A stretch of DNA of 64,000 nt, from NCBI GenBank assembly GCA_944388965.1, contig CALXKL010000001.1, positions 1 to 64,000 of the forward strand, in the 5' to 3' direction. The DNA comes from an uncultured Spirochaetales bacterium. GTDB lineage: Bacteria; Spirochaetota; Spirochaetia; Sphaerochaetales; Sphaerochaetaceae. Position 1 is the first letter of the stretch. Each line of letters starts with the position of its first letter. The notes beneath the pieces were generated by a model. That model was not told the DNA's origin. It ran no database searches and saw only the letters and a list, made by a program, of their open reading frames with translations. This document shows, piece after piece, positions 1-64,000 of the stretch. Both the position numbers and the translations under genes were made by a program.

Positions 1-69
1 CACGAAAGTGAAACGCCTCTTCGCCGATGGTACTGCGGCTTGTCCGTGGGAGAGTAGGGCGTCGCCAGG
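1..69 (+). rRNA. rrf: 5S ribosomal RNA, 3' part (5' end outside window)
   Basis: The first 69 bases match the 3' half of bacterial 5S rRNA: the GAAACGCC segment, the CGCCGATGGTACTGC block and the closing GAGAGTAGG...CGCCAGG. The 5' half lies left of the window, so an rRNA operon probably ends here. A run of nine T (70-78) follows directly. The exact 3' end is uncertain by a few bases. Confidence 0.93.
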
Positions 70-122
70 TTTTTTTTTCATCCTTCCGCTCCCGGTTTCC
101 TCCGGGACGTGCACATACACCG

Positions 123-157
123 CAGGGAGCCCCCATATGGCTCCCTGTCCGCTTTTT
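123..157 (+). terminator. Rho-independent terminator after the rRNA operon
   Basis: A perfect 9-bp stem, CAGGGAGCC (123-131) with GGCTCCCTG (139-147), closes a 7-nt loop. Five T follow at 153-157. It would isolate the rRNA operon from the regulator gene at 209. Confidence 0.65.
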
Positions 158-208
158 CTCCCGATCCCTCTTTTCTCTCTGGCCTCATGTCGTTTAGGAT
201 TCATCCGT

Positions 209-883
209 ATGGCAAAACAGACTGATGGCAAGGATCTTGCCTCCTCGATTTTCAGCGATATCAGCAAGAGGATACTCTCCCTGGACCTGGAACCCGGTCA
301 GGAGATATCGGAAAACGGGATATGCGAGCACTATGAGGCTTCCAGAACTCCCGTGAAGACGGCTCTCAACAGGCTTCGGGACGAGGGCTTCATCTTCATG
401 TCCCCATACAGGCAGATGCATGTGAAGAGAATCAACGTCGATGAGACGCTGCAGTATATGTATGGCAGGGTTGCCATAGAGACGCGGATAATACGCGATT
501 TCCTCAGACAGGGCAGTCCTCTGCTTCTGGAGGATGTCGCCCACATGATCCGCAAGCAGGAGATCGTCGCCTCCCATGTTCCCGTCGACGTCATGGAGTT
601 CCATGAGCTTGATGTCGCGTTCCATGAGACCTGGTACAAGGCTATGGACAAGCCTCGCCTGTTCAGGCAGCTCAAGGAAAACATGGACTACATACGCCTG
701 AAGATACTGGACTACAAACGAATCCAGGAGTACGAGACCATAATCGGCGAGCACAGGGCGATCTATGAGTGCATCAGACAAAGGGATGAGGAACGGCTTC
801 CCGTGGTGCTCAAGACCCATATCTGGGACCATATCGCCTCTCTCATAGAGCACAGCAGAAAGGAGAAGGACTACTTCATCTGA
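209..883 (+). CDS. GntR-family transcriptional regulator (FadR/FCD type)
   Basis: A 224-residue DNA-binding regulator. The N-terminal winged helix (about residues 8-75) has the GntR pattern: an LxPGxxxSE-like turn (LEPGQEISE), then SRTPVKTALNRLRDEGF. The C-terminal FCD ligand domain (about 85-220) keeps the metal-type residues: Asp and His in ELDVAFH, His in GEHRAIY and His in KTHIWDH. The frame is open back to position 8, but that part crosses the 5S gene and terminator, so ATG 209 is chosen. Its last base is the first base of the MATE start codon (TGATG), so the two are co-translated. It probably controls its own four-gene operon; the ligand cannot be read from the sequence. Confidence 0.88.
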   Translation: MAKQTDGKDLASSIFSDISKRILSLDLEPGQEISENGICEHYEASRTPVKTALNRLRDEGFIFMSPYRQMHVKRINVDETLQYMYGRVAIETRIIRDFLRQGSPLLLEDVAHMIRKQEIVASHVPVDVMEFHELDVAFHETWYKAMDKPRLFRQLKENMDYIRLKILDYKRIQEYETIIGEHRAIYECIRQRDEERLPVVLKTHIWDHIASLIEHSRKEKDYFI

Positions 884-2235
884 TGGCAAGGGATCTCGTA
901 CACGGACCGATTGTGAAGTCGATGCTACTGTTCGCACTTCCTCTGACGATGGGCAACCTGCTCCAGCAGCTGTACAACATCACCGATACCGCGATAGTCG
1001 GGAGGTTCGTCGGAAGCGATGCGCTCGCCGCGGTCGGATCGGCATACAGCCTCATGACGTTCGTCACGAGCATCATCATAGGGCTGTGCCTTGGATCCAC
1101 GTCCCTGTTCTCCCTCTATTACGGAAGAGGGGACAAGAAGCGCTTCTGCATGACGTTCAGCGCCTCCTTCGTCGTGATCGCCATTGCCAGCGCTGTTCTC
1201 ATGACGGTCTGCCTGCTCTTCAACGATTCCATAGTGAGGCTTCTGAACACCCCTGCCGAAGTGGAGGGGATGCTCTCATCATATCTGTTCATAATCTATC
1301 TGGGACTTCCTGCCGTTTTCATGTCGAACTTCCTCTCGGCGGTGCTCAGAAGCACAGGGGAATCGAGGATTCCTCTTGTCTACTATGCCATCTCCGTCGT
1401 GCTCAACATATTCCTCGACCTGCTGTATGTACTGGTCCTCCATGAAGGGGTCGCCGGTGCGGCGATGGCCACTGTCATAAGCCAGTGTGTATCGGCGGTC
1501 ATGCTATTCGTCCACACCCTTGTGTTCAACAGGGACCTGTATCCAGGCATCGGTCAGTGGAGACCGTCAGCAAGCGACTGCATTGACGTGGTGCACTATT
1601 CGTTCGTCACATGCCTTCAGCAGTCGGTGATGAACTTCGGAATACTGATGGTCCAGGGGCTCGTGAATTCGTTCGGTGTCACCGTAATGGCTGCGTTCGC
1701 GGCAGGAGTGAAGATAGACTCCTTCGCCTACCTCCCGGTCCAGGACTTCGGCAACGCCTATTCGGTCTTCATATCGCAGAACCGGGGAGCCGGACAATAC
1801 GGGAGGATGGTGAAGGGAACGCGCAGTGCCCTTGCCGTCAGCGTCGGTTTCGCCCTGATCCTGTCGCTGCTGGTCAACATCTTCGCCTCATCGCTCTTCG
1901 GGCTGTTCATGGACCCGGGTGAAAGCGAGGTGATCGGAATCGGAATCGGAATCGGATATATGAGGCTTGAAGGGAGCTTCTATGTCGGCATCGCCATCCT
2001 GTTACTGCTTTATGGGCATTTCCGTGCTGTAGGAAGGCCTTCCGTGTCATTGCTTCTGACCGCAATCTCCCTGGGACTGCGTGTGCTGCTTTCATATGTT
2101 CTGGCGCCAACCTTCGGCTATCGGCTGATCTGGATCAGCATACCGGTGGGATGGGCACTGGCAGATATCGCAGGATATGTCATCTACAGGCGCGATATGA
2201 GAAGGCGCAGGATAGGCATGGAGGAGGGTGCTTGA
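883..2235 (+). CDS. MATE-family multidrug/Na+ efflux transporter
   Basis: A 450-residue inner-membrane exporter of the MATE family, which expels cationic drugs or metabolites by Na+ or H+ antiport. The start has the family pattern (FALPLTMGNLLQQLYNITDT, then AIVGRFVG), and about twelve hydrophobic helices follow in two halves. Length is normal for the family. Its stop is directly followed by the phosphatase ATG at 2236. Four perfect copies of ATCGGA at 1933-1956 encode an Ile-Gly run at about residues 351-358. The substrate is unknown; a regulator upstream suggests inducible export. Confidence 0.9.
   Translation: MARDLVHGPIVKSMLLFALPLTMGNLLQQLYNITDTAIVGRFVGSDALAAVGSAYSLMTFVTSIIIGLCLGSTSLFSLYYGRGDKKRFCMTFSASFVVIAIASAVLMTVCLLFNDSIVRLLNTPAEVEGMLSSYLFIIYLGLPAVFMSNFLSAVLRSTGESRIPLVYYAISVVLNIFLDLLYVLVLHEGVAGAAMATVISQCVSAVMLFVHTLVFNRDLYPGIGQWRPSASDCIDVVHYSFVTCLQQSVMNFGILMVQGLVNSFGVTVMAAFAAGVKIDSFAYLPVQDFGNAYSVFISQNRGAGQYGRMVKGTRSALAVSVGFALILSLLVNIFASSLFGLFMDPGESEVIGIGIGIGYMRLEGSFYVGIAILLLLYGHFRAVGRPSVSLLLTAISLGLRVLLSYVLAPTFGYRLIWISIPVGWALADIAGYVIYRRDMRRRRIGMEEGA
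1933..1956 (+). repeat. Tandem hexanucleotide repeat, ATCGGA x 4
   Basis: Four perfect in-frame copies of ATCGGA lie inside the MATE gene and add Ile-Gly dipeptides. Gain or loss of a copy would keep the frame. Confidence 0.9.
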
Positions 2236-2697
2236 ATGAAACGGATACTGTTCGTATGCCATGGCAACATATGCCGTTCGCCCATGGCCGAGTTCGTCAT
2301 GAAGGACATCGTCCAAAGGAATGGAAGGACAGATGATTACCGCATCGCCTCGGCCGCCGTGTCGGACGAGGAGACCGGCAACCCCGTATATCCTCCGGTG
2401 CGCCAGCTGCTGTCACGCCTTGGCATCTCGTGCAGGGACAAGCGGGCCAGAAGACTGACGGCTGACGATTATCGGGAATACGATCTCATCATAGCCATGG
2501 ACAGGTCGAATCTACGCTGCATGAAGCGGATGCTGCCAGCCATGGACAAGACACATCTGATGATGGAATACGCAGGGCAGGACCGGGATGTCGCGGATCC
2601 GTGGTACACCGGCGACTTCGAGACCTGCTACAGGGACATCCTTGCCGGTTGCCAGGGGTTGTTCACACACCTTGAGTCAGGAGAATCGAATGATTGA
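2236..2697 (+). CDS. Low-molecular-weight protein tyrosine phosphatase
   Basis: A 153-residue cytoplasmic phosphatase of the LMW-PTP/arsenate-reductase fold. The catalytic P-loop CHGNICRS (Cys9 nucleophile, Arg15) is intact, and the general-acid motif DPWY is near residue 120. It has the normal family length. In other bacteria such enzymes dephosphorylate tyrosine or arginine phosphoproteins; the substrate here is unknown. Its start abuts the MATE stop, and its last 8 bases overlap the next gene, so it sits third in a translationally coupled operon. Confidence 0.9.
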   Translation: MKRILFVCHGNICRSPMAEFVMKDIVQRNGRTDDYRIASAAVSDEETGNPVYPPVRQLLSRLGISCRDKRARRLTADDYREYDLIIAMDRSNLRCMKRMLPAMDKTHLMMEYAGQDRDVADPWYTGDFETCYRDILAGCQGLFTHLESGESND

Positions 2698-3193
2698 AGA
2701 CAGGATCAGGATCATCACCACCGGAGGGACCTTCGACAAGCTCTACGATGCACTCAAGGGCGAACTGACGTTCCGCGAGTCGCAGCTTCCCCGAATCCTG
2801 CACCAGGCACGGGTCACGCTTCCCGTACATCTGGGCAGCATCTTCGCCGTCGACAGCCTTGTGATGACGGAGGAGCAGCGACGTACCATTGTCGAGGATG
2901 CGCTCTCATGCATCGAGAAGATGGTCGTCATCGTCCATGGCACAGACACGATGGTCGACACTGCCGAGCTTCTCAAGGCGTCGATGAAGGCCGATGACGG
3001 ACATGTGTTCGTGCTTACGGGCGCAATGATCCCATATTCTCTCGAGTCTTCCGACGCGGTCTTCAACCTGGGCTTCGCGCTCGCCAGCGTCCAGCTGCTG
3101 TCCCCTGGCGTGTACATCGTGATGGGAGGGCAGGTCTTCATGGCAGGAGGCGTTCGCAAGAACAGGGAGAAAGGCGTATTCGAGGCGATCTGA
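2690..3193 (+). CDS. Single-domain asparaginase-like protein
   Basis: A 167-residue protein covering only the N-terminal domain of L-asparaginases. Visible motifs are TTGGTFDK (nucleophilic Thr), VHGTDTMVDTAELL (the second Thr-Asp pair), and a Lys in GGVRKN where the family has its catalytic Lys. Classical asparaginases have about 330 residues and a C-terminal domain that completes the active site; that part is missing, and the stop is followed by a promoter, not by a broken remainder. ATG 2690 is chosen because AGGAGA lies just upstream. Short homologues of this type exist in other bacteria; whether it hydrolyses asparagine is open. Confidence 0.82.
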   Translation: MIEDRIRIITTGGTFDKLYDALKGELTFRESQLPRILHQARVTLPVHLGSIFAVDSLVMTEEQRRTIVEDALSCIEKMVVIVHGTDTMVDTAELLKASMKADDGHVFVLTGAMIPYSLESSDAVFNLGFALASVQLLSPGVYIVMGGQVFMAGGVRKNREKGVFEAI

Positions 3194-3215
3194 AACCAGG
3201 TCGTCGTGGGTTTTG

Positions 3216-3244
3216 TTGTAACTTTCCCGCTTAGCTGGTATATA
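3216..3244 (+). promoter_or_regulatory. Candidate promoter of metNI
   Basis: TTGTAA (3216-3221), 17 bases, TATATA (3239-3244), placed 20 bases before the metN ATG in the only gap between the asparaginase-like gene and metN. Confidence 0.4.
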
Positions 3245-3264
3245 GAACCGGTAAGGAAAAAGGA

Positions 3265-4257
3265 ATGCATATCAGACTGAGCAATCTGAAAAGGGACTAC
3301 GGTTCGCTTCACGCCGTGCAGGACGTGAGCCTGGACATCCCCTCCAACACGATATACGGGATAATCGGCCGCTCCGGCGCCGGCAAGAGCACGCTGGTGC
3401 GACTGGTGAGCATGCTCGAGCGTCCTGATGCCGGACAGGTGTACTTCGACGACGAACGTGTCGACAACCTGGAGGGCAGGGCCCTGATCGAGAAGAGACG
3501 CAGAATCGGCATGATCTTCCAGAACTTCAATCTCTTCTCATCCCGGGATGCCGCCGGAAACATCGCCTATCCGATGGAGATATGCGGCATGGACAAGGCG
3601 TATATCCGCAAGAGGGTGGATGAACTTCTCGCCCTCGTCGGGCTCGAGGGAAGGGGGAATGCCCCGATCTCGACGCTTTCCGGCGGGCAGAAGCAGCGCG
3701 TCGCGATAGCACGTGCCCTGGCCTGTCAGCCTGACATCCTCTTCTGCGACGAGGCCACCAGCGCCCTGGACCCCCAGACGACCAGGTCGATACTTGCACT
3801 CATCAAGGAGCTTCAGGCGAAGATGAATCTGACCGTCGTCATGATAACCCATCAGATGGAGGTCGTGCGCGACGCCTGTGAACGTGTTGCCGTCCTGGAT
3901 GGAGGACGCATCGTGGAGGAGGGGCTCGTATCCGACATCTTCGCGAATCCGCACAGCGAGGTGACCAAGGACTTCCTGTCGCATCTGACCAACGTCCGTG
4001 ATTCGATTGTCCGCTGGTCGCAGGAGGATGGCCGCTTCACGCTCCGTTTCCGTGGTGACACGACAGACGAGCCGATCATCAGCAACGTATCCAACGAGAC
4101 CGGAGCCGTGTTCAACATCCGTGCCGCCGGTGTCCAGCACGTCGGCGACGAGGAGATGGGCGTCATGGTGCTTGACATCGGCCCGGACGAGAGACATGTC
4201 AGAGAGGCGGTCGAGATGCTGAAGAAATACGGTGTGCTTGTGGAGGGGGATGTATAG
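3265..4257 (+). CDS. metN: Methionine ABC transporter, ATP-binding protein
   Basis: The 330-residue ATPase of the MetNIQ importer for methionine and its derivatives, bound to the inner face of the membrane. Walker A is GRSGAGKST, the signature is LSGGQKQRVAIARAL, Walker B is ILFCDEATSALDP, and the switch His is in MITHQ. After residue 250 comes the NIL-type regulatory domain, which in MetN binds methionine and inhibits transport when the cell is replete. AAGGAAAAAGG precedes ATG 3265. metI starts two bases after the stop. The matching binding-protein gene metQ is 2.5 kb downstream, behind an insert. Confidence 0.93.
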   Translation: MHIRLSNLKRDYGSLHAVQDVSLDIPSNTIYGIIGRSGAGKSTLVRLVSMLERPDAGQVYFDDERVDNLEGRALIEKRRRIGMIFQNFNLFSSRDAAGNIAYPMEICGMDKAYIRKRVDELLALVGLEGRGNAPISTLSGGQKQRVAIARALACQPDILFCDEATSALDPQTTRSILALIKELQAKMNLTVVMITHQMEVVRDACERVAVLDGGRIVEEGLVSDIFANPHSEVTKDFLSHLTNVRDSIVRWSQEDGRFTLRFRGDTTDEPIISNVSNETGAVFNIRAAGVQHVGDEEMGVMVLDIGPDERHVREAVEMLKKYGVLVEGDV

Positions 4258-4258
4258 T

Positions 4259-4924
4259 ATGGATGCTCAGATGATAAGCCAGGTGCTGGAGGCCACAGGC
4301 GAGACGCTTGTGATGGTCTTCTTCTCTACGCTGTTCTCCCTCGTCCTCGGTCTTCCCATAGGCGTCCTGCTGCACATCACGGGACGGGAGCAGGATGGTG
4401 GAATCATTCCACAGCCGGTGTTCAACAGCGTGTTGTCCAGAATCGTGAACGTCCTCAGGTCCTTCCCGTTCATCATCCTGCTGATCGTCCTCATCCCGCT
4501 GTCGCGGCTGATCGTAGGTACAAGCATCGGCACAAAGGCTGCCATAGTGCCGCTCTCGATAGCGGCTGCACCATTTGTGGCCAGGATTATAGAGAGCGCG
4601 CTCAAGGAGGTCGACCCGGGAGTCATCCAGGCTGCGAAGTCGATGGGCTCGACCAACTGGCAGCTGGTGTACAAGGTGCTCATCCCCGAGGCGATGCCGG
4701 CTCTCATGAGCGGCCTGACGCTGACGATCATCAACCTGATAGGCTATTCGGCCATGGCAGGTACGATCGGAGGAGGCGGCCTGGGCGACCTGGCGATAAG
4801 ATACGGCTACCAGCGCTTCCGCCCGAGCTATCTTGTGGCCGCCGTCATCGTCATCCTGGTGATGGTCGAGATCATACAGGTCGTCGGCGACAGGATTGTC
4901 AAGAAGATGATGGCAAGACGCTGA
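4259..4924 (+). CDS. metI: Methionine ABC transporter, permease
   Basis: A 221-residue membrane permease forming the channel of MetNIQ. It has five to six hydrophobic helices, and near residue 125 the EAA-type loop (KSMGSTNWQLVYKVLIPEAM) that docks on MetN. ATG 4259 is preferred because GGAGGGGG ends about 10 bases upstream inside the metN 3' end; ATG 4271 is a possible alternative. It is closely coupled to metN and followed at once by a strong terminator, so metNI is a two-gene transcript separate from metQ. Confidence 0.93.
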   Translation: MDAQMISQVLEATGETLVMVFFSTLFSLVLGLPIGVLLHITGREQDGGIIPQPVFNSVLSRIVNVLRSFPFIILLIVLIPLSRLIVGTSIGTKAAIVPLSIAAAPFVARIIESALKEVDPGVIQAAKSMGSTNWQLVYKVLIPEAMPALMSGLTLTIINLIGYSAMAGTIGGGGLGDLAIRYGYQRFRPSYLVAAVIVILVMVEIIQVVGDRIVKKMMARR

Positions 4925-4948
4925 GAATTGCAACCGGAGCAAACTGGA

Positions 4949-4981
4949 AGGGGAGATGTTAGGCATTTCCTCTTTTTTATT
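4949..4981 (+). terminator. Rho-independent terminator of metNI
   Basis: Ten-bp stem AGGGGAGATG (4949-4958) with CATTTCCTCT (4964-4973), two G-U pairs, five-base loop, then a T run at 4973-4978. It stands 24 bases after the metI stop. Confidence 0.85.
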
Positions 4982-5129
4982 CCAAACCATCAGATGGACG
5001 CGAATTGGTGCAGCCTTTCTGTGGGCTCATTCAGATTACAAATTTCACATTTTCGGATTTATTACCGCTTTACAGTATCTGGTTCTATGATTCAGAATGA
5101 GTGCGAAATCAAAGACAAGGAGTGTATAT

Positions 5130-5702
5130 ATGAGAAGAAGATTGATTTCTGCCATGCTCCTGATACTTACCGCCTCGTGTCTATTTGCAACTCGTGGGGG
5201 GGGGTACATATCGACAGCATTAGGAATTGAGATTCCGCTTGCAGGTTACGAAATATCCGGCGATGTGACACGCGGAGTCAGCACGGTTGACTATTTCGAC
5301 GCTGGAGGAAGGCTCGACATCTCCGCCGGCTATATGTTCAACGACTGGGCAGGACTTGGTTTCGGAACCGGGCTTGTCTATAGTGGAACCGACATGGTCG
5401 CATTTGATGACATGTTTATCATCCCTTTCACTGCAGACATCCTTATTGACCCTGGAACTGGAAACATATCGTTCCCACTTGTCTTATCTGTCGGAGGTCA
5501 TGTCCAGTTTCTGGATGACACATTCGGATTAGGTCCGGCATTCGGACTTTCTGCCGGAATTATGATTAGACCGACTGAATCGTTCTCCATCGGTTGGAAC
5601 GCAAGAGCTGACCTGCTGATGCAGTTCGCCGATGATTTCGAGACCACGACTTGCCAGATATTCCTGGCTCCACTGCAGGTTCAGATGACCTGTAGCCTAT
5701 AG
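5130..5702 (+). CDS. Putative outer-membrane beta-barrel protein, with G9 tract
   Basis: A 190-residue exported protein with no family I can name. The signal peptide MRRRLISAMLLILTASCLFA is followed by a mature part of alternating short beta-strands rich in Gly, Asp and aromatic residues (GYMFNDWAGLGFGTGLVYSG), typical of small eight-stranded barrels. ATG 5130 is chosen over 5097 because AAGGAG lies 7 bases upstream and the signal peptide then starts cleanly. A run of nine G (5196-5204) encodes Gly-Gly-Gly just after the signal peptide; one base more or less would end translation early. The gene has lower GC than metI and metQ and lies between them. It overlaps the ribosome site of the next gene. 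Confidence 0.72.
   Translation: MRRRLISAMLLILTASCLFATRGGGYISTALGIEIPLAGYEISGDVTRGVSTVDYFDAGGRLDISAGYMFNDWAGLGFGTGLVYSGTDMVAFDDMFIIPFTADILIDPGTGNISFPLVLSVGGHVQFLDDTFGLGPAFGLSAGIMIRPTESFSIGWNARADLLMQFADDFETTTCQIFLAPLQVQMTCSL
5196..5204 (+). repeat. Homopolymeric G9 tract inside the beta-barrel gene
   Basis: Nine consecutive G directly after the signal-peptide codons. With nine G the long frame is open; with eight or ten it is not. Such tracts are classic slipped-strand sites. Confidence 0.9.
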
Positions 5703-5712
5703 GAGGTGCCAA

Positions 5713-6999
5713 GTGAATGTGAGAACAATTTCCATGCTGTTTGTAGCACTGCTTTCCATATGTCTTTATTCCTGCTCTCTGCAGATGTCGGACGGTTCTG
5801 TGTTCCAGGATGCCGTGATGGAGGAGACCGAGACGGTCCGCCCGGGTTCATCGTATAACCCATATGAGATTTCATCCTATGGTGATCTTGTCGATATGTT
5901 TGAATTAGTTGTCGGTTCCGGCCGAAGTGTGAAGGCTGTTCTGACATCCGATATCGTCATCCCGACACCTGAGGATCCTAATGACAGAACACTAGTGGAC
6001 TTTCCTGAAGGAGTGGATATAGACCTCGATCTCAGAGGACATTCGATTATTCCGGCTGAAGACCTTTCCGGTACTAACAAGTACCTTGCCGGAGTCTATG
6101 GTAGCCTGAATGTTCACGACGGAAGACTCGGCGATGATGATCTTGAGGGTCATCCAATATCGCGGGTGTTATGGGTACTCCCCGGTGCGGAGCTCGAGCT
6201 CAGGAACGTTACAGTGTGTGCCTATTCGACAACTTATGGCTCGGCAATATACGTGGATGGATATGCGATGATTGACAAATCGGAGATACATGGAACCAAG
6301 TTTGCCATGGCGGTCACCGAATCTGGAAGTTGCCTGATAAGGGGTAACAGCCTCTTCACGTCAATCGCAAGCAATCGCCTGACATACGATGGATCAGGTA
6401 CTGATGGCTATGCATATACGCTGTATTCCGACGGCGACATCACCATCGAGAGTGCACGAGTCTTCGGCCTCCAGGGTGCGATATCAATAAACGCTGGCAG
6501 TGCAAGACTGTATGATGGCGTGTACGCTCATGCTACAGAGAACATCATGAAGATTGGCATCATGCCTCAGGACTATGAGACATTCTACCTGGCCCACAGA
6601 AGGGAACAGTTTAAAGGACAGAATGGTCCTGTGGAGGATGAGCTCTACTATGGCCTTTATGTTGCGGGAGAGACGAATCTCGCCAACGAACCACAGTGTG
6701 CCATCTATGGTGGCGAGTATATCAGCAACCACAAGAATGCTGTTCAGGTTGGCAATGCCAATGATGGTGGAGTCGGAGCAACGGCCTATGCCGTAATCTA
6801 TGCGGGAAGATTTACCAATGGGGCCGGGGTGAACTATGCTATCTATGCTGAAGGAGATCCTGGGTATGGGCATGGAGTTATTTCCATAGAAGGTGGATTG
6901 TTCCGTTCCAATGTGAATCTTAATCAGCTCATTGATGATACCCAATTCAAAATCGAAGGGCCCCGGAGTGATGGATACTACGAGGTCGTGCCTGTCTGA
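5713..6999 (+). CDS. Putative surface lipoprotein with beta-helix-like repeats
   Basis: A 428-residue exported protein. The N-terminal segment ends in LYSC, a relaxed spirochaetal lipobox with Cys21, so it is probably lipid-anchored. Most of the chain (about 90-410) is a series of short strands with GSAIYVDGYAMIDKSEIHG-like turns, resembling right-handed parallel beta-helix proteins of the pectate-lyase fold; I see no catalytic motif. The start is GTG 5713, with AGGAGG at 5701-5706. It starts 10 bases after the beta-barrel stop, so the two are one transcription unit. Base composition is visibly less GC-rich than in the met genes on both sides. A binding or adhesion role is only a guess. Confidence 0.72.
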   Translation: MNVRTISMLFVALLSICLYSCSLQMSDGSVFQDAVMEETETVRPGSSYNPYEISSYGDLVDMFELVVGSGRSVKAVLTSDIVIPTPEDPNDRTLVDFPEGVDIDLDLRGHSIIPAEDLSGTNKYLAGVYGSLNVHDGRLGDDDLEGHPISRVLWVLPGAELELRNVTVCAYSTTYGSAIYVDGYAMIDKSEIHGTKFAMAVTESGSCLIRGNSLFTSIASNRLTYDGSGTDGYAYTLYSDGDITIESARVFGLQGAISINAGSARLYDGVYAHATENIMKIGIMPQDYETFYLAHRREQFKGQNGPVEDELYYGLYVAGETNLANEPQCAIYGGEYISNHKNAVQVGNANDGGVGATAYAVIYAGRFTNGAGVNYAIYAEGDPGYGHGVISIEGGLFRSNVNLNQLIDDTQFKIEGPRSDGYYEVVPV

Positions 7000-7025
7000 A
7001 GCAGACAATCTGATTGGAGATGAAT

Positions 7026-7061
7026 CCATGCCGGAGACTTCAACAGTGGTCCCCGGCATGG
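7026..7061 (+). terminator. Strong hairpin after the lipoprotein gene
   Basis: CCATGCCGG (7026-7034) pairs with CCGGCATGG (7053-7061), with three further inner pairs. CCTTCTTG follows, so the U tract is poor. Its position 26 bases after the stop fits a terminator. The rest of 7062-7178 is AT-rich and holds no gene that I can support. Confidence 0.5.
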
Positions 7062-7178
7062 CCTTCTTGTGGCAGATTGCGGCAGTAAATTGGCAATTTT
7101 ACTAACGGATAATTCCTTCTGTGACAATAAAATATTCATAATAACTGAATAAAAATCGAGGAATTTGCATAAAACCAC

Positions 7179-7208
7179 TTGAAAATGACCGTCCCTGTCC
7201 TGTATTCT
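7179..7208 (+). promoter_or_regulatory. Candidate promoter of the metQ leader and metQ
   Basis: TTGAAA (7179-7184), 18 bases, TATTCT (7203-7208). Transcription would start near 7215, about 12 bases before the leader-peptide Shine-Dalgarno. Confidence 0.4.
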
Positions 7209-7226
7209 CTAACCATCTTGAAGAAA

Positions 7227-7314
7227 GGAGGACATCGAGATGACAGTCTACAGAACATCCGCATCCACGATGATGATGTCCTCCATGATGATGCCCGTGA
7301 GGGCATAGTATCAT
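7227..7314 (+). promoter_or_regulatory. Leader RNA structure: SD/Met-codon stem and second hairpin
   Basis: GGAGGACATC (7227-7236), which contains the leader Shine-Dalgarno, is the exact reverse complement of GATGTCCTCC (7275-7284), which lies over the third Met codon and the two Ser codons of the leader. Directly next to it, ATGCCC (7291-7296) pairs with GGGCAT (7301-7306) around a GTGA tetraloop, with an outer ATGAT/ATCAT pair (7285-7289, 7310-7314). No U tract follows. The region 7315-7370 is AC-rich and has almost no G. The pairing is seen in the sequence; the regulatory meaning is inferred. Confidence 0.55.
7240..7308 (+). CDS. Methionine-rich leader peptide of metQ (22 residues)
   Basis: ATG 7240 to TAG 7306-7308 encodes 22 residues, seven of them Met, with the core MMMSSMMM at residues 11-18. 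The Shine-Dalgarno AAAGGAGGA (7224-7232) is among the strongest in the window and has ideal spacing. The ORF is 79 bases upstream of metQ, the gene for the methionine-binding protein. This is the layout of amino-acid attenuator leaders (trpL, hisL, ilvL), where runs of the codons of the regulated amino acid let the ribosome sense charged tRNA. I infer that it measures Met-tRNA supply. An alternative is a tiny Met-rich metal-binding peptide, but the context makes that less likely. Confidence 0.7.
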   Translation: MTVYRTSASTMMMSSMMMPVRA

Positions 7315-7387
7315 TCATTTCAACAACCACAACATTTTCAGGCAATCAATCAATTCTGACAAAAAACAAATGGAGAGAGTATACACT

Positions 7388-8194
7388 ATGAAGAGAATAG
7401 CAATCATTCTGCTTGTCGCAATCGCATCCTGCACCTTCGTCTTCGCCGCTGGCGCCGCCGAGTCCACTGACTCCTCGCTTCTGAGAGTCGGGGCATCCCC
7501 CGAACCCCATGGCACACTGCTGAACCTCGTCGTCGATGACCTGGCACAGCAGGGCATCACGCTCGAGATCGTCGAGTTCACGGACTATGTCATGCCGAAC
7601 GAGGCGCTCCAGGCCGGAGAGATCGACGCCAACTACTTCCAGCATCTGCCGTATCTCGAGTCGTTCAACCTCGAGCGCGGATTCGATCTGGTCTCCGCAG
7701 GCGGCATCCACATCGAGCCGATGGCGCTGTATTCCACGAAGTACTCGTCGCTCGACGCGATTCCCGACGGTGCGACCATCGCGATTCCGAACGACCCGAC
7801 CAACGAGGGCAGGGCTCTCCTGCTGCTCGAATCCGCCGGTCTGATCGAGCTTTCCGATGACGCCGGAATCGAGGCCGTCCCCGCCGATGTCACATCCAAC
7901 CCCCATGGCTACAATTTCAGCGAGATCGAGGCGGCATCCCTGCCAAGGATCCTCGATGATGCCGATGCAGCCGTGATCAATGGCAACTATGCGATTCCCG
8001 CCGGACTCATCGCGACCCGTGACGGCCTGTATGTCGAAGGTGGCGACAGCCCCTATGTCAACGTCATCGCGGTCCAGAACGGACACGAGGCAGACCCTGC
8101 CATCCAGGCGCTTGTCGAGGCGCTCAAGAGCGAGGAGGTCGCATCCTTCGTCGCCCAGAACTATCCCAACGGAGAGGTCATTCTGGTGGACTGA
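7388..8194 (+). CDS. metQ: Methionine ABC transporter, substrate-binding protein
   Basis: A 268-residue MetQ/NlpA-family protein that captures methionine outside the inner membrane and delivers it to MetNI. The short signal sequence ends in IASC (Cys15), a plausible lipobox, so it is likely a lipoprotein; an alternative cut is after FAAGA. Family patterns include LRVGASPEPHG near the start, a PNEALQAGEIDANYFQH segment, IAIPNDPTNEGRALLLL and AVINGNYA. ATG 7388 has GGAGAGAG 8 bases upstream. Unlike in most bacteria it is not adjacent to metNI. It has its own promoter region with the Met-rich leader. Confidence 0.93.
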   Translation: MKRIAIILLVAIASCTFVFAAGAAESTDSSLLRVGASPEPHGTLLNLVVDDLAQQGITLEIVEFTDYVMPNEALQAGEIDANYFQHLPYLESFNLERGFDLVSAGGIHIEPMALYSTKYSSLDAIPDGATIAIPNDPTNEGRALLLLESAGLIELSDDAGIEAVPADVTSNPHGYNFSEIEAASLPRILDDADAAVINGNYAIPAGLIATRDGLYVEGGDSPYVNVIAVQNGHEADPAIQALVEALKSEEVASFVAQNYPNGEVILVD

Positions 8195-8218
8195 CACCAG
8201 CATAGGACCGATGTGGAG

Positions 8219-8248
8219 GCGCCCGGCTCTGGACAAGATGCCGGGCGC
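8219..8248 (+). terminator. GC-rich hairpin after metQ
   Basis: A perfect 9-bp stem, GCGCCCGGC (8219-8227) with GCCGGGCGC (8240-8248). ATTACATT follows, so the U tract is poor, but the position fits the end of the metQ transcript. Confidence 0.5.
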
Positions 8249-8277
8249 ATTACATTCGACGACATTTGAGCTATCAT
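8249..8277 (+). promoter_or_regulatory. Candidate promoter of rmuC
   Basis: ATTACA (8249-8254), 17 bases, TATCAT (8272-8277). The start point would fall at about 8284, the A of the rmuC ATG, which has no Shine-Dalgarno. Confidence 0.4.
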
Positions 8278-8283
8278 TGCCCC

Positions 8284-9522
8284 ATGGACATGCAATCGAT
8301 TCTTCTTTATCTTCTGGTCACATTGTGTCTGGTCAATCTCGCTCTCCAGCTCATCATGACAATCAGGCGGAGACGGTCACGCGGAGAGGACGAGGCGAAG
8401 GAAGGCCTCGTGAACAGCACCATCAACGACCTTCGCAATGCTCTGGACTCGCGCTTCGACTCGATGGATCTGAAGAACGGACAGTTCAGGGAGGCCCAGC
8501 TCGCCTCGCTGGAGGGCATCCGCCGGGACAACGCCCGCCAGATGGAATCGATGCTGCAGCGCAGCGACCGTCTGTCCGAGACCCTGGAGCGGAACATGCA
8601 GGCCCTGCGCAAGGAGAACGGAGAGCAGCTGGAGCGCATGAGGAAGACGGTCGACGATCAGCTCAAGGATACGCTTGAGACCCGTCTGTCCCGGTCCTTC
8701 GAGCAGGTCCAGAAACAGCTGGAGTCCGTCTACAAGGGGCTTGGCGAGATGCAGAACCTGGCCAAGAGCGTCGGCGACCTGTCCAGGATATTCTCCAATG
8801 TGAAGACCCGCGGCATGTGGGGCGAGATCCAGGTCGAGTCCATACTCGACGACATACTGTCGAAGGACCAGTATGTCAGGAACTTCAAGCCGCGTCCTCG
8901 TAGCCAGGAGGTCGTGGAGTTCGCCATCCGTCTTCCCGGACGCAACGATGAGGACAACGTGTACCTTCCCATCGACTCCAAGTTCCCGCGCGAGGACTAC
9001 GACAGCTATCTCAAGGCGCAGGAGGCAGGCGACATGGAAGGCGTCCGCCTGGCGCAGAACGCCATGCGAACCCGCGTCCTGTCAGAGGCGAGGGACATAA
9101 GCGAGAAGTACATCGCTCCTCCACGCACCACGGATTTCGCAATCCTCTTCCTCCCTTCCGAGAGCATATATGCCGAGATTCTCTCGATGGCGGGATTCGC
9201 CGAGGAGCTCCAGAACAGGTATCGTGTAACGATTGCCGGCCCGACGACGCTGGCGGCCCTGGTCAACAGCCTGCAGATGGGGTTCCGGACGCTTGCGGTG
9301 GAGAAGCGGAGCCACGAGGTGTGGAAGCTGTTCAGTCAGATGAAGAAGCAGTTCTCGCTGTTCGCAGCGTCCCTTGACGCCGCAGGGCGTAGTCTGGGCA
9401 CTGCCGTGAACCGCATAGAGGACGTTTCCACCCGAAGCGCCAGGATAAGCCGCAAACTCGACTCCATTGAACTGCCTGAGCAGGATGAAAATGCAGAAGA
9501 GGACCGGAATCTGCTTGAGTAG
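8284..9522 (+). CDS. rmuC: RmuC-family DNA recombination protein
   Basis: A 412-residue membrane-anchored protein of the RmuC family, which limits DNA inversions and rearrangements and has a nuclease-like fold. One hydrophobic helix (about residues 5-27) is followed by a coiled coil (about 45-150), and then the RmuC domain with KTRGMWGEIQVESIL, the charged FAIRLPGRNDEDNVYLPIDS core and FLPSESIYAEI. A TTG at 8266 is in frame, but ATG 8284 gives a cleaner start; neither has a ribosome site, and a -10 box ends 7 bases before the ATG, so the mRNA may be leaderless. The next promoter begins inside its last codons. Confidence 0.88.
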   Translation: MDMQSILLYLLVTLCLVNLALQLIMTIRRRRSRGEDEAKEGLVNSTINDLRNALDSRFDSMDLKNGQFREAQLASLEGIRRDNARQMESMLQRSDRLSETLERNMQALRKENGEQLERMRKTVDDQLKDTLETRLSRSFEQVQKQLESVYKGLGEMQNLAKSVGDLSRIFSNVKTRGMWGEIQVESILDDILSKDQYVRNFKPRPRSQEVVEFAIRLPGRNDEDNVYLPIDSKFPREDYDSYLKAQEAGDMEGVRLAQNAMRTRVLSEARDISEKYIAPPRTTDFAILFLPSESIYAEILSMAGFAEELQNRYRVTIAGPTTLAALVNSLQMGFRTLAVEKRSHEVWKLFSQMKKQFSLFAASLDAAGRSLGTAVNRIEDVSTRSARISRKLDSIELPEQDENAEEDRNLLE

Positions 9523-9543
9523 TGGAAGAATATGCAATATACT
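9515..9543 (+). promoter_or_regulatory. Candidate promoter of the carbamoyltransferase gene
   Basis: TTGAGT (9515-9520), 17 bases, TATACT (9538-9543). The start point would be near 9550, just before the ARG-box-like site. The -35 box lies inside the rmuC 3' end. Confidence 0.5.
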
Positions 9544-9552
9544 TGGGCATCT

Positions 9553-9570
9553 ATTGAATAAAAATGCATA
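9553..9570 (+). promoter_or_regulatory. ARG-box-like operator
   Basis: TGAAT-AAAA-ATGCA (9555-9568) matches the ArgR box TGAAT-WWWW-ATTCA in all but one position and sits between the promoter and the gene of an arginine-pathway enzyme. The known box is from enterobacteria and Bacillus; whether this organism has ArgR is not shown here. Confidence 0.4.
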
Positions 9571-9584
9571 TCAAGGAGGAGAGG

Positions 9585-10604
9585 ATGGATCTCAGGGGAA
9601 GAAGCTTTCTCACGCTTAAGGACTATACGAAGGAGGAGATTCTATATCTCATCGCACTTGCACGGGAGCTGAAGAAAAAGAAGAACACCCAGCCCTGCGA
9701 TCCGTCTATGATGGGCCATCTGCTTGCCGGCAAGAACATCGTCCTGATCTTCGACAAGTCGTCCACCAGGACCCGATGCTCCTTCGAGGTCGCCTGCTTC
9801 GATGAAGGGGCCGGTGTCACGTATCTCACCAACAGCCAGATGGGCAGAAAGGAGTCTCTGGAGGACACAGCGAAGGTCCTCGGCCGTCTGTATGACGGCA
9901 TCGAATACAGGGGATACGACCACTCTGTCGTGGAGGATCTGGCGAAGTATTCAGGCGTACCCGTGTTCAACGGCCTGACGGACGACGACCATCCGACCCA
10001 GGTCCTCGCCGACTTCCTCACCGCCATGGAGCATATCGACAAGCCGCTGGACGAGATGAAGCTGTGCTATGTGGGGGATGGACGGAACAACGTGGCCAAT
10101 GCCCTGTTCATCGGAGCCACGAAGGTCGGCATGGACTTTGCCATCGCCTCTCCGCCACAGCTTTTCCCGTCGCAGGATCTCGTGTCGGTATGCAGCGCCT
10201 TTGCCCAGAAGAGCGGGAGCGCGGTCACGATAAGCGGGAGCATCGACGATGCGGTCAAGGGCGCGGACATCATCTATACGGATATCTGGTGCTCCATGGG
10301 AGAGGAGGACAAGATGGCCGAGCGCATATCCCTCCTCAAACCGTATCAGGTGACCCGTCATGTCATGGAGGCCACGGGGAATCCGTCATGCATCTTCGAG
10401 CACTGTCTGCCGTCGTTCCACGACATGAACACGAGCACGGCCCAGATGGTATATGAAAAGTTCGGTCTGAAGGAGATGGAGGTCACGGACGAGGTCTTCC
10501 GCAGTCCGGCAAGCGTCGTGTTCGACGAGGCCGAGAACAGGATGCATACAATCAAGGCGGTGCTTGTGGCCTCGCTGTGCACCAATCTCCGCTTCAGCTG
10601 CTGA
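9585..10604 (+). CDS. argF: Ornithine carbamoyltransferase
   Basis: A 339-residue cytoplasmic enzyme that joins carbamoyl phosphate and ornithine to citrulline, or works in reverse in the arginine deiminase pathway. The carbamoyl-phosphate loop SSTRTR, the DHPTQ motif and the ornithine-specific HCLPSFHD motif are all present. ATG 9585 is preferred over 9564 because AAGGAGGAGAGG lies directly before it. No other arginine gene is adjacent, so the anabolic (argF) or catabolic (arcB) role cannot be decided from context; an ARG-box-like operator upstream favours arginine control. Confidence 0.92.
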
Positions 10605-10630
10605 TGGCAGTCCTCTGCCGTCGATATGGG

Positions 10631-10654
10631 CCCTCATACCGCCAGGCATGAGGG
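10631..10654 (+). terminator. Hairpin after the carbamoyltransferase gene
   Basis: CCCTCAT (10631-10637) pairs with ATGAGGG (10648-10654); GTTTCACC follows. Weak U tract, but well placed. Confidence 0.45.
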
Positions 10655-10681
10655 GTTTCACCTGTACACTTGCCTCGATTC

Positions 10682-10720
10682 TTGTCTTTTTAGACATGTT
10701 GATGTAGCATTGTCAACATG
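10682..10720 (+). promoter_or_regulatory. Promoter with palindromic operator over the tetR start codon
   Basis: TTGTCT (10682-10687), 17 bases, TAGCAT (10705-10710). A perfect inverted repeat, CATGTTGA (10695-10702) and TCAACATG (10713-10720), encloses the -10 box and ends on the tetR ATG. This is the expected form of an autoregulatory TetR operator. The start point would coincide with the ATG. Confidence 0.6.
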
Positions 10721-11323
10721 CCTAAGAAAATAGACCACGAGGAGCGCAAGGTCAGAATCCTGAAGACGGCGCTGGATGTCTTTGCAAGAGAGGGCTACAG
10801 GGATACCAACCTGTCTCTCATCGCGGAGCATTGTGGTCTTTCGCGTCCGACGCTCTACCAGTACTTCAAGGACAAGGACGAGATATTCTACTACGCCGTC
10901 AAGCTGGTGACGGGACGCATGTTCCAGCGCTACGGCACCATCGCATGGGATTCCGGCTATGGCGACTGCATACAGCGCATAGAGTACATCTGCAACGACA
11001 TCATCGACGAGGCGGTCGACAACGAGGCCGCACTCCAGTCCCTGATGGATGTGATGCTTCAGAGCAAGAGGGACCATGTCGACTTCTCGCGTGTCATAGT
11101 GAAGCGCACGATCAAGCTCACGATTCTCTTCAAGCGCCTTCTCAATGCCGGGTTGAAGAATGGTGAGATAAGGCAGTGCGATGTGGACAAGGTCTCGAAC
11201 CACATCTTCACGCTCCTGGAGGCCTTCTGCTTCCAGATCGCCTTCCTCGGCAACTTCTCGGCAGAGGATTCCAAGGACTTCATATCCACATATCTTGATG
11301 CCTACAGGGTCCCACGGGCCTGA
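10718..11323 (+). CDS. TetR/AcrR-family transcriptional regulator
   Basis: A 201-residue repressor-type protein. The N-terminal helix-turn-helix (about residues 10-56) has the TetR signature: ILKTALDVFAREGYRDT, then IAEHCGLSRPTLYQYFKDKDEIF. The rest is the helical ligand and dimer domain, whose ligand is unknown. No Shine-Dalgarno precedes ATG 10718; the start codon lies inside the operator palindrome, so the protein probably represses its own gene. There is no partner gene on the same transcript and the next gene is clpB, so its other targets are not evident. Confidence 0.88.
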   Translation: MPKKIDHEERKVRILKTALDVFAREGYRDTNLSLIAEHCGLSRPTLYQYFKDKDEIFYYAVKLVTGRMFQRYGTIAWDSGYGDCIQRIEYICNDIIDEAVDNEAALQSLMDVMLQSKRDHVDFSRVIVKRTIKLTILFKRLLNAGLKNGEIRQCDVDKVSNHIFTLLEAFCFQIAFLGNFSAEDSKDFISTYLDAYRVPRA

Positions 11324-11438
11324 TTTCGTGAAGTCCATTGATCTTCAGCAGTCGGACCACTTGCCGATTCGCTCCGCCGTTGTTAACTTCTCCTGATGTG
11401 GGCAGCCCCTCCGGACGGACATGGAGGGATTATAGGAA

Positions 11439-14012
11439 ATGGATTTCAACAGATTCACAGTCAAACTGCAGGAGGCGGTCGAGACGGCCAACGGGTTCGC
11501 CGGAGAGCAGAACCACAGCCAGCTTGAGATCGCCCATATCCTGCTTGCGCTTCTTGATCAGAAGGAGGGCATCACACGTCCTCTGATAGACAAGCTCGGC
11601 GTATCGTCGTCTTCGTTCGAAGCCGAGCTGAGAAGAGTCGTCGACTCCCTGCCGAAGGCCTATGGACCGGTGCAGAGGAGCCTTTCGCAGAATGCATACA
11701 ACGCGTTTGCCAAGGCGGAGAAGATCCGCATGGACCTCAAGGACGAATACACCTCGGCTGAGCACTTCCTCCTTGCGGTGCTGGAGATCGACTGCCCAGA
11801 GAGGGAGGTCTTCATACATCTTGGCATCACAAGGGAAGGTCTGATGAAGGCCATCAGCGAGGTGCGTGGCAGCCAGAGGATCACCAGCCAGGATCCCGAG
11901 CAGAGCTACCAGACGCTGAAGAAGTACTGCAAGGACCTCACCGCGCTCGCCAGGGACGGCAAGATGGACCCCGTCATCGGACGTGACGAGGAGATACGCC
12001 GTGTCATGCAGGTCCTGTCGAGGAAGACGAAGAACAACCCCGTGCTCATCGGAGAGCCCGGCGTCGGAAAGACGGCCATCGTCGAAGGACTGGCACAGCG
12101 CATCGCGAAGGGGGATGTCCCCGAATCGCTCAGGAGCAAGAGGCTCCTCAGCCTCGACATGGGTTCGCTCGTCGCCGGTGCGAAGTTCCGCGGAGAGTTC
12201 GAGGAGAGGCTCAAGGGGGTGATCAATGAGGTCGCCCGGAGCAATGGAGAGGTGATCCTGTTCATCGACGAGCTCCACACAATCGTAGGCGCAGGTGCCG
12301 CCGAGGGGAGTACGGACGCCTCCAACCTGATCAAGCCTGCGCTGGCGCGCGGCGAGCTTCATGCCATCGGAGCCACGACCCTCGACGAATACCGCAAGTA
12401 CATCGAGAGCGACAAGGCCCTGGAGAGACGTTTCCAGCCGGTATACACGAAGGAGCCCACCGTCGAGGACACGATCGCGATTCTCCGTGGCCTCCAGCCG
12501 CGCTATGAGGTGCATCATGGCGTGAGGATCAAGGACGAGGCCCTCGTCGCGGCTGCGACGCTTTCCGACAGGTACATAACCAACCGCTATCTGCCGGACA
12601 AGGCGATAGACCTCGTCGACGAGGCCGCAAGCCAGCTGAAGATGGAGATCGAGAGCCAGCCTGAGGAACTTGACAGGATAGACCGCAGGATGCTGCAGCT
12701 CCAGGTCGAGAAGTCGGCGCTTTCACGTGAGAGCGACGAGGCCAGCAAGGAGCGTCTTGACAGGATCGAGGCCGAGCTTGCTGATCTAAAGAGCAGGCAT
12801 GATGCCATGCACCTCCAGTGGACGAACGAGAAGAACGCCATAAACGGGGTCAAGGAGCTCAAGGCCGAGATCGAGCGGCTGAGCTCGGAGCAGCAGCTGT
12901 GCGAGCGCGAGGGCAACCTGAACAGGGCCGCTGAGATCAAGTACTCGCTGATCCCTTCGAAGCAGAAGGAGATCAAGGCGAAGGAGGATTCGCTCAAGGA
13001 GATCCAGAAGGAGGACCACAGGCTGCTTCGCGAGGAGGTCACCGAGGACGACATCGCACGAATCGTCTCCTCGTGGACAGGTGTCCCCGTCAGCAAGATG
13101 CTGTCCTCCGAGATGGAGAAGTACCTCAACCTCGAGAAGACGCTCTCGGCGGAGGTCATCGGCCAGGATGCCGCCATAAGCGCCGTGGCGAACGCCATCA
13201 GGCGTAACAAGACGGGAATCGCGGACGAGCACCGTCCTCTCGGCTCGTTCCTGTTCGCCGGTCCGACCGGGGTGGGCAAGACGCTTCTTGCCAAGAAACT
13301 GGCATCGTTCCTGTTCGACGACGAGAAGGCGCTCACGAGGATAGACATGTCGGAGTACATGGAGAAGCATTCGGTCTCCAGGCTCATCGGAGCACCTCCC
13401 GGATACGTCGGATACGACCAGGGAGGCCAGCTGACCGAGGTCGTCAGGAGAAGACCGTATTCGGTCATCCTGTTCGACGAGATCGAGAAGGCCCATCCCG
13501 ATGTCTTCAACGTGCTGCTCCAGGTGCTTGACGACGGCAGGCTGACCGATGGCCAGGGGCGTGTGGTGGACTTCACCAACACGATCATCATCATGACCAG
13601 CAACCTCGGCAGCCAGGAGATACTCGCCGGCGGTGGAAAGGTGGACCGGCAGCGCATCCTCTCTATAATAGAGGCGTCGTTCAAGCCGGAGTTCGTCAAC
13701 AGGATCGACGAGATCATCGTCTTCAATCCTCTTGGCAAGGAGCAGGTCTCCAGGATCGTGACGCTGCAGCTCGAGACTCTGAGGTCTCGCCTGTCCAGAC
13801 GTGGATACGACCTCGTCTGGGACGACGATGTCGCCGCATTCATCGCCCGCGTCGGCTTCGATCCGACATTCGGAGCCCGGCCCATCAGGAGGGCGATACA
13901 GAACGAGATCGAGAACCCTCTTGCCAAGGCGATGCTTTCCGGTACGCTGTCCAGCGAGAAGCCTGTGAGGATATCCATGGACGGGGATTCCGTCGTGGTC
14001 AGACAGGACTAG
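11439..14012 (+). CDS. clpB: ATP-dependent disaggregase chaperone ClpB
   Basis: An 857-residue AAA+ unfoldase that rescues aggregated proteins together with DnaK. Order of domains: N-domain with two Clp_N repeats (1-145), first ATPase with GEPGVGKTA and VILFIDELH (about 155-400), the long coiled-coil middle domain (about 400-530) that docks DnaK, second ATPase with [10 protein letters not shown] and [16 protein letters not shown] (about 540-770), and a C-terminal D2-small domain. Full length for the family, ATG 11439 with TAGGAA just upstream. No CIRCE element is seen. It is monocistronic and ends at a GC-rich hairpin; the DnaK system lies 43 kb away in the same window. Confidence 0.96.
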
Positions 14013-14038
14013 CAGGTGCGGCCTTATTGGATGCCATC

Positions 14039-14065
14039 GGGGAGCAGGCGGTATGCCTGCTCCCC
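14039..14065 (+). terminator. GC-rich hairpin after clpB
   Basis: A perfect 11-bp stem, GGGGAGCAGGC (14039-14049) with GCCTGCTCCCC (14055-14065), followed only by TTGTC. Confidence 0.55.
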
Positions 14066-14170
14066 TTGTCATGACCGTCCGGGGAGGGGAAAATCTTGCC
14101 AAAGATCGAAAAAGCACTTGAGTTAAAGCGCATCCTGTGCAAAGCTTCTTAGAAGAAGGAGGGGTGTGCA

Positions 14171-14845
14171 TTGAAAAAGACTGCTGTTCTTCTGATTCTC
14201 TTGCTCGTCGCCTCGTCCATCGCGTTCGCAGCTTCCAACTACGTCAGGCTGTCACCGGCTGGTGTCCGCTTCGATATGGTCGGCGGACCCGAGGGAGACG
14301 ACTTCTATTACGATGCCGGATTCAGCTATACCGGATATTTCTGGGGTGGTGGGAAAGGCACTGACAGCGAAGAGCAGGTGCGTGTCCCCGGACAGTGGGC
14401 CAGTACCAGCGGATATGTCCCCAGCCGTTACATCATCGTGCAGACCGTCACCGAGACGGAGCCGGCAAGACCTGCTGGAAAGACCATGGGACTGCAGCTG
14501 GCCATCGACGGTACGGCGGACATCGATGCCATAAGGTCGCTGTATGATGACGAATACGAGTTCGACATGGACATGCTCGGCTGGCAGGTTCATGCAGGAT
14601 TCGCGATGCGCCAGTTCCTCACTCCGTCCATGTACGTCTATGAGAACGTCGGCGTCAGTGCAGGTTCCTGGCTGCTCGGCGGTTATGCCGATGTCGGCTT
14701 CGCGATCGACCTGGGCTCGTTCTCCGTGAATCTCGGCGCCAAGGCCGATGCCGGAGCATATGTCGCGCTTGACGATCTGGACTTTGACAATGCCGATCTG
14801 GCCGTGACGGTCACACCGTATTTCGGTCTTGGGTTCGGATTCTGA
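14171..14845 (+). CDS. Putative outer-membrane beta-barrel protein
   Basis: A 224-residue exported protein without a family I recognise. The signal peptide (about residues 1-20) ends in AFAA. The mature chain has alternating amphipathic strands, and the last residues YFGLGFGF end in Phe, the C-terminal signal used by the barrel-assembly machinery. The start is TTG 14171, supported by AAGGAGGGG 6 bases upstream and by the signal peptide beginning right there. A lipoprotein gene follows 19 bases later. No enzyme motif is seen. Confidence 0.75.
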   Translation: MKKTAVLLILLLVASSIAFAASNYVRLSPAGVRFDMVGGPEGDDFYYDAGFSYTGYFWGGGKGTDSEEQVRVPGQWASTSGYVPSRYIIVQTVTETEPARPAGKTMGLQLAIDGTADIDAIRSLYDDEYEFDMDMLGWQVHAGFAMRQFLTPSMYVYENVGVSAGSWLLGGYADVGFAIDLGSFSVNLGAKADAGAYVALDDLDFDNADLAVTVTPYFGLGFGF

Positions 14846-14864
14846 TCTAGGAGGTTTGAAAGAC

Positions 14865-15392
14865 ATGAAGAAGATAATGAAGCTCGCATTCGTCTCGCTC
14901 GCAGCGCTCGCCCTGCTTGCGTCCTGTTCGACATTCAATGAAGGTGGAATCGGAACCTTCCCCATGAGGGACATCCCCGTGGACAGCATCGAGGACCTCC
15001 AGAGCGGAAGCTTCGAGATTCTTGGAACGGTCACCGGACGTGGTGATGTGGATGCGAAGAATCCGAGCGACGGAGACACGAAGGGCTACGGCTCCCTCGA
15101 GGTGCTCGATGTCGACAGGATGTACTTCGGCATAGACAAGATGCCCGATCTCGAGGATCCGTATGCGGTATCCCTCGCCAATGCCATCGACGACATGATC
15201 GGCAACGCACGTGAGCTCGGCGCCGCATTCGTGACCTTCCCCTCGTATACGATCAAGGTAGTCGACGACAGGGTCATCACCGAAGTCAGTGCGATTGCGG
15301 TCGAGATCGTGGATCCTTCACAGGTCGTCGTCGTCAACAGGTCCAAGGGACCGGACAGCATAACATACGTCGTGGACGCCACGAGCAAGTGA
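14865..15392 (+). CDS. Putative lipoprotein of unknown function
   Basis: A 175-residue protein with a clear lipoprotein signal: basic start, hydrophobic stretch, then LLASC (Cys20). The mature part contains strands with ILGTVTGRGDV and YGSLEVLDVDRMYFG and a helix DPYAVSLANAIDDMIGNA; no known domain is recognised. ATG 14865 has AGGAGG 10 bases upstream. It shares a transcript with the beta-barrel gene before it, which suggests an accessory or anchoring role at the envelope; that is inference from position only. Confidence 0.78.
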   Translation: MKKIMKLAFVSLAALALLASCSTFNEGGIGTFPMRDIPVDSIEDLQSGSFEILGTVTGRGDVDAKNPSDGDTKGYGSLEVLDVDRMYFGIDKMPDLEDPYAVSLANAIDDMIGNARELGAAFVTFPSYTIKVVDDRVITEVSAIAVEIVDPSQVVVVNRSKGPDSITYVVDATSK

Positions 15393-15413
15393 CATCCTGC
15401 CGACATGTTCCCA

Positions 15414-15440
15414 AGGCCGCCTCGCAAGGGCGGCCTCTTT
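15414..15440 (+). terminator. Bidirectional terminator between convergent genes
   Basis: AGGCCGCC (15414-15421) pairs with GGCGGCCT (15429-15436), followed by CTTTC on the plus strand. It lies between the lipoprotein gene and the convergent nucleotidyltransferase gene and could serve both. Confidence 0.65.
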
Positions 15441-16003
15441 CATCTGCGGATCATCGCCGAGATTCTCTGGAAGTCCTGCGGGGTGTCCACGTCTGTTATG
15501 ACCGCATCCGTGGATGCCTCGTAGAAGTCATGGTCCATGCGCATGACCAGGTCCCTCATCAGCCCGTTGCCCGACCTGTAAGCCTCCACCGCTGTCTGCG
15601 ACAGGGCCACAGGATGCCCGGGACGGCCTGCAGATACAGGCCGCGCCGCATCATGGCCGCATAGATGACGTCCGCATTCAGCATATACGTCCCTGGTGAT
15701 GAAAGGCATGTCTGCAGGAAGTATCATCAGGGGACCGTCGACCATCTCCAGCGCAGAGCGTATGGACGTCTCCTGCCCGTTGGCATACGAGCCGTTGTAC
15801 AGTGTCCTGATGCCAAGACGCCGTGCCATTTCACATATGGCCTGGCTTTCGTGTCCCGTGACGACCAGCACGTCATCGGTGTACGACAGCGCGTTGCGCA
15901 TCGCGATCTCGACCAGACATGTATCTCCGATGGGGCATATGAGCTTGTTCTTTCCGCCCATCCTTGTGGACAGACCGGCTGCAAGGAGCACGACCTTCAT
16001 CAT
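15440..16003 (-). CDS. MobA-like NTP transferase (MocA/NTP_transf_3 type)
   Basis: A 187-residue enzyme of the nucleotidyltransferase family that includes MobA and MocA. The N-terminus carries the nucleotide-binding signature VVLLAAGLSTRMGGKNKL, followed by the NGSYANGQETSIRSAL segment and the metal motif LPADMPFI. The family activates molybdenum cofactor or sugars with CTP or GTP; no molybdenum gene is nearby, so the substrate is open. The start overlaps the transporter stop in the sequence ATGATG (16003 or 16000), so both are translated from one minus-strand mRNA. Confidence 0.82.
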   Translation of the reverse strand: MMKVVLLAAGLSTRMGGKNKLICPIGDTCLVEIAMRNALSYTDDVLVVTGHESQAICEMARRLGIRTLYNGSYANGQETSIRSALEMVDGPLMILPADMPFITRDVYAECGRHLCGHDAARPVSAGRPGHPVALSQTAVEAYRSGNGLMRDLVMRMDHDFYEASTDAVITDVDTPQDFQRISAMIRR

Positions 16004-16908
16004 AGCAGTGCGAACAGTACGGGCATCAGGACGAGTGCGAGCACTATCGAGACCGTGCTTGCGAATCCGACCAGCTCCACATCGCCCTTCAGGTCGGCCA
16101 CGAAGGCCGGACTCGCCGAGCTTATCGGGGCGAAGGCGGTTATCGCGACGGCCTTGCGGACTTCATAGGGGAAGGGGGCGAAGGTGAAGAACAGGAAGGC
16201 GATGAGTGCTGCCAGGGCGAGTCTGATGGCGTTGACCGTGAACACCTCCTTCAGCTTCGTCCTGTCCATGCTGAACTCGAGCATGAGTCCTATCATCACC
16301 ATTGCCATCGGTCCGTTCGCCGGACTGATCATGCCGGCGAACTCGAAGACCGCATCGGGAAGAGAGAGCCCGAGAATCGACAGCACCAGCATAGTGAAGT
16401 AGACGGTGAACGATGGCTTTCTGAAGATCGAGAGCACCGATGTGAGTGCATTGCGTCCCGGGTTCTCCCTGATCGCGAACGCGGTCACTATGAAGTTCAG
16501 CCCGAGGCACATTGGCGAGTTGCCCATGTCGAAGAGGCAGGTCGCCACGACTCCTGTAGCCCCCAGTATCCCCGAGACGAAGGGGAGGGTGAAGTTCCCT
16601 ATGTTGTATGCCGGCAACTCCAGCATGTAGTATATCCTCTCGTCTCTTGTCGAATGCCTGGTGATGCCGAATCCGACGAGGAGCATGAGCCAGTTCGCGG
16701 CGAAGGAAATGAGCGGTATGACCATATAGGTCCAGTCGAACACGAACGTACGGAAGCTGACCAGTATTGCGCATGGCAATGTTATGTTGAGGACTATGCG
16801 CGCAAGAGAAACCCCATCATCCTTGCTCAGGACGCCCAGCTTCTTGGCGATGTAGCCGACCACCACCATGAGCAGGAAGAATCCCGCCCTCACGAGTATC
16901 TGTGTCAT
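16000..16908 (-). CDS. AEC-family membrane transporter (auxin efflux carrier type)
   Basis: A 302-residue integral membrane protein with about eight to ten hydrophobic helices and the two-fold AEC pattern: FFLLMVVVGYIAKKLGVLS at the start, the LPCAIL break, and late segments with LPVF-like ends. Members move malate, malonate or other small carboxylates. The start at 16908 is supported by GGAGG about 9 bases upstream on the minus strand; the frame is open further upstream but runs across the DUF554 gene. It is first in a two-gene unit with the nucleotidyltransferase and divergent from the DUF554 gene. Confidence 0.85.
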   Translation of the reverse strand: MTQILVRAGFFLLMVVVGYIAKKLGVLSKDDGVSLARIVLNITLPCAILVSFRTFVFDWTYMVIPLISFAANWLMLLVGFGITRHSTRDERIYYMLELPAYNIGNFTLPFVSGILGATGVVATCLFDMGNSPMCLGLNFIVTAFAIRENPGRNALTSVLSIFRKPSFTVYFTMLVLSILGLSLPDAVFEFAGMISPANGPMAMVMIGLMLEFSMDRTKLKEVFTVNAIRLALAALIAFLFFTFAPFPYEVRKAVAITAFAPISSASPAFVADLKGDVELVGFASTVSIVLALVLMPVLFALL

Positions 16909-17008
16909 TTCCAGCCTCCACCTCCACCAGACGATGATAGCAGAAATGTCGTGGTGAACTGAATAGCGATGTTGCAATTCGCAATGCGTGTGAATAGAAT
17001 CCTCAGAC

Positions 17009-17692
17009 ATGATAGCCACACTGGTCAATGCCCTGGCCGTGCTAGTCGGTACGGCAGCCGGTCTGCTTCTCAGAAGGAGCATATCCCCGTCGTTCAAGAC
17101 GATCGTGATGTCGTCTTCCGGCATCGTCACCCTCGTCCTCGGACTGCAGATGGCCTTCGAGGTCCCTTCCCCCATCGCGGCGCTGTTCGCATTGCTGCTG
17201 GGCGGCTTCATCGGCTTCGCCATCGGAATCGAGGACCGCGTGCTCTCCCTGGGCCGGAGGCTTGGAGGACAGCAGGGGGGAGGCGAGTTCGCCCGTGGCT
17301 TCCTCAACGCCTCGCTGCTGTTCTGCACCGGGTCGATGAGCATCGTTGGCGCCATCGAGGCCGGAACATCCGGTGACTACGAGCTGATACTGATAAAGAG
17401 CATCATGGACGGTTTCATGGCCGTGGTATTCGCCGCAAGCTACGGCAAGGGCGTGGCGGCCAGTGTCGTCACGATTCTCGTCTACCAGGGCTTCTTCACT
17501 CTCCTGGGGGGCTGGATCGAGCCTCTGCTCGGGGCGGATGGCATACAGGCGATGTCTGCCACAGGCGGATTCCTCCTGGTCTTCTTGGCTCTGGGTCTTC
17601 TGGACATAAGCCATGTGCAGACCGGCAACTTTCTGCCCGCGCTTGTGCTTGCACCTGTGATGCAGTATCTGTATTCCCTTCTGCCTCTATGA
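17009..17692 (+). CDS. DUF554 family membrane protein
   Basis: A 227-residue protein with about six to seven hydrophobic helices. It matches the DUF554 (YdfK-like) pattern: start MIATLVNALAVLVGTAAGLLL, then GIVTLVLGLQMA, LLLGGFIGFAIGIE and FLNASLLFCTGSMSIVGAI. The family is widespread and lacks an established function; a transport role is possible. It is a single gene, divergent from the AEC transporter and convergent with glycogen phosphorylase. No good Shine-Dalgarno precedes ATG 17009. Confidence 0.87.
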   Translation: MIATLVNALAVLVGTAAGLLLRRSISPSFKTIVMSSSGIVTLVLGLQMAFEVPSPIAALFALLLGGFIGFAIGIEDRVLSLGRRLGGQQGGGEFARGFLNASLLFCTGSMSIVGAIEAGTSGDYELILIKSIMDGFMAVVFAASYGKGVAASVVTILVYQGFFTLLGGWIEPLLGADGIQAMSATGGFLLVFLALGLLDISHVQTGNFLPALVLAPVMQYLYSLLPL

Positions 17693-17697
17693 CGAAA

Positions 17698-17726
17698 GAG
17701 GAGGCCGCCATGACTGGGGCCTCCTC
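17698..17726 (+). terminator. Hairpin between convergent DUF554 and glgP genes
   Basis: A perfect 9-bp stem GAGGAGGCC (17698-17706) / GGCCTCCTC (17718-17726). It lies 6 bases after the DUF554 stop and 34 bases after the end of glgP, so it can serve both directions. Confidence 0.55.
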
Positions 17727-17759
17727 GATCTGGAAATCTGTCGACGCAGGTGCGTGACG

Positions 17760-20291
17760 CTATTTCCTCTCCTTTCTGAAGAGGGGGTTGAACGCATCCT
17801 CGAGGACAGTGTCCTTTGTGCTCCTCTTCACGGGGCAGGGCTTCACATGCCAGATGTCGTCCGCATATTCCATGATCGTCCTGTCGGAGGAGAACTTGCC
17901 GGAGCAGGCGATGTTGATGATCGCCTTCCTGTTGAACTGGTCAAAGTCGTCCCTGTACAGGTCGGTGGCCTCGTTGTGCCTCTCGTGATACATCCTCAGG
18001 TCTGCGAAGACGCAGTACTTGTCACCGTAGTCGAACAGCGATCTGCGCACCGGCTCGAAGATGTTGGGCTCGTTGAGGTTGAAGTGGTTGGAGTCGATGA
18101 GCTCGACGACTCTTCTGATGCCTTCGTCCTCCGCGACCCACCTTGCCGGATCGTAGTTCTTCTTCAGCTCGACGATCTCCTCCTCGGTATGGCCGAAGAT
18201 GAAGATGTTGTCGCGGCCGACCTCCTCGGCGATCTCGACGTTCGCACCGTCGAGGGTGCCCATGGTGAGCGCACCGTTGATCATGAACTTCATGTTGCCC
18301 GTACCGGAGGCCTCTAGACCGGCCGTCGAGATCTGCTCGGAGATGTTCGTGCATGGAATCACGTGCTCGGCCATCGTGACGCGGTAGTTGGGCATGAAGT
18401 ACACTGCAAGGCGGCCCTTCACCGCGGGGTCGTGGTTGATGACATGGGCTATGTTGTTTATGAACTTGATGATGAGCTTCGCGTTGACATAGCCCGGTGC
18501 GGCCTTGCCTCCGAAGAGGAACGTCGTCGGCGGGAATGATGCCGCGAACGCGCTGTCGTTCCTGAGCCTGTCGTAGATCATCAGGATGTTCAGGGCGTTC
18601 ATCAGCTGTCTCTTGTATTCATGGATTCTCTTGACCTGGACATCCATGATCGTGTCCGGATCGATGATGATCCCGCTGTCCCTCCTGAGGAATTCCGCCG
18701 CGCGTATCTTCGCATCATGCTTGATCTTCGCGAAATCCTCGCGGAACGCCTTGTCGTCGGCGAAGGGGCGCAGTCTGGATATCTGGGAGAAGTCCGTGAT
18801 CCATCCGTCTCCAATCGCCTCGCTGATCTTCGCGGCGAGCCTGGGGTTTGCGTCAAGCAGCCAGCGGCGCTGCGTGATGCCGTTGGTCTTGTTGTTGAAC
18901 CTGTCGGGGAAGATCGTGTTGAACTCCGGGAACATCGATGTCCTGAGAAGGTCCGAGTGGAGCTGGGCCACACCGTTCGTGCTGTGCGTTCCGACGATGG
19001 CGAGGTTCGCCATGCGGACCATCTTCGGATTGGACTCCTCTATGATGGACACCTTGGCGATCCTGTCGCTCTGCATCGGGAAGAACGTCGCAGCCTTCTG
19101 GATGAAGCGGTGGTTGATTTCGTAGATGATCTGCATGTGGCGGGGCAGTATGGACTCGAGCATCGGAATCGACCACTTCTCGAGCGCCTCGGGCATGAGC
19201 GTGTGGTTGGTGTAGCCGAGAGTCCTTACCGTGATGTCCCATGCGTCATCCCAGGAGAGGTTCTCCTGGTCGATGAGTATCCTCATCAGCTCGGGGACCG
19301 CGATGGACGGATGGGTGTCGTTGAGCTGGATGGCGGCCTCGTCGGGGAACTTCTTCCAGTTGAACCTGCCGGTCCTCTTGAAGCGTCTGACGATGTCGGC
19401 CAGGGAGCAGGCGACGAAGAAATACTGCTGCTTCAGTCTCAGCTCCTTGCCCATGTACAGCGTGTCGTTGGGATACAGGACCTGGGAGATGTTCTCGGCA
19501 TTGATCTTGTGGCGTACCGCCTCGGTGTAGTCTCCGGAGTTGAACTCCTGGAAGCTGAATTCCATGGGAGACTGGGCAGACCAGAGCCTGAGCGTGTTTA
19601 TCGTCCTTCCGCCATAGCCGATGATCGGCGTGTCGTATGCCATTCCGTTGACCTGTTCGGCCGGGATCCACTTGAATATGTCGCGTCCGTTCTCCCTGAT
19701 CACCTTGACCTCGCCACCGAAGTAGACGGGGTAGGTCAGGTCGCTCCTCTTGACCTCCCATGGATTGCCGTCCTTGAGCCAGTTGTCCGGCTGCTCGACC
19801 TGCCAGCCGTTCCTGACCTGCTGGTTGAAGATTCCGTAGTTGTATCTGATTCCATAGCCATATGCCGGAATCTCGAGCGTCGCGAGACTGTCGAGGAAGC
19901 AGGCGGCCAGACGACCGAGTCCTCCGTTGCCAAGTCCTGCATCCGGCTCCTGGTCGACGAGGTCCTCCAGCTGGTAGCCGAGGGATGAAAGCGCCTCCCT
20001 GACGGGCTTCTCGAGTCCGAGGTTGATGATGTTGTTCGTCATCGCCCTGCCCATCAGGAACTCAAGCGAGAGGTAGTACACCCTCTTGGCGCTCTTGGCG
20101 CGCTGCGTCTTGCGGGACAGGTCCCACTGATGGATGACCCTGTCCCTGATGGCCATGGCCAGTGCCTGGTAGCGTGCCTCCTCGGTGGTATGATATACGT
20201 CTGCGTCGAATGTGTACTTGAGCTGCTCTGCGAAATCCTGGGCGATGTCCTTCGCGGCATGTCCGTATCTCGTACGAGGTTCTGTTGCCAT
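17760..20291 (-). CDS. glgP: Glycogen/maltodextrin phosphorylase
   Basis: An 843-residue enzyme that releases glucose-1-phosphate from glycogen or maltodextrins using pyridoxal phosphate. The family pattern is clear: YYLSLEFLMGRAMTNN, the glycine-rich DAGLGNGGLGRLAACFLDS near residue 117, and the cofactor site EASGTGNMKFMINGALTMGT with the PLP lysine near residue 560. Length is typical. The minus-strand start at 20291 has AGGAGG 7 bases upstream. It is a single gene, divergent from the tRNA-Thr/rpmG cluster; no other glycogen gene is in the window. Confidence 0.95.
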   Translation of the reverse strand: MATEPRTRYGHAAKDIAQDFAEQLKYTFDADVYHTTEEARYQALAMAIRDRVIHQWDLSRKTQRAKSAKRVYYLSLEFLMGRAMTNNIINLGLEKPVREALSSLGYQLEDLVDQEPDAGLGNGGLGRLAACFLDSLATLEIPAYGYGIRYNYGIFNQQVRNGWQVEQPDNWLKDGNPWEVKRSDLTYPVYFGGEVKVIRENGRDIFKWIPAEQVNGMAYDTPIIGYGGRTINTLRLWSAQSPMEFSFQEFNSGDYTEAVRHKINAENISQVLYPNDTLYMGKELRLKQQYFFVACSLADIVRRFKRTGRFNWKKFPDEAAIQLNDTHPSIAVPELMRILIDQENLSWDDAWDITVRTLGYTNHTLMPEALEKWSIPMLESILPRHMQIIYEINHRFIQKAATFFPMQSDRIAKVSIIEESNPKMVRMANLAIVGTHSTNGVAQLHSDLLRTSMFPEFNTIFPDRFNNKTNGITQRRWLLDANPRLAAKISEAIGDGWITDFSQISRLRPFADDKAFREDFAKIKHDAKIRAAEFLRRDSGIIIDPDTIMDVQVKRIHEYKRQLMNALNILMIYDRLRNDSAFAASFPPTTFLFGGKAAPGYVNAKLIIKFINNIAHVINHDPAVKGRLAVYFMPNYRVTMAEHVIPCTNISEQISTAGLEASGTGNMKFMINGALTMGTLDGANVEIAEEVGRDNIFIFGHTEEEIVELKKNYDPARWVAEDEGIRRVVELIDSNHFNLNEPNIFEPVRRSLFDYGDKYCVFADLRMYHERHNEATDLYRDDFDQFNRKAIINIACSGKFSSDRTIMEYADDIWHVKPCPVKRSTKDTVLEDAFNPLFRKERK

Positions 20292-20333
20292 ATTGCCTCC
20301 TGTTTATCTATAGAAATATGAAAAGCAACCGTC

Positions 20334-20345
20334 TAACTATAGTTA
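20334..20345. promoter_or_regulatory. Perfect 12-bp palindrome between glgP and tRNA-Thr
   Basis: TAACTATAGTTA is its own reverse complement and lies 43 bases upstream of the glgP start, near its likely -35 (TTAGAC on the minus strand, about 20328-20333). It could be an operator for glgP. No regulator is identified. Confidence 0.3.
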
Positions 20346-20401
20346 ACTTCCCGCATATTGAGCAAGAGCCGGACCCGATGAGCCTATGCGTGGAAAACAT
20401 A

Positions 20402-20431
20402 TTGACAAAGAGCTTCGCCTTCTGATAGATT
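20402..20431 (+). promoter_or_regulatory. Candidate promoter of tRNA-Thr and the secE-rpoBC cluster
   Basis: TTGACA (20402-20407), 18 bases, TAGATT (20426-20431). The start point would be near 20438, about 55 bases before tRNA-Thr. Confidence 0.55.
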
Positions 20432-20493
20432 TCCGTTTGCATGTTGTGCCGTGCCTTACCAGCACGTGCGGAAGTGCATCCGAATACTTGATC

Positions 20494-20566
20494 GCCCTTG
20501 TAGCTCAGTCGGTAGAGCACCACCATGGTAAGGTGGGGGTCAGCGGTTCAAATCCGCTCGGGGGCT
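20494..20566 (+). tRNA. tRNA-Thr (anticodon GGT)
   Basis: A cloverleaf of 73 bases. Acceptor GCCCTTG pairs with CGGGGGC (two G-U pairs). The D stem starts GCTC, the anticodon stem CCACC/GGTGG holds the loop ATGGTAA, and the T arm is AGCGG-TTCAAAT-CCGCT. The discriminator is T and CCA is not encoded. It is first in the cluster before rpmG. Confidence 0.93.
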
Positions 20567-20601
20567 TGTTCCACTAGGGAAGTCCGAGGAGAACCATAGA
20601 T

Positions 20602-20781
20602 ATGGCCAATGCTAAGAAGAACACACCCGTCGAGAAGATTGCACTGCAGTGCACGGAGTGCAAGCAGAAGAACTATACCACACAGAAGAACCGCCGCAAC
20701 ACCACCGGCAAGCTCGAACTGATGAAGTACTGCCCGTTCGAGAGGAAGCACACTCTCCACAGGGAGACGAAGATCAAGTAG
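20602..20781 (+). CDS. rpmG: 50S ribosomal protein L33
   Basis: A 59-residue basic protein of the large subunit near the E site. It has the L33 pattern [17 protein letters not shown] and [16 protein letters not shown]. Three cysteines are present (CxxC plus one), so zinc binding is uncertain. It lies between tRNA-Thr and tRNA-Trp, the same neighbourhood as in other spirochaetes and many other phyla (before secE-nusG). GAGGAGAACC lies upstream of ATG 20602. Confidence 0.95.
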
Positions 20782-20800
20782 GCGTCACGCCAAAGGGATC

Positions 20801-20901
20801 GCCGAGGTACGAGCGGGTTAGTAGCTCCAACGGTTAGAGCACTGGTCTCCAAAACCGGGTGTTGTACGTTCGAATCGTACCTGACCCGCTGGTACCTCGG
20901 C
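20801..20901 (+). promoter_or_regulatory. Helix extending the tRNA-Trp acceptor stem
   Basis: The 14 bases before tRNA-Trp (20801-20814) pair with the 14 bases from its discriminator on (20888-20901), all but one position (G-G at 20811/20891). This continues the acceptor stem to about 20 bp in the precursor RNA. It may guide excision of the tRNA from the rpmG-secE mRNA. Confidence 0.6.
20815..20888 (+). tRNA. tRNA-Trp (anticodon CCA)
   Basis: A cloverleaf of 74 bases. Acceptor GGGTTAG pairs with CTGACCC, the D stem is GCTC/GAGC, the anticodon stem CTGGT/ACCGG holds the loop CTCCAAA, and the T arm is GTACG-TTCGAAT-CGTAC. The discriminator is G, as expected for Trp. It lies in the classic place between rpmG and secE. 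Confidence 0.95.
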
Positions 20902-20920
20902 AGAAGGGAGGATAAGACTG

Positions 20921-21103
20921 ATGTTCAAGAAGATCGGAAGATATTTCAGGGATTGCGTGCTGGAGATGAAGAAGGTCTCCTGGCCTGGCCGTGCCGAGGT
21001 CCTGCAGTCCGCCAAGATCGTCATCCTTTCCACGATTGTGTTCGCGATCATTCTCGGTCTGGTCGATTTCGTGCTGCTCAGAGGGCTCTACCTGGTTTTC
21101 TAG
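20921..21103 (+). CDS. secE: Preprotein translocase subunit SecE
   Basis: A 60-residue single-spanning membrane protein that clamps SecY in the export channel. It has the conserved amphipathic part KKVSWPGRAEV (residues 17-27) and one transmembrane helix (about 33-55). This is the short form found in many bacteria. It sits between tRNA-Trp and nusG, 12 bases before nusG; GGGAGGATAAG precedes ATG 20921. Confidence 0.95.
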   Translation: MFKKIGRYFRDCVLEMKKVSWPGRAEVLQSAKIVILSTIVFAIILGLVDFVLLRGLYLVF

Positions 21104-21115
21104 GGTTCAAGACAA

Positions 21116-21682
21116 ATGGCTAAAGGTTGGTACATCGTACATACATATTCCGGATACGAGCAGAAGATCCAGAGAACGATATTCAAGCTCAGGGAGATGG
21201 ATACCGACTTCGCTCTTGTCGTGTCCGACGTGAAGGTCCCGATGGAGACCGTCACCGAGATCAAGGACGGCAAGAAGAAGGAGGTCAAGAGGAAGATCCT
21301 CCCCGGATACATCCTGGTCGAGATCGACTTCCCTGAAGACGGCACCTGGAAGAACACGTATTCCAAGATCAAGAGGATCCAGGGCGTCACGGGATTCGTA
21401 TCGGCGATGGAAGGACGCAAGCCACAGCCTCTCTCCGCCGCGGAGATGAAGGGCATAATGCAGAAGACGGGAGAGGTTCCGACCGAGAAGGAGTTCCGCC
21501 CGAAGCAGAACTTCGAGGTTGGCGAGGAGGTCAAGATAATCGACGGCCCCTTCGAATCCTTCAGCGGCACGATCGACGAGATCGATGCCGTCAAGGGCAA
21601 GCTTCGCGTCTCTGTTCAGATATTCGGTCGATCCACCCCCGTGGAGGTCGAGTTCACACAGGCGGAGAAGGTCGAATACTGA
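21116..21682 (+). CDS. nusG: Transcription elongation/termination factor NusG
   Basis: A 188-residue factor that binds RNA polymerase and couples it to ribosomes or Rho. The NGN domain starts WYIVHTYSGYEQKIQ and holds KRKILPGYILVEI and GVTGFV. The C-terminal KOW domain (about 130-188) has VGEEVKIIDGPFESFSGTI. Length is normal with no inserted domain. It is the last gene before the structured leader of rplK. Confidence 0.96.
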   Translation: MAKGWYIVHTYSGYEQKIQRTIFKLREMDTDFALVVSDVKVPMETVTEIKDGKKKEVKRKILPGYILVEIDFPEDGTWKNTYSKIKRIQGVTGFVSAMEGRKPQPLSAAEMKGIMQKTGEVPTEKEFRPKQNFEVGEEVKIIDGPFESFSGTIDEIDAVKGKLRVSVQIFGRSTPVEVEFTQAEKVEY

Positions 21683-21689
21683 GAATGTC

Positions 21690-21785
21690 GGACGGACGCT
21701 TGACAGTCCGTCCTTCATGCGATTTTTGACATGTCAAGCTGAAACAGTTCACTCCCTGCACGACACGTCGTCGTACAGGTGGGAG
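21690..21785 (+). promoter_or_regulatory. Structured leader upstream of rplK
   Basis: The 190-base gap between nusG and rplK holds three elements: a perfect 8-bp hairpin GGACGGAC/GTCCGTCC (21690-21713) with T runs after it, the palindrome TTGACATGTCAA (21726-21737), and a stem-loop of CTCCC/GGGAG enclosing ACGAC/GTCGT (21752-21785). L1 represses its own rplK-rplA mRNA in other bacteria, so the last element is a candidate L1 site; I cannot confirm its conserved core. Confidence 0.45.
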
Positions 21786-21872
21786 CCAGATCGTATGACT
21801 GGCGTTATAACCAGCGCATGGCCCAGCTTATCGGTCACCTCAGACCAGGCCAATGCGTAAGGAGAAGGAATT

Positions 21873-22304
21873 ATGGCAAAGAAGAAGGTTACTGCAGTCA
21901 TCAAGTTGCAGTGTCCTGCCCAGAAGGCCACCCCGGCACCCCCTATCGGACCGGCACTTGGCCCTCACGGAGTCAGCGCCCCGCAGTTCGTCCAGCAGTT
22001 CAATGACAAGACGAAGGGCTACGAGCCGGGTCTGATCCTCCCTGTCATCATCACCGTCTATCAGGACAAGAGCTTCACGTTCATCCTGAAGACGCCGCCT
22101 GCAGCCGTCCTCATCAAGAAGGCGCTTGGGTTGCAGACCGCAAGTGGTACCCCCAACAAGAACAAGGTCGGTACCCTCACTCAGGCACAGCTCACCGAAA
22201 TCGCGCAGACCAAGCTCCCTGATCTCAATGCCTACGACATCGAGGCGGCAAAGAAGATCATAGCCGGTACTGCACGTTCCATGGGCGTAGAGGTGGAGAA
22301 GTAA
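21873..22304 (+). CDS. rplK: 50S ribosomal protein L11
   Basis: A 143-residue protein that binds the GTPase-centre RNA of 23S rRNA and is needed for stringent signalling. It has the pattern [20 protein letters not shown] near the N-terminus (the proline-rich thiostrepton loop) and the C-terminal RNA-binding part [13 protein letters not shown] and [20 protein letters not shown] precedes ATG 21873. rplA follows one base after the stop. Confidence 0.97.
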
Positions 22305-22305
22305 G

Positions 22306-22986
22306 ATGAAGAGAGGAAAGAAATACCAGGAAGCCGCAAAGAAGGTCGACAGAAGCAAGCTGTACAGCCTCGAGGAGGCATCCCAGCTTGTGAAGGACTG
22401 CGCATTCGCGAAGTTCACCGAGACTGTCGAGATCTCCGTCAGCCTCAACCTCAAGAAGAGCCAGTCCGTCAGGGATACGGTCGTCCTTCCCAACCAGTTC
22501 CAGGCACAGAAGAGGATCCTCGTATTCGCCAAGGGCGAGAAGGCGCAGGAGGCTCTCGATGCCGGTGCTGCATATGTCGGTGATACCGATCTGATCGAGA
22601 AGGTCCGCTCTGGCTGGATGGACTTCGACGTCGCCGTCGCCACTCCCGACATGATGAAGGACGTAGGCCGCCTCGGACCGATTCTCGGACGCAGGGGTCT
22701 GATGCCCAACCCGAAGACGCACACGGTCACCAACGACATCAAGGAGGCTCTCTCCGAGTTGAACAAGGGTCGCGTCGAGTTCAGGGCTGACAAGACCGGT
22801 GTCGTCCATCTCGCGATCGGCAAGGTCGACATGGATGCCGCTGCAATCGCCGAGAACGCCAAGGCCACGATCGACGAGATCGTCAGGAAGAAGCCGGCGG
22901 ATGCAAAGGGTGATTTCGTCCTTTCCGTCGCGATGTCGTCCACCATGGGCCCCGGTGTTCCAGTCGACTTCAAGTCGGTTCTTTAA
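22306..22986 (+). CDS. rplA: 50S ribosomal protein L1
   Basis: A 226-residue protein of the mobile L1 stalk that helps release E-site tRNA; in other bacteria it also represses its own mRNA. It has the typical start [14 protein letters not shown], then [22 protein letters not shown] and [17 protein letters not shown]. It starts one base after rplK and ends 12 bases before rplJ. Confidence 0.97.
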
Positions 22987-22998
22987 GGAGGAATGTGT

Positions 22999-23520
22999 AT
23001 GGACAACTATCAGACACGCGTAACCCCCGCGAAGGAAGATGCGGTCAAGGCTCTCAAGGAAGAGTTCGAGGGATACAACGGCTTCATTTTCACCGACTAT
23101 CGTGGAATGACGGTCGCACAGATCACCGAGCTGAGGAACACCCTCAGGAAGAACGATGCACAGTACAGGGTCGTCAAGAACCGCTACGCGAAGATCGCCT
23201 TCAGGAACCTCGGCAAGTCCGGTGCCGACGACCAGATGGTCGGCCCGACCGCCGTCGCCCTTGCCAAGGGTGATGAGACCAATGTCGTCGCGAAGGCGCT
23301 GTTCGAGGCTATCAAGAACGGCGTGCCGATGCAGGTCAAGGGTGCAATCGTCGATGGAGAGGTCATGGACGGAGCCCAGATCGAGGCTCTCTCCAAGCTT
23401 CCTACCAAGCTCGAGCTCATCGCTTCTCTCATGGGAACCATGAAGGCTCCTGTCCAGAAGCTTGCCGCTACGCTGCTTGCGTATGTCGAATCGAAGGGTG
23501 GAGTGCCATCCGAAAACTGA
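22999..23520 (+). CDS. rplJ: 50S ribosomal protein L10
   Basis: A 173-residue protein that anchors L7/L12 dimers on the ribosome. It carries the family pattern GFIFTDYRGMTVAQITELRNTLRK, VVKNRYAKIAF and the C-terminal helix that binds L7/L12. ATG 22999 is preferred to 22993 because AGGAGG (22986-22991) then has normal spacing. It follows rplA closely; the gap to rplL is 71 bases. Confidence 0.95.
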   Translation: MDNYQTRVTPAKEDAVKALKEEFEGYNGFIFTDYRGMTVAQITELRNTLRKNDAQYRVVKNRYAKIAFRNLGKSGADDQMVGPTAVALAKGDETNVVAKALFEAIKNGVPMQVKGAIVDGEVMDGAQIEALSKLPTKLELIASLMGTMKAPVQKLAATLLAYVESKGGVPSEN

Positions 23521-23591
23521 ACGATACGGTCCTAGTCTTCGTTGTTGTAACCTGCTAGACCGTTGGAAATATCTTAATAGGAGAAGATAAT

Positions 23592-23969
23592 ATGGCTACT
23601 AAGGAAGAAATTCTCGAATCAATCGCACAGATGTCCGTCATGGATGTCGCCGACCTCATCAAGATGATGGAGGAGAAGTTCGGTGTGCAGGCTGCTGCCG
23701 CTGCTGTCGCAGTCGTCGGTGGTGCCGCTGGTGGGGACGCTCCTGCAGAAGAGGAGCAGACGGAGTTCAACGTCACCCTCAAGAGCGTCGATGCCGCCAA
23801 GAAGATCGCCTGCATCAAGGAAGTCCGTGCCATCACCGGCCTCGGCCTGAAGGAGGCCAAGGACCTCTGTGAGAACGGTGGCATGATCAAGGAGGCCGTC
23901 AGCAAGGAGGAGGCTGCATCCATCAAGGAGAAGCTCGAGGCTGCCGGTTGTGTCGTCGAGGTCAAATAA
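23592..23969 (+). CDS. rplL: 50S ribosomal protein L7/L12
   Basis: A 125-residue stalk protein that recruits translational GTPases. It has an N-terminal dimer helix, an Ala/Gly-rich hinge (about 35-50: [14 protein letters not shown]) and a C-terminal domain [40 protein letters not shown] with the G-protein contact. AATAGGAGAAG precedes ATG 23592. It is followed by a 150-base leader before rpoB. Confidence 0.97.
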
Positions 23970-23982
23970 GACCCATGATATC

Positions 23983-24061
23983 GTGGGGAGGGGCCTTGGT
24001 CCTTCCTCACAGGATGCGCCACTGCGGGGCGGAAGCCCCCCGGTGGCTTAATCTGTCTTTT
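23983..24061 (+). promoter_or_regulatory. Two hairpins between rplL and rpoB (attenuator-like)
   Basis: First stem: GTGGGGAGGG with CCTTCCTCAC (23983-24010). Second: GCCAC/GTGGC enclosing GGGGC-GGAA-GCCCC (24018-24047), followed by TTAATCTGTCTTTT. The second resembles a partial terminator, as in the rplL-rpoB attenuator of other bacteria. Confidence 0.5.
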
Positions 24062-24120
24062 CAAAGCATCTTTCCACACGTGGTCCATACCACGACTAGA
24101 CCCAATTCCATGGAGGGTAA

Positions 24121-27100
24121 ATGATGGTTGCCAGCGGCAAGGTCATAGAACGAAAATACATCGGTTCGGATTTCCAGGAAGTCTGCGAGCTTCCCAATCT
24201 CATCGGAGTCCAGCTTGACAGCTATGAGAGATTCCTTCAGCTCGACAGGATTTCCAAGGGGCTTCAGCCCGACCCGTCGACAGGACTCGAGCATGTCTTC
24301 AGGAACACCTTTCCGATCACCAGCCCCAATGGTGACATGACTCTCAACTACGATGGCTACACCCTGGACTTCGACAACATGAAGTTCACCGAGACCGAAT
24401 GCAAGAAGAAGGGCAGAAGCTACTGTGTACCTGTAAAGGCAAGAATCAACCTTGAACTCAAGAACGGGGAGTTCATCGAGAAGGAGATCTTCTTCGGTGA
24501 CATTCCTCTCATGACTGATAGAGGCACCTTCATCATCAACGGTGCCGAGCGTGTCGTCGTCTCACAGATCCACCGTTCCCCCGGTGTCATCTTCCAGGTC
24601 GAGAAGGGCGTGTATTCCTCGCGCATCATCCCATACCGCGGAAGCTGGCTGGAGTTCGAGATCGACGACAAGAAGAACTGCATCTATGCCAAGATCGACC
24701 GCAAGAAGCGCATTCTCGGCACGCTCTTCCTCCGTGCGATTGGAATCGACTCGAGAGAGAAGATCATCGCCGCCTTCTACAAGGGCGAGAGGATCGCTCT
24801 GAACGAGGAGAGCAGGAACGAGGCTGAGAACCGCTACAGCTACAAGGACATCTATGTCCAGCAGGACGGACAGGAGGTCAAGCTCGTCCGTGCCGGAGAC
24901 ATCCTGCATCCACATGAGATCGATGTGCTCATCGGACAGGGCGTCACCGAGGTCGAGGTCGTCGACACGAAGAGCGAGGACACGCTGCACAGCGAGATGA
25001 TCCTCGCCACGCTGGAGGCGGAGAAGAAGATCACGGCGGATGGCGAGGACGAGCCCACGAAGGAGGAGTACCTCGGAGCCATCTACGCCATCCTCATGCC
25101 AGGCGAGATGATCGCCATGGAGAGGGCGGAGAAGGATCTTCCCGAGATGTTCTTCTCCGAGAGACGCTACGATCTTGGAAAGGTCGGACGCTACAAGTTC
25201 AACAAGAAGTTCGGAGCCGAGGACGACGAGATGGACACCTCCGTCACCGTTCTGCAGCCGATCGACATAGTCCATACGATGGCGTTCCTGATCAAGGTCT
25301 TCAACCGCGAGGCCAACGTCGATGATATCGACCACCTCGGCAACCGCCGTGTCAGGAGTGTCGGAGAGCTTCTCCAGACACAGCTGAGCGCCGCGTTCTC
25401 CAGAATGGAGAGGATCGCCCGCGAGAGGATGAACCTCGAGAGCGAGGGCAACGTGCGCCCGCAGGACGTCATCTCCATCAAGCCGATCGTCGCGGCGGTC
25501 AAGGAGTTCTTCGGATCCAGCCAGCTGTCCCAGTTCATGGACCAGATCAACCCGCTGGCCGAGCTGACGCACAAGAGAAGGCTGAACGCCCTCGGACCCG
25601 GTGGTCTGTCCCGCGACAGGGCGGGATTCGAGGTCCGCGATGTCCATTACACGCATTACGGCAGAATGTGCCCGATTGAGACGCCTGAGGGTCCGAACAT
25701 CGGTCTCATCGTGTCTCTTGCGAACTACACGAAGATCAACGAATACGGCTTCCTCGTGACCCCGTATAGAAAGGTCGTGGACGGAATCGCGACCAGGGAG
25801 GTCGTCGAGCTCGATGCCAACGATGAGGAGAGATACTACATCGCCCAGGCTTCTGCGAAGATCGACCAGGATGGGCATTTCCTCGACAAGGAGGTTCCTG
25901 TCCGTCACCAGGGCGACTACTCCACACGCGAGCCGAAGGACATCAAGTTCATGGACGTGTCGCCCAAGCAGGTCATCTCGGTGGCGGCATCCCTCATTCC
26001 GTTCCTGGAGCATGACGATGCCAACCGTGCCCTGATGGGTTCGAACATGCAGCGCCAGGCCGTTCCCCTCGTGTTCCCGGAGGCCCCCAGGGTCGGTACC
26101 GGCATGGAGGGCAAGGCCGCTTACGACTCCGGAGTCCTGATCAAGGCGAAGAGGGGCGGAGAGGTCGTGTATGTCAGCTCGACCGAGATCCGCGTGCGTG
26201 TCGACAAGGCCGAGGCGGAGATCGAGGGCGAGGTCGACAGATACGAGGTCCAGAAGTTCCAGAGGACCAACCAGGACACCTGCTTCAACCAGAAGCCCAT
26301 TGTCCAGGTTGGCCAGAAGGTCGCCAGAGGCACCGTCCTCGCGGATGGACCCGCGACCCAGAACGGAGAGCTGGCCCTTGGCCGCAACATCCTGGTCGGA
26401 TTCGTCCCATGGAACGGATACAACTACGAGGATGCCGTCCTCATCAGCGAGCGCGTCGTCAGAGAGGACATCTATACATCCATCCACATCAAGGAGTTCT
26501 CCATCGATGTGCGCGAGACGAAGCTCGGACCCGAGAAGCTCACGAGGGACATCCCCAACACGAGCGAGAGGATGGTCGCGAGCCTTGACAGCGATGGTAT
26601 CGTGACGGTCGGCACCTATGTCCGCCCCGGTCAGATCCTGGTCGGAAAGGTCACTCCGAAGTCGGAGAGCGACACCACGCCGGAGTTCAAGCTCCTCAAT
26701 TCGATCTTCGGAGAGAAGGCGAAGGAGGTCAGGGACTCCTCCCTCAAGGTCCCGCATGGAACCGAGGGTACGGTCATCGACATCCAGAGGATGAAGAAGA
26801 GCGAGAAGGACGAGCTGCCTCCTGGAGTCGAGGAGACCGTAACCGTCCTCATCGCGACGAAGAGGAAGCTCACGCAGGGCGACAAGATGGCAGGACGCCA
26901 TGGAAACAAGGGTGTCGTCTCCAGGATCCTTCCTGAAGAGGACATGCCGTACATGGAGGACGGAACCCCGCTCGACGTCTGTCTCAATCCGCTCGGCGTT
27001 CCTTCGCGAATGAACATCGGACAGCTGATGGAGACCCAGCTCGGCTGGGCCGCGGTCAAGCTGGACGAGTGGTACTCCTCTCCCGTGTTCCAGTCGGCTT

Positions 27101-27627
27101 CGATGGAGCAGATCGAGGAGAAGATGAAGGAGGCGGGTCTGCCTGTCACGAGCAAGACCATGCTGCGTGACGGCCGCACCGGCGTCCCGTTCGTCAATCC
27201 TGTATTCTGCGGCTACATCTACTACCTCAAGCTGCACCACCTGGTCGATGACAAGATGCATGCCAGAAGCACGGGCCCGTACTCGCTGGTCACTCAGCAG
27301 CCGCTTGGCGGAAAGGCCCAGTTCGGCGGCCAGAGGCTTGGTGAGATGGAGGTCTGGGCGCTCGAGGCATACGGTGCCGCCAACACGCTGCAGGAGTTGC
27401 TGACGATCAAGTCCGACGACATGATCGGCCGTGTGAAGATCTACGAGTCGATCGTCAAGGGCGAGCCTGCCCAGAATGCAGGAATGCCCGAGGCGTTCAA
27501 TGTCCTGGTCCAGGAGATCAGGGGTCTCGCCCTGGATATGAGCGTGTTCGATGCCAATGGAAGGCAGGTCGCCCTCACCGAACGTGATGAGGAGCTCATC
27601 CAGAAGGCCGAGAAGGGCAACAACTAA
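24121..27627 (+). CDS. rpoB: DNA-directed RNA polymerase subunit beta
   Basis: A 1168-residue catalytic subunit, standard length. Visible landmarks are the rifampicin pocket [33 protein letters not shown] (given here in short: [14 protein letters not shown], then [11 protein letters not shown]), [19 protein letters not shown], and [22 protein letters not shown]. At residue 489 (codon 25585-25587) Asn replaces the Ser found at E. coli position 531, a change known from naturally rifampicin-resistant spirochaetes. GGAGGG lies just upstream; ATG 24121 and 24124 are both possible. rpoC follows after 15 bases. Confidence 0.97.
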
Positions 27628-27642
27628 AGGAGAAAAGAGGCA

Positions 27643-30600
27643 ATGAGAGAAATTCAGGATTTTGACAGCATTCGCATCAGGCTTGCTTCTCCCGAGCAGA
27701 TCCTCGCCTGGTCATATGGCGAGGTCAAGAAGCCCGAGACCATAAACTACAGGACTCTCCGCCCCGAGAAGGACGGCCTCTTCTGTGAGAGGATATTCGG
27801 AACGACGAAGGAATGGGAGTGCTACTGCGGCAAGTTCAAGTCCATCCGCTACAAGGGAATGGTATGCGACCGCTGTGGAGTCGAGGTCACGAGCACGAAG
27901 GTCCGCCGCGAGAGGATGGGCCACATCACTCTTGCCAGCCCGGTGTCCCACATCTGGTACTACAGGAGCGTGCCTTCCCGCATGTCCCTTCTCCTGGACA
28001 TCAGCAGGACGAATCTCCAGTCCATCCTGTATTATGAGAAGTATGTCGTCACGGATCCCGGCGACACCGACCTGAAGCTCAAGCAGCTGCTGACCGAGGA
28101 CCAGTATATGGAGGCGGTCGACCGCTATGGCGAGGACGCTTTCAAGGCCGGTATGGGTGCGGAGGCCATCAGGGTCCTCCTTGCCGCTCTCGACCTCGAT
28201 GCACTCAGCGAGGAGCTCAGGGAGCAGATGAGGGCCAAGAAGGACACCAAGGACGCCCGTCTTCTCAAGAGGATCAAGGTCTGCGAGGACTTCCGCGATT
28301 CCGGCAACAGGCCGGAGTGGATGATCCTCACCGTCATCCCCGTCATCCCGCCGGATCTCAGACCGATGGTCCAGCTCGACGGTGGACGTTTTGCAACGAG
28401 TGATCTCAACGATCTCTATAGAAGGGTCATCAACAGGAACAACCGTCTGCAGAGGCTCATCAGCCTCCACGCTCCCGACATCATCATCCGCAACGAGAAG
28501 AGGATGCTCCAGGAGGCTGTCGATGCGCTTTTCGACAACTCCAAGAGGAAGAGGGTCGTCAAGGGTGCCTCCAACAGACCGCTCAAGTCGCTGTCCGACC
28601 TTCTGAAGGGAAAGCAGGGCAGGTTCCGCCAGAACCTGCTCGGAAAGCGTGTCGACTATTCGGGCCGTTCCGTCATCGTCGTCGGTCCGGAACTCAAGAT
28701 CTACCAGTGCGGAGTCCCCTCCAAGATGGCTCTCGAGCTCTTCAAGCCGTTCATCATGCGCAAGCTGGTCCAGAAGGACGTCGCCCTCAATGTCAAGAGG
28801 GCCAAGACGCTTGTCGAGCAGGAGACGCCCGAGGTGTGGGCGATTCTCGACGAGGTCGTCAAGGAGCATCCCGTGATGCTCAACCGTGCACCTACGCTGC
28901 ACCGTCTCGGCATCCAGGCCTTCGAGCCTGTCCTGGTCGATGGAAAGGCCCTCAAGCTGCATCCTCTCGTATGTCATGCCTTCAACGCGGACTTCGATGG
29001 TGACCAGATGGCCATCCATGTGCCTCTGACGCAGGCGGCTCAGCTCGAGTGCTGGACGCTCATGCTCTCGGCGACGAACCTGCTCGATCCCGCCAACGGA
29101 AAGCCCATCGTCTATCCTTCCCAGGACATGGTCCTCGGAATCTTCTATCTGACGAAGCAGATGGAGAACGCCCATGGCCAGGGACATTATTACAACTCCC
29201 TCGACGAGATCGAGGTCGCCATCGATGCAGGAGCGGTCAGCTACAACGCCATGATCCGCTTCCGCTTCAAGGAGGGCCTTGTCATCGTGTCCGAGGACGG
29301 AAGCAAGACCGTCGCGGACGGCAGGACATGGTTCGAGACGACTCCGGGAAGGGTCATCTTCAACGCATCCCTGCCTGAAGGTGTTCCTTTCCAGAACTAT
29401 GTCCTGGGCGACAAGCAGCTCAAGAAGGTCATCGGAGAGACGATCAGGGAGAAGAAGGCGTCCATCGCCATCAAGCTCCTGGATTCCATCAAGGACGTCG
29501 GATACAAGTATGCCACGCTGTTCGGCGCCACGATCGGTCTGTCCGACATGATCATACCCGACACCAAGGGCGCTCTTGTGGAGAAGGCCAACGAGGAGCA
29601 GAGCCAGATCCTTTCCCAGTACAGGAGCGGCCAGATCACGCAGGAGGAGCGCTACAACAGGATCATCGGCCTGTGGTCCAGTACCAACGACCGCCTCACC
29701 GACGACCTGATGAACCAGCTCGAGAAGAGCCAGAACGGCTTCAATCCGCTTTATCTGATGGCTGTCTCCGGTGCAAGAGGAAGCAGGACGCAGATCAGGC
29801 AGCTTGGCGCTATGCGCGGCCTCATGGCCCGCCCGAGCGGCGATATCATCGAGTTCCCGATCAAGTCCAACTTCAAGGAAGGTCTGAGCATCATCGAGTT
29901 CTTCATCTCCACCAACGGTGCGAGAAAGGGACTTTCCGATACGGCACTCAAGACCGCAGAGGCCGGCTATCTCACCAGAAGGCTGGTCGACATCTCGCAG
30001 GACGTCGTCGTCAACATCGACGACTGCCACACCATCAACGGCATCTGGAGAACGGCCATCAAGGATGGAGACGAGATTGTCGAGCATCTGTCCGACAGGA
30101 TCGTCGGACGTTGCCCTGTGGATGATGTCGTGCATCCGTTCCTCAAGGATTCCGAGGGTCGTCCCGTCGTGCTTGCCAAGGCGAACGAGGAGATCGACGA
30201 GGATACCGCGAAGGCCATCGAGGATGCCGGCATCGAGGCCGTCTATCTCAGGACGGTGCTCACCTGCGAAGCCCAGTACGGCGTCTGTGCCAAGTGCTAT
30301 GGAAGGAATCTGGCCAACAACAGGCCGGTCGAGATCGGCGAAGCCGTCGGAACCATAGCCGCGCAGTCCATCGGACAGCCTGGAACCCAGCTGACGATGA
30401 GGACGTTCCATGTCGGTGGAACCGCGACTGCATCCACCGAGGCCAACGCCCTTACGTTCGACCATGCGGTCATCGTCGGAGACATATCCTCCAACTATGT
30501 CATGAGACAGAGCGATGGTAGGAAGGTCTTCCCGAGAAAGGGTACGGTGAAGATCTACCGTGTCCTGCTCGAGCTCACGGGCATGTACGATGAGCTAACG

Positions 30601-32028
30601 AGCCATGACGTCAGGACGGAGGAGGGCTCTCTCGTGCTCTCGCCGGTCGCCAAGGGAAGCGACATTTACGTCAAGGACGGCGTCGTGTGCACAAGCGCCT
30701 TCAACGGATTCGTCACGACTCTCGGAGACAGGACCTTCATCGTGTCCAAGGCCGTGGACCATCGTGTCGCGCCCGGAAGCGAGCTGTGCGTGGAGCCGTA
30801 TCAGGTTGTCGAGGCCGGAAAGCCGATCGTCGAGTTCGATCCGTTCAGCGAGCCCATCATCGCAGAGCATGCCGGAAAGGTGCTCTTCGCGGACATCAAG
30901 GAGGGATCCACCCTCATCAACGAAGTCAACGAGGACACCGGAAACATCGAGAGGAAGATTACGGAGCACAACCTCGAGAATCTGCAGCCGAGAATCGTCA
31001 TCGAGAGTGCAGATGGAGAGTCCTATACATATCTTCTTCCCGGTGGTGCCTATCTGCAGGTCGCCGAGATGGAGGAGGTCGGCATCGGTGCGGTTCTTGC
31101 CAAGCTGTCCAAGGCCTCCCAGAAGACGAAGGACATCACCGGTGGTCTTCCCCGTGTCGGAGAGCTCTTCGAGGCGAGGATGCCGAAGGATCCGGCTGTG
31201 CTTGCGCAGGTCTCCGGTACCGTCCATATCGGCCAGGTCGTCAAGAGCAAGAGGATCATCGAGATCGAGGATGCCTTCGGAAGAAGATACAAGCATTCCG
31301 TTCCGCTCTCTTCGAACCTGCTTGTGCGTGATGACGAGGTCGTCCAGGCCGCAGAGCCGCTGTGCGATGGAGCCAAGGATCCTCATGACATCCTGAACAT
31401 CCTCGGCGAGAACGCCCTTCAGACGTTCCTTGTCGACGAGGTCCAGCAGGTCTACAGGATGCAGGGCGTCGACATCAACGACAAGCACCTGGGAATCATC
31501 ATCCGCCAGATGCTGAGGAAGGTCCAGATCGTCCAGGTGGGCGACACGAACTTCATCTATCAGCAGCAGGTCGACAAGTTCAAGTTCCAGGCCGAGAACG
31601 AGCGCGTCATCGCCCAGGGCGGTCAGCCCGCCGTGGCACGTCCGCTCCTGCTCGGTATCACGAGGGCATCCCTGTCGATCGACAGCTTCATCTCCGCCGC
31701 CTCCTTCCAGGAGACCACGAAGGTATTGACAAACGCTGCGATTGCTGGTAGTAAAGATGAGCTCAGAGGTCTCAAGGAGAATGTCATCATTGGACATCTC
31801 ATCCCTGCTGGTACAGGTATGAAGAAGTACAGGAACATTCAGCTTGACCCTGGACAGCTGGAGGAGCTTCAGAGACAGGTCGAGAGAATCAAGGCCGAGC
31901 GCAAGGCTGCGGAGGAGCTTGAGGAAGACGACTTCGATGTTGAAGATATCGCTGGAATGAAGTCCGTGGGAGACTTTGGAGAGGCCGAAGCCGAGAACGT
32001 CGGCGACGACATGAATGATGGGGAGTGA
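27643..32028 (+). CDS. rpoC: DNA-directed RNA polymerase subunit beta'
   Basis: A 1461-residue subunit holding the active-site magnesium in [16 protein letters not shown]. It has the N-terminal zinc ribbon [20 protein letters not shown] (residues ~64-83), [23 protein letters not shown] (the switch region, here abbreviated), and the second zinc site with [13 protein letters not shown]. The C-terminus ends in an acidic tail rich in Glu and Asp. It is linked to rpoB by 15 bases. AAAGGAGAAAAGAGG precedes ATG 27643. The region near 31726 contains promoter-like boxes. Confidence 0.97.
31726..31754 (+). promoter_or_regulatory. Possible internal promoter in rpoC for rpsL-rpsG
   Basis: TTGACA (31726-31731), 17 bases, TAGTAA (31749-31754), in a short stretch of rpoC whose codons are less GC-rich than usual. 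It lies 410 bases before rpsL. Confidence 0.25.
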
Positions 32029-32090
32029 GCCTGTCGGCCCGCTTCCCGTTCTCCAGGAAGGTCTCATGCTGACCATGGAATTCGATAGAT

Positions 32091-32141
32091 GTGCCGCCTG
32101 TGCGGCACAGGGCGGCGCAGTGTGAGGGTGTCCGCCCACAC
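32091..32141 (+). promoter_or_regulatory. Two hairpins in the rpoC-rpsL gap
   Basis: A perfect 7-bp stem GTGCCGC/GCGGCAC (32091-32108, loop CTGT) is followed by GTGT..GGG/CCC..ACAC (32120-32141). No U tract, so they are more likely processing or translational control sites than a terminator. Confidence 0.4.
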
Positions 32142-32164
32142 AAAAGAACGGAGTGTATCGAAAG

Positions 32165-32539
32165 ATGCCTACAATCAATCAGCTGGTAAGAAAGGGCAGG
32201 ACGAGCGCCAAGAACAAGACGAAGTCTCCTGCTCTTGAGGGTTGCCCTCAGAAGAGGGGAACCTGCACAAGAGTCATGACGGTGACGCCGAAGAAGCCTA
32301 ACTCTGCTCTCAGAAAGGTCGCCCGTGTCCGTCTGTCGAACGGAATCGAAGTCACTGCCTATATCCCTGGTATCGGCCACAACCTCCAGGAGCACTCGGT
32401 TGTCCTGGTCAGGGGCGGAAGGGTCAAGGACCTTCCTGGTGTCCGCTATCACATCGTCCGCGGCAGCAAGGATACCCTTGGCGTCGCCGACAGGAAGAGA
32501 AGCCGCTCGAAGTACGGCGCAAAGAAGCCCAAGGCCTGA
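32165..32539 (+). CDS. rpsL: 30S ribosomal protein S12
   Basis: A 124-residue decoding-centre protein. It has the highly conserved segments [38 protein letters not shown] and [27 protein letters not shown]. The lysine in TPKKPNS whose change gives streptomycin resistance in E. coli is wild type. ATG 32165 is chosen over the GTG at 32153 because the protein family starts with MPTINQL. rpsG follows after 18 bases. Confidence 0.97.
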
Positions 32540-32554
32540 GCGAGGAGGATATAG

Positions 32555-33025
<471 letters not shown>

Positions 33026-33048
33026 TCTGACGGTCATCGCCTTCGATG

Positions 33049-33074
33049 AGCAGTCCTTCGGGACTGCTTTTTTC
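33049..33074 (+). terminator. Rho-independent terminator of the rpoBC-rpsLG cluster
   Basis: A perfect stem AGCAGTCC (33049-33056), TTCG tetraloop, GGACTGCT (33061-33068), then a T run to 33073. Confidence 0.93.
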
Positions 33075-33094
33075 GTCTCACAGGCATGATGAAG

Positions 33095-33129
33095 AAAGAG
33101 GGTGGCGGAAATCCCGTCACCCTCTTTTT
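33095..33129. terminator. Second terminator, shared with the convergent TSCPD gene
   Basis: AAAGAGGGTG (33095-33104) pairs with CACCCTCTTT (33118-33127); TTTTT extends on the plus strand and TTTCTTC on the minus strand, so it can work in both directions. Confidence 0.8.
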
Positions 33130-33146
33130 AACCCGGCAGTGCCGGC

Positions 33147-33398
33147 TCAGTCGTCCAGAGCCTGTCTGATCGCCTTTGCCAGCTGGTCCGGGCAGCTCGT
33201 GTTCTTCATGCCGCACCGTGTGCCTTCCAGCTTGGTCGCAATCAGCCGGGCATCCATGTCCTCGCAGAGCTTGCCGATACCTTTCAGGTTGCCGTTGCAG
33301 CCCCCGAGGAACGAGACGTCGTGGAGCCTGCCGTCGGAATCGATGTCGAAGTCGATCTGGCGTGAGCATGTGCCTCTGGTACCATATGTGTAGTGCAT
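33147..33398 (-). CDS. TSCPD domain protein (TIGR03905 type)
   Basis: An 83-residue protein with the pattern TYGTRGTCSRQIDFDIDSDG, FLGGCNGNLKGI and the C-terminal NTSCPDQLAKAI that names the family. Conserved cysteines (C11, C34, C62 and C69) suggest a metal or redox site. Related domains occur at the C-terminus of B12-dependent ribonucleotide reductases; the free-standing form has no proven role. GACAGGAGAAAAGGG lies before the minus-strand ATG at 33398. It is a single gene between the rpoBC and tuf units. Confidence 0.85.
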   Translation of the reverse strand: MHYTYGTRGTCSRQIDFDIDSDGRLHDVSFLGGCNGNLKGIGKLCEDMDARLIATKLEGTRCGMKNTSCPDQLAKAIRQALDD

Positions 33399-33424
33399 TT
33401 TCCCTTTTCTCCTGTCGATTGCAG

Positions 33425-33453
33425 AAAATAGTACAAAAGGCGGATAAAGGCAA
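33425..33453 (-). promoter_or_regulatory. Candidate promoter of the TSCPD gene
   Basis: On the minus strand TTGCCT (33453-33448), 17 bases, TATTTT (33430-33425), 27 bases before the start codon. Confidence 0.4.
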
Positions 33454-33487
33454 TGCGCTTAACTGACTATAATACAAAAGAATATTG

Positions 33488-33516
33488 TTGACATTTTTTC
33501 TTAATGCCGATATATT
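33488..33516 (+). promoter_or_regulatory. Consensus promoter of tuf and the S10 operon
   Basis: TTGACA (33488-33493), exactly 17 bases, TATATT (33511-33516). It gives a 5' leader of about 270 bases before tuf. A perfect TATAAT at 33468-33473 may mark a second upstream start point. The leader 33524-33764 holds no gene that I can support; a 50-codon frame from ATG 33534 has no ribosome site. Confidence 0.75.
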
Positions 33517-33764
33517 GGTCATCGTGTCTGCCCATGGGACGGCGTTTCCATGTGCATTCACGTGAGCCAAACTGGCTTCGCGGGAGAGCAGAGTCGGGTG
33601 GTTCCAGAAGAATGGTTTTTGATATCCATACGTACGTCGGCCTGACGGATGCTCATGTCGACCTCTGGTTCTACTCAAGATTCTAAAGACACTTCCACTA
33701 CGCTTAGCCTGTTTGTTCACAAGGGATTGGTAAAGGCCTTGGCCTTTATGACAATACTATTTTG

Positions 33765-33788
33765 TTGTGACCTCAAGTCACAAGGAGG
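33765..33788 (+). promoter_or_regulatory. Hairpin abutting the tuf ribosome-binding site
   Basis: TTGTGAC (33765-33771), loop CTCAA, GTCACAA (33777-33783), a perfect 7-bp stem that ends on the base before GGAGG (33784-33788). It could modulate tuf translation or shield the 5' side of the Shine-Dalgarno. Just upstream, TAAAGGCC/GGCCTTTA forms another short palindrome. Confidence 0.5.
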
Positions 33789-33793
33789 AACTG

Positions 33794-34984
33794 ATGGCTA
33801 AGGAAAAATTCGAAAGAACTAAGCCACACGTAAACGTTGGTACCATCGGTCACGTCGACCATGGTAAGACCACTCTCACAGCTGCTATCACTATGCACTG
33901 TGCAAGACTGTTCGGCGACAAGGCCCTCAACTACGATGCTATCGATAACGCACCGGAAGAGAAGGCACGTGGTATCACCATCAACACGAGACACGTCGAG
34001 TACCAGTCCAAGAACCGCCACTACGCACACGTCGACTGCCCGGGCCACGCTGACTACATCAAGAACATGATCACCGGTGCTGCCCAGATGGATGGTGCCA
34101 TCATCGTCGTCGCAGCAACTGATGGTGCAATGGCTCAGACCAAGGAGCACATCCTTCTTGCCCGCCAGGTTGGTGTTCCCTGCATCATCGTCTTCATCAA
34201 CAAGTGCGACCAGGTCGACGATCCCGACCTCATCGATCTCGTCGAGGAGGAGATGAGAGACCTTCTCACCGAGTATGGCTTCGACGGTGCCAACTGCCCT
34301 GTCATCAGGGGATCCGCCTACCAGGCCATGACCAACCCCGACGATCCCGAGGCAACCAAGTGCATCGACGAGCTGCTCGACGCGATGGATGCATACATCC
34401 CGCTTCCTGAGAGAGCTGTCGACAAGCCCTTCCTCATGCCGATCGAGGACATCTTCTCCATCTCCGGACGTGGAACCGTCGTCACCGGTCGTGTCGAGTC
34501 CGGCGTCGTCCACGTCAACGATCCCGTTTCCATCGTCGGAATCAGGGAGACCAAGGATACGGTCGTCACCGGTGTCGAGATGTTCAACAAGCTTCTTGAC
34601 GAGGGACAGGCTGGAGACAACATCGGTGCTCTTCTCAGAGGCATCGACAAGAAGGAGGTCGTCCGCGGACAGGTTCTTGCAAAGCCCAAGTCGATCACGC
34701 CGCACGCCAAGTTCACCGGCGCCGTCTACGTGCTCAGCAAGGACGAGGGTGGCCGTCACTCTCCGTTCTTCACCGGATATCGCCCCCAGTTCTACTTCAG
34801 AACCACCGACATCACGGGAACCGTCACCCTTCCTGCTGGAAAGGAGATGGTCATGCCTGGCGATCACACGGAGATCGAGGTCGAGCTGATCCACCAGGTC
34901 GCTATGGACAAGGGACTCCGCTTCGCTATCCGCGAGGGTGGTAGGACTGTCGCTTCCGGTCAGGTCACCGAGATCAAGGACTGA
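33794..34984 (+). CDS. tuf: Elongation factor Tu
   Basis: A 396-residue GTPase that delivers aminoacyl-tRNA to the ribosome. The G motifs are [17 protein letters not shown] and NKCDQVDD. The effector loop carries [11 protein letters not shown]. Domains 2 and 3 are complete, ending in [16 protein letters not shown] 33794 has AAGGAGG 5 bases upstream. It heads the S10 operon, an arrangement also known from Treponema. Base usage shows strongly biased, highly expressed codons. A GC-rich hairpin follows before rpsJ. Confidence 0.97.
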
Positions 34985-35007
34985 GCCTGAAGAGCCTTAT
35001 GTAATCT

Positions 35008-35030
35008 TGCCGGGGAGCTGATCCCCGGCA
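35008..35030 (+). terminator. Hairpin between tuf and rpsJ (partial terminator or processing site)
   Basis: A perfect 8-bp stem TGCCGGGG (35008-35015) / CCCCGGCA (35023-35030). No U run directly follows. It may set the higher level of tuf over the ribosomal genes by partial termination or by blocking 3' decay. Confidence 0.5.
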
Positions 35031-35061
35031 GGATCATTCTGATTTTTGGAGATTTTTAAAA

Positions 35062-35370
35062 ATGGCAAATGAAAGAATTCGTGTCAGACTTAGAGGCTTT
35101 GATGTTGAACTCGTAGAGCAGAGCTCCAAGTCTATTGTCCAGACCGTCGTCAAGGCAGGTGCGAAGGTTTCCGGCCCAGTGCCACTTCCGACCCGTATCA
35201 ACAAGTACACCGTCTTGAGATCGCCTCATGTCAACAAGAAATCCCGTGAGCAGTTCGAGATGAGAACCCACAAGAGGCTGATCGACATTCTGGATCCAAC
35301 TCCCAAGGTTGTGGAAGCCCTTATGAAGCTTGAACTCCCTGCAGGTGTGGATGTTGAAATTAAACAGTGA
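35062..35370 (+). CDS. rpsJ: 30S ribosomal protein S10
   Basis: A 102-residue protein of the 30S head that also pairs with NusB in antitermination. It has [53 protein letters not shown] and [12 protein letters not shown] (quoted in parts). GGAG lies 10 bases before ATG 35062; the gap to rplC is 16 bases. First ribosomal gene of the merged S10-spc-alpha cluster. Confidence 0.96.
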
Positions 35371-35386
35371 GAAGTTGAGGTAAGAG

Positions 35387-36010
35387 ATGTTAGGGCTTAT
35401 CGGCAAAAAGATTGGTATGACACAGGTGTTCGACGACAATGGCGTCCTCACTCCTGTGACAGTGATTAAGATAGAGGACAATGTCGTTGTCGGAAACAGG
35501 ACCCAGGAGGCGAACGGCTACGTCGCCACCGTCCTCGCATCCGGCGACATGAAGGAGAGCCGTGCCACGAAGCCGTACGCAGGACAGTTCAAGCAGGCAG
35601 GATGCCCTGTCAAGAAGACTGTCATGGAGATGAGGGACTTCGACAAGGAGGTCCAGATCGGCGACGTGCTCGGTGTTGATATGTTCAAGGACATTGCGTT
35701 CGTCGATGTGACAGGCACGTCCAAGGGCAAGGGCTTCCAGGGCGGCATGAAGCGCTACGGTTTCGGTGGCGGTCGTGCGACCCATGGTTCGAAGTTCCAC
35801 AGGGACCTTGGCGGTACCGCAATGTCATCGACGCCCTCCCGCACCTTCAAGGGCCACAGAATGGCTGGCCACATGGGTGCCGAGAGAACCACCATCCAGA
35901 ATCTGAAGGTGGTCGCAGTCGACAGTGAGATGCAGGTTCTCATGGTCAAGGGCGCAGTCCCCGGACCGACAATGAGCACCGTCATCGTCAAGAAAGCAAT
36001 CAAGAAGTAG
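35387..36010 (+). CDS. rplC: 50S ribosomal protein L3
   Basis: A 207-residue early-assembly protein near the peptidyl-transferase centre. It starts [19 protein letters not shown] and contains the central loop [23 protein letters not shown] with the methylatable Gln region, and [10 protein letters not shown]. 16 bases after rpsJ; rplD starts 11 bases after its stop. Confidence 0.96.
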
Positions 36011-36021
36011 TGGGGCTAGAG

Positions 36022-36651
36022 ATGGAAGTTAAAGTTTACTCAACAGCAGCCAAGGAAGTTGGAACCATCGACCTCAACGAGGAAGTCTTCGCAAGGGAAG
36101 TCAGCGATGGAGCCATCTACTATGCTGTGAACAACGAGCTTGCCAACCGTCGTGTTGGTACCGCATGCACGAAGACCCGCGCTGAAGTGAATTACAGCAA
36201 TACCAAGCCTTATAAGCAGAAGGGAACTGGTAATGCACGCCGTGGTGACAAGAAGTCCCCCATCATGGTTGGTGGTGGCACGATCTTCGGCCCGAAGCCG
36301 CGTGATTACTCCTATGCTCTTCCCAAGAAGATGAAGAGACTTGCATATAAGAGCCTGCTGAGCCTCGGCGTTCAGGAGAATCGTCTGGTCGTCGTCCAGG
36401 ATTTCACGAGCGAGAGCGGCAAGACAAAGGATCTTGCCCAGATCATGAAGGCCTTCGAGACGGAGAACCAGCGCACCGTGATCATCATGAAGGACGATGA
36501 TGCGATGCTCCGCAGAGCAGCACGCAACATTCCGTATCTTCATGTCCTTTCTTACGACAAGCTTTCCGCCAAGGAGCTTCTCTATGGTCGCAAGATCCTC
36601 GTCCTCGAGACAGCCGCAGAGAACCTCGGAAAGTTCTACGGTGAGAGATGA
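36022..36651 (+). CDS. rplD: 50S ribosomal protein L4
   Basis: A 209-residue protein lining the exit tunnel; in E. coli it also represses the S10 operon. It has ALEVKVYS-type start ([14 protein letters not shown]), the tunnel loop region [19 protein letters not shown] and [15 protein letters not shown] 36022 is preferred over the GTG that overlaps the rplC stop. The next gene starts 11 bases after its stop. Confidence 0.95.
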
Positions 36652-36662
36652 GAGGTGGAAAG

Positions 36663-36965
36663 ATGAGAGCAGATCAGGTAATTATCAGACCCATCGTCAG
36701 CGAGAAGTCCACACTTGCCAGAGAAGGCGAGGTCAAGAAGTATACGTTCGTCGTCGATCCGAAGGCGAACAAGTTCGAGATCATGGCCGCCGTCAAGGAG
36801 ATCTGGGGCGTGGATGCCACAAAGTGCAATGTCATGAACTTCAAGGGCAAGCCCAAGTATTCAAGAGGCAAGGGCGGTTACATCAAGGGGACCACAGCCT
36901 CCTGGAAGAAGGCAATCGTGACTCTGGCCAAGGGCCAGTCCATTTCCGCCTTCGAAGGCGTATGA
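36663..36965 (+). CDS. rplW: 50S ribosomal protein L23
   Basis: A 100-residue protein at the tunnel exit, the docking site of trigger factor and SRP. It has IIRPIVSEKSTL, KYTFVVDPKANKFEI and VNVMNFKGK-like strands. ATG 36663, with AGAGGTGGAAAG upstream, fits the family start better than ATG 36648, which lies inside rplD. Confidence 0.95.
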   Translation: MRADQVIIRPIVSEKSTLAREGEVKKYTFVVDPKANKFEIMAAVKEIWGVDATKCNVMNFKGKPKYSRGKGGYIKGTTASWKKAIVTLAKGQSISAFEGV

Positions 36966-36977
36966 GGAGAATAGAAA

Positions 36978-37802
36978 ATGGCATTGAAATCCTATAAACC
37001 ATATACTCCTGGACTTCGCCAGAAGACTGTCCTCTCCTTCGACGAGATCACAGCCACGAAGCCGGAGAAGAGCCTTACGAGAAAGCTCACAAAGAAGGCT
37101 GGTCGTGACACGTTCGGCCGCATCTCCGTCAGGAGAAGGGGCGGTGGTCACAAGAGAGCCTACAGGATCATCGACTTCAAGAGGAACAAGTACGGTGTTC
37201 CCGGAACCGTGAAGACCATCGAGTATGATCCCAACAGGAGTGCGAACATCGCCCTCGTGTTCTATGCCGATGGGGAGAAGCGCTACATCATAGCCCCCAA
37301 GGGTCTGACTGTCGGAACGAAGATCCTTGCCGGTCCCGATGCACCTCTCACGGTCGGAAACTCCCTGCCGCTGAAGAACATCCCGCTCGGCGTCACGGTG
37401 CACAACGTCGAGCTCACGCTCGGTCGTGGTGGTCAGCTCGTCCGCTCTGCCGGTGTCGGAGCGACCGTCGTGGCCAAGGAAGGCGACTATGTGACTCTTC
37501 GTCTGCCTTCCGGTGAGATGAGACTCGTCTTCGGCGAGTGCAGCGCCACCATCGGAGAGCTCGGCAACGAGGACCACATGAACGTCTCCCTCGGAAAGGC
37601 CGGTGCTTCCCGCCACCTCGGCAGAAGGCCTAAGGTCCGCGGTGTCGCAATGAACCCGATCGACCATCCGCATGGAGGTGGTGAGGGCAAGACCGCTGCA
37701 GGACGTCATCCTGTCACTCCTTGGGGCAAGCCGACCAAGGGCGGAAAGACCCGTTCCAAGAAGAAGCCGTCGAACAAGTTCATCGTCAAGAAGCGCAAGT
37801 AG
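36978..37802 (+). CDS. rplB: 50S ribosomal protein L2
   Basis: A 274-residue core protein that shapes the peptidyl-transferase centre. It shows [37 protein letters not shown] and the C-terminal [19 protein letters not shown] with the essential His. Twelve bases separate it from rplW and from rpsS. Confidence 0.97.
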
Positions 37803-37814
37803 GAGTTTAGGTAA

Positions 37815-38087
37815 ATGGCAAGGTCAATCAAGAAAGGTCCTTTTGTGGACGAGAGTCTTCTCAAGAGGATTGAAGCATCAAACAAGTCTGGTCAGAAGCC
37901 GATGATCAAGACCTACTCTCGTAGCTCGATGATCATTCCTGACATGGTAGGGTTCACCATCTCTGTCTACAACGGCAAGACCTGGATTCCGGTCTATGTC
38001 ACAGAGAACCTCGTTGGACACAAGCTTGGCGAGTTTGCTCCTACCAGGGTCTTCCGTGGCCACGCATCAGATAAGAAAGGTAAGTAA
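37815..38087 (+). CDS. rpsS: 30S ribosomal protein S19
   Basis: A 90-residue 30S-head protein that contacts S13 and tRNA. It has [42 protein letters not shown] and [24 protein letters not shown] precedes ATG 37815; rplV follows after 9 bases. Confidence 0.96.
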
Positions 38088-38096
38088 GGTATAAAA

Positions 38097-38453
38097 ATGG
38101 AAACTAAGAAAGGTTATCAAGCAATTGCCAAGTATCTTATGGTTTCTCCTTCCAAGGTCCGCCCCGTCGCCAATCTGGTGAGAGGAAAGAGCTATCCGGA
38201 AGCGGTTGCCATCTTGGAGGCAATGCCTCAGAAGGGCGCTCGCCTTATTCTGAAAGTTCTCAAGTCCGCAGGTGCCAATGCCTTGTATGTCAACAGGAAG
38301 CTGGATGAGGATTCGCTTTATGTCGCAGCTCTCCTCGTCGATGACGGTCCTCGTCTCAAGAGGGTCTGGGCACGATCCCACGGAAGACGTGACATTCTGC
38401 TCAAGAGGATGTCTCACATCACAGTCGTTGTAGACGAGAAGGTAGGTAAGTAA
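38097..38453 (+). CDS. rplV: 50S ribosomal protein L22
   Basis: A 118-residue protein whose hairpin lines the exit tunnel; changes there give macrolide resistance. It shows YLMVSPSKVRPVANLVRGKSY and the loop RLKRVWARSHGRRDILLKRMSHITVVV (quoted in part). Its stop overlaps the rpsC start by one base (TAATG). Confidence 0.95.
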   Translation: METKKGYQAIAKYLMVSPSKVRPVANLVRGKSYPEAVAILEAMPQKGARLILKVLKSAGANALYVNRKLDEDSLYVAALLVDDGPRLKRVWARSHGRRDILLKRMSHITVVVDEKVGK

Positions 38454-39166
38454 TGGGCCAGAAAGTCAATCCTATTGGACTCAGGTTGGGAGTCAACAAG
38501 ACCTGGAAGTCAAAGTGGTATGTCGATCCTAGGGACTATGTGGACACGCTCCATGAGGATCTTGTCCTGCGCAAGAGCCTTCTTGCATGTCCCGAGGTCC
38601 AGGGAGCTGACATCTCCGATGTCGAGATCGTCCGCAAGCCCCAGCGCATCACCATGGTGATTGCGACTGCCCGCCCCGGCATCATCATCGGTGCCAAGGG
38701 TGCCAATGTCGAGAAGCTTGCCGAGAAGATGCAGAAGCTGACGGACAAGAAGGTCCAGATCAAGATCAAGGAGATCAAGAAGCCTGAGATCGATGCCCAG
38801 ATCATCGCTCAGAACGTCGCCAAGCAGATCGAGAACAGAGGCGCCTTCCGCCGCATCATGAAGAACAGCATCGCACGTGCGATGGCTGGTGGTGCGCAGG
38901 GCATCAAGATCAAGCTCTCCGGTCGTCTCGGTGGTGCCGATATCGCAAGAAGCGAGTGGATGAAGGAAGGCCGCGTACCTCTGCACACGCTCCGCTCTGA
39001 TATCGACTATGGTTTCAAGGCTGCAAGGACCAGCTATGGTGCCATCGGTGTCAAGGTCTGGGTCTTCAACGGCGAGATCTACGCACATGGCACTTCCGAG
39101 GAGGAGGTCGCTGGTGGCGTCGTGAGAAAGAAGCCTGCTCAGGCAGACGCGACAACAAGGAGTTAG
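38453..39166 (+). CDS. rpsC: 30S ribosomal protein S3
   Basis: A 237-residue mRNA-entry protein with helicase activity together with S4 and S5. It starts [18 protein letters not shown]; the KH domain carries [16 protein letters not shown]; the C-terminal half has [26 protein letters not shown] short basic extension ([12 protein letters not shown]) ends the chain. Start overlaps rplV; rplP follows after 4 bases. Confidence 0.96.
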
Positions 39167-39170
39167 TGCA

Positions 39171-39587
39171 ATGCTTAGTCCTAAGAGAATCAAGTATAGA
39201 AAGAAGCAGCGCGGAACACGCGATGCAGTTGCACATCGCGGCAATACCCTCACCTTCGGCGAGTACGGCCTGATGGCAACCGAGCCGAAGTGGATCACAA
39301 ACCGCCAGATCGAGGCTGCCCGTGTCGCCATGACACGTCACATCAAGAGAGGTGGTAAGGTGTGGATCCGCATCTTCCCCGACATGCCCTACACGAAGAA
39401 GCCGGCCGAGACCAGACAGGGAAACGGAAAGGGTGCTCCGGAGGGATGGGTCGCAGTCGTGAAGACGGGTGCCATCATGTTCGAGATGGGTGGTGTCGAC
39501 GAGACTCTTGCCCGTGAGGCTCTTGCACTTGCGGCTTCAAAGCTCCCGATCAAGACCAAGTTCGTCTCGAGAGCTGTTCAGGAGTGA
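39171..39587 (+). CDS. rplP: 50S ribosomal protein L16
   Basis: A 138-residue protein that helps place A-site tRNA. It has [24 protein letters not shown], the [25 protein letters not shown] block, and [22 protein letters not shown] with the family RxGxGKG motif. Four bases separate it from rpsC and rpmC. Confidence 0.96.
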
Positions 39588-39591
39588 TGAG

Positions 39592-39801
39592 ATGAAGAAG
39601 AAGAACTTACAGAAAATGTCCTATGCGGAGATGGTCGCAGAGCGCGACAAGCTCAGAAAGGAACTGCTGAATCTCAGGGTTGAGCAGGTGATGAGCCATC
39701 TTGACAATCCCCTTGCTCTCAGAACCGTGAGGAGGGACATTGCAAGACTCAACACCCTGATTCATGCACATGATATCGGCATTGCCAAGGCATCCAAGTA
39801 G
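39592..39801 (+). CDS. rpmC: 50S ribosomal protein L29
   Basis: A 69-residue helical protein next to the tunnel exit. The pattern is [24 protein letters not shown] and [20 protein letters not shown] 39592 is supported by GGAG 7 bases upstream in the rplP stop; the frame open upstream lies inside rplP. Confidence 0.93.
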
Positions 39802-39812
39802 AGAGGCTGGAA

Positions 39813-40064
39813 ATGGAAGCTAGAAAGAAGACTTTTAATGGTATTGTAGTGAGCGATAAGATGGACAAGACCATCGTTGTCGAGGTTACCAATAGAACCC
39901 TGCACCCTCTCTACAAGAAGTACGTGAACAGTACCAAGAAGATCAAGGCCCATGACGAGAGGAACGAGGCGCACGTCGGTGACACGGTTCGTGTCATGGA
40001 GTGCCGCCACCTCAGCAAGGACAAGTGCTGGAGACTGGTCCAGATTGTCGAGAAGGCCCGTTAA
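39813..40064 (+). CDS. rpsQ: 30S ribosomal protein S17
   Basis: An 83-residue early-assembly protein. It shows [39 protein letters not shown] and [28 protein letters not shown] (quoted in parts). Standard length; 12 bases before rplN. Confidence 0.96.
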
Positions 40065-40076
40065 GGAGATATTGTC

Positions 40077-40442
40077 ATGGTACAGATGCAGACTTATTTG
40101 AACGTAGCGGACAACAGCGGTGCAAAGCGCGTGCAGTGCATCAAGGTCCTGGGCGGCAGCCATAGATATGTTGCCTCTGTCGGCGACATCATCGTGGTGG
40201 CGGTCAAGGATGCTCTTCCGAACGGAACCATCAAGAAGGGTGATGTTCTGAAGGCTGTCATCGTCCGTACCAAGAAGGAATACCGCAGACCTGACGGTAC
40301 CTATATCAGGTTCGATGACAACGCTTGCGTTATCATCGATGCCAACAATAACCCACGCGGCAAGCGTATCTTTGGACCGGTGGCCCGCGAGCTTCGCGAC
40401 GGCTACATGAAGATTGTTTCGCTCGCACCGGAAGTGTTGTAG
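40077..40442 (+). CDS. rplN: 50S ribosomal protein L14
   Basis: A 121-residue protein at the subunit interface, target of the RsfS silencing factor. It has [35 protein letters not shown] and the C-terminal [30 protein letters not shown] precedes ATG 40077. Confidence 0.97.
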
Positions 40443-40453
40443 GAGAAGACAGG

Positions 40454-40753
40454 ATGAGACTTAAGAAAAACGACACAGTCAAGATCATTGCCGGAAAGGA
40501 CAAGGGCAAGGTCGGCAAGATTGTGAAGATCGACCCGGAGAAGGAAAGGGTCGTCGTCCAGGGCGCCAACATGGTGTCCAAGACTATCCGCAGGAAGAGT
40601 CAGCAGGACAAGGGCGGAATCATGGTCGTCGAGGCTCCGATTCATGTCTCCAACGTGGCCTTGGTGAGCAAGGACAAGACAAGCAGGATCGGATACAAGT
40701 TCGAGAACGGAAAGAAGGTCCGTTACGCGAAGAAGACAGGCGAGGTGCTCTGA
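40454..40753 (+). CDS. rplX: 50S ribosomal protein L24
   Basis: A 99-residue assembly-initiator protein with an N-terminal KOW motif: [21 protein letters not shown], then [17 protein letters not shown] and [16 protein letters not shown]. Only one base separates its stop from the rplE start. Confidence 0.96.
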
Positions 40754-40754
40754 A

Positions 40755-41309
40755 ATGGCAGATAAGTTTGTTCCAAATTTCAAGGTCAAGTACAACGAGA
40801 GCGTCGCTCCTGAACTCTTCAAGGAGTTCGGATATTCCTCCAAGATGCAGGTTCCTGTCGTGGAGAAGATCGTCCTTTCCGTCGGAGTCGGCGAGGCGAC
40901 CACGAACAAGAAGCTTCTCGATGCTGCCGTCAAGGAGCTCGAGCAGATCTCCGGCCAGCATGTCGTGAGGACGAAGGCGAGAAAGTCCATCGCCAACTTC
41001 AAGGTCAGGGAAGGCCAGGAGATCGGTGCCATGGTCACTCTCAGGGGCGACAACATGTGGTATTTCCTGGAGAGGCTCATCTGCATCGCGCTTCCCCGCG
41101 TCAAGGACTTCAAGGGTGTCAACCCGAATGCATTCGACGGCCATGGAAACTATTCCCTTGGTATCACGGAGCAGATCATCTTCCCGGAGATCGATTACGA
41201 CAAGATCGAAAGGGTCAGCGGACTCAATGTCGCGATCGTCACCAGCGCGAAGACCGATGAGGAGGCATTCGCTCTTCTTAAGAAGCTCGGAATGCCCTTT
41301 GCAAAGTAA
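40755..41309 (+). CDS. rplE: 50S ribosomal protein L5
   Basis: A 184-residue protein that binds 5S rRNA and contacts P-site tRNA. It has [58 protein letters not shown] and [20 protein letters not shown]. It is coupled to rplX and followed after 12 bases by rpsN. Confidence 0.97.
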
Positions 41310-41321
41310 GGAGACGGGAAT

Positions 41322-41507
41322 ATGGCAAAGAAATCTATGATAGTCAAGTGCAAGAGAGAGCCCAAGTTCTCCACACGCAGATACAACAGATGCAGGATCT
41401 GTGGACGTCCGCGTGGATATATGCGCAAGTTCGACATGTGCAGAGTTTGCTTCCGCGAACTGGCAAGCGAAGGCCAGATCCCTGGCGTGACCAAGTCAAG
41501 CTGGTAG
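41322..41507 (+). CDS. rpsN: 30S ribosomal protein S14, zinc-binding (type Z)
   Basis: A 61-residue protein of the 30S head. The short form has a complete zinc ribbon, CRICGRP and CRVCFREL, unlike the longer zinc-free S14. It begins [21 protein letters not shown] and ends PGVTKSSW. It stands in the normal place between rplE and rpsH. Confidence 0.96.
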
Positions 41508-41517
41508 GAGTTGAGAA

Positions 41518-41916
41518 ATGGCAGTAAGTGATCCAATTGCAGATATGCTGACTAAAATCAGGAATGCTAGTCAGGCAAAGCATGAGAAGGTGGATATCTC
41601 CACAAGCAAGATGAAGCTTCAGATTGTGAAGATCATGAAGAACGAGGGCTTCATCAAGAACTTCAAGAAGGTTACAAAGGATAATCTTTCCTATATCCGC
41701 GTTTACCTCAAGTACGACGAGTCTCAGGCTCCTGTCATCCATGGTCTGGAGCGCATCTCCACTCCCGGCCGCCGTGTCTACAGCGGCTACAAGGATATGC
41801 CCAGGGTCTACAATGGCTACGGTGTTGTCGTTGTGTCCTCCTCCTCTGGTGTCATCACCGGAAGGAAGGCGGCCGAGAACAAGGTCGGCGGCGAGCTGAT
41901 CTGCACCATCTGGTAA
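41518..41916 (+). CDS. rpsH: 30S ribosomal protein S8
   Basis: A 132-residue protein that organises the central domain of 16S rRNA and represses the spc operon in E. coli. It has the family start [21 protein letters not shown] and end [28 protein letters not shown] (quoted in part). 13 bases before rplF. Confidence 0.97.
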
Positions 41917-41929
41917 GGAGGAGTCAGGT

Positions 41930-42469
41930 ATGTCACGTATTGGAAAGTTGCCTGTCGCCATCCCGGCAGGTGTGAAGGTCTCCGTTGCAGACGGCATGAT
42001 AACGGTCACCGGTCCCAAGGGCACTCTGACCCAGGCCTACAAGGGCGACATCGACATCGCTGTCAAGGACAACGAGGTCGTCGTCACGAGAAAGGATGAC
42101 GAGATCCAGAACAGGAGCTTCCATGGACTGTATCGCCAGCTGATCAACAACATGATCGTCGGTGTCAGCCAGGGGTTCTCCAAGAGCCTTCTGATCAACG
42201 GTGTCGGCTACAAGGCCGAGCTGGGCAAGAACGTCATCACTCTCTCGCTCGGCTATTCGACCATCATCGACTATGTCATCCCCGAGGGAATCCAGGCTGC
42301 AGTCGATGGAAACAAGATCACCATCTCCGGCATCAGCAAGGAGAAGGTCGGTCAGACCTGCGCCGAAATCCGCTCTCTGCGTGGACCTGAGCCTTACAAG
42401 GGCAAGGGAATCAAGTATGAGACCGAGAACATCCGCCGCAAGGTCGGAAAGTCCGGTGGCAAGAAATAA
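41930..42469 (+). CDS. rplF: 50S ribosomal protein L6
   Basis: A 179-residue protein near the sarcin-ricin loop, built of two similar domains. It starts [19 protein letters not shown] and ends with [29 protein letters not shown] (quoted in part). GGAGGAGTC precedes ATG 41930. Confidence 0.97.
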
Positions 42470-42481
42470 GGGGTAAGCAGA

Positions 42482-42841
42482 ATGAACAGAATTGTCGAAA
42501 AGAACCGCAAGGCTGCACGCCGCAAGGCACATATCAGAAAGAGAGTCTCCGGTACGCCTGAGAGACCCAGAATGACAGTCTTCAGAAGCAACCTCCACAT
42601 GTATGTCCAGGTCATCGATGACACTCAGGGCAGGACGCTTGTCTCCGCTTCCACTGTCGAGGCTGATCTCAAAGGTCTCAGAAACTGCGTCGCAGATGCC
42701 GCGAAGCTCGGCGAGGCGGTTGGCAAGCGCTGTCTGGAGAAGAATATCCAGAGCGTGGTCTTCGACCGCAATGGCTATATCTACCACGGTATCGTGAAAG
42801 CCATCGCAGATGGAGCCCGTTCGGCCGGCGTCAAGTTCTAA
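42482..42841 (+). CDS. rplR: 50S ribosomal protein L18
   Basis: A 119-residue protein that binds 5S rRNA with L5. It shows [41 protein letters not shown] and [26 protein letters not shown] (quoted in part). 12 bases after rplF and 10 before rpsE. Confidence 0.96.
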
Positions 42842-42851
42842 GGGGTTTTGT

Positions 42852-43358
42852 ATGGAAAGAGCAAAAGATAAGGAAGTCAAGGACGGATACGTAGAGAAGC
42901 TGATCAAGATCAACCGCGTAACCAAGGTCGTCAAGGGTGGCAAGAACTTCTCGTTCTCCGCACTCGTCGTCGTCGGTTATGGCGATGGAAGGGTCGGCTA
43001 TGGTTTCGGAAAGGCGAACGATGTCTCGGATGCGATCCGCAAGGCTACGGAGAAGGCCAAGGCCAGTCTCATCACGGTGCCCATGAAGGGAAGCACGATT
43101 CCCCATGAGATGCTCGGCAAGTACAAGAGCGCAAGCGTTCTTGTGCGTCCGGCAGTCCCAGGAACCGGTGTCATCGCGGGTGGTGCGGTCAAGGCCGTCG
43201 CCGACGCGGCAGGCATCAAGGACATGCTCAGCAAGTCCCTTGGTTCCAAGAACAACATCAACACTGTGAAGGCCACCTTCGATGCATTCGAGAACCTCTT
43301 CGATGCCAAGGCCCTGGCCAAGAGCAGAGGCAAGTCTCTCAAGGAAATGTGGGGTTGA
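42852..43358 (+). CDS. rpsE: 30S ribosomal protein S5
   Basis: A 168-residue fidelity protein of the decoding region. It has VTKVVKGGKNFSFSALVVVG, GYGFGKANDVSDAIRKA and the C-terminal KSLGSKNNINTVKATFDA. ATG 42852 (AGGGG 6 bases upstream) fits the family start; the frame open to 42810 lies inside rplR. rpmD follows after 2 bases. Confidence 0.96.
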   Translation: MERAKDKEVKDGYVEKLIKINRVTKVVKGGKNFSFSALVVVGYGDGRVGYGFGKANDVSDAIRKATEKAKASLITVPMKGSTIPHEMLGKYKSASVLVRPAVPGTGVIAGGAVKAVADAAGIKDMLSKSLGSKNNINTVKATFDAFENLFDAKALAKSRGKSLKEMWG

Positions 43359-43360
43359 TT

Positions 43361-43546
43361 ATGGCAGAGAAGAACATTAAAATCACACTGGTTCGTTCAG
43401 TAGCTGGAACACTCCCGAAGCAGAGGGCCACGATCAAGGCCCTCGGCCTGGGCAAGATGCATAGCTCTGTTGTACACGCTGCGACGCCGGCCACTCTTGG
43501 CATGGTGCGCAAAGTCGCTCACATGGTGAAGGTCGAGGAGATTTAA
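43361..43546 (+). CDS. rpmD: 50S ribosomal protein L30
   Basis: A 61-residue protein with the pattern IKITLVRSVAGTLPKQRATIKALGLGKMHSSV (quoted in part) and MVRKVAHMVKVEEI. ATG 43361 is chosen; 2 bases after rpsE and one base before rplO. Confidence 0.95.
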   Translation: MAEKNIKITLVRSVAGTLPKQRATIKALGLGKMHSSVVHAATPATLGMVRKVAHMVKVEEI

Positions 43547-43547
43547 G

Positions 43548-43979
43548 ATGGCACAGATCAACGCGCCTTATGGCGCAAATAGAAAGAAGACCATCGTCGG
43601 TCGTGGCGCTTCCAGCAAAGGCAGGGCCTGCGGACGTGGTCATGATGGACAGAACAGCCGCTCCGGTGGTGGTGTCCGCCTCGGTTTCGAGGGCGGACAG
43701 ATGCCTCTCTACAGGCGTGTCGCCAGCCGTGGCTTCTCCAACTATCCTTTCAAGGTGACCTATGTGGCGCTTTCCCTCTCCGCTATCGATGCGGCTTTCG
43801 CCGACGGCGATGTCGTCACGGCGGCAGCTCTCAAGGAGAAGGGCCTGGTGAAGGGCAAGGATGTTCAGGCGAAGATCCTCAACAATGGGGAGATCACCAA
43901 GAAGCTCACAATCGAAGGCGTCAAGGTCTCCGCCTCCGCAGCAAAGGCTGTCGAGCAGGCCGGAGGCTCTGTCAAGTAA
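43548..43979 (+). CDS. rplO: 50S ribosomal protein L15
   Basis: A 143-residue late-assembly protein. The Gly/Arg-rich N-terminal arm (KKTIVGRGASSKGRACGRGH) is followed by GGQMPLYRRVASRGFSN and the C-terminal domain LTIEGVKVSASAAKAVEQAGG. One base after rpmD, 15 bases before secY. Confidence 0.96.
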   Translation: MAQINAPYGANRKKTIVGRGASSKGRACGRGHDGQNSRSGGGVRLGFEGGQMPLYRRVASRGFSNYPFKVTYVALSLSAIDAAFADGDVVTAAALKEKGLVKGKDVQAKILNNGEITKKLTIEGVKVSASAAKAVEQAGGSVK

Positions 43980-43994
43980 CAAGAGAAGGTTGTC

Positions 43995-45311
43995 ATGTCG
44001 AACTCACTTGTAGATATGATGAGGATGAATGACGTCCGCAGAAAGGTGCTCGTGACGATCGGCTTGCTCATAGTGAGCCGCATCGGCACGGTTGTACCCA
44101 TCCCCGGAATCGATCCAGTCATCCTCGAAGCCTATTTCCTGGCCTCTGCCCAGAGCACCACGATAGGCTTCACAGAGTATCTTAACTTTTTCTCGGGTGG
44201 TGCTTTCAGCAACTTCAGCCTGTTCATGCTGGGTGTCATGCCTTATATCAGCACCCAGATCATCATTCAGCTGCTGATGCTGGTCGTGCCCTCCCTCAAG
44301 AAGCTCGCGCAGGATCCTCATGGTAGCAAGAAGATCCAGCAGTATACCCGTTATGGCACGATCGTGGTCTGTCTGATCCAGTCCTTTGCCGTGACAGTCT
44401 ATGCCACCACCATCCCGGAGGCGATTGTCATGTCGAGAGTGCCGTTCACGCTGATTGCGATGGTCTCCGTCACGGCCGGTTCCATGTTCCTGGTCTGGCT
44501 CGGCGACAAGATCACGCAGTATGGTGTCGGAAACGGAATCTCGCTGCTCATCTTCGCCGGTATCGTCGCCAGGATGCCCAGTGCGTTCTCGACGCTCTTC
44601 TCCAGCATCGCTGCCGGTTCTCTCAACTGGCTCGCGGTCATCGTCGTCGTCGTGATGTACGTCTTCGTCGTCATCATGGTCGTATACGAGGAGAAGGGAA
44701 TGAGAAAGATTCCCGTGAAGTACGCAAAGCGCGTCATCGGAAACAAGATGTACCAGGGTGGATCGAACTACATCCCGTTCAAGATCAACCCGTCCGGAGT
44801 CATCCCCGTCATCTTCGCTTCCGCGCTGCTTTCGTTCCCGCTCCAGATCGCCACCTCGCTCGCTCCGAACGTGGGCTGGCTCCAGTCTGTCGCGAACTTC
44901 CTCAATCCCCAGGGTGCCCCCTATCTGATTATCTACACCCTGTTGATTATAGGTTTTGCATTCTTCTATACCCAGGTCAGCCTGAATCCTGACGAGATTG
45001 CAAAGAACATAAGAGACAACGGAGGTACGATTCCCAGCATCAGCAATGACAATCTGGAGAAGTACCTCAGGAAGGTCCTCAACAGGATCGTCCTCCCCGG
45101 TTCTCTCTTCCTTGCATTCATCGCGCTGATTCCTACCTTGATACAGAAGTTCTTCAACTTCCCGGCCGATGTTGCCATGCTCTTCGGAGGCACCTCGCTG
45201 ATCATCATGGTCGGTGTCTGCCTCGAGACCGTGCGCCAGCTCGACTCGATGATGAAGCTGCATCACCATGACGGTTTTATGACCAGCGGTCGTAAGATCA
45301 AGAAAATCTAG
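43995..45311 (+). CDS. secY: Preprotein translocase subunit SecY
   Basis: A 438-residue ten-helix protein forming the export channel in the inner membrane. It shows [12 protein letters not shown] in the first loop, the plug and signature region [39 protein letters not shown] and [22 protein letters not shown] (each in part). It stands after rplO as usual; adk, map and infA are not between it and rpmJ. Confidence 0.97.
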
Positions 45312-45322
45312 GAGTTTTCACT

Positions 45323-45436
45323 ATGAAAGTAAGAGCAAGTGTTAAACCGATTTGTGACAAGTGCAAGGTCATCAGACGCGCCGGTGTCGTGCGCATCATC
45401 TGTGAGAACCCCAAGCACAAGCAGAGACAAAAATAA
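45323..45436 (+). CDS. rpmJ: 50S ribosomal protein L36
   Basis: A 37-residue protein with a zinc ribbon: [19 protein letters not shown], then [15 protein letters not shown], giving ligands Cys11, Cys14, Cys27 and His32. TAGGAG lies just upstream, overlapping the secY stop. It is shorter than the usual ORF-calling limit. rpsM follows after 18 bases. Confidence 0.96.
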
Positions 45437-45454
45437 TCTAGGAGGCCTTGTAAT

Positions 45455-45820
45455 ATGGCACGTATCGCAGGTGTAGACCTGCCTAATAAGGCAGTCAAGA
45501 TTGCCCTGACCTACATCTATGGCATCGGCAGAACCTCCGCCGAGGAGATCTGCGCCAAGACGAACATCGATCCGAACGTCAGAATCAACACCCTCAGTGC
45601 TGATGATGTCGCTCTTCTGAGAAAAGTCATCGAGGAGGAGTACAAGATCGAGGGACACCTCAGGACCGAGGTCGCCCTGAACATCAAGCGCTTGATGGAT
45701 ATCGGATGCTATCGTGGTCTCAGGCACAGGAAGGGCCTTCCTGTCCGCGGTCAGAGGACCAAGACCAATGCCCGCACCCGCAAGGGCAAGAAGAAGACCG
45801 TTGCAGGAAAGAAGAAATAA
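45455..45820 (+). CDS. rpsM: 30S ribosomal protein S13
   Basis: A 121-residue protein bridging the subunits and touching P-site tRNA. It has [31 protein letters not shown] and [29 protein letters not shown] (in part). TCTAGGAGGCC precedes ATG 45455. Confidence 0.97.
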
Positions 45821-45837
45821 GGATCAGGTGTTAATCT

Positions 45838-46215
45838 ATGGCTAATCAGAAACGTAAAGTCAAAAAGACGGTTTTGGAAGGTAACGTCTATATCCAGGCG
45901 ACCTTCAACAATACCATCATCACTGTTACAGATCTCGCTGGAAACGCTCTTTCCTGGGCTAGTGCCGGTGGTCTTGGTTTCAGAGGTGCAAAGAAGTCCA
46001 CTCCGTATGCCGCGCAGACTACATGTGAGACTGCCGCGAAGAAGGCGATGGACTATGGTCTCAAGAGCGTCAACGTCTTCGTCAAGGGACCTGGCGTAGG
46101 TCGCGAGAGTGCAATCAGGACGCTCGGCGTCCTCGGACTCAAGGTCCGCACTATCCGCGACGTCACGCCGATCCCCCACAACGGATGCCGCCCGCGCAAG
46201 ACCCGCCGCGTCTGA
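45838..46215 (+). CDS. rpsK: 30S ribosomal protein S11
   Basis: A 125-residue platform protein near the Shine-Dalgarno helix. It shows [36 protein letters not shown] and [16 protein letters not shown]. In many bacteria rpsD follows; here an 81-base gap with hairpins leads to rpoA. Confidence 0.97.
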
Positions 46216-46222
46216 TGATGCA

Positions 46223-46272
46223 GGGATGGGCATCCATCCCTCTTCCATCGGAAAGACGTTCGTTGGACGTCT
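46223..46272 (+). promoter_or_regulatory. Two hairpins between rpsK and rpoA
   Basis: GGGATGG/CCATCCC (46223-46240, loop GCAT) and AGACGT/ACGTCT (46254-46272). They occupy the place where rpsD often stands and lie just before the rpoA ribosome site AAGGAG. No U tract; a role in mRNA processing or rpoA dosage is possible. Confidence 0.4.
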
Positions 46273-46296
46273 ATCAAGACTAGATAAGGAGTAAAC

Positions 46297-47355
46297 ATGG
46301 CACGTAAAAACCTTCTGAAGGGCTTCAAGAAGCCATCTGGTGTCACATACGACCACAGCGTATCGGATCCCAAGTACGGAAAGTTCATCGCCTATCCGTT
46401 CGAGAGGGGATTCGGTACGACTGTAGGAAACACACTCCGCCGTGTGCTCCTGTCCTCTATCCAGGGCTATGCCGTGACTGCAGTCCAGTTCACGACATTC
46501 GCCGCCACGGAGGGTAGGGAGCCACACACAGTCACGAGCGAGTACGAGTCGATTCCCGGCGTACGCGAGGACATCGCCGATATCATCGCCGCATTGAAGA
46601 AGCTCGAGATCTCCATGCCTGAGGATAGCGAGGGGACGACCCTCACCATCACATGCCAGGGCCCGGGCATCGTCACTGGAAAGACCCTCGAGAGGGACAC
46701 CGTGACGATTCTCAACCCCGAGCTCGAGATCTTCACGATGATGGAGGACTGCGACCTCGAGATGGTCGTCGAGATCAACCTCGGCCGTGGTTATGTGCCC
46801 TCCGAGCTCAACGAGAAGTATTCGGAAGAGCCCGGTGTCATCGCCGTCGATGCATTCTTCTCTCCCGTCAAGAGGGTCAAGTACTCGATCGAGCCGACAA
46901 GGGTCGGTCAGAGGAACGATTACGACAAGCTGATCCTGGAGGTCACCACTGATGGTACGATCTCTCCGGAGAACGCCCTCGCACAGGCTGCGAAGATCAT
47001 CAAGGAGCACTTCACGATCTTCATCAACTTCGACGAGAGCCAGATCTCCAGCAGCGAGGATGTCGACGAGGAGGAGGCAAGGATCAGGAAGATTCTCGAT
47101 ACCTCCGTCGAGGAGCTCGAGCTCACCGTCCGTTCCTCGAACTGCCTGAAGAATGCGAATATCCGCACTATCGGCGATCTCACGAAGAAGACTGAGGACG
47201 AGATTGCGAAGACGAGGAACTTCGGCAAGAAGTCTCTCTCCGAGATCAAGGAGAAGCTCAAGGAGTGGAACCTGTCTCTTGGCATGACCGACTACAGTGT
47301 GTTAAAGAATGCTATAAAAGTTCCAGAAGCAAAGGAAGAGAATCATGAAGCATAG
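46297..47355 (+). CDS. rpoA: DNA-directed RNA polymerase subunit alpha
   Basis: A 352-residue assembly subunit. The N-terminal domain has [34 protein letters not shown] (in part) and GYVPSE; the C-terminal domain (about 265-345) that binds UP elements and activators has [22 protein letters not shown] and [18 protein letters not shown] precedes ATG 46297. Its last 11 bases overlap the rplQ start. Confidence 0.97.
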
Positions 47356-47752
47356 AATCGGTTTCAATGCGCTGAGCAGGAGCACCAGCCAGCGCAAGGC
47401 GCTCAAGCGCAACATGGTCACGTCCCTTTTCCGCTATGAGAGGATCGAGACCACGAAGGCAAAGGCACTTGAAGTGAGAAAGATGGCCGAGAAGATGATT
47501 ACAAGGGCAAAGGTTGACAATGTCCACAACCGCCGCATCGTCTCCGCCGACCTCTACGACGAGGCTATCGTCGCAAAGCTCTTCAAGGAAATCGCTCCGA
47601 TGTTCGCAGAACGCAAGGGCGGTTACACAAGGATCCTCAAGACTGGTAACAGGTTGGGGGATGCAGCCGAAATGGTGATCCTCGAGCTCGTCGAGAAGAC
47701 GGAGAAGAAGGAGAGCAAGGCTGACAAGAAGGCTTCCAAGAAGGAAGCGTGA
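47345..47752 (+). CDS. rplQ: 50S ribosomal protein L17
   Basis: A 135-residue protein with the family start [38 protein letters not shown] and [25 protein letters not shown] (in part), then a lysine-rich tail. It overlaps rpoA by 11 bases, so translation is coupled. Last gene of the cluster. Confidence 0.96.
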
Positions 47753-47772
47753 AACAGGTAGGACAAGACCTG

Positions 47773-47802
47773 AAGCCGTCACTGATGTGGCGGTTTTTTT
47801 TT
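47773..47802 (+). terminator. Rho-independent terminator of the S10-spc-alpha cluster
   Basis: AAGCCGTCAC (47773-47782), loop TGAT, GTGGCGGTTT (47787-47796), then T run to 47802. Confidence 0.88.
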
Positions 47803-47872
47803 GCCCTTTTGTCAGGTCGTCTCCTGTTCAAAACGCCTTGTCGTGCCCGGATGCATGCGAAGTAAACCAGCC

Positions 47873-47901
47873 TTGACCGAAGGGATAAGTGTAAGTATGA
47901 T
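47873..47901 (+). promoter_or_regulatory. Promoter of rny-ymdB
   Basis: TTGACC (47873-47878), 17 bases, TATGAT (47896-47901), 27 bases before the rny ATG. Confidence 0.65.
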
Positions 47902-47928
47902 GACTCTATGTGACTTTGGGAGGACAAT

Positions 47929-49458
47929 ATGACATTGTTGTATATCTTCCTCAGTTGCCTTTTGGGCATCGTCATCGGCTATCTCGGCCGGTGGATGTGG
48001 GCCAAGTTCAAGCTCTCCTCGATCGAACAGAAGGCTGTTCGACTGGACAGGGAGGCTGTGGCCGAGGCTGAGTCCCACGCACGTGAGATTGAGCTGGAAG
48101 CTCGCGACAGGATCTTGAAGGAGACCCAGCAGAGCGAGAAGGAGGCCAGGGAAAGAAGATCAGAACTGCAGAAGACGGAGCGCCGTCTGCTGCAGAAGGA
48201 AGAGAATCTTGAACACAAGCAGAACGAGCTTGATGCGATAAAGAAGCAACTGGGAGAAAGGGATGAGGCGATAGGTGCCAAGGAGAAGGAGCTTGAGGCC
48301 CGCCAGGCAAGTCTCATCACGGAACTGGAGAAGATCGCCGGCATGACCAAGGATGAGGCCAAGAACATGATCATCCAGGAAATGCAGCAGAAGGCGCATC
48401 ATGACGGCCAGGTCTATATCAACAAGATAGAGGCCGAGACGAAGCTCAGCGCGGACAAGGTCGCCCGCGACATCATCGTCGAATCAATCCAGAGACTGGC
48501 AACCGAGGTGAGCGGAGAGGTCACCACCGCGTCCGTCGCGCTTCCATCCGATGAGATGAAGGGCAGGATAATCGGACGTGAGGGCCGCAACATCCGTACG
48601 CTGGAGACGCTGACCGGTGTGGACATCATCATCGATGATACGCCGGAGGCCGTCGTCATCTCATGTTTCGATCCTGTGCGCAAGGAGATCGCAAGAGTCG
48701 CACTCGAGCGGCTCGTCCAGGATGGACGCATTCATCCGGCGCGCATCGAGGAGATGGTGAACAAGGTCAGCCGCGAGGTCGGACGCATCATCGTGGATGA
48801 AGGCGAGAAGGTCGTATTCGACCTGGGGATCCACAACATGGGACCGGAGCTGATCAGAGCGCTCGGACGCCTGTATTTCAGGACGAGCTATGGTCAGAAC
48901 GTCCTGTTCCACTCCAAGGAGGTCGCGATCCTCTCCGGCATGATTGCAAGCGAGGTGGGTGCAGACAGCGCCATCGCGATGAGAGCAGGTCTCCTGCATG
49001 ACATCGGCAAGGGAGCCGAGACGGAGAGCGAGGCGAACCATGCGGAGATGGGTGCCGATCTCGTGAAGAGGCTCGGCGAGGACCCGCGCGTGGTCAATGC
49101 GGTCCATGCACATCATGGTGATGTCGATCCGATATGCATCGAATCCGTCATCGTCCAGATCGCGGATGCCATCTCCGCTGCCCGTCCCGGTGCCAGGAGG
49201 GAGAGCCTCGACAACTACATCAAGCGCCTCGAGAACCTCGAGGGCATCGCGAAGAGCTTCGATGGAGTCGACAACGCGTTCGCCATCCAGGCCGGTCGCG
49301 AGCTGAGGATAATGGTCAACAACAGCAAGGTGTCCGATGATGATGCAAAGGACATCGCCAAGGGAATCGCCGGCCGCATCGAGGCCGAGCTCAGATATCC
49401 CGGCAAGATAAAGGTGACCATAATCCGCGAGACCCGCGTCGTGGAGTACGCGAAATAG
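47929..49458 (+). CDS. rny: Ribonuclease Y
   Basis: A 509-residue membrane-anchored endoribonuclease that starts mRNA decay. One N-terminal transmembrane helix (about residues 3-24) is followed by a long coiled coil (30-180), a KH domain with MKGRIIGREGRNIRTLETLTGVD (in part, about 205-270) and the HD domain with LLHDIGKG (near 360). GGGAGGACAAT precedes ATG 47929. The last base of its stop begins the ymdB GTG. An ortholog acts in Bacillus as the main decay initiator. Confidence 0.96.
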   Translation: MTLLYIFLSCLLGIVIGYLGRWMWAKFKLSSIEQKAVRLDREAVAEAESHAREIELEARDRILKETQQSEKEARERRSELQKTERRLLQKEENLEHKQNELDAIKKQLGERDEAIGAKEKELEARQASLITELEKIAGMTKDEAKNMIIQEMQQKAHHDGQVYINKIEAETKLSADKVARDIIVESIQRLATEVSGEVTTASVALPSDEMKGRIIGREGRNIRTLETLTGVDIIIDDTPEAVVISCFDPVRKEIARVALERLVQDGRIHPARIEEMVNKVSREVGRIIVDEGEKVVFDLGIHNMGPELIRALGRLYFRTSYGQNVLFHSKEVAILSGMIASEVGADSAIAMRAGLLHDIGKGAETESEANHAEMGADLVKRLGEDPRVVNAVHAHHGDVDPICIESVIVQIADAISAARPGARRESLDNYIKRLENLEGIAKSFDGVDNAFAIQAGRELRIMVNNSKVSDDDAKDIAKGIAGRIEAELRYPGKIKVTIIRETRVVEYAK

Positions 49459-50231
49459 TGGATACCGCCAAGGTCCTGATGATAGGGGATGTCAGCGGTG
49501 AAGCAGGGATGGGAGCGCTCTTCCTATCCCTGTCTTCCGTTATACGCAGACATGGTGTCGATCTCGTCGTCGTGAACGGCGAGAACGCATCCGGCGGGTT
49601 CGGACTGGGCATCTGCGACTATGAGAAGATCCGCTCCTTTGGCGCGGATGTCGTGACCAGCGGCAACCACATCTGGCAGAAGAGTGAAATACTGCCACTG
49701 CTGGACAGCGAGCAGGTCCTTCTCAGACCTTTGAACTATCCCCGTGGCGTACCTGGACATGGCAGCGTGGTCGTGACACGTAACGGCATCCGGTTCGCGG
49801 TGATCAACGCCCAGGGCCGCCAGGACCTGGTGATTGCAGACTGTCCGTTCCGAATCGTCAGGGACGAGGCGGAGAAACTGTACAGGCAGGGCTGCATCGT
49901 CCTTGTGGACTTCCATGCCGAGAGCGCCCAGGAGAAGGAGGCGCTCGCATTCCATCTCGACGGCATCGCAAGCGCCGTCGTCGGAACGCATACCCATGTC
50001 CAGACGATGGATGAGAAGATTCTGCCCTCAGGCTGTGCCTACATCACGGATATCGGGATGACCGGTGTCCAGGGACAGGTGATCGGCTCCGATCCGCAGA
50101 TCGCGATCCGCCGGCAGATGACGCAGATCCCGCTCAAGAGCGAAGTCGCCCAGGGAAGAGGCGAGATAAAGGGTGTCGTGATCACCATAGACAAGGCCGA
50201 CAGGAAGGCCGTGTCAATCGAGCGCATCTAG
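49458..50231 (+). CDS. ymdB: YmdB-family metallophosphoesterase (TIGR00282)
   Basis: A 257-residue dinuclear metal phosphodiesterase. Ligand motifs are all present: MIGDVSGEAG, VVNGENASGGFG, TSGNHIWQ, DFHAESAQEK and VGTHTHVQTMD. In Bacillus YmdB hydrolyses 2',3'-cyclic nucleotides and affects biofilm genes, and it is encoded directly after rny, as here. The start is GTG 49458, overlapping the rny stop by one base. Its 3' end overlaps the end of the convergent GerMN gene by 18 bases. Confidence 0.92.
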   Translation: MDTAKVLMIGDVSGEAGMGALFLSLSSVIRRHGVDLVVVNGENASGGFGLGICDYEKIRSFGADVVTSGNHIWQKSEILPLLDSEQVLLRPLNYPRGVPGHGSVVVTRNGIRFAVINAQGRQDLVIADCPFRIVRDEAEKLYRQGCIVLVDFHAESAQEKEALAFHLDGIASAVVGTHTHVQTMDEKILPSGCAYITDIGMTGVQGQVIGSDPQIAIRRQMTQIPLKSEVAQGRGEIKGVVITIDKADRKAVSIERI

Positions 50232-50813
50232 GCGCTCTCCTTCAACCAGGAAGACCACCTTATCGACATCGTCATCCAGCATCAGCGTGTCCGCGATCTG
50301 GTCGAATGCCGTATACTCCCCGAGTGTCGGAGAGTCGAGGATTTCCCGTGAAAGGTCTACATAGCAGATTCCCCGGGAACATGTCAGGCCGATGAGCTTC
50401 GTGTCCCTGTCGACGAGATTCACCGCACCGTGCCCGAACGCCTCCTGCGGGTAGGCCTCGATCAGCGCTTCGAGCGTGTCGTGCCTGGCGTCGCCGCCAT
50501 GCCGCTGTGCTTCGAGCTGCACAACGTGTACGCTGCCGTCGGCAAGGGGATAAGCCAGCTGCACGGGCCTGGTGGACGGAGTGCCCTGGACATCGGTCAT
50601 TTCCGCCATCATGTCCAGCACTCCGCTGTCCCTTACCGCCTGCTCCACGCGCTGGGAGAAGAACAGAATGCAGGCCACTGTCCAGATGATCCATACGACC
50701 AGGACGACGATGTAGCCGACCAGCGCATGCATCCCACGCGCCTGCCGCTCCTCGTCCTCCTGTGTCTTGGGCAGCCCCTCCTGCTGGATGAAGCTGTCGT
50801 CGTCTTCGATCAT
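50214..50813 (-). CDS. GerMN-domain membrane protein
   Basis: A 199-residue protein with an acidic N-terminus (MIEDDDSF), one transmembrane helix (about residues 31-52) and an exported domain of the GerMN type at about 85-195: a basic strand pattern with LVDRDTKLIGLTCSRGICYVDLS, then TAFDQIADTLMLDDDVDKVVFLVEGE (in part). GerM proteins act in spore coats of Firmicutes, but the domain is also found in lipoproteins and envelope proteins of non-sporulating bacteria. It is a single minus-strand gene, convergent with ymdB. Confidence 0.75.
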   Translation of the reverse strand: MIEDDDSFIQQEGLPKTQEDEERQARGMHALVGYIVVLVVWIIWTVACILFFSQRVEQAVRDSGVLDMMAEMTDVQGTPSTRPVQLAYPLADGSVHVVQLEAQRHGGDARHDTLEALIEAYPQEAFGHGAVNLVDRDTKLIGLTCSRGICYVDLSREILDSPTLGEYTAFDQIADTLMLDDDVDKVVFLVEGERLDALD

Positions 50814-50905
50814 GCTGGGATTCTAGCATATTTCCATCGCCATGGTCATAGCGGGGTGGTGGATTGTTCTTTACCTCGACGGCGTGGCGGGGGTACTATT
50901 TCCGT

Positions 50906-52639
50906 GTGGAAAGCATACATGGCAATATGATATTCGGCGGCTATGCCTGTATGGAGGCCTTCGTCGTGAGGCATTCCCGACCTGTGTTCTCGCATGAGAG
51001 GACTAAGGACGAGTCCCAGGCAAAGGTTGAGCTGAAGCGCTATGAGGAGGCCTGCAGGACAGTCGACGAGGCGCTGCATGCTCTCATGACAGGAGCCGAC
51101 GATGACAGGAACACTATCCTCGAAGCCCAGTGCTTCATGCTGTACGATCCCGAATTCACATCAACTATCAGCCACCTCATACTGGATGAGCGATATAACG
51201 CCCCGCATGCCGTCGAGAGCGCCGCATCCATGGTGATAGACCGCCTGTCGTCTAACGTGGAGATGTTCCGCGAGAACATAGCCGACATCCAGGACATCAC
51301 CTCCCGGCTCGTCTCGGTCCTGACACAGGAGAGTCTGGCCGACCTGAGAGGCCTGTGCCGACGTTCCGTGATCGTCGCGGATACGATACTGCCAAGCGAG
51401 CTGCTGAGCCTTGATCCGTCCCTGATAGGGGCGATCTGCCTGGATGGTGGCGGTCCGACGTCCCATGTCGCGATTCTCGCCAGGGCGATGGACATCCCCT
51501 GCGTCTTCGCCCTCAGGGATGCAAGCCGTAAGGTCACCGGCGGCTCTCTGGTCGCACTTGACGCCTTCCAGGCCGTGCTCTATGTGGATCCGGACGAGGA
51601 TACGGTCTCGAGGATCCGAAAGGCGATGGAGCATCATAGGATGCAGGAGCTGGAGATGGAGGAGGATGCGGTCCTTCCCGCCATGACCCGGGACGGGGTG
51701 CACATCCATCTGGAATGCAACATAGAGGGGCTGGACTTCGTCGACGGCGCATTGAAGAACGGAGCCGAAGGCGTCGGCCTGTTCAGGACGGAGTTCCTCC
51801 TGATGGGTGACCACGAGTATGACGAGGACGAGCAGGTCGGGATATACAGGGAGGTCGCCAGACGCTTCGCCCGTCGCGGCGACGTCACGATCCGCACTTA
51901 TGACATGGGGGCGGACAAGTTCGTGAAGGGGCTGGGCGACGAGGAGGCCAATCCTGCGCTCGGTCTGCGTGCGGTCCGCTTCTGCATGAGCCATGAGGAC
52001 ATGTTCCGCACCCAGCTGAGGGCGATCCTGCGGGCGTCTGCGGAAGGTGGGATACGCATCATGTTCCCGATGATATCCTCTGTGGATGAGCTTGACGAGG
52101 TCCTCTCCTTCTTCAACGAAGTCAAGCTGGAGTGCAGATCCCAGGGCCTGCGATTCGACGAGAACATGCCCGTGGGCACGATGATAGAGGTCCCGTCCGC
52201 CGCCATCACGAGCGATCTGCTGGCGGGGCGTGTGGACTTCTTCAGCGTGGGGACGAACGACCTCACCCAGTACACCGTCGCGGTGGACAGGGGGAACGAG
52301 AAGACCGCCTACCTGTACAAGGAGTGCCACAGCGCGATGCTCAGGCTGCTGGACCTGACCCGTCGGAACGCCGATGCGGCGGCCATCGACCTTGCGATAT
52401 GCGGGGAGATGGCCGGAAACCCCGACCTCATACCGCTTGTCGTCGGCCTGGGGTACAGGCGCCTGAGCATGAACCCTGCCAGCCTTCTTCCAGCACGCCG
52501 GCTCATAAGGGGCATGGAATGTCGAAAGGCGGAGGAGCTTGCCAAGAAGGCCCTTGATATGACAAGCTGTCGTGACGTGGAAGCCCTCCTGGAGAAATTC
52601 AATGCAGAGACTAGAGATAACGAACAAGGCCGACATTGA
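50906..52639 (+). CDS. ptsI: PTS enzyme I (phosphoenolpyruvate-protein phosphotransferase)
   Basis: A 577-residue enzyme that passes phosphate from PEP to HPr. The phospho-His site is GGPTSHVAILAR (near 185), the PEP-binding motifs are EGVGLFRTEFLL and VGTNDLTQY, and the catalytic Cys lies in CGEMAGNP. GTG 50906 is chosen because VESIHG lines up with the family start; the usual N-terminal SPG is replaced by IFGGYAC. No HPr gene or sugar permease is in the window, so its role may be regulatory. Its last 38 bases overlap der. Confidence 0.9.
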   Translation: MESIHGNMIFGGYACMEAFVVRHSRPVFSHERTKDESQAKVELKRYEEACRTVDEALHALMTGADDDRNTILEAQCFMLYDPEFTSTISHLILDERYNAPHAVESAASMVIDRLSSNVEMFRENIADIQDITSRLVSVLTQESLADLRGLCRRSVIVADTILPSELLSLDPSLIGAICLDGGGPTSHVAILARAMDIPCVFALRDASRKVTGGSLVALDAFQAVLYVDPDEDTVSRIRKAMEHHRMQELEMEEDAVLPAMTRDGVHIHLECNIEGLDFVDGALKNGAEGVGLFRTEFLLMGDHEYDEDEQVGIYREVARRFARRGDVTIRTYDMGADKFVKGLGDEEANPALGLRAVRFCMSHEDMFRTQLRAILRASAEGGIRIMFPMISSVDELDEVLSFFNEVKLECRSQGLRFDENMPVGTMIEVPSAAITSDLLAGRVDFFSVGTNDLTQYTVAVDRGNEKTAYLYKECHSAMLRLLDLTRRNADAAAIDLAICGEMAGNPDLIPLVVGLGYRRLSMNPASLLPARRLIRGMECRKAEELAKKALDMTSCRDVEALLEKFNAETRDNEQGRH

Positions 52640-54149
52640 CACGTCGCTGCCCCTGATCAGCATCATCGGACGACCAAACGTGGGCAAGAGCACCCTGTTC
52701 AACAGGCTGATCGGCAGACGCCGTGCGATCACGGACCCCACCCCCGGCGTCACCCGTGACCCGATTCCCGAGAGATGGCTTCTCGGGAACCACCCCGTGA
52801 CGCTTGTCGACAGCGGCGGAATCAAGGTGGAGAAGGACCGCATGGACGACCTGGTCGCCCAGAAGAGCATGTCCCTGCTGGACCAGAGCGACCTGATCAT
52901 CTTCATGATGGACTGCACGGAGGTCAACGGCGAGGACCAGATGCTGCTCAAGCAGCTCAGACCCTATACGGACAAGCTGGTGCTCGTGGTGAACAAGATC
53001 GACGACGTCACGAGGGACGATCTGATCTGGAACTTCTACAACTTCGGCTACCAGCGCGTCGTCGGGATATCCGCCGAGCATGGGCTCGGCATCGAGGAGC
53101 TGGAGGACACCCTTCTGGGAATGCTGTCCCTCGAGAGGCTGGAGGAGCCGCCGGAGGAGCCGGAGACCATACGTCTGGCGATCCTTGGCAAGCCCAACAC
53201 CGGAAAAAGCACCCTGACCAACCTGCTGACCGGCCGTGACGTATCCATAGTGAGCGACATCGCAGGCACCACGCGCGATGTCATGAGGGCGACATTCTCA
53301 TACAAGGGCACCGACTACACCGTGCTCGACACGGCGGGGATCAGGCGCAAGAGCAAGGTCGAGGAGGACGTGGAATACTATTCCGTCAACCGTGCGATCA
53401 AGACGATAGACGAGTCCGACGTCGTCTTCCTGATGGTCGACGTCAAGGAAGGACTGTCTGACCAGGACAAGAAGATCGCCTCTCTGATAGTGAGGAGAGG
53501 CAAGGGGATAATAATCGTCCTGAACAAGATCGACCTGCTCAAGGGCGTCGCCAACGAGCTGGAGGCGATCAAGGACCGTGTCAGGTTCCTCTTCCCGATC
53601 CTCTCGTTCGCGCCGATCGTCCCGATCGCCGCGATAAGCGGGGACGAGGTCGGCAGGCTCCTCGATACCGCCTGGATGGTCTGGAAGCAGCTTAACAGGA
53701 GGGTGGACACGTCCACGTTGAACGAGAGTCTGCGCTCCTGGTGCAGCGCTTACGAACCGCCTCGCGGAGCCGCCGGCCATTACAAGGTGCTGTATGCGAC
53801 TCAGGTGTCGACGACGCCCGTGCGGTTCCTGCTGTTCGTCAACAGGATCAAGGACTTCCCCGAGACGTATGTCAACTACCTCAAGAACTGCATGCGCAAG
53901 GACCTGGGACTGCAGAACATCCCCATCGAGATATCCCTACGTGAAAGGCGGCGCAACCCATCGCTCAACGAGCGGGGTCCCCAGAAGAGCGAGATCGAGA
54001 TAGCGCGTGTGATGAAGGCCGGCTCCTCGAAGACCCAGAAGGCGAAAGGCGTCAGCCGCAAGCCCGGCGGCAAGGCCCGTCTGGGCAAGGAGAGGGAGAG
54101 GGCGGAGCAGATCGTTCGCAACTCCCGGCAGAAGAAGAGAGGCAGGTGA
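52602..54149 (+). CDS. der: Ribosome-assembly GTPase Der (EngA)
   Basis: A 515-residue protein with two GTPase domains in tandem that matures the 50S subunit. The first has GRPNVGKST and DSGG; the second has GKPNTGKST, DTAG and NKIDL. A KH-like domain follows (about 385-465) and then a strongly basic tail (KKRGR end), longer than in E. coli. ATG 52602 has GGAG 7 bases upstream, inside the ptsI 3' end. Its stop TGA overlaps the next ATG (TGATG). Confidence 0.95.
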   Translation: MQRLEITNKADIDTSLPLISIIGRPNVGKSTLFNRLIGRRRAITDPTPGVTRDPIPERWLLGNHPVTLVDSGGIKVEKDRMDDLVAQKSMSLLDQSDLIIFMMDCTEVNGEDQMLLKQLRPYTDKLVLVVNKIDDVTRDDLIWNFYNFGYQRVVGISAEHGLGIEELEDTLLGMLSLERLEEPPEEPETIRLAILGKPNTGKSTLTNLLTGRDVSIVSDIAGTTRDVMRATFSYKGTDYTVLDTAGIRRKSKVEEDVEYYSVNRAIKTIDESDVVFLMVDVKEGLSDQDKKIASLIVRRGKGIIIVLNKIDLLKGVANELEAIKDRVRFLFPILSFAPIVPIAAISGDEVGRLLDTAWMVWKQLNRRVDTSTLNESLRSWCSAYEPPRGAAGHYKVLYATQVSTTPVRFLLFVNRIKDFPETYVNYLKNCMRKDLGLQNIPIEISLRERRRNPSLNERGPQKSEIEIARVMKAGSSKTQKAKGVSRKPGGKARLGKERERAEQIVRNSRQKKRGR

Positions 54150-54844
54150 TGAGCTGGGCGAAGGACAACGCCATCAGGGCCCTGTGCTTCGACATCGACG
54201 GTACGTTCTATCCGAAGTGGCAGACGGATGCCTATCTTGTCGTGAGCGCGCTGTCCCATCCGGTGTTCAGCCTGCGCTACAACTCGATGAGACGGCGCAT
54301 GCGCGCTGTGGACGGATACGAGGGCGGCAGGGTGCTGTCCAGAGAGGAGTTCCGGCGCAAGGAGATGACGCTGCTGTCATGGCGTGGCGGCTATGACGAT
54401 TATGTCGAGAAATACGAGCGGTGCATGAAGAGGCCATGGGACAGGGCCATGAAGGGAATCCTCGAATGCCATCCCGGTGTGAGGCAGGCCCTTGAACGTG
54501 CCCGCGCCGAAGGATTCCTGCTTGCTGCGCTGTCCGACTTCCCGATATCGGACAAGCTGGAGGTCCTCGGTCTCGAAGGGCTGTTCGATTTCGTCGCCTC
54601 GAGTGAGGATTTCGGTTATCTCAAGCCGAACGAGGTCCCCTTCAACGCCATGCTGAAGGCGCTGGACGTCCGGCCTGACGAGGCCCTCTATGTAGGGGAC
54701 AGCTATCGCAAGGACATAGTAGGCGGGGCCCGGATAGGAATGCGTACCATGCTGGTCTCTGCCAGGACAGGGCGGGAGCCTCATCCCATGGCCGACCTGG
54801 TATTAACCAGCTGGCGTTCATTTGCTAGAATGGTCCTCGAATAG
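54149..54844 (+). CDS. HAD-family hydrolase
   Basis: A 231-residue phosphatase-like enzyme. Motif I is CFDIDGTFYP with the nucleophilic Asp, motif II is LSDFPIS, the Lys is in YLKPNEVPF, and motif IV is YVGDSYRKDIVGG. A helical cap lies between motifs I and II. Substrate unknown. ATG 54149 overlaps the der stop; GTG 54146 is possible. It ends shortly before the coiled-coil gene. Confidence 0.85.
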   Translation: MSWAKDNAIRALCFDIDGTFYPKWQTDAYLVVSALSHPVFSLRYNSMRRRMRAVDGYEGGRVLSREEFRRKEMTLLSWRGGYDDYVEKYERCMKRPWDRAMKGILECHPGVRQALERARAEGFLLAALSDFPISDKLEVLGLEGLFDFVASSEDFGYLKPNEVPFNAMLKALDVRPDEALYVGDSYRKDIVGGARIGMRTMLVSARTGREPHPMADLVLTSWRSFARMVLE

Positions 54845-54857
54845 GTATTGGAGTGTT

Positions 54858-56723
54858 TTGAAGGATATGATCGTATACATACTTCCCGTTGCATTGTTCG
54901 TGGTCACATTGATCATAATCCTGGCCCTGAGGGCGGAGGACAAGAAGAGCCGGAGCCTCCAGATCGTGAAGGACAGGATCCAGGCCTTCCGTTCGGAGAC
55001 GCAGCAGACCATGGCCAGGATAAACGAGACGGCCAAGGATGCAAGTGAGCGCGTGGACGCGAAGACGAAGGAGGTGGCGGGGCTCATCGCCGAGGTGGAC
55101 GGCAGTCTCGACAAGCTCTCCAGACACAGGAACGACCTTGCGGCCTTGGAGTCCATCTGCCGTGGCTATGAGGTCGCGCTCGACAAGCTGCGCATCCAGA
55201 CGGAGCACGCCGAGGACCGTATCGGAGCGGTGTCCAGAGAGGTGGAGAAGGCCTCGCAGATCGATTCGGTCGTCAAGGCCTTCGAGGACAAGGTCGCCGC
55301 GGTGCGTGCCGACATGGACATGCTTGCCCAGTCCTTCGACGAGCTCGTGAGCAGGTCCCGGGACGATCTGGACCAGGTCGCCCGCGAGCATGAGGAGACC
55401 GCCAGGGAGCTCAGAAGCCGCTTCGTGGACGACCTGTCCGCCAGCAGGGAGGACTTCGGAACATATATCGATGATGTCAGAAGCGACATGGACAGGAGGC
55501 AGGAGGATCTCAGAAGCTATGTCGACGCCTCCCGTGACGAACTCGGCAGGCAGGGGCAGGAGGCGATGAGCCAGGTGGAGCAGTCCATCACCCGTCTTGG
55601 CCAGGAGCGCGAGGACCTTGGTTCGTTCATCGACGAATCCAGGACGTCCCTTGAGTCCCTCAGGAGCGGAATCGAGGAGTTCAGGACCTCGGTCATGGCG
55701 TCTCTGGATGACGGAAGGACGCAGCTGGAACAGGAGAAGGAGACGTGTATTGCGGACGCCTCGTCCACATACGAAAGGCTCGCCGGCGAACTGGCCGAAT
55801 CGAGCGCGAAGATGGAGAGTGCGATGAACAGCGGGAAGGAGGCCATGGATGCGGCCATCTCGTCCCGGAGGGAACAGCTCGACGAGTTCCTGGAGTCCGT
55901 GAAGGCCGACGTCTCATCGCTGGATGAACGGCGTGCCGGAATCGAGGAGCAGGTGGGTCGCCTCTCTGCAAAGGGTGATGAGGTGTTCGACGACTTCTCG
56001 ACCCGTGTCCAGGACCTGTCCACATCGTCCCGCAATTCGTTCTCATCTATGATGATGGAAGGCGAGGACAATCTGACCAGACTGGCACAGGACCTTCGCA
56101 GCCGTTTCGAATCGGACAGCGCCGAGCAGTTCCGCCGGCTTGACGAGGCCAGATCGTCGTTCAGTGCGCTGCATCAGGAGCAGAAGGCCCTTGTCGAGAA
56201 GGAGGAGGCGGATTACGTCCAGCGTGTCAGAGCAGAACTGGCAGCCGCGATGGACGCGGAAACGAAGAGGGTCTCCGCGGTGTTCGACTCCATGACGGCG
56301 GCCGGGACCGAGCAGCTGGGCAACTTCGCCAGGAAGCTGACCGAAATCAGGGAGGCGGTGTCCATGCTCAACCAGGGCGTCAACGAGAGCCTTGGCCGTG
56401 CGGCCGAGAAGCTGGCCCAGATCCAGAGCCGGCTCACCGCCTCTGAGGCGTCGCTGAACGATACCCAGAGCAAGGTCACCACCGCCAAGGAGGAGCTTTT
56501 CAACATCCAGAGGGAGCACAAGGCCATTCAGGACGAGGTCGGCAAGGCCCGCAAGGAGCTCGAGTGGCTCCAGCTGAAGGCGCAGGACGCCAGACGGGAC
56601 CGGCAGAACGAGGAGGCCCGGATGGTGAAGCTCCAGATGGAGGATGGCCGCAGAAGCGCCCCCGGAGACGAAGGTACGCAGTTCGTCGGCCAGGAGGAGG
56701 ACATCCCCATCGACGACGAGTGA
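54858..56723 (+). CDS. Long membrane-anchored coiled-coil protein (SpiroCoCo type)
   Basis: A 621-residue protein with one N-terminal transmembrane helix (about residues 5-25) and then nearly uninterrupted heptad-rich helix to about 590, full of Glu, Asp, Arg, Ser and Gln, ending in an acidic tail. It matches the general form of the spirochaete-specific coiled-coil family called SpiroCoCo. Such proteins are thought to be structural at the cell envelope; no function is proven. TTG 54858 has GGAG 4 bases upstream; ATG 54867 is the alternative. It is last in the ptsI-der-HAD unit. Confidence 0.75.
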   Translation: MKDMIVYILPVALFVVTLIIILALRAEDKKSRSLQIVKDRIQAFRSETQQTMARINETAKDASERVDAKTKEVAGLIAEVDGSLDKLSRHRNDLAALESICRGYEVALDKLRIQTEHAEDRIGAVSREVEKASQIDSVVKAFEDKVAAVRADMDMLAQSFDELVSRSRDDLDQVAREHEETARELRSRFVDDLSASREDFGTYIDDVRSDMDRRQEDLRSYVDASRDELGRQGQEAMSQVEQSITRLGQEREDLGSFIDESRTSLESLRSGIEEFRTSVMASLDDGRTQLEQEKETCIADASSTYERLAGELAESSAKMESAMNSGKEAMDAAISSRREQLDEFLESVKADVSSLDERRAGIEEQVGRLSAKGDEVFDDFSTRVQDLSTSSRNSFSSMMMEGEDNLTRLAQDLRSRFESDSAEQFRRLDEARSSFSALHQEQKALVEKEEADYVQRVRAELAAAMDAETKRVSAVFDSMTAAGTEQLGNFARKLTEIREAVSMLNQGVNESLGRAAEKLAQIQSRLTASEASLNDTQSKVTTAKEELFNIQREHKAIQDEVGKARKELEWLQLKAQDARRDRQNEEARMVKLQMEDGRRSAPGDEGTQFVGQEEDIPIDDE

Positions 56724-56736
56724 GCTTATGAATGCC

Positions 56737-56765
56737 AAGCCTCTTGACCATTGGTCGGGAGGCTT
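56737..56765 (+). terminator. Hairpin after the coiled-coil gene
   Basis: Thirteen base pairs, AAGCCTCTTGACC (56737-56749) with GGTCGGGAGGCTT (56753-56765), two of them G-U, three-base loop. ATTAGC follows, so the U tract is weak. Confidence 0.6.
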
Positions 56766-56820
56766 ATTAGCTTTCATGTGCAATTGATGAGAGGGCTTTC
56801 CGCAACAGGAGAGTTTTTTT

Positions 56821-57450
56821 ATGGCAAGGAAGAAGAGAGAGGATATGGAAGAGGAGAAGAGGAAGGACGACGTCCAGGAGGATGTCGTGGCCGAGACGCT
56901 TGACGAAGGATCATCCGTACAGGAGCCGGAGACGGAACCCGACAAGGGAGACACTGCAGCCGACGAGGACGCTCTTGCAAGACTGGAGGACGAGAACAGG
57001 GCGCTTGCCCGGCAGGTGGAGGAGCTCAAGGACCGCCTGGTGCGCAATGCCGCGGATACCGAGAACTACAAGAAGAGGCTCCAGCGTGACAAGGAGGAGG
57101 CGGTCAGGTATGCCAACACGGCCCTGGTCAAGGACCTCATCGGTCCGATGGACGACTTCTCACGCGCCCTGGACGCCGCAGAGCAGAGCAGCAACTTCGA
57201 GGCCCTCAAGGAGGGTGTCAGGATGATAGAGGACAGACTCTACACCACTCTCAAGAACAACTGGGGACTGGAGGTCATCGACAAGAGCGACGTTCCGTTC
57301 GATCCGGAGGAGCACGAGGCCTGCCTGATGGAGGAGGTCGACGGACTTGATGAGGATACCGTCACCATGATGCTCCAGAAGGGCTACAAGCTCAACGGCA
57401 GGGTCATCCGCCCCGCGAAGGTCAAGGTGGGACGGAGTCCCAGGAGTTGA
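56821..57450 (+). CDS. grpE: Nucleotide exchange factor GrpE
   Basis: A 209-residue dimeric factor that swaps ADP for ATP on DnaK. A charged disordered N-terminus is followed by a long coiled coil (about 40-110, with ADTENYKKRLQRDKEE) and a beta domain with GVRMIEDRLYTTL and NGRVIRPAKVKV. ACAGGAGAG lies before ATG 56821. It starts the grpE-dnaK-dnaJ unit; hrcA, often first, is absent, and no CIRCE element is seen upstream. Confidence 0.95.
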   Translation: MARKKREDMEEEKRKDDVQEDVVAETLDEGSSVQEPETEPDKGDTAADEDALARLEDENRALARQVEELKDRLVRNAADTENYKKRLQRDKEEAVRYANTALVKDLIGPMDDFSRALDAAEQSSNFEALKEGVRMIEDRLYTTLKNNWGLEVIDKSDVPFDPEEHEACLMEEVDGLDEDTVTMMLQKGYKLNGRVIRPAKVKVGRSPRS

Positions 57451-57531
57451 CGATTGAATCCCGCTTTATTACATTAGCTTGCGGGTTGGGAAGACCACAT
57501 AGATCAAATACTGATACGAGAGGAAAAGACA

Positions 57532-59466
57532 ATGGGAAAGATAATCGGAATCGACCTTGGAACCACAAACAGCTGCGTTGCCGTCATGGAAGGCAATGAG
57601 CCCAAGGTCATCACAAATGCAGAAGGGGACAGGACGACGCCTTCCGTCGTCGGCTACAAGAGCGAGAGCGAGCGTGTCGTCGGCCGCCCTGCGAAGAACC
57701 AGATGATAACGAATCCGGAGAACACCGTGTTCTCCATCAAGAGGTTCATGGGACGCAAGTACCATGAGGTGACGGAGGAGATCAAGCTGATCCCCTACAA
57801 GGTCGTCGCCGGAGCAGGCGATGAGATCAAGGTGGACATCCGCGGCAAGCTCCTCAGCCCGCAGGAGATCTCTGCCGAGGTCCTGATGAAGATGAAGAAG
57901 ACCGCGGAGGACTATCTCGGAGAGCCCGTCACCGAAGCCGTCATCACCGTCCCTGCATACTTCAACGATGCACAGAGACAGGCCACGAAGGACGCCGGCA
58001 GAATCGCGGGTCTCGAGGTCAAGAGGATCGTCAACGAACCCACCGCCGCGGCTCTGGCCTACGGATTCGGAAAGGACACCTCCAAGGACGAGACGATCGC
58101 CGTCTACGATCTTGGTGGAGGTACGTTCGACATCTCGATCCTCGAGCTGGGCGATGGCGTCTTCGAGGTCAAGTCGACCAACGGCGACACCCATCTGGGT
58201 GGCGACAACATCGACCAGATGCTGATCAACTGGATGGTCGAGAGCTTCAGGAACGAGACCGGAATCGACCTGACGAAGGACAAGATGGCGCTCCAGAGAC
58301 TGAAGGAGGCCGCCGAGAACGCCAAGATCGCGCTTTCGTCCTCGCAGAACACCGACATCAACCTGCCCTTCATCGCGGCGGACTCCACAGGCCCGAAGAA
58401 CCTGCAGATGTCGCTTTCCAGGGCGAAGTTCGAGCAGATGATCGCCCCGATCATCGAGAAGACCAAGACCCCGTGCATCAACGCCATGAGGGATGCGGGA
58501 ATTACGGCCGATGACATCGACGAGGTCATCCTCGTAGGTGGATCCACGAGAATCCCCGCGGTGCAGGAGCTGGTCAAGGACCTGTTCAAGAAGGACCCGC
58601 ACAAGGGAGTCAACCCCGATGAGGTCGTCGCGGTCGGCGCCGCGATCCAGGGAGGTATCCTCAAGGGAGACGTCAAGGACGTCCTGCTTCTGGATGTCAC
58701 ACCGCTTTCCCTCGGCATCGAGACGCTTGGCGGCGTGAACACGAAGCTCATCGAGAGGAACACGACGATCCCCACCAAGAAGAGCCAGATCTTCTCCACC
58801 GCAGCCGATGGACAGACCGCCGTTTCGATCCACGTCCTGCAGGGAGAGAGGGAGCTTGCCAGCCAGAACAGGACTCTTGGCAAGTTCGACCTGGTCGGAA
58901 TCCCCGCCGCTCCCAGGGGCGTTCCTCAGATCGAGGTCACATTCGACATCGATGCCAACGGTATCGTGCACGTAAGTGCCAAGGACCTTGGCACCGGCAA
59001 GGAGCAGAAGATCAGGATCGAGACCTCGTCCGGCCTTTCCGAGTCCGAAATCGAGAAGATGGTCAAGGACGCCGAGGCCCATCAGGCCGAGGACAGGAAG
59101 CTGAGGGAGCAGATCGAGGCGAAGAACAACGCCGAGAGCGTGGTATACGCCACGGAGAAGGCCCTCAAGGAGTACGGCGACAAGGTCTCCGCATCCGAGA
59201 AGTCGAAGATCGAGGATGCGCTCAAGGCCCTCAAGGACACGCTGGCATCCACCTCCGCCACCGCCGAGGAGATCAAGGCGAAGACGGATGCGTTGCAGCA
59301 GGCCTCCATGGAGCTTGGGCAGAAGGTCTATGAGGCGGCCCAGGCCCAGCAGCAGGCTGGACAGGGTGCAACCGGCGCTTCATCCACCCAGGGCCCCGAG
59401 GCAGGAGGCGCAGGTGCCGGCGGAGCCGACGATGCCGTGGATGCCGACTTCGAGGAAGTCAAATAG
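57532..59466 (+). CDS. dnaK: Chaperone DnaK (Hsp70)
   Basis: A 644-residue chaperone with an ATPase domain (1-380: [42 protein letters not shown]), linker [16 protein letters not shown], peptide-binding domain and helical lid, ending in a Gly/Ala-rich tail and DADFEEVK. The C-terminus has the EEVK form of the bacterial family. Length is standard. GAGAGGAAAAGAC precedes ATG 57532; an 82-base gap with a CCCGC/GCGGG hairpin lies after grpE. Confidence 0.97.
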
Positions 59467-59491
59467 GCTCGTTTCCTGAAACGGGAGAGAG

Positions 59492-59517
59492 GACATGCCG
59501 GTTCACGCCGGCATGTC
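59492..59517 (+). promoter_or_regulatory. Perfect hairpin between dnaK and dnaJ
   Basis: A ten-bp stem, GACATGCCGG (59492-59501) with CCGGCATGTC (59508-59517), 25 bases after the dnaK stop and 16 before dnaJ. It may lower dnaJ expression relative to dnaK or protect the dnaK mRNA 3' end. No U tract. Confidence 0.5.
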
Positions 59518-59533
59518 TCATATGGGGATAGAA

Positions 59534-60649
59534 ATGGCAAAACGGGATTATTATGAGGTTCTGGGTGTCGCGAAGAACGCGAGCGAGGAGGAGATAAAGA
59601 AGGCCTACCGCAAGATCGCCATGGCGAACCACCCGGATACGCATCCCAATGACAAGGATGCCGAGGAGCGCTTCAAGGAGGCCAGCGAGGCGTATGAGGT
59701 GCTCTCCGACAAGACCAAGAGACAGAACTACGACCAGTTCGGCTTCGCCGGTGTCGACGGTGCCGCCGGCGGGTATTCCAATGTCTATCGCGACTTCTCC
59801 GACCTGTTCTCCGGAAGCGGGTTCGGCGGATTCGGCGACATATTCGACTCCTTCTTCGGTGGAGGGTCCAGAAGCCGCTCGTCGTCGCCGAACGTGGTGC
59901 GCGGCGCATCGCTCCAATACACCGCGACGGTATCCTTCAAGGATGCGATATTCGGCACCAAGGTGGATGTGTCATACACCCATGACGACGCCTGCGAGAC
60001 CTGCCATGGCACCGGGGGCAGCGGGATGAAGACATGCCCGACATGTCATGGCTCTGGGCAGGTGGCCAGAGGAAGCGGCTTCTTCCAGATGGCGACCACG
60101 TGTCCCACATGTCATGGCAGCGGACAAGTGATCGAGAATCCATGCTCGACCTGTCATGGCACCGGGCTACGCAAGAAGAGCGAGAAGCTTTCAGTGACGA
60201 TTCCATGCGGAACGGAGGACGGTACACGGCTCGTGCTCAGAGGCAAGGGCAACGCCGGACCGAACGGCGGGCCTGCAGGTGATCTGCTGGTCTCGGTGCA
60301 TGTCCTTGATGACAGGTATTTCGTCAGGGATGGCAGGAACGTCTTTCTCCAGGTCCCGATTTCGTTCACCCAGGCGGCTCTTGGTTGCGAGATCGAGGTG
60401 CCGCTCGTCGAAGGCGGCAAGGTCCGCGTCAGTGTCCCAGCAGGCATCCAGTCGGGCAAGAGCCTCAGGCTGAAGAACCGTGGAGTGCCGGCGTTCAGGG
60501 GCTCGGTGGACGACAGGGGTGACATGTATCTGACCCTGGTCGTCGAGACTCCGAAGCATCTCGGGCTCAAGGCACGGGGGCTGATGAAGGAGCTGGCACA
60601 GGTGCTCGGGGAGGATGCGAGCCCATCGCCGATTCCATTCGAAAGGTGA
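59534..60649 (+). CDS. dnaJ: Co-chaperone DnaJ (Hsp40)
   Basis: A 371-residue type I J-protein that stimulates DnaK and hands over clients. The J-domain (1-70) has the HPD motif in NHPDTHPND; then a Gly/Phe-rich stretch, the zinc domain with four CxxCxGxG repeats ([32 protein letters not shown]) and the C-terminal client domains. ATG 59534 is chosen because family members begin [11 protein letters not shown]. Confidence 0.96.
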
Positions 60650-60653
60650 CAGG

Positions 60654-60684
60654 AAGGCTCTGCACATCGCTGCAGGGCCTTTTC
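60654..60684 (+). terminator. Terminator of grpE-dnaK-dnaJ
   Basis: AAGGCTCTGCA (60654-60664) pairs with TGCAGGGCCTT (60671-60681), 11 bp with one G-U, followed by TTCATT. Confidence 0.7.
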
Positions 60685-60732
60685 ATTCCTGATTGACCAA
60701 GAGCGTGTTTCCACTGTAAGGTCAGCCTTGTT

Positions 60733-61479
60733 ATGGGCGAGAAGATCTATGGTCATCATGCCATCGAGGAGGCGCTTAAGAAGGCCTTCGCTGGCAGTAC
60801 GTTGTATATTGTGCGTGGTGGCGGTCCGGCGCTTGCCGCTCTCGAGCGCCAGGCTGTCCTGACCGGCAAGGTCGCCGTCAGGAAGGTCTCGAGGCCGGAG
60901 CTGGAGAGGATGATGCCCGGCTGTGACGTCAGGGGGGCCGTACTCGACATGGGTGGTCCCCGCCGTGGCGCCTCGCATCTGAAGGAGACCTCCGTCAAGG
61001 AGTTCTGCAACGGGCTGGAGGAGGGCTCGGGAGCGCTTGTGCTCGTGCTGGACGGGATAACCGATCCTCACAATCTCGGAGCGATACTCCGTTCGGCGGA
61101 CCAGTTCGGCGTCGACCTCGTGGTGATACCCGAGAGGCGCAGCGTCCAGGCCAACGAGACGGTCGTCAGGGTCTCATCGGGAGCGGCCCAGTACGTTCCG
61201 ATCGCCGTCGTCACGAACATCGCACGCGAGATCGAGACGCTGAAGGAGCATGGCTTCTGGATATACGGCGCAGACATGTCCGGCGAGGTCTCATACGACA
61301 TGGATTATGCCCACCGCAGCGCGATCGTCATGGGAAGCGAAGGGGATGGCCTCAGCCAGCTCGTCAGAAAGCGATGCGACATCATCACCAGCATACCCAT
61401 GCAGGGACATATCGACTCGCTGAACGTCTCCGTCGCCACCGGAATCCTGCTGTACGAATACAGAAGACGACAGCGCTAG
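60733..61479 (+). CDS. rlmB: 23S rRNA (guanosine-2'-O)-methyltransferase, RlmB/TrmH family
   Basis: A 248-residue SPOUT-class enzyme that methylates a 23S rRNA guanosine ribose (G2251 in E. coli). An N-terminal substrate domain (1-80, starts EKIYGHHAIEEAL) is followed by the knotted catalytic domain with NLGAILRSADQFG, VMGSEGDGLSQLV and IPMQGHIDSLNVSVATGILLYE (last part of the knot, in part). Standard length. Other TrmH enzymes are similar, so the exact target is inferred. Confidence 0.9.
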   Translation: MGEKIYGHHAIEEALKKAFAGSTLYIVRGGGPALAALERQAVLTGKVAVRKVSRPELERMMPGCDVRGAVLDMGGPRRGASHLKETSVKEFCNGLEEGSGALVLVLDGITDPHNLGAILRSADQFGVDLVVIPERRSVQANETVVRVSSGAAQYVPIAVVTNIAREIETLKEHGFWIYGADMSGEVSYDMDYAHRSAIVMGSEGDGLSQLVRKRCDIITSIPMQGHIDSLNVSVATGILLYEYRRRQR

Positions 61480-61545
61480 GTTGCCCTGCCGTGCCTGGCT
61501 CATGTCCATGGCCCGGCATGCCGACGGGATTGTGTCGGATGTCCT

Positions 61546-62817
61546 CTAGTCCTCTCTCATGAAGCGGTTGCCGATGTCCTCGCGGTGCCAGGCCCCCTTG
61601 AAGCGGAATGCACTGACATACTTGTAGGCCTGTTCGTTCGCGCCGTTGATCGTGTCGGAACGCCCGACGACCGTGAAGCATCTTCCACCTGCCGTGACGA
61701 GATTGTCGTGGCTGTCTCCCTTGACCGCACCTGTGAACACGCAAGGCAGCGTGCTGAGCGAATTGTACAGGAGGATGGGATCGATCGGCTCCACTGCGCG
61801 GCCGACCACCGGGTCCATCGGATAGTTCTCGCTCGCCACCACCACCGCGACCGTGCTGCCGTCCCTGAGCTGGAGCCGCTGCCGGTCCAGTCTGTCGTCC
61901 TTCATCGCGAGCAGCAGCTCGACTATGTCGTTGCGGATCAGCGGAACCATGGCCTGTGTCGCGGGGTCGTTGAAGCGTACATGGTAGTCCACGACGACCG
62001 GGATGTTCTCCTCGTTGACGATGATCGATATCGTGAGCACTCCCTTGTATGACAGGCTCTCGACCTTCATCGCGTAGATCGTGGGCTCGATCACCATCTC
62101 GCGTGTGGCCTCTATTATCTCGTCGGACAACGTGATGGGGCACACCGACCCCATTCCTCCGGTGGGGATGCCGTCCTCTTCGCTGGTGTACATGTAATCG
62201 GATGTCAGAGGCAGGGCGAAGTAGCCGTTGTTGTCGAGAAGTATCGTCGCCGTTAGATGCAGGCCCTTGATGTGCTCCTCCAGGAGGACGGGGCCGCGCT
62301 CGAACAGCTTGTCGGCGAAGGCCAGGAGCGCTTCGCTGTCGCATGAGTCGAGCATGATCCTGCTCGGGGCGAGGGTGTTGGACTTGAGCACGAAATGCTC
62401 TCCCGTGTGGCGGGAGAGGAACTTCTCCAGCGCCTGCCTGTTCTCGAACAGGTTGCGTCTGGGTGTGGGGATGTTGTGCCTGTCGGTGAATGCACGGGCG
62501 AAGTTCCTGTCAGCCTCGAGCTTCAGGGCTCTCTTCGGAGCTCCGAACGTGGCGATGCCCCTTTCGTTGAGGTAGTCTATCACGCCGGTGAAGAGCGGAG
62601 CCTCGGTGCCTATGAAGACGAAGTCGATCGCGTTCTCGAGGCAGGCCTCATACACCTCGACTGGATCAGCGGGGTCGATCGAGCCCAGATTCGTCGCGAA
62701 CCGTCCAGTCGCGACATTGCCGGGGGCTATGAAGAGATCGCCCAGGAAATTGCTCTGGTTGAACCACCATGCAATCGCATGGTCCTTAGCTCCGGAACCG
62801 AGAATCAGCACCCGCAT
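61546..62817 (-). CDS. purD: PurD-like ATP-grasp ligase (divergent GAR synthetase)
   Basis: A 423-residue homologue of phosphoribosylamine-glycine ligase. The fold and order match PurD: MRVLILGSGAKDHAIAWW start, FIGTEAPL, GIATFGAPKRALKLEADRNFA, GGMGSVCP and VRFNDPATQ. Several usually strict motifs differ: the ATP loop KADGLAAGKGV reads KSNTLAPSRIM, EFNVRFGDPE reads DYHVRFNDPA, and GREHA reads AKDHA. It may be a diverged PurD or a related ligase with another substrate. No other purine gene is nearby. GAGGAGG supports the minus-strand start at 62817. Confidence 0.75.
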   Translation of the reverse strand: MRVLILGSGAKDHAIAWWFNQSNFLGDLFIAPGNVATGRFATNLGSIDPADPVEVYEACLENAIDFVFIGTEAPLFTGVIDYLNERGIATFGAPKRALKLEADRNFARAFTDRHNIPTPRRNLFENRQALEKFLSRHTGEHFVLKSNTLAPSRIMLDSCDSEALLAFADKLFERGPVLLEEHIKGLHLTATILLDNNGYFALPLTSDYMYTSEEDGIPTGGMGSVCPITLSDEIIEATREMVIEPTIYAMKVESLSYKGVLTISIIVNEENIPVVVDYHVRFNDPATQAMVPLIRNDIVELLLAMKDDRLDRQRLQLRDGSTVAVVVASENYPMDPVVGRAVEPIDPILLYNSLSTLPCVFTGAVKGDSHDNLVTAGGRCFTVVGRSDTINGANEQAYKYVSAFRFKGAWHREDIGNRFMRED

Positions 62818-62885
62818 GGATTTCCTCCTCGTGTCATGATAGGCGTCCTTGAAGACCCTTGTATCACATTCTAAGACCGGAGAGG

Positions 62886-63884
62886 TCAAAACTCAAATGT
62901 ATTTTCGACTTGTGGCACCGCCCCTTCGTCGTCCAGCATGTCCAGGGCCCTTTCGTAGTCCTCCCGCGATCTGGCGACATTGATCATGGCCTTCGCCTGG
63001 CCGGCTCCTCTCAGCCCCTTGACGTAATGGACGGCATGCTTCCTCATGTCGCGCATGGCCACGTCATCGCCGAAGGCCTGCACCATATAGTCGAGGTGCC
63101 TGAGCATGGTGGTCTTCCTCTCCTTTAGAGACACCTGCCAGCCCCGTCCTTCCTGGAGCCTTGCCGCCTGGGTGAATATGAACGGGTTGCCCATCGCCCC
63201 GCGGGCGATCATCACGCCGTCGCATCCTGTCCTGTCCATCACGTCGACGGCATCCTGTGCACTGAAGATGTCGCCGGATGCGAATATCTTCACGTCCGTA
63301 CCCCTCATGTGCTCCTTCAGCCTGGCTATGTGGCTCCAGTCCGCCTTTCCGCTGTAGCCCTGGCTCCTGGTGCGGGCATGCAGCGTCAGCATCCATGCGC
63401 CGGCATCGGCAGCGGCTGATGCCACCTCCATGTAGTTGAGCGAGGACGAGTCCCATCCGAGACGGAACTTGACGCTGACGGGGCAGGGGGTGTTGCGTAC
63501 GAGATGGTCGACTATCCTGTGGATTTCGTCCGGTCTCCTCATAAGGGCGCTTCCGGCCCCGGTCTTCACCACTTTCGCCACAGGGCAGCCGCAGTTTATG
63601 TCTATCATGTCCGGCGCATATTCCATCAGTCTGTCCACACAGCGCATGAACGGATCCAGCGACGGGCCGAACAGCTGGGCGACTAGGGGCTTCTCCTCGT
63701 CGTATCGTGCGAGGAGGGCCTCCGTGTTCCGGCTGTCGCGTGCAAGGCCCTCCGCGCTGATCATCTCGGTGATTGCGCCGCCGGAGCCCCATTCGTGCGC
63801 GATGTGGCGGAAGGGTGCATCCGTAAAGCCTGCAAGGGGGGCCAGGATGAAAGGCGACGAGAAGAGCGGAGCGTTTGGAATCAT
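62886..63884 (-). CDS. dusB: tRNA-dihydrouridine synthase, DusB-like
   Basis: A 332-residue FMN enzyme that reduces uridines in tRNA. It has the barrel start FILAPLAGFTDAPFR, the catalytic cysteine in DINCGCPVAKVVKTGAGSAL (in part), VKFRLGWD, LHARTRSQGYSGKADW and the flavin motif MIARGAMGNPF. The C-terminal helical domain is present. Which Dus subtype is not certain. The start at 63884 has a -10-like TAGAAG only 6 bases upstream, with TTTACA 17 bases further. Confidence 0.92.
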   Translation of the reverse strand: MIPNAPLFSSPFILAPLAGFTDAPFRHIAHEWGSGGAITEMISAEGLARDSRNTEALLARYDEEKPLVAQLFGPSLDPFMRCVDRLMEYAPDMIDINCGCPVAKVVKTGAGSALMRRPDEIHRIVDHLVRNTPCPVSVKFRLGWDSSSLNYMEVASAAADAGAWMLTLHARTRSQGYSGKADWSHIARLKEHMRGTDVKIFASGDIFSAQDAVDVMDRTGCDGVMIARGAMGNPFIFTQAARLQEGRGWQVSLKERKTTMLRHLDYMVQAFGDDVAMRDMRKHAVHYVKGLRGAGQAKAMINVARSREDYERALDMLDDEGAVPQVENTFEF

Positions 63885-63922
63885 AGGCGCCTTCTAGCAG
63901 AAAACGCCTTGTATGTAAAGCC

Positions 63923-63951
63923 TTGCAAGCAAGATGCGCTTGTGCTAAGGT
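63923..63951 (+). promoter_or_regulatory. Candidate promoter of the gene at the right edge
   Basis: TTGCAA (63923-63928), 17 bases, TAAGGT (63946-63951). The start point would be near the ATG at 63960. Confidence 0.35.
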
Positions 63952-63959
63952 TTTCGCAC

Positions 63960-64000
63960 ATGGGCAAGAAGAAAGAGTACAGAGGGGATGAATACGCGTA
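63960..64000 (+). CDS. Start of a gene cut by the window edge, possibly RlmE/FtsJ-type
   Basis: ATG 63960 opens a frame that runs to the edge: MGKKKEYRGDEYA. A short Lys/Tyr start of this kind is seen before the RKAKxEGYxARS motif of RlmE-type rRNA methyltransferases, but only 13 codons are visible, so this is a weak guess. Divergent from dusB. Confidence 0.4.
   Translation, partial: MGKKKEYRGDEYA

Follow-up and report, generated by a model that had tools for sequence, protein, structure and literature searches.

Here we report that metQ, the gene for a methionine-binding lipoprotein in an uncultured Spirochaetales bacterium, is preceded by a short methionine-rich reading frame and two hairpins, P1 and P2, that are conserved together in the family Sphaerochaetaceae. 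We consider the element likely to be a methionine leader-peptide attenuator that senses the charging of Met-tRNA; the sensing step is inferred, without data from expression measurements, ribosome profiling or mutants. SAM riboswitches, T-boxes or MetJ are the controls usually described for bacterial methionine genes. Attenuation through the Met codons of a leader has previously been suggested only for single cases, and the system described here is a well-supported, family-level one, the support consisting of codon selection, covariation and a small regulon, in a group about whose gene regulation little is known. Its architecture is also new: pairing with the control-codon region conceals the ribosome site of the leader itself.

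A methionine-rich leader ORF upstream of metQ

All features described below lie on the forward (+) strand of the window, by which we mean the whole 64,000-nucleotide stretch analysed. The leader ORF (7240-7308) runs from an ATG at 7240 to a TAG at 7306-7308 (codons ATG ACA GTC TAC AGA ACA TCC GCA TCC ACG ATG ATG ATG TCC TCC ATG ATG ATG CCC GTG AGG GCA TAG) and encodes the 22-residue peptide MTVYRTSASTMMMSSMMMPVRA, whose seven Met, including the start, comprise triplets at residues 11-13 and 16-18. Both hairpins overlap these codons: the 3' end of the first run (run 1, codons 11-13, 7270-7278) overlaps the 3' arm of P1, and the last codon of the second (run 2, codons 16-18, 7285-7293) opens the 5' arm of P2. 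The leader Shine-Dalgarno (SD) sequence, AAAGGAGGA, lies at 7224-7232, and a purine-rich SD precedes the start codon in nearly all relatives. A consensus scan identified a promoter-like site, TTGAAA-N18-TATTCT, at 7179-7208, and TTGAAA and TATTCT/TATGCT blocks are repeated upstream of several leaders of the same genus. From this promoter-like site only, we infer that the metQ transcript starts about 15-25 nt ahead of the leader SD.

By its Met content alone the leader ORF is not unique and falls within chance for 64 kb: 13 of the window's 669 short ORFs contain at least five internal Met, and the leader's Met fraction of 29%, the highest among them, is followed by a runner-up at 25%. Conservation is therefore needed as the decider. 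The above-chance case for the leader rests on its good SD, the promoter-like site, a fold of unusual stability (z -3.1; 0/200 shuffles) and, above all, conservation.

The leader stop codon is separated by exactly 79 bases from the start of metQ (7388-8194; 268 aa from its ATG). The product belongs to the MetQ/NlpA family of lipoproteins (Pfam PF03180, 302 bits), its best NCBIfam matches, MetQ and MetQ/NlpA-type, both lying below their curated cut-offs. A start at 7388 is supported by the SD GGAGAGAG at 7372-7379 and by the orthologues, which likewise begin MKK or MKR; the mechanically called ORF start at 7370, six codons too early, was rejected on these grounds. The initial annotation, made from sequence alone, had described the ORF and its SD, the seven Met in 22 residues, the position of the triplets and the 79-base gap, and all of these details held.

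The partners of metQ lie further upstream: metN (3265-4257), an ABC ATPase with a NIL domain (PF00005, PF09383), and metI (4232-4924), an ABC permease (PF00528). metN has no leader of its own, the refined model R2 (see below) finding a single element in the window genome. Two ORFs without a Pfam match (5097-6999) separate metNI from the leader-metQ unit, and in some relatives a terminator, followed by the leader, comes directly after metI.

Known methionine control systems at the locus

Neither a SAM-I riboswitch (genome search) nor MetJ was found in the window genome, and the window contains no match to an Rfam SAM riboswitch, T-box or other riboswitch; SAM riboswitch classes other than SAM-I were searched for within the window only. 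The genome's only T-box (L115, G000:C7:110183-110403) scores below the Rfam cut-off and lies before an apparent threonyl-tRNA synthetase gene, thrS. Control of the metQ locus by a recognisable SAM-I riboswitch, T-box or MetJ is not borne out, and the earlier observation that none of these is visible here stands. The window genome also encodes no PF01717 (MetE) and no PF01053 (MetB/C/Y) protein. Because these enzymes are lacking, uptake is probably its main source of methionine, an inference we regard as likely, MetH having been outside the search.

One other genome (G024) carries a SAM-I riboswitch before an apparent metK (L225, G024:C5) and a Met leader before metQ (L091, G024:C7); control by SAM-I riboswitch and by Met leader therefore coexist.

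Conservation of the leader and selection on its reading frame

A metQ protein search over 61 relatives supplied loci with upstream DNA. In every same-genus relative with readable upstream sequence, metQ is preceded by a Met-rich ORF that has an SD, and the same holds for three loci from three other genera (L011, L017, L021); MTYNVDYRHCAMMMSSMMMPVRA, MTAATASVFTMMMSSMQMMMPVRA, MTNNIYAMCSVSMMASSMMMMPVWA and MNSFFISLMCFTSMMCPCRA are examples of the relatives' leader peptides. A covariance model built from the leader elements of nine relatives (R1) matched 80 of 139 Sphaerochaetaceae genomes, representing 8 of 22 genera and including all 16 genomes of the window's own genus. Among the carriers are the cultured Bullifex porci, Candidatus Aphodenecus, Candidatus Ornithospirochaeta and Pleomorphochaeta; elsewhere in the family, several genera have metQ directly after metI with no leader between them (by eye). 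When the refined model R2 was run over the phylum (393 genomes), the element was confined to Sphaerochaetaceae. The one match outside the family (L235, in G410) lies inside an antiporter-like gene and has a broken P2, a match within it (L236) is without a matching P2, and both were judged to be chance.

We collected 89 leader copies with flanking DNA, giving 86 distinct peptides, all Met-rich. Internal Met, the start codon excluded, amount to 26% over the 89 leaders, with 3-8 Met per leader at shifting positions. From the start codon to the last Met, 468 ATG fall in the leader frame versus 10 out of frame. The distance from start codon to P2 takes several lengths between 36 and 75 nt and is a multiple of three in 87/89; the two exceptions, L015 and L016, have a slightly different P2 and still end in frame. 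Counted from the last Met in 87 leaders, codons -1, -2 and -3 are Met in 100, 89 and 83%, and codons -6, -7 and -8 in 64, 57 and 74%; the N-terminal half of the leader is variable across copies. This comparative evidence shows that selection acts on the leader ORF, on its SD and on the Met codons as codons.

A conservation check proposed in the initial annotation, namely whether the ORF and its Met runs are kept while the surroundings vary, is passed in every relative of the window's own genus with readable upstream sequence and in seven further genera. Its inference of a methionine leader peptide is supported by the same comparative evidence, sensing itself remaining an inference. What it had missed were the pairing of the SD with the segment between the runs, the hairpin on the stop codon and earlier proposals of Met leaders.

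An alternative is that the conserved RNA itself binds a metabolite, as a new SAM or methionine riboswitch, and that the ORF is incidental. That two conserved hairpins stand before met genes, and that one sequesters an SD, would suit such a reading, which we nevertheless consider very unlikely. The frame is kept despite varying loop length, ATG codons are overwhelmingly in frame, the P1 loop is variable in length and its sequence is not conserved, Met codons occur in the unpaired spacer as well as in the stems, and no Rfam riboswitch matches the window. We rejected the riboswitch reading on the strength of frame conservation and the absence of Rfam matches.

The commonest replacement for Met at codons -7 (20/87) and -2 (7/87) from the last Met is Cys, which at these two control codons might perhaps serve as a signal for a second sulphur amino acid.

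Pairing of the leader SD with the control-codon region in P1

The 5' arm of P1, GGAGGACATC (7227-7236), contains the leader SD and pairs with 7275-7284, the 3' arm GATGTCCTCC, an anti-Shine-Dalgarno (anti-SD) segment made up of the Ser-Ser codons between the Met runs. Compensatory changes on both sides were found at 10/10 P1 pairs over the 89 sequences, and P1 and P2 together have 94.3% of cells paired in that alignment, versus 38-55% when the pairing is slid. The alignment was fitted to the structure, so the paired fraction is not independent, and for this reason we made an independent swap test, in which windows were anchored only on the start codon and P2 and duplex energies were compared between same-species and swapped pairs. 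The duplex of leader SD and anti-SD was far better in its own species (0/2000 permutations), and among 55 region pairs compared, strong co-evolution was seen only in this one (t -9.8). P1 was also predicted without guidance, both in the RNAalifold consensus of nine sequences and in the single-sequence MFE fold. The folding model has the leader SD mostly paired in free RNA (mean accessibility 0.11), and the N-terminal leader codons apparently avoid pairing with the SD or the anti-SD. Taken together, the comparative evidence shows that the leader SD is paired, its partner lying between the first Met codons or directly behind them.

A rival reading is translational attenuation of the erm type, in which both the leader SD and the metQ SD would have the anti-SD as a partner and a stalled ribosome would set the metQ SD free. 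The leader SD and the gene SD are necessarily alike, and with the leader SD occupied the metQ SD pairs with the anti-SD in a minority of folds, strongly in L048, L055, L061 and L067. Against this, folding with ribosome-blocked segments in five states gave a mean metQ SD accessibility of 0.34 in free RNA, 0.29 with initiation and 0.34-0.37 with stalled or terminating ribosomes, and complementarity of the gene SD to the anti-SD was no better in its own species than when swapped (971/2000 permutations). Sequestration and release of the metQ SD, the criterion for erm-type control, is not supported, and we consider this explanation very unlikely.

P2 spans the end of the leader and is followed by a G-poor tract

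P2 (7291-7306; ATGCCC-GTGA-GGGCAT) begins with the last Met codon and closes on the first base of the stop. Its consensus, ATGCCC-NNNN-GGGCAT, combines a nearly invariant stem with a variable loop, and 99.4% of its cells are paired over the 89 sequences; in L109 a G-C pair is swapped to C-G, and the same GCGC form occurs a second time in L234. The hairpin dictates the P-x-R/W-A end of the peptide (CCC-NNN-NGG-GCA). In four leaders (L021, L093, L094, L109) the stop codon lies in the P2 loop, so that P-x-R-A is lost while P2 and the Met codons are kept.

These data bear on a further alternative, a ligand-sensing arrest peptide, in which Met or SAM in the ribosome tunnel would stall the ribosome on MMMPxRA*, as in TnaC. 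The C-terminal MMMP-x-R-A-stop is indeed strongly conserved in most members, which speaks for such a peptide. However, the P-x-R/W-A end follows from P2 and the four leaders just mentioned lack it, and the Met positions shift and vary in number. Because the Met residues move and P2 dictates P-x-R-A, sensing of tRNA charging fits better than a specific arrest peptide, which we regard as very unlikely.

After P2 comes a G-poor, U/C/A-rich tract (7307-7336), the first part of which is U-rich. The 25 nt after P2 contain no more than one G in 80% of leaders, versus 5% of control non-coding windows, and column frequencies place the U-rich part at 7-15 nt after GGGC. The comparative evidence thus shows that P2 spans the last Met codon to the stop and is followed by a G-free, U-rich tract. 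P2 with its tract passes a terminator-like rule in 46/88, and 51/88 leader-to-gene intervals contain any terminator-like site, versus 3.2 expected in shuffles. In the window a strict scan detected no canonical intrinsic terminator between leader and metQ; the U-tract there begins several bases after P2, and its T-tail score is about 2.0-3.4, depending on the stem end chosen, where a perfect tract scores 5.8.

A conserved third segment competing with P2, as in a terminator/antiterminator switch, was not found in all members. A third hairpin, P3 (GGTCC..GGGACAT), lies about 50 nt after P2 in many sequences of the Ornithospirochaeta group, without a U-run. It is absent from the window species (by eye) and from the consensus fold, and a duplex between its GGACAT arm and ATGTCC in the leader failed to track changes in the leader (by eye); P3 was not retained.

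The G-free tract may alternatively be a loading site for Rho, a sub-model of the leader-peptide reading in which leader translation would decide whether Rho catches RNA polymerase before metQ, as in the tna operon leader. The G-depletion after P2 is consistent with this, as are an excess of C over G in 83/88 intervals, a Rho encoded in the genome (PF07497), the lack of a strong intrinsic terminator in the strict scan of the window, and the precedent of terminator-less Cys leaders of Actinobacteria, for which Rho has been proposed (PMC1262725). On the other hand, the tract is at first U-rich, not C-rich, and a ribosome stalled upstream of it would not cover it, so the polarity required of Rho needs an extra step. 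We view Rho-dependent attenuation as possible and no more than that.

Genes behind the leader

Comparison of the 89 copies shows that the element stands before methionine uptake and synthesis genes. MetQ-type genes follow 83 of them, including a few two-domain MetQ and one metQNI. The other six include leaders before metNIQ (L104), before metA (L111; PF04204, 388 bits) and before the gene for an O-acetylhomoserine sulfhydrylase (L108; TIGR01326, 637 bits), as well as one before a pair encoding an Fe-ADH oxidoreductase and an aminotransferase (L090), the best NCBIfam relatives of which are PRK10586 and aminotransferases including methionine-aminotransferase models. In genus g5 (L096, L103) the leader precedes an operon of a family-5 (oligo/dipeptide-type) solute-binding protein and permease; this placement hints at Met-responsive peptide uptake, a possibility we raise only tentatively.

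Five leaders (L078, L079, L083, L092, L114) belong to genes for a two-domain, apparently permuted, MetQ-type protein with its own Met leader, and in L092 and L114 a gene for an M20-like amidohydrolase follows (by eye).

A model for attenuation at the Met runs

Because an element with two hairpins is conserved almost only before methionine genes, Met-dependent switching of these genes is very probable. Three of the features expected of a leader-peptide attenuator, namely a Met-rich short ORF with an SD, methionine genes downstream and a selected reading frame, are present, the transcript start being inferred. In the model that we propose, ribosomes on the Met codons of the leader would gauge charged Met-tRNA, and each Met run would guard one hairpin, run 1 guarding P1 and run 2 guarding P2. 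When methionine is plentiful, ribosomes would pass quickly, P1 would close and hide the leader SD, and P2 would form on the empty leader; most transcripts would then end at P2 and the U-tract, or be lost to Rho or decay, and metQ would be low. When methionine is short, a ribosome on run 1 would cover the anti-SD, P1 would stay open and more ribosomes would load, a ribosome on run 2 would cover the 5' arm of P2 and keep that hairpin open, and the transcript would extend into metQ.

The final output is the least certain step of the attenuator and is unproven. Given the attenuator model, termination of transcription at P2, with P2 and its tract acting as a weak, conditional terminator, is the output we favour, at slightly less than even odds; action of P2 through Rho, or through RNA decay or translation, cannot be dismissed, each being a lesser possibility. 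A difficulty is the unsettled polarity: with a ribosome stalled only on run 1, P2 could still form, and the order and length of the pauses therefore matter.

A bolder reading, which on balance we lean slightly against, is a family-wide spirochaete methionine regulon under one reusable cis element whose two Met runs each hold one hairpin open. Run 1 would expose the leader's own ribosome site, giving self-reinforcing ribosome loading, and run 2 would block a conditional terminator overlapping the stop codon. If true, this would be a self-gated attenuator without an antiterminator. The Met leader can be tested directly in the cultured relative Bullifex porci or with reporters.

Relation to known leader peptides

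The leaders trpL, hisL, leuL, ilvL, thrL and pheL are short translated leaders with runs of codons for the controlled amino acid. The spirochaete element resembles them, its control-codon runs likewise lying in a short leader ORF close to the inferred transcript start. It differs in that a terminator/antiterminator pair shared by all members was not found, the Met-run region of the leader sequesters the leader's own SD, and P2 sits over the stop codon.

The literature searched yielded no paper on Met leaders in spirochaetes, in agreement with the remark in the initial annotation that no Met-codon attenuator was known to have been described in spirochaetes. Met-rich leaders have been proposed elsewhere. 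In Campylobacter jejuni the MetL leader, of 20 aa with 3 Met, precedes metBA and was proposed as a Met-tRNA sensor (PMC3847290, PMC11955535); the 3' end of its leader RNA lies a short way past the stop codon of the leader (PMC3847290), and CJsORF19 (MMYQMR) lies before Cj0772c, a D-Met binding-protein gene (PMC11955535). C. jejuni, C. coli and C. doylei are the only Epsilonproteobacteria in which MetL was found (PMC3847290). In both systems, genes that make or import methionine are preceded by a Met-rich leader; unlike MetL, the Sphaerochaetaceae element occurs in 89 copies across 8 genera, with up to 8 internal Met and several target genes, and carries a covarying SD-sequestering hairpin and a hairpin on the stop codon.

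In Streptomyces lividans, metL (MSTTSDRTPATEATTTPGARCMCRRMCAF) contains Met and Cys codons and precedes metNIQ with no clear intrinsic terminator (PMC8079986), and it is thus similar in having a leader ORF before the same transporter and in lacking a clear terminator. In contrast to the spirochaete leader, it has few Met and its transcript is leaderless, and no conserved hairpins are reported in the relevant sections (PMC8079986). The Cys leaders of Mycobacterium and Propionibacterium have their control-codon run near the stop and no clear terminator, and Rho was suggested for them (PMC1262725); they use Cys, not Met, and have no conserved hairpins, whereas P1 and P2 are conserved in the spirochaete leaders. 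The same 2005 survey of Actinobacteria reported no conserved RNA element of Met operons (PMC1262725).

Two TG[A/C/T]ATAAA-like boxes lie exactly 20 nt apart at 7146-7180, just before or over the promoter-like site, and paired boxes of this kind are also present upstream of other leaders (for example L005, L008, L010 and L041). The two resemble ArgR/AhrC boxes, which also come in pairs, and an ArgR-family protein is encoded in the genome.
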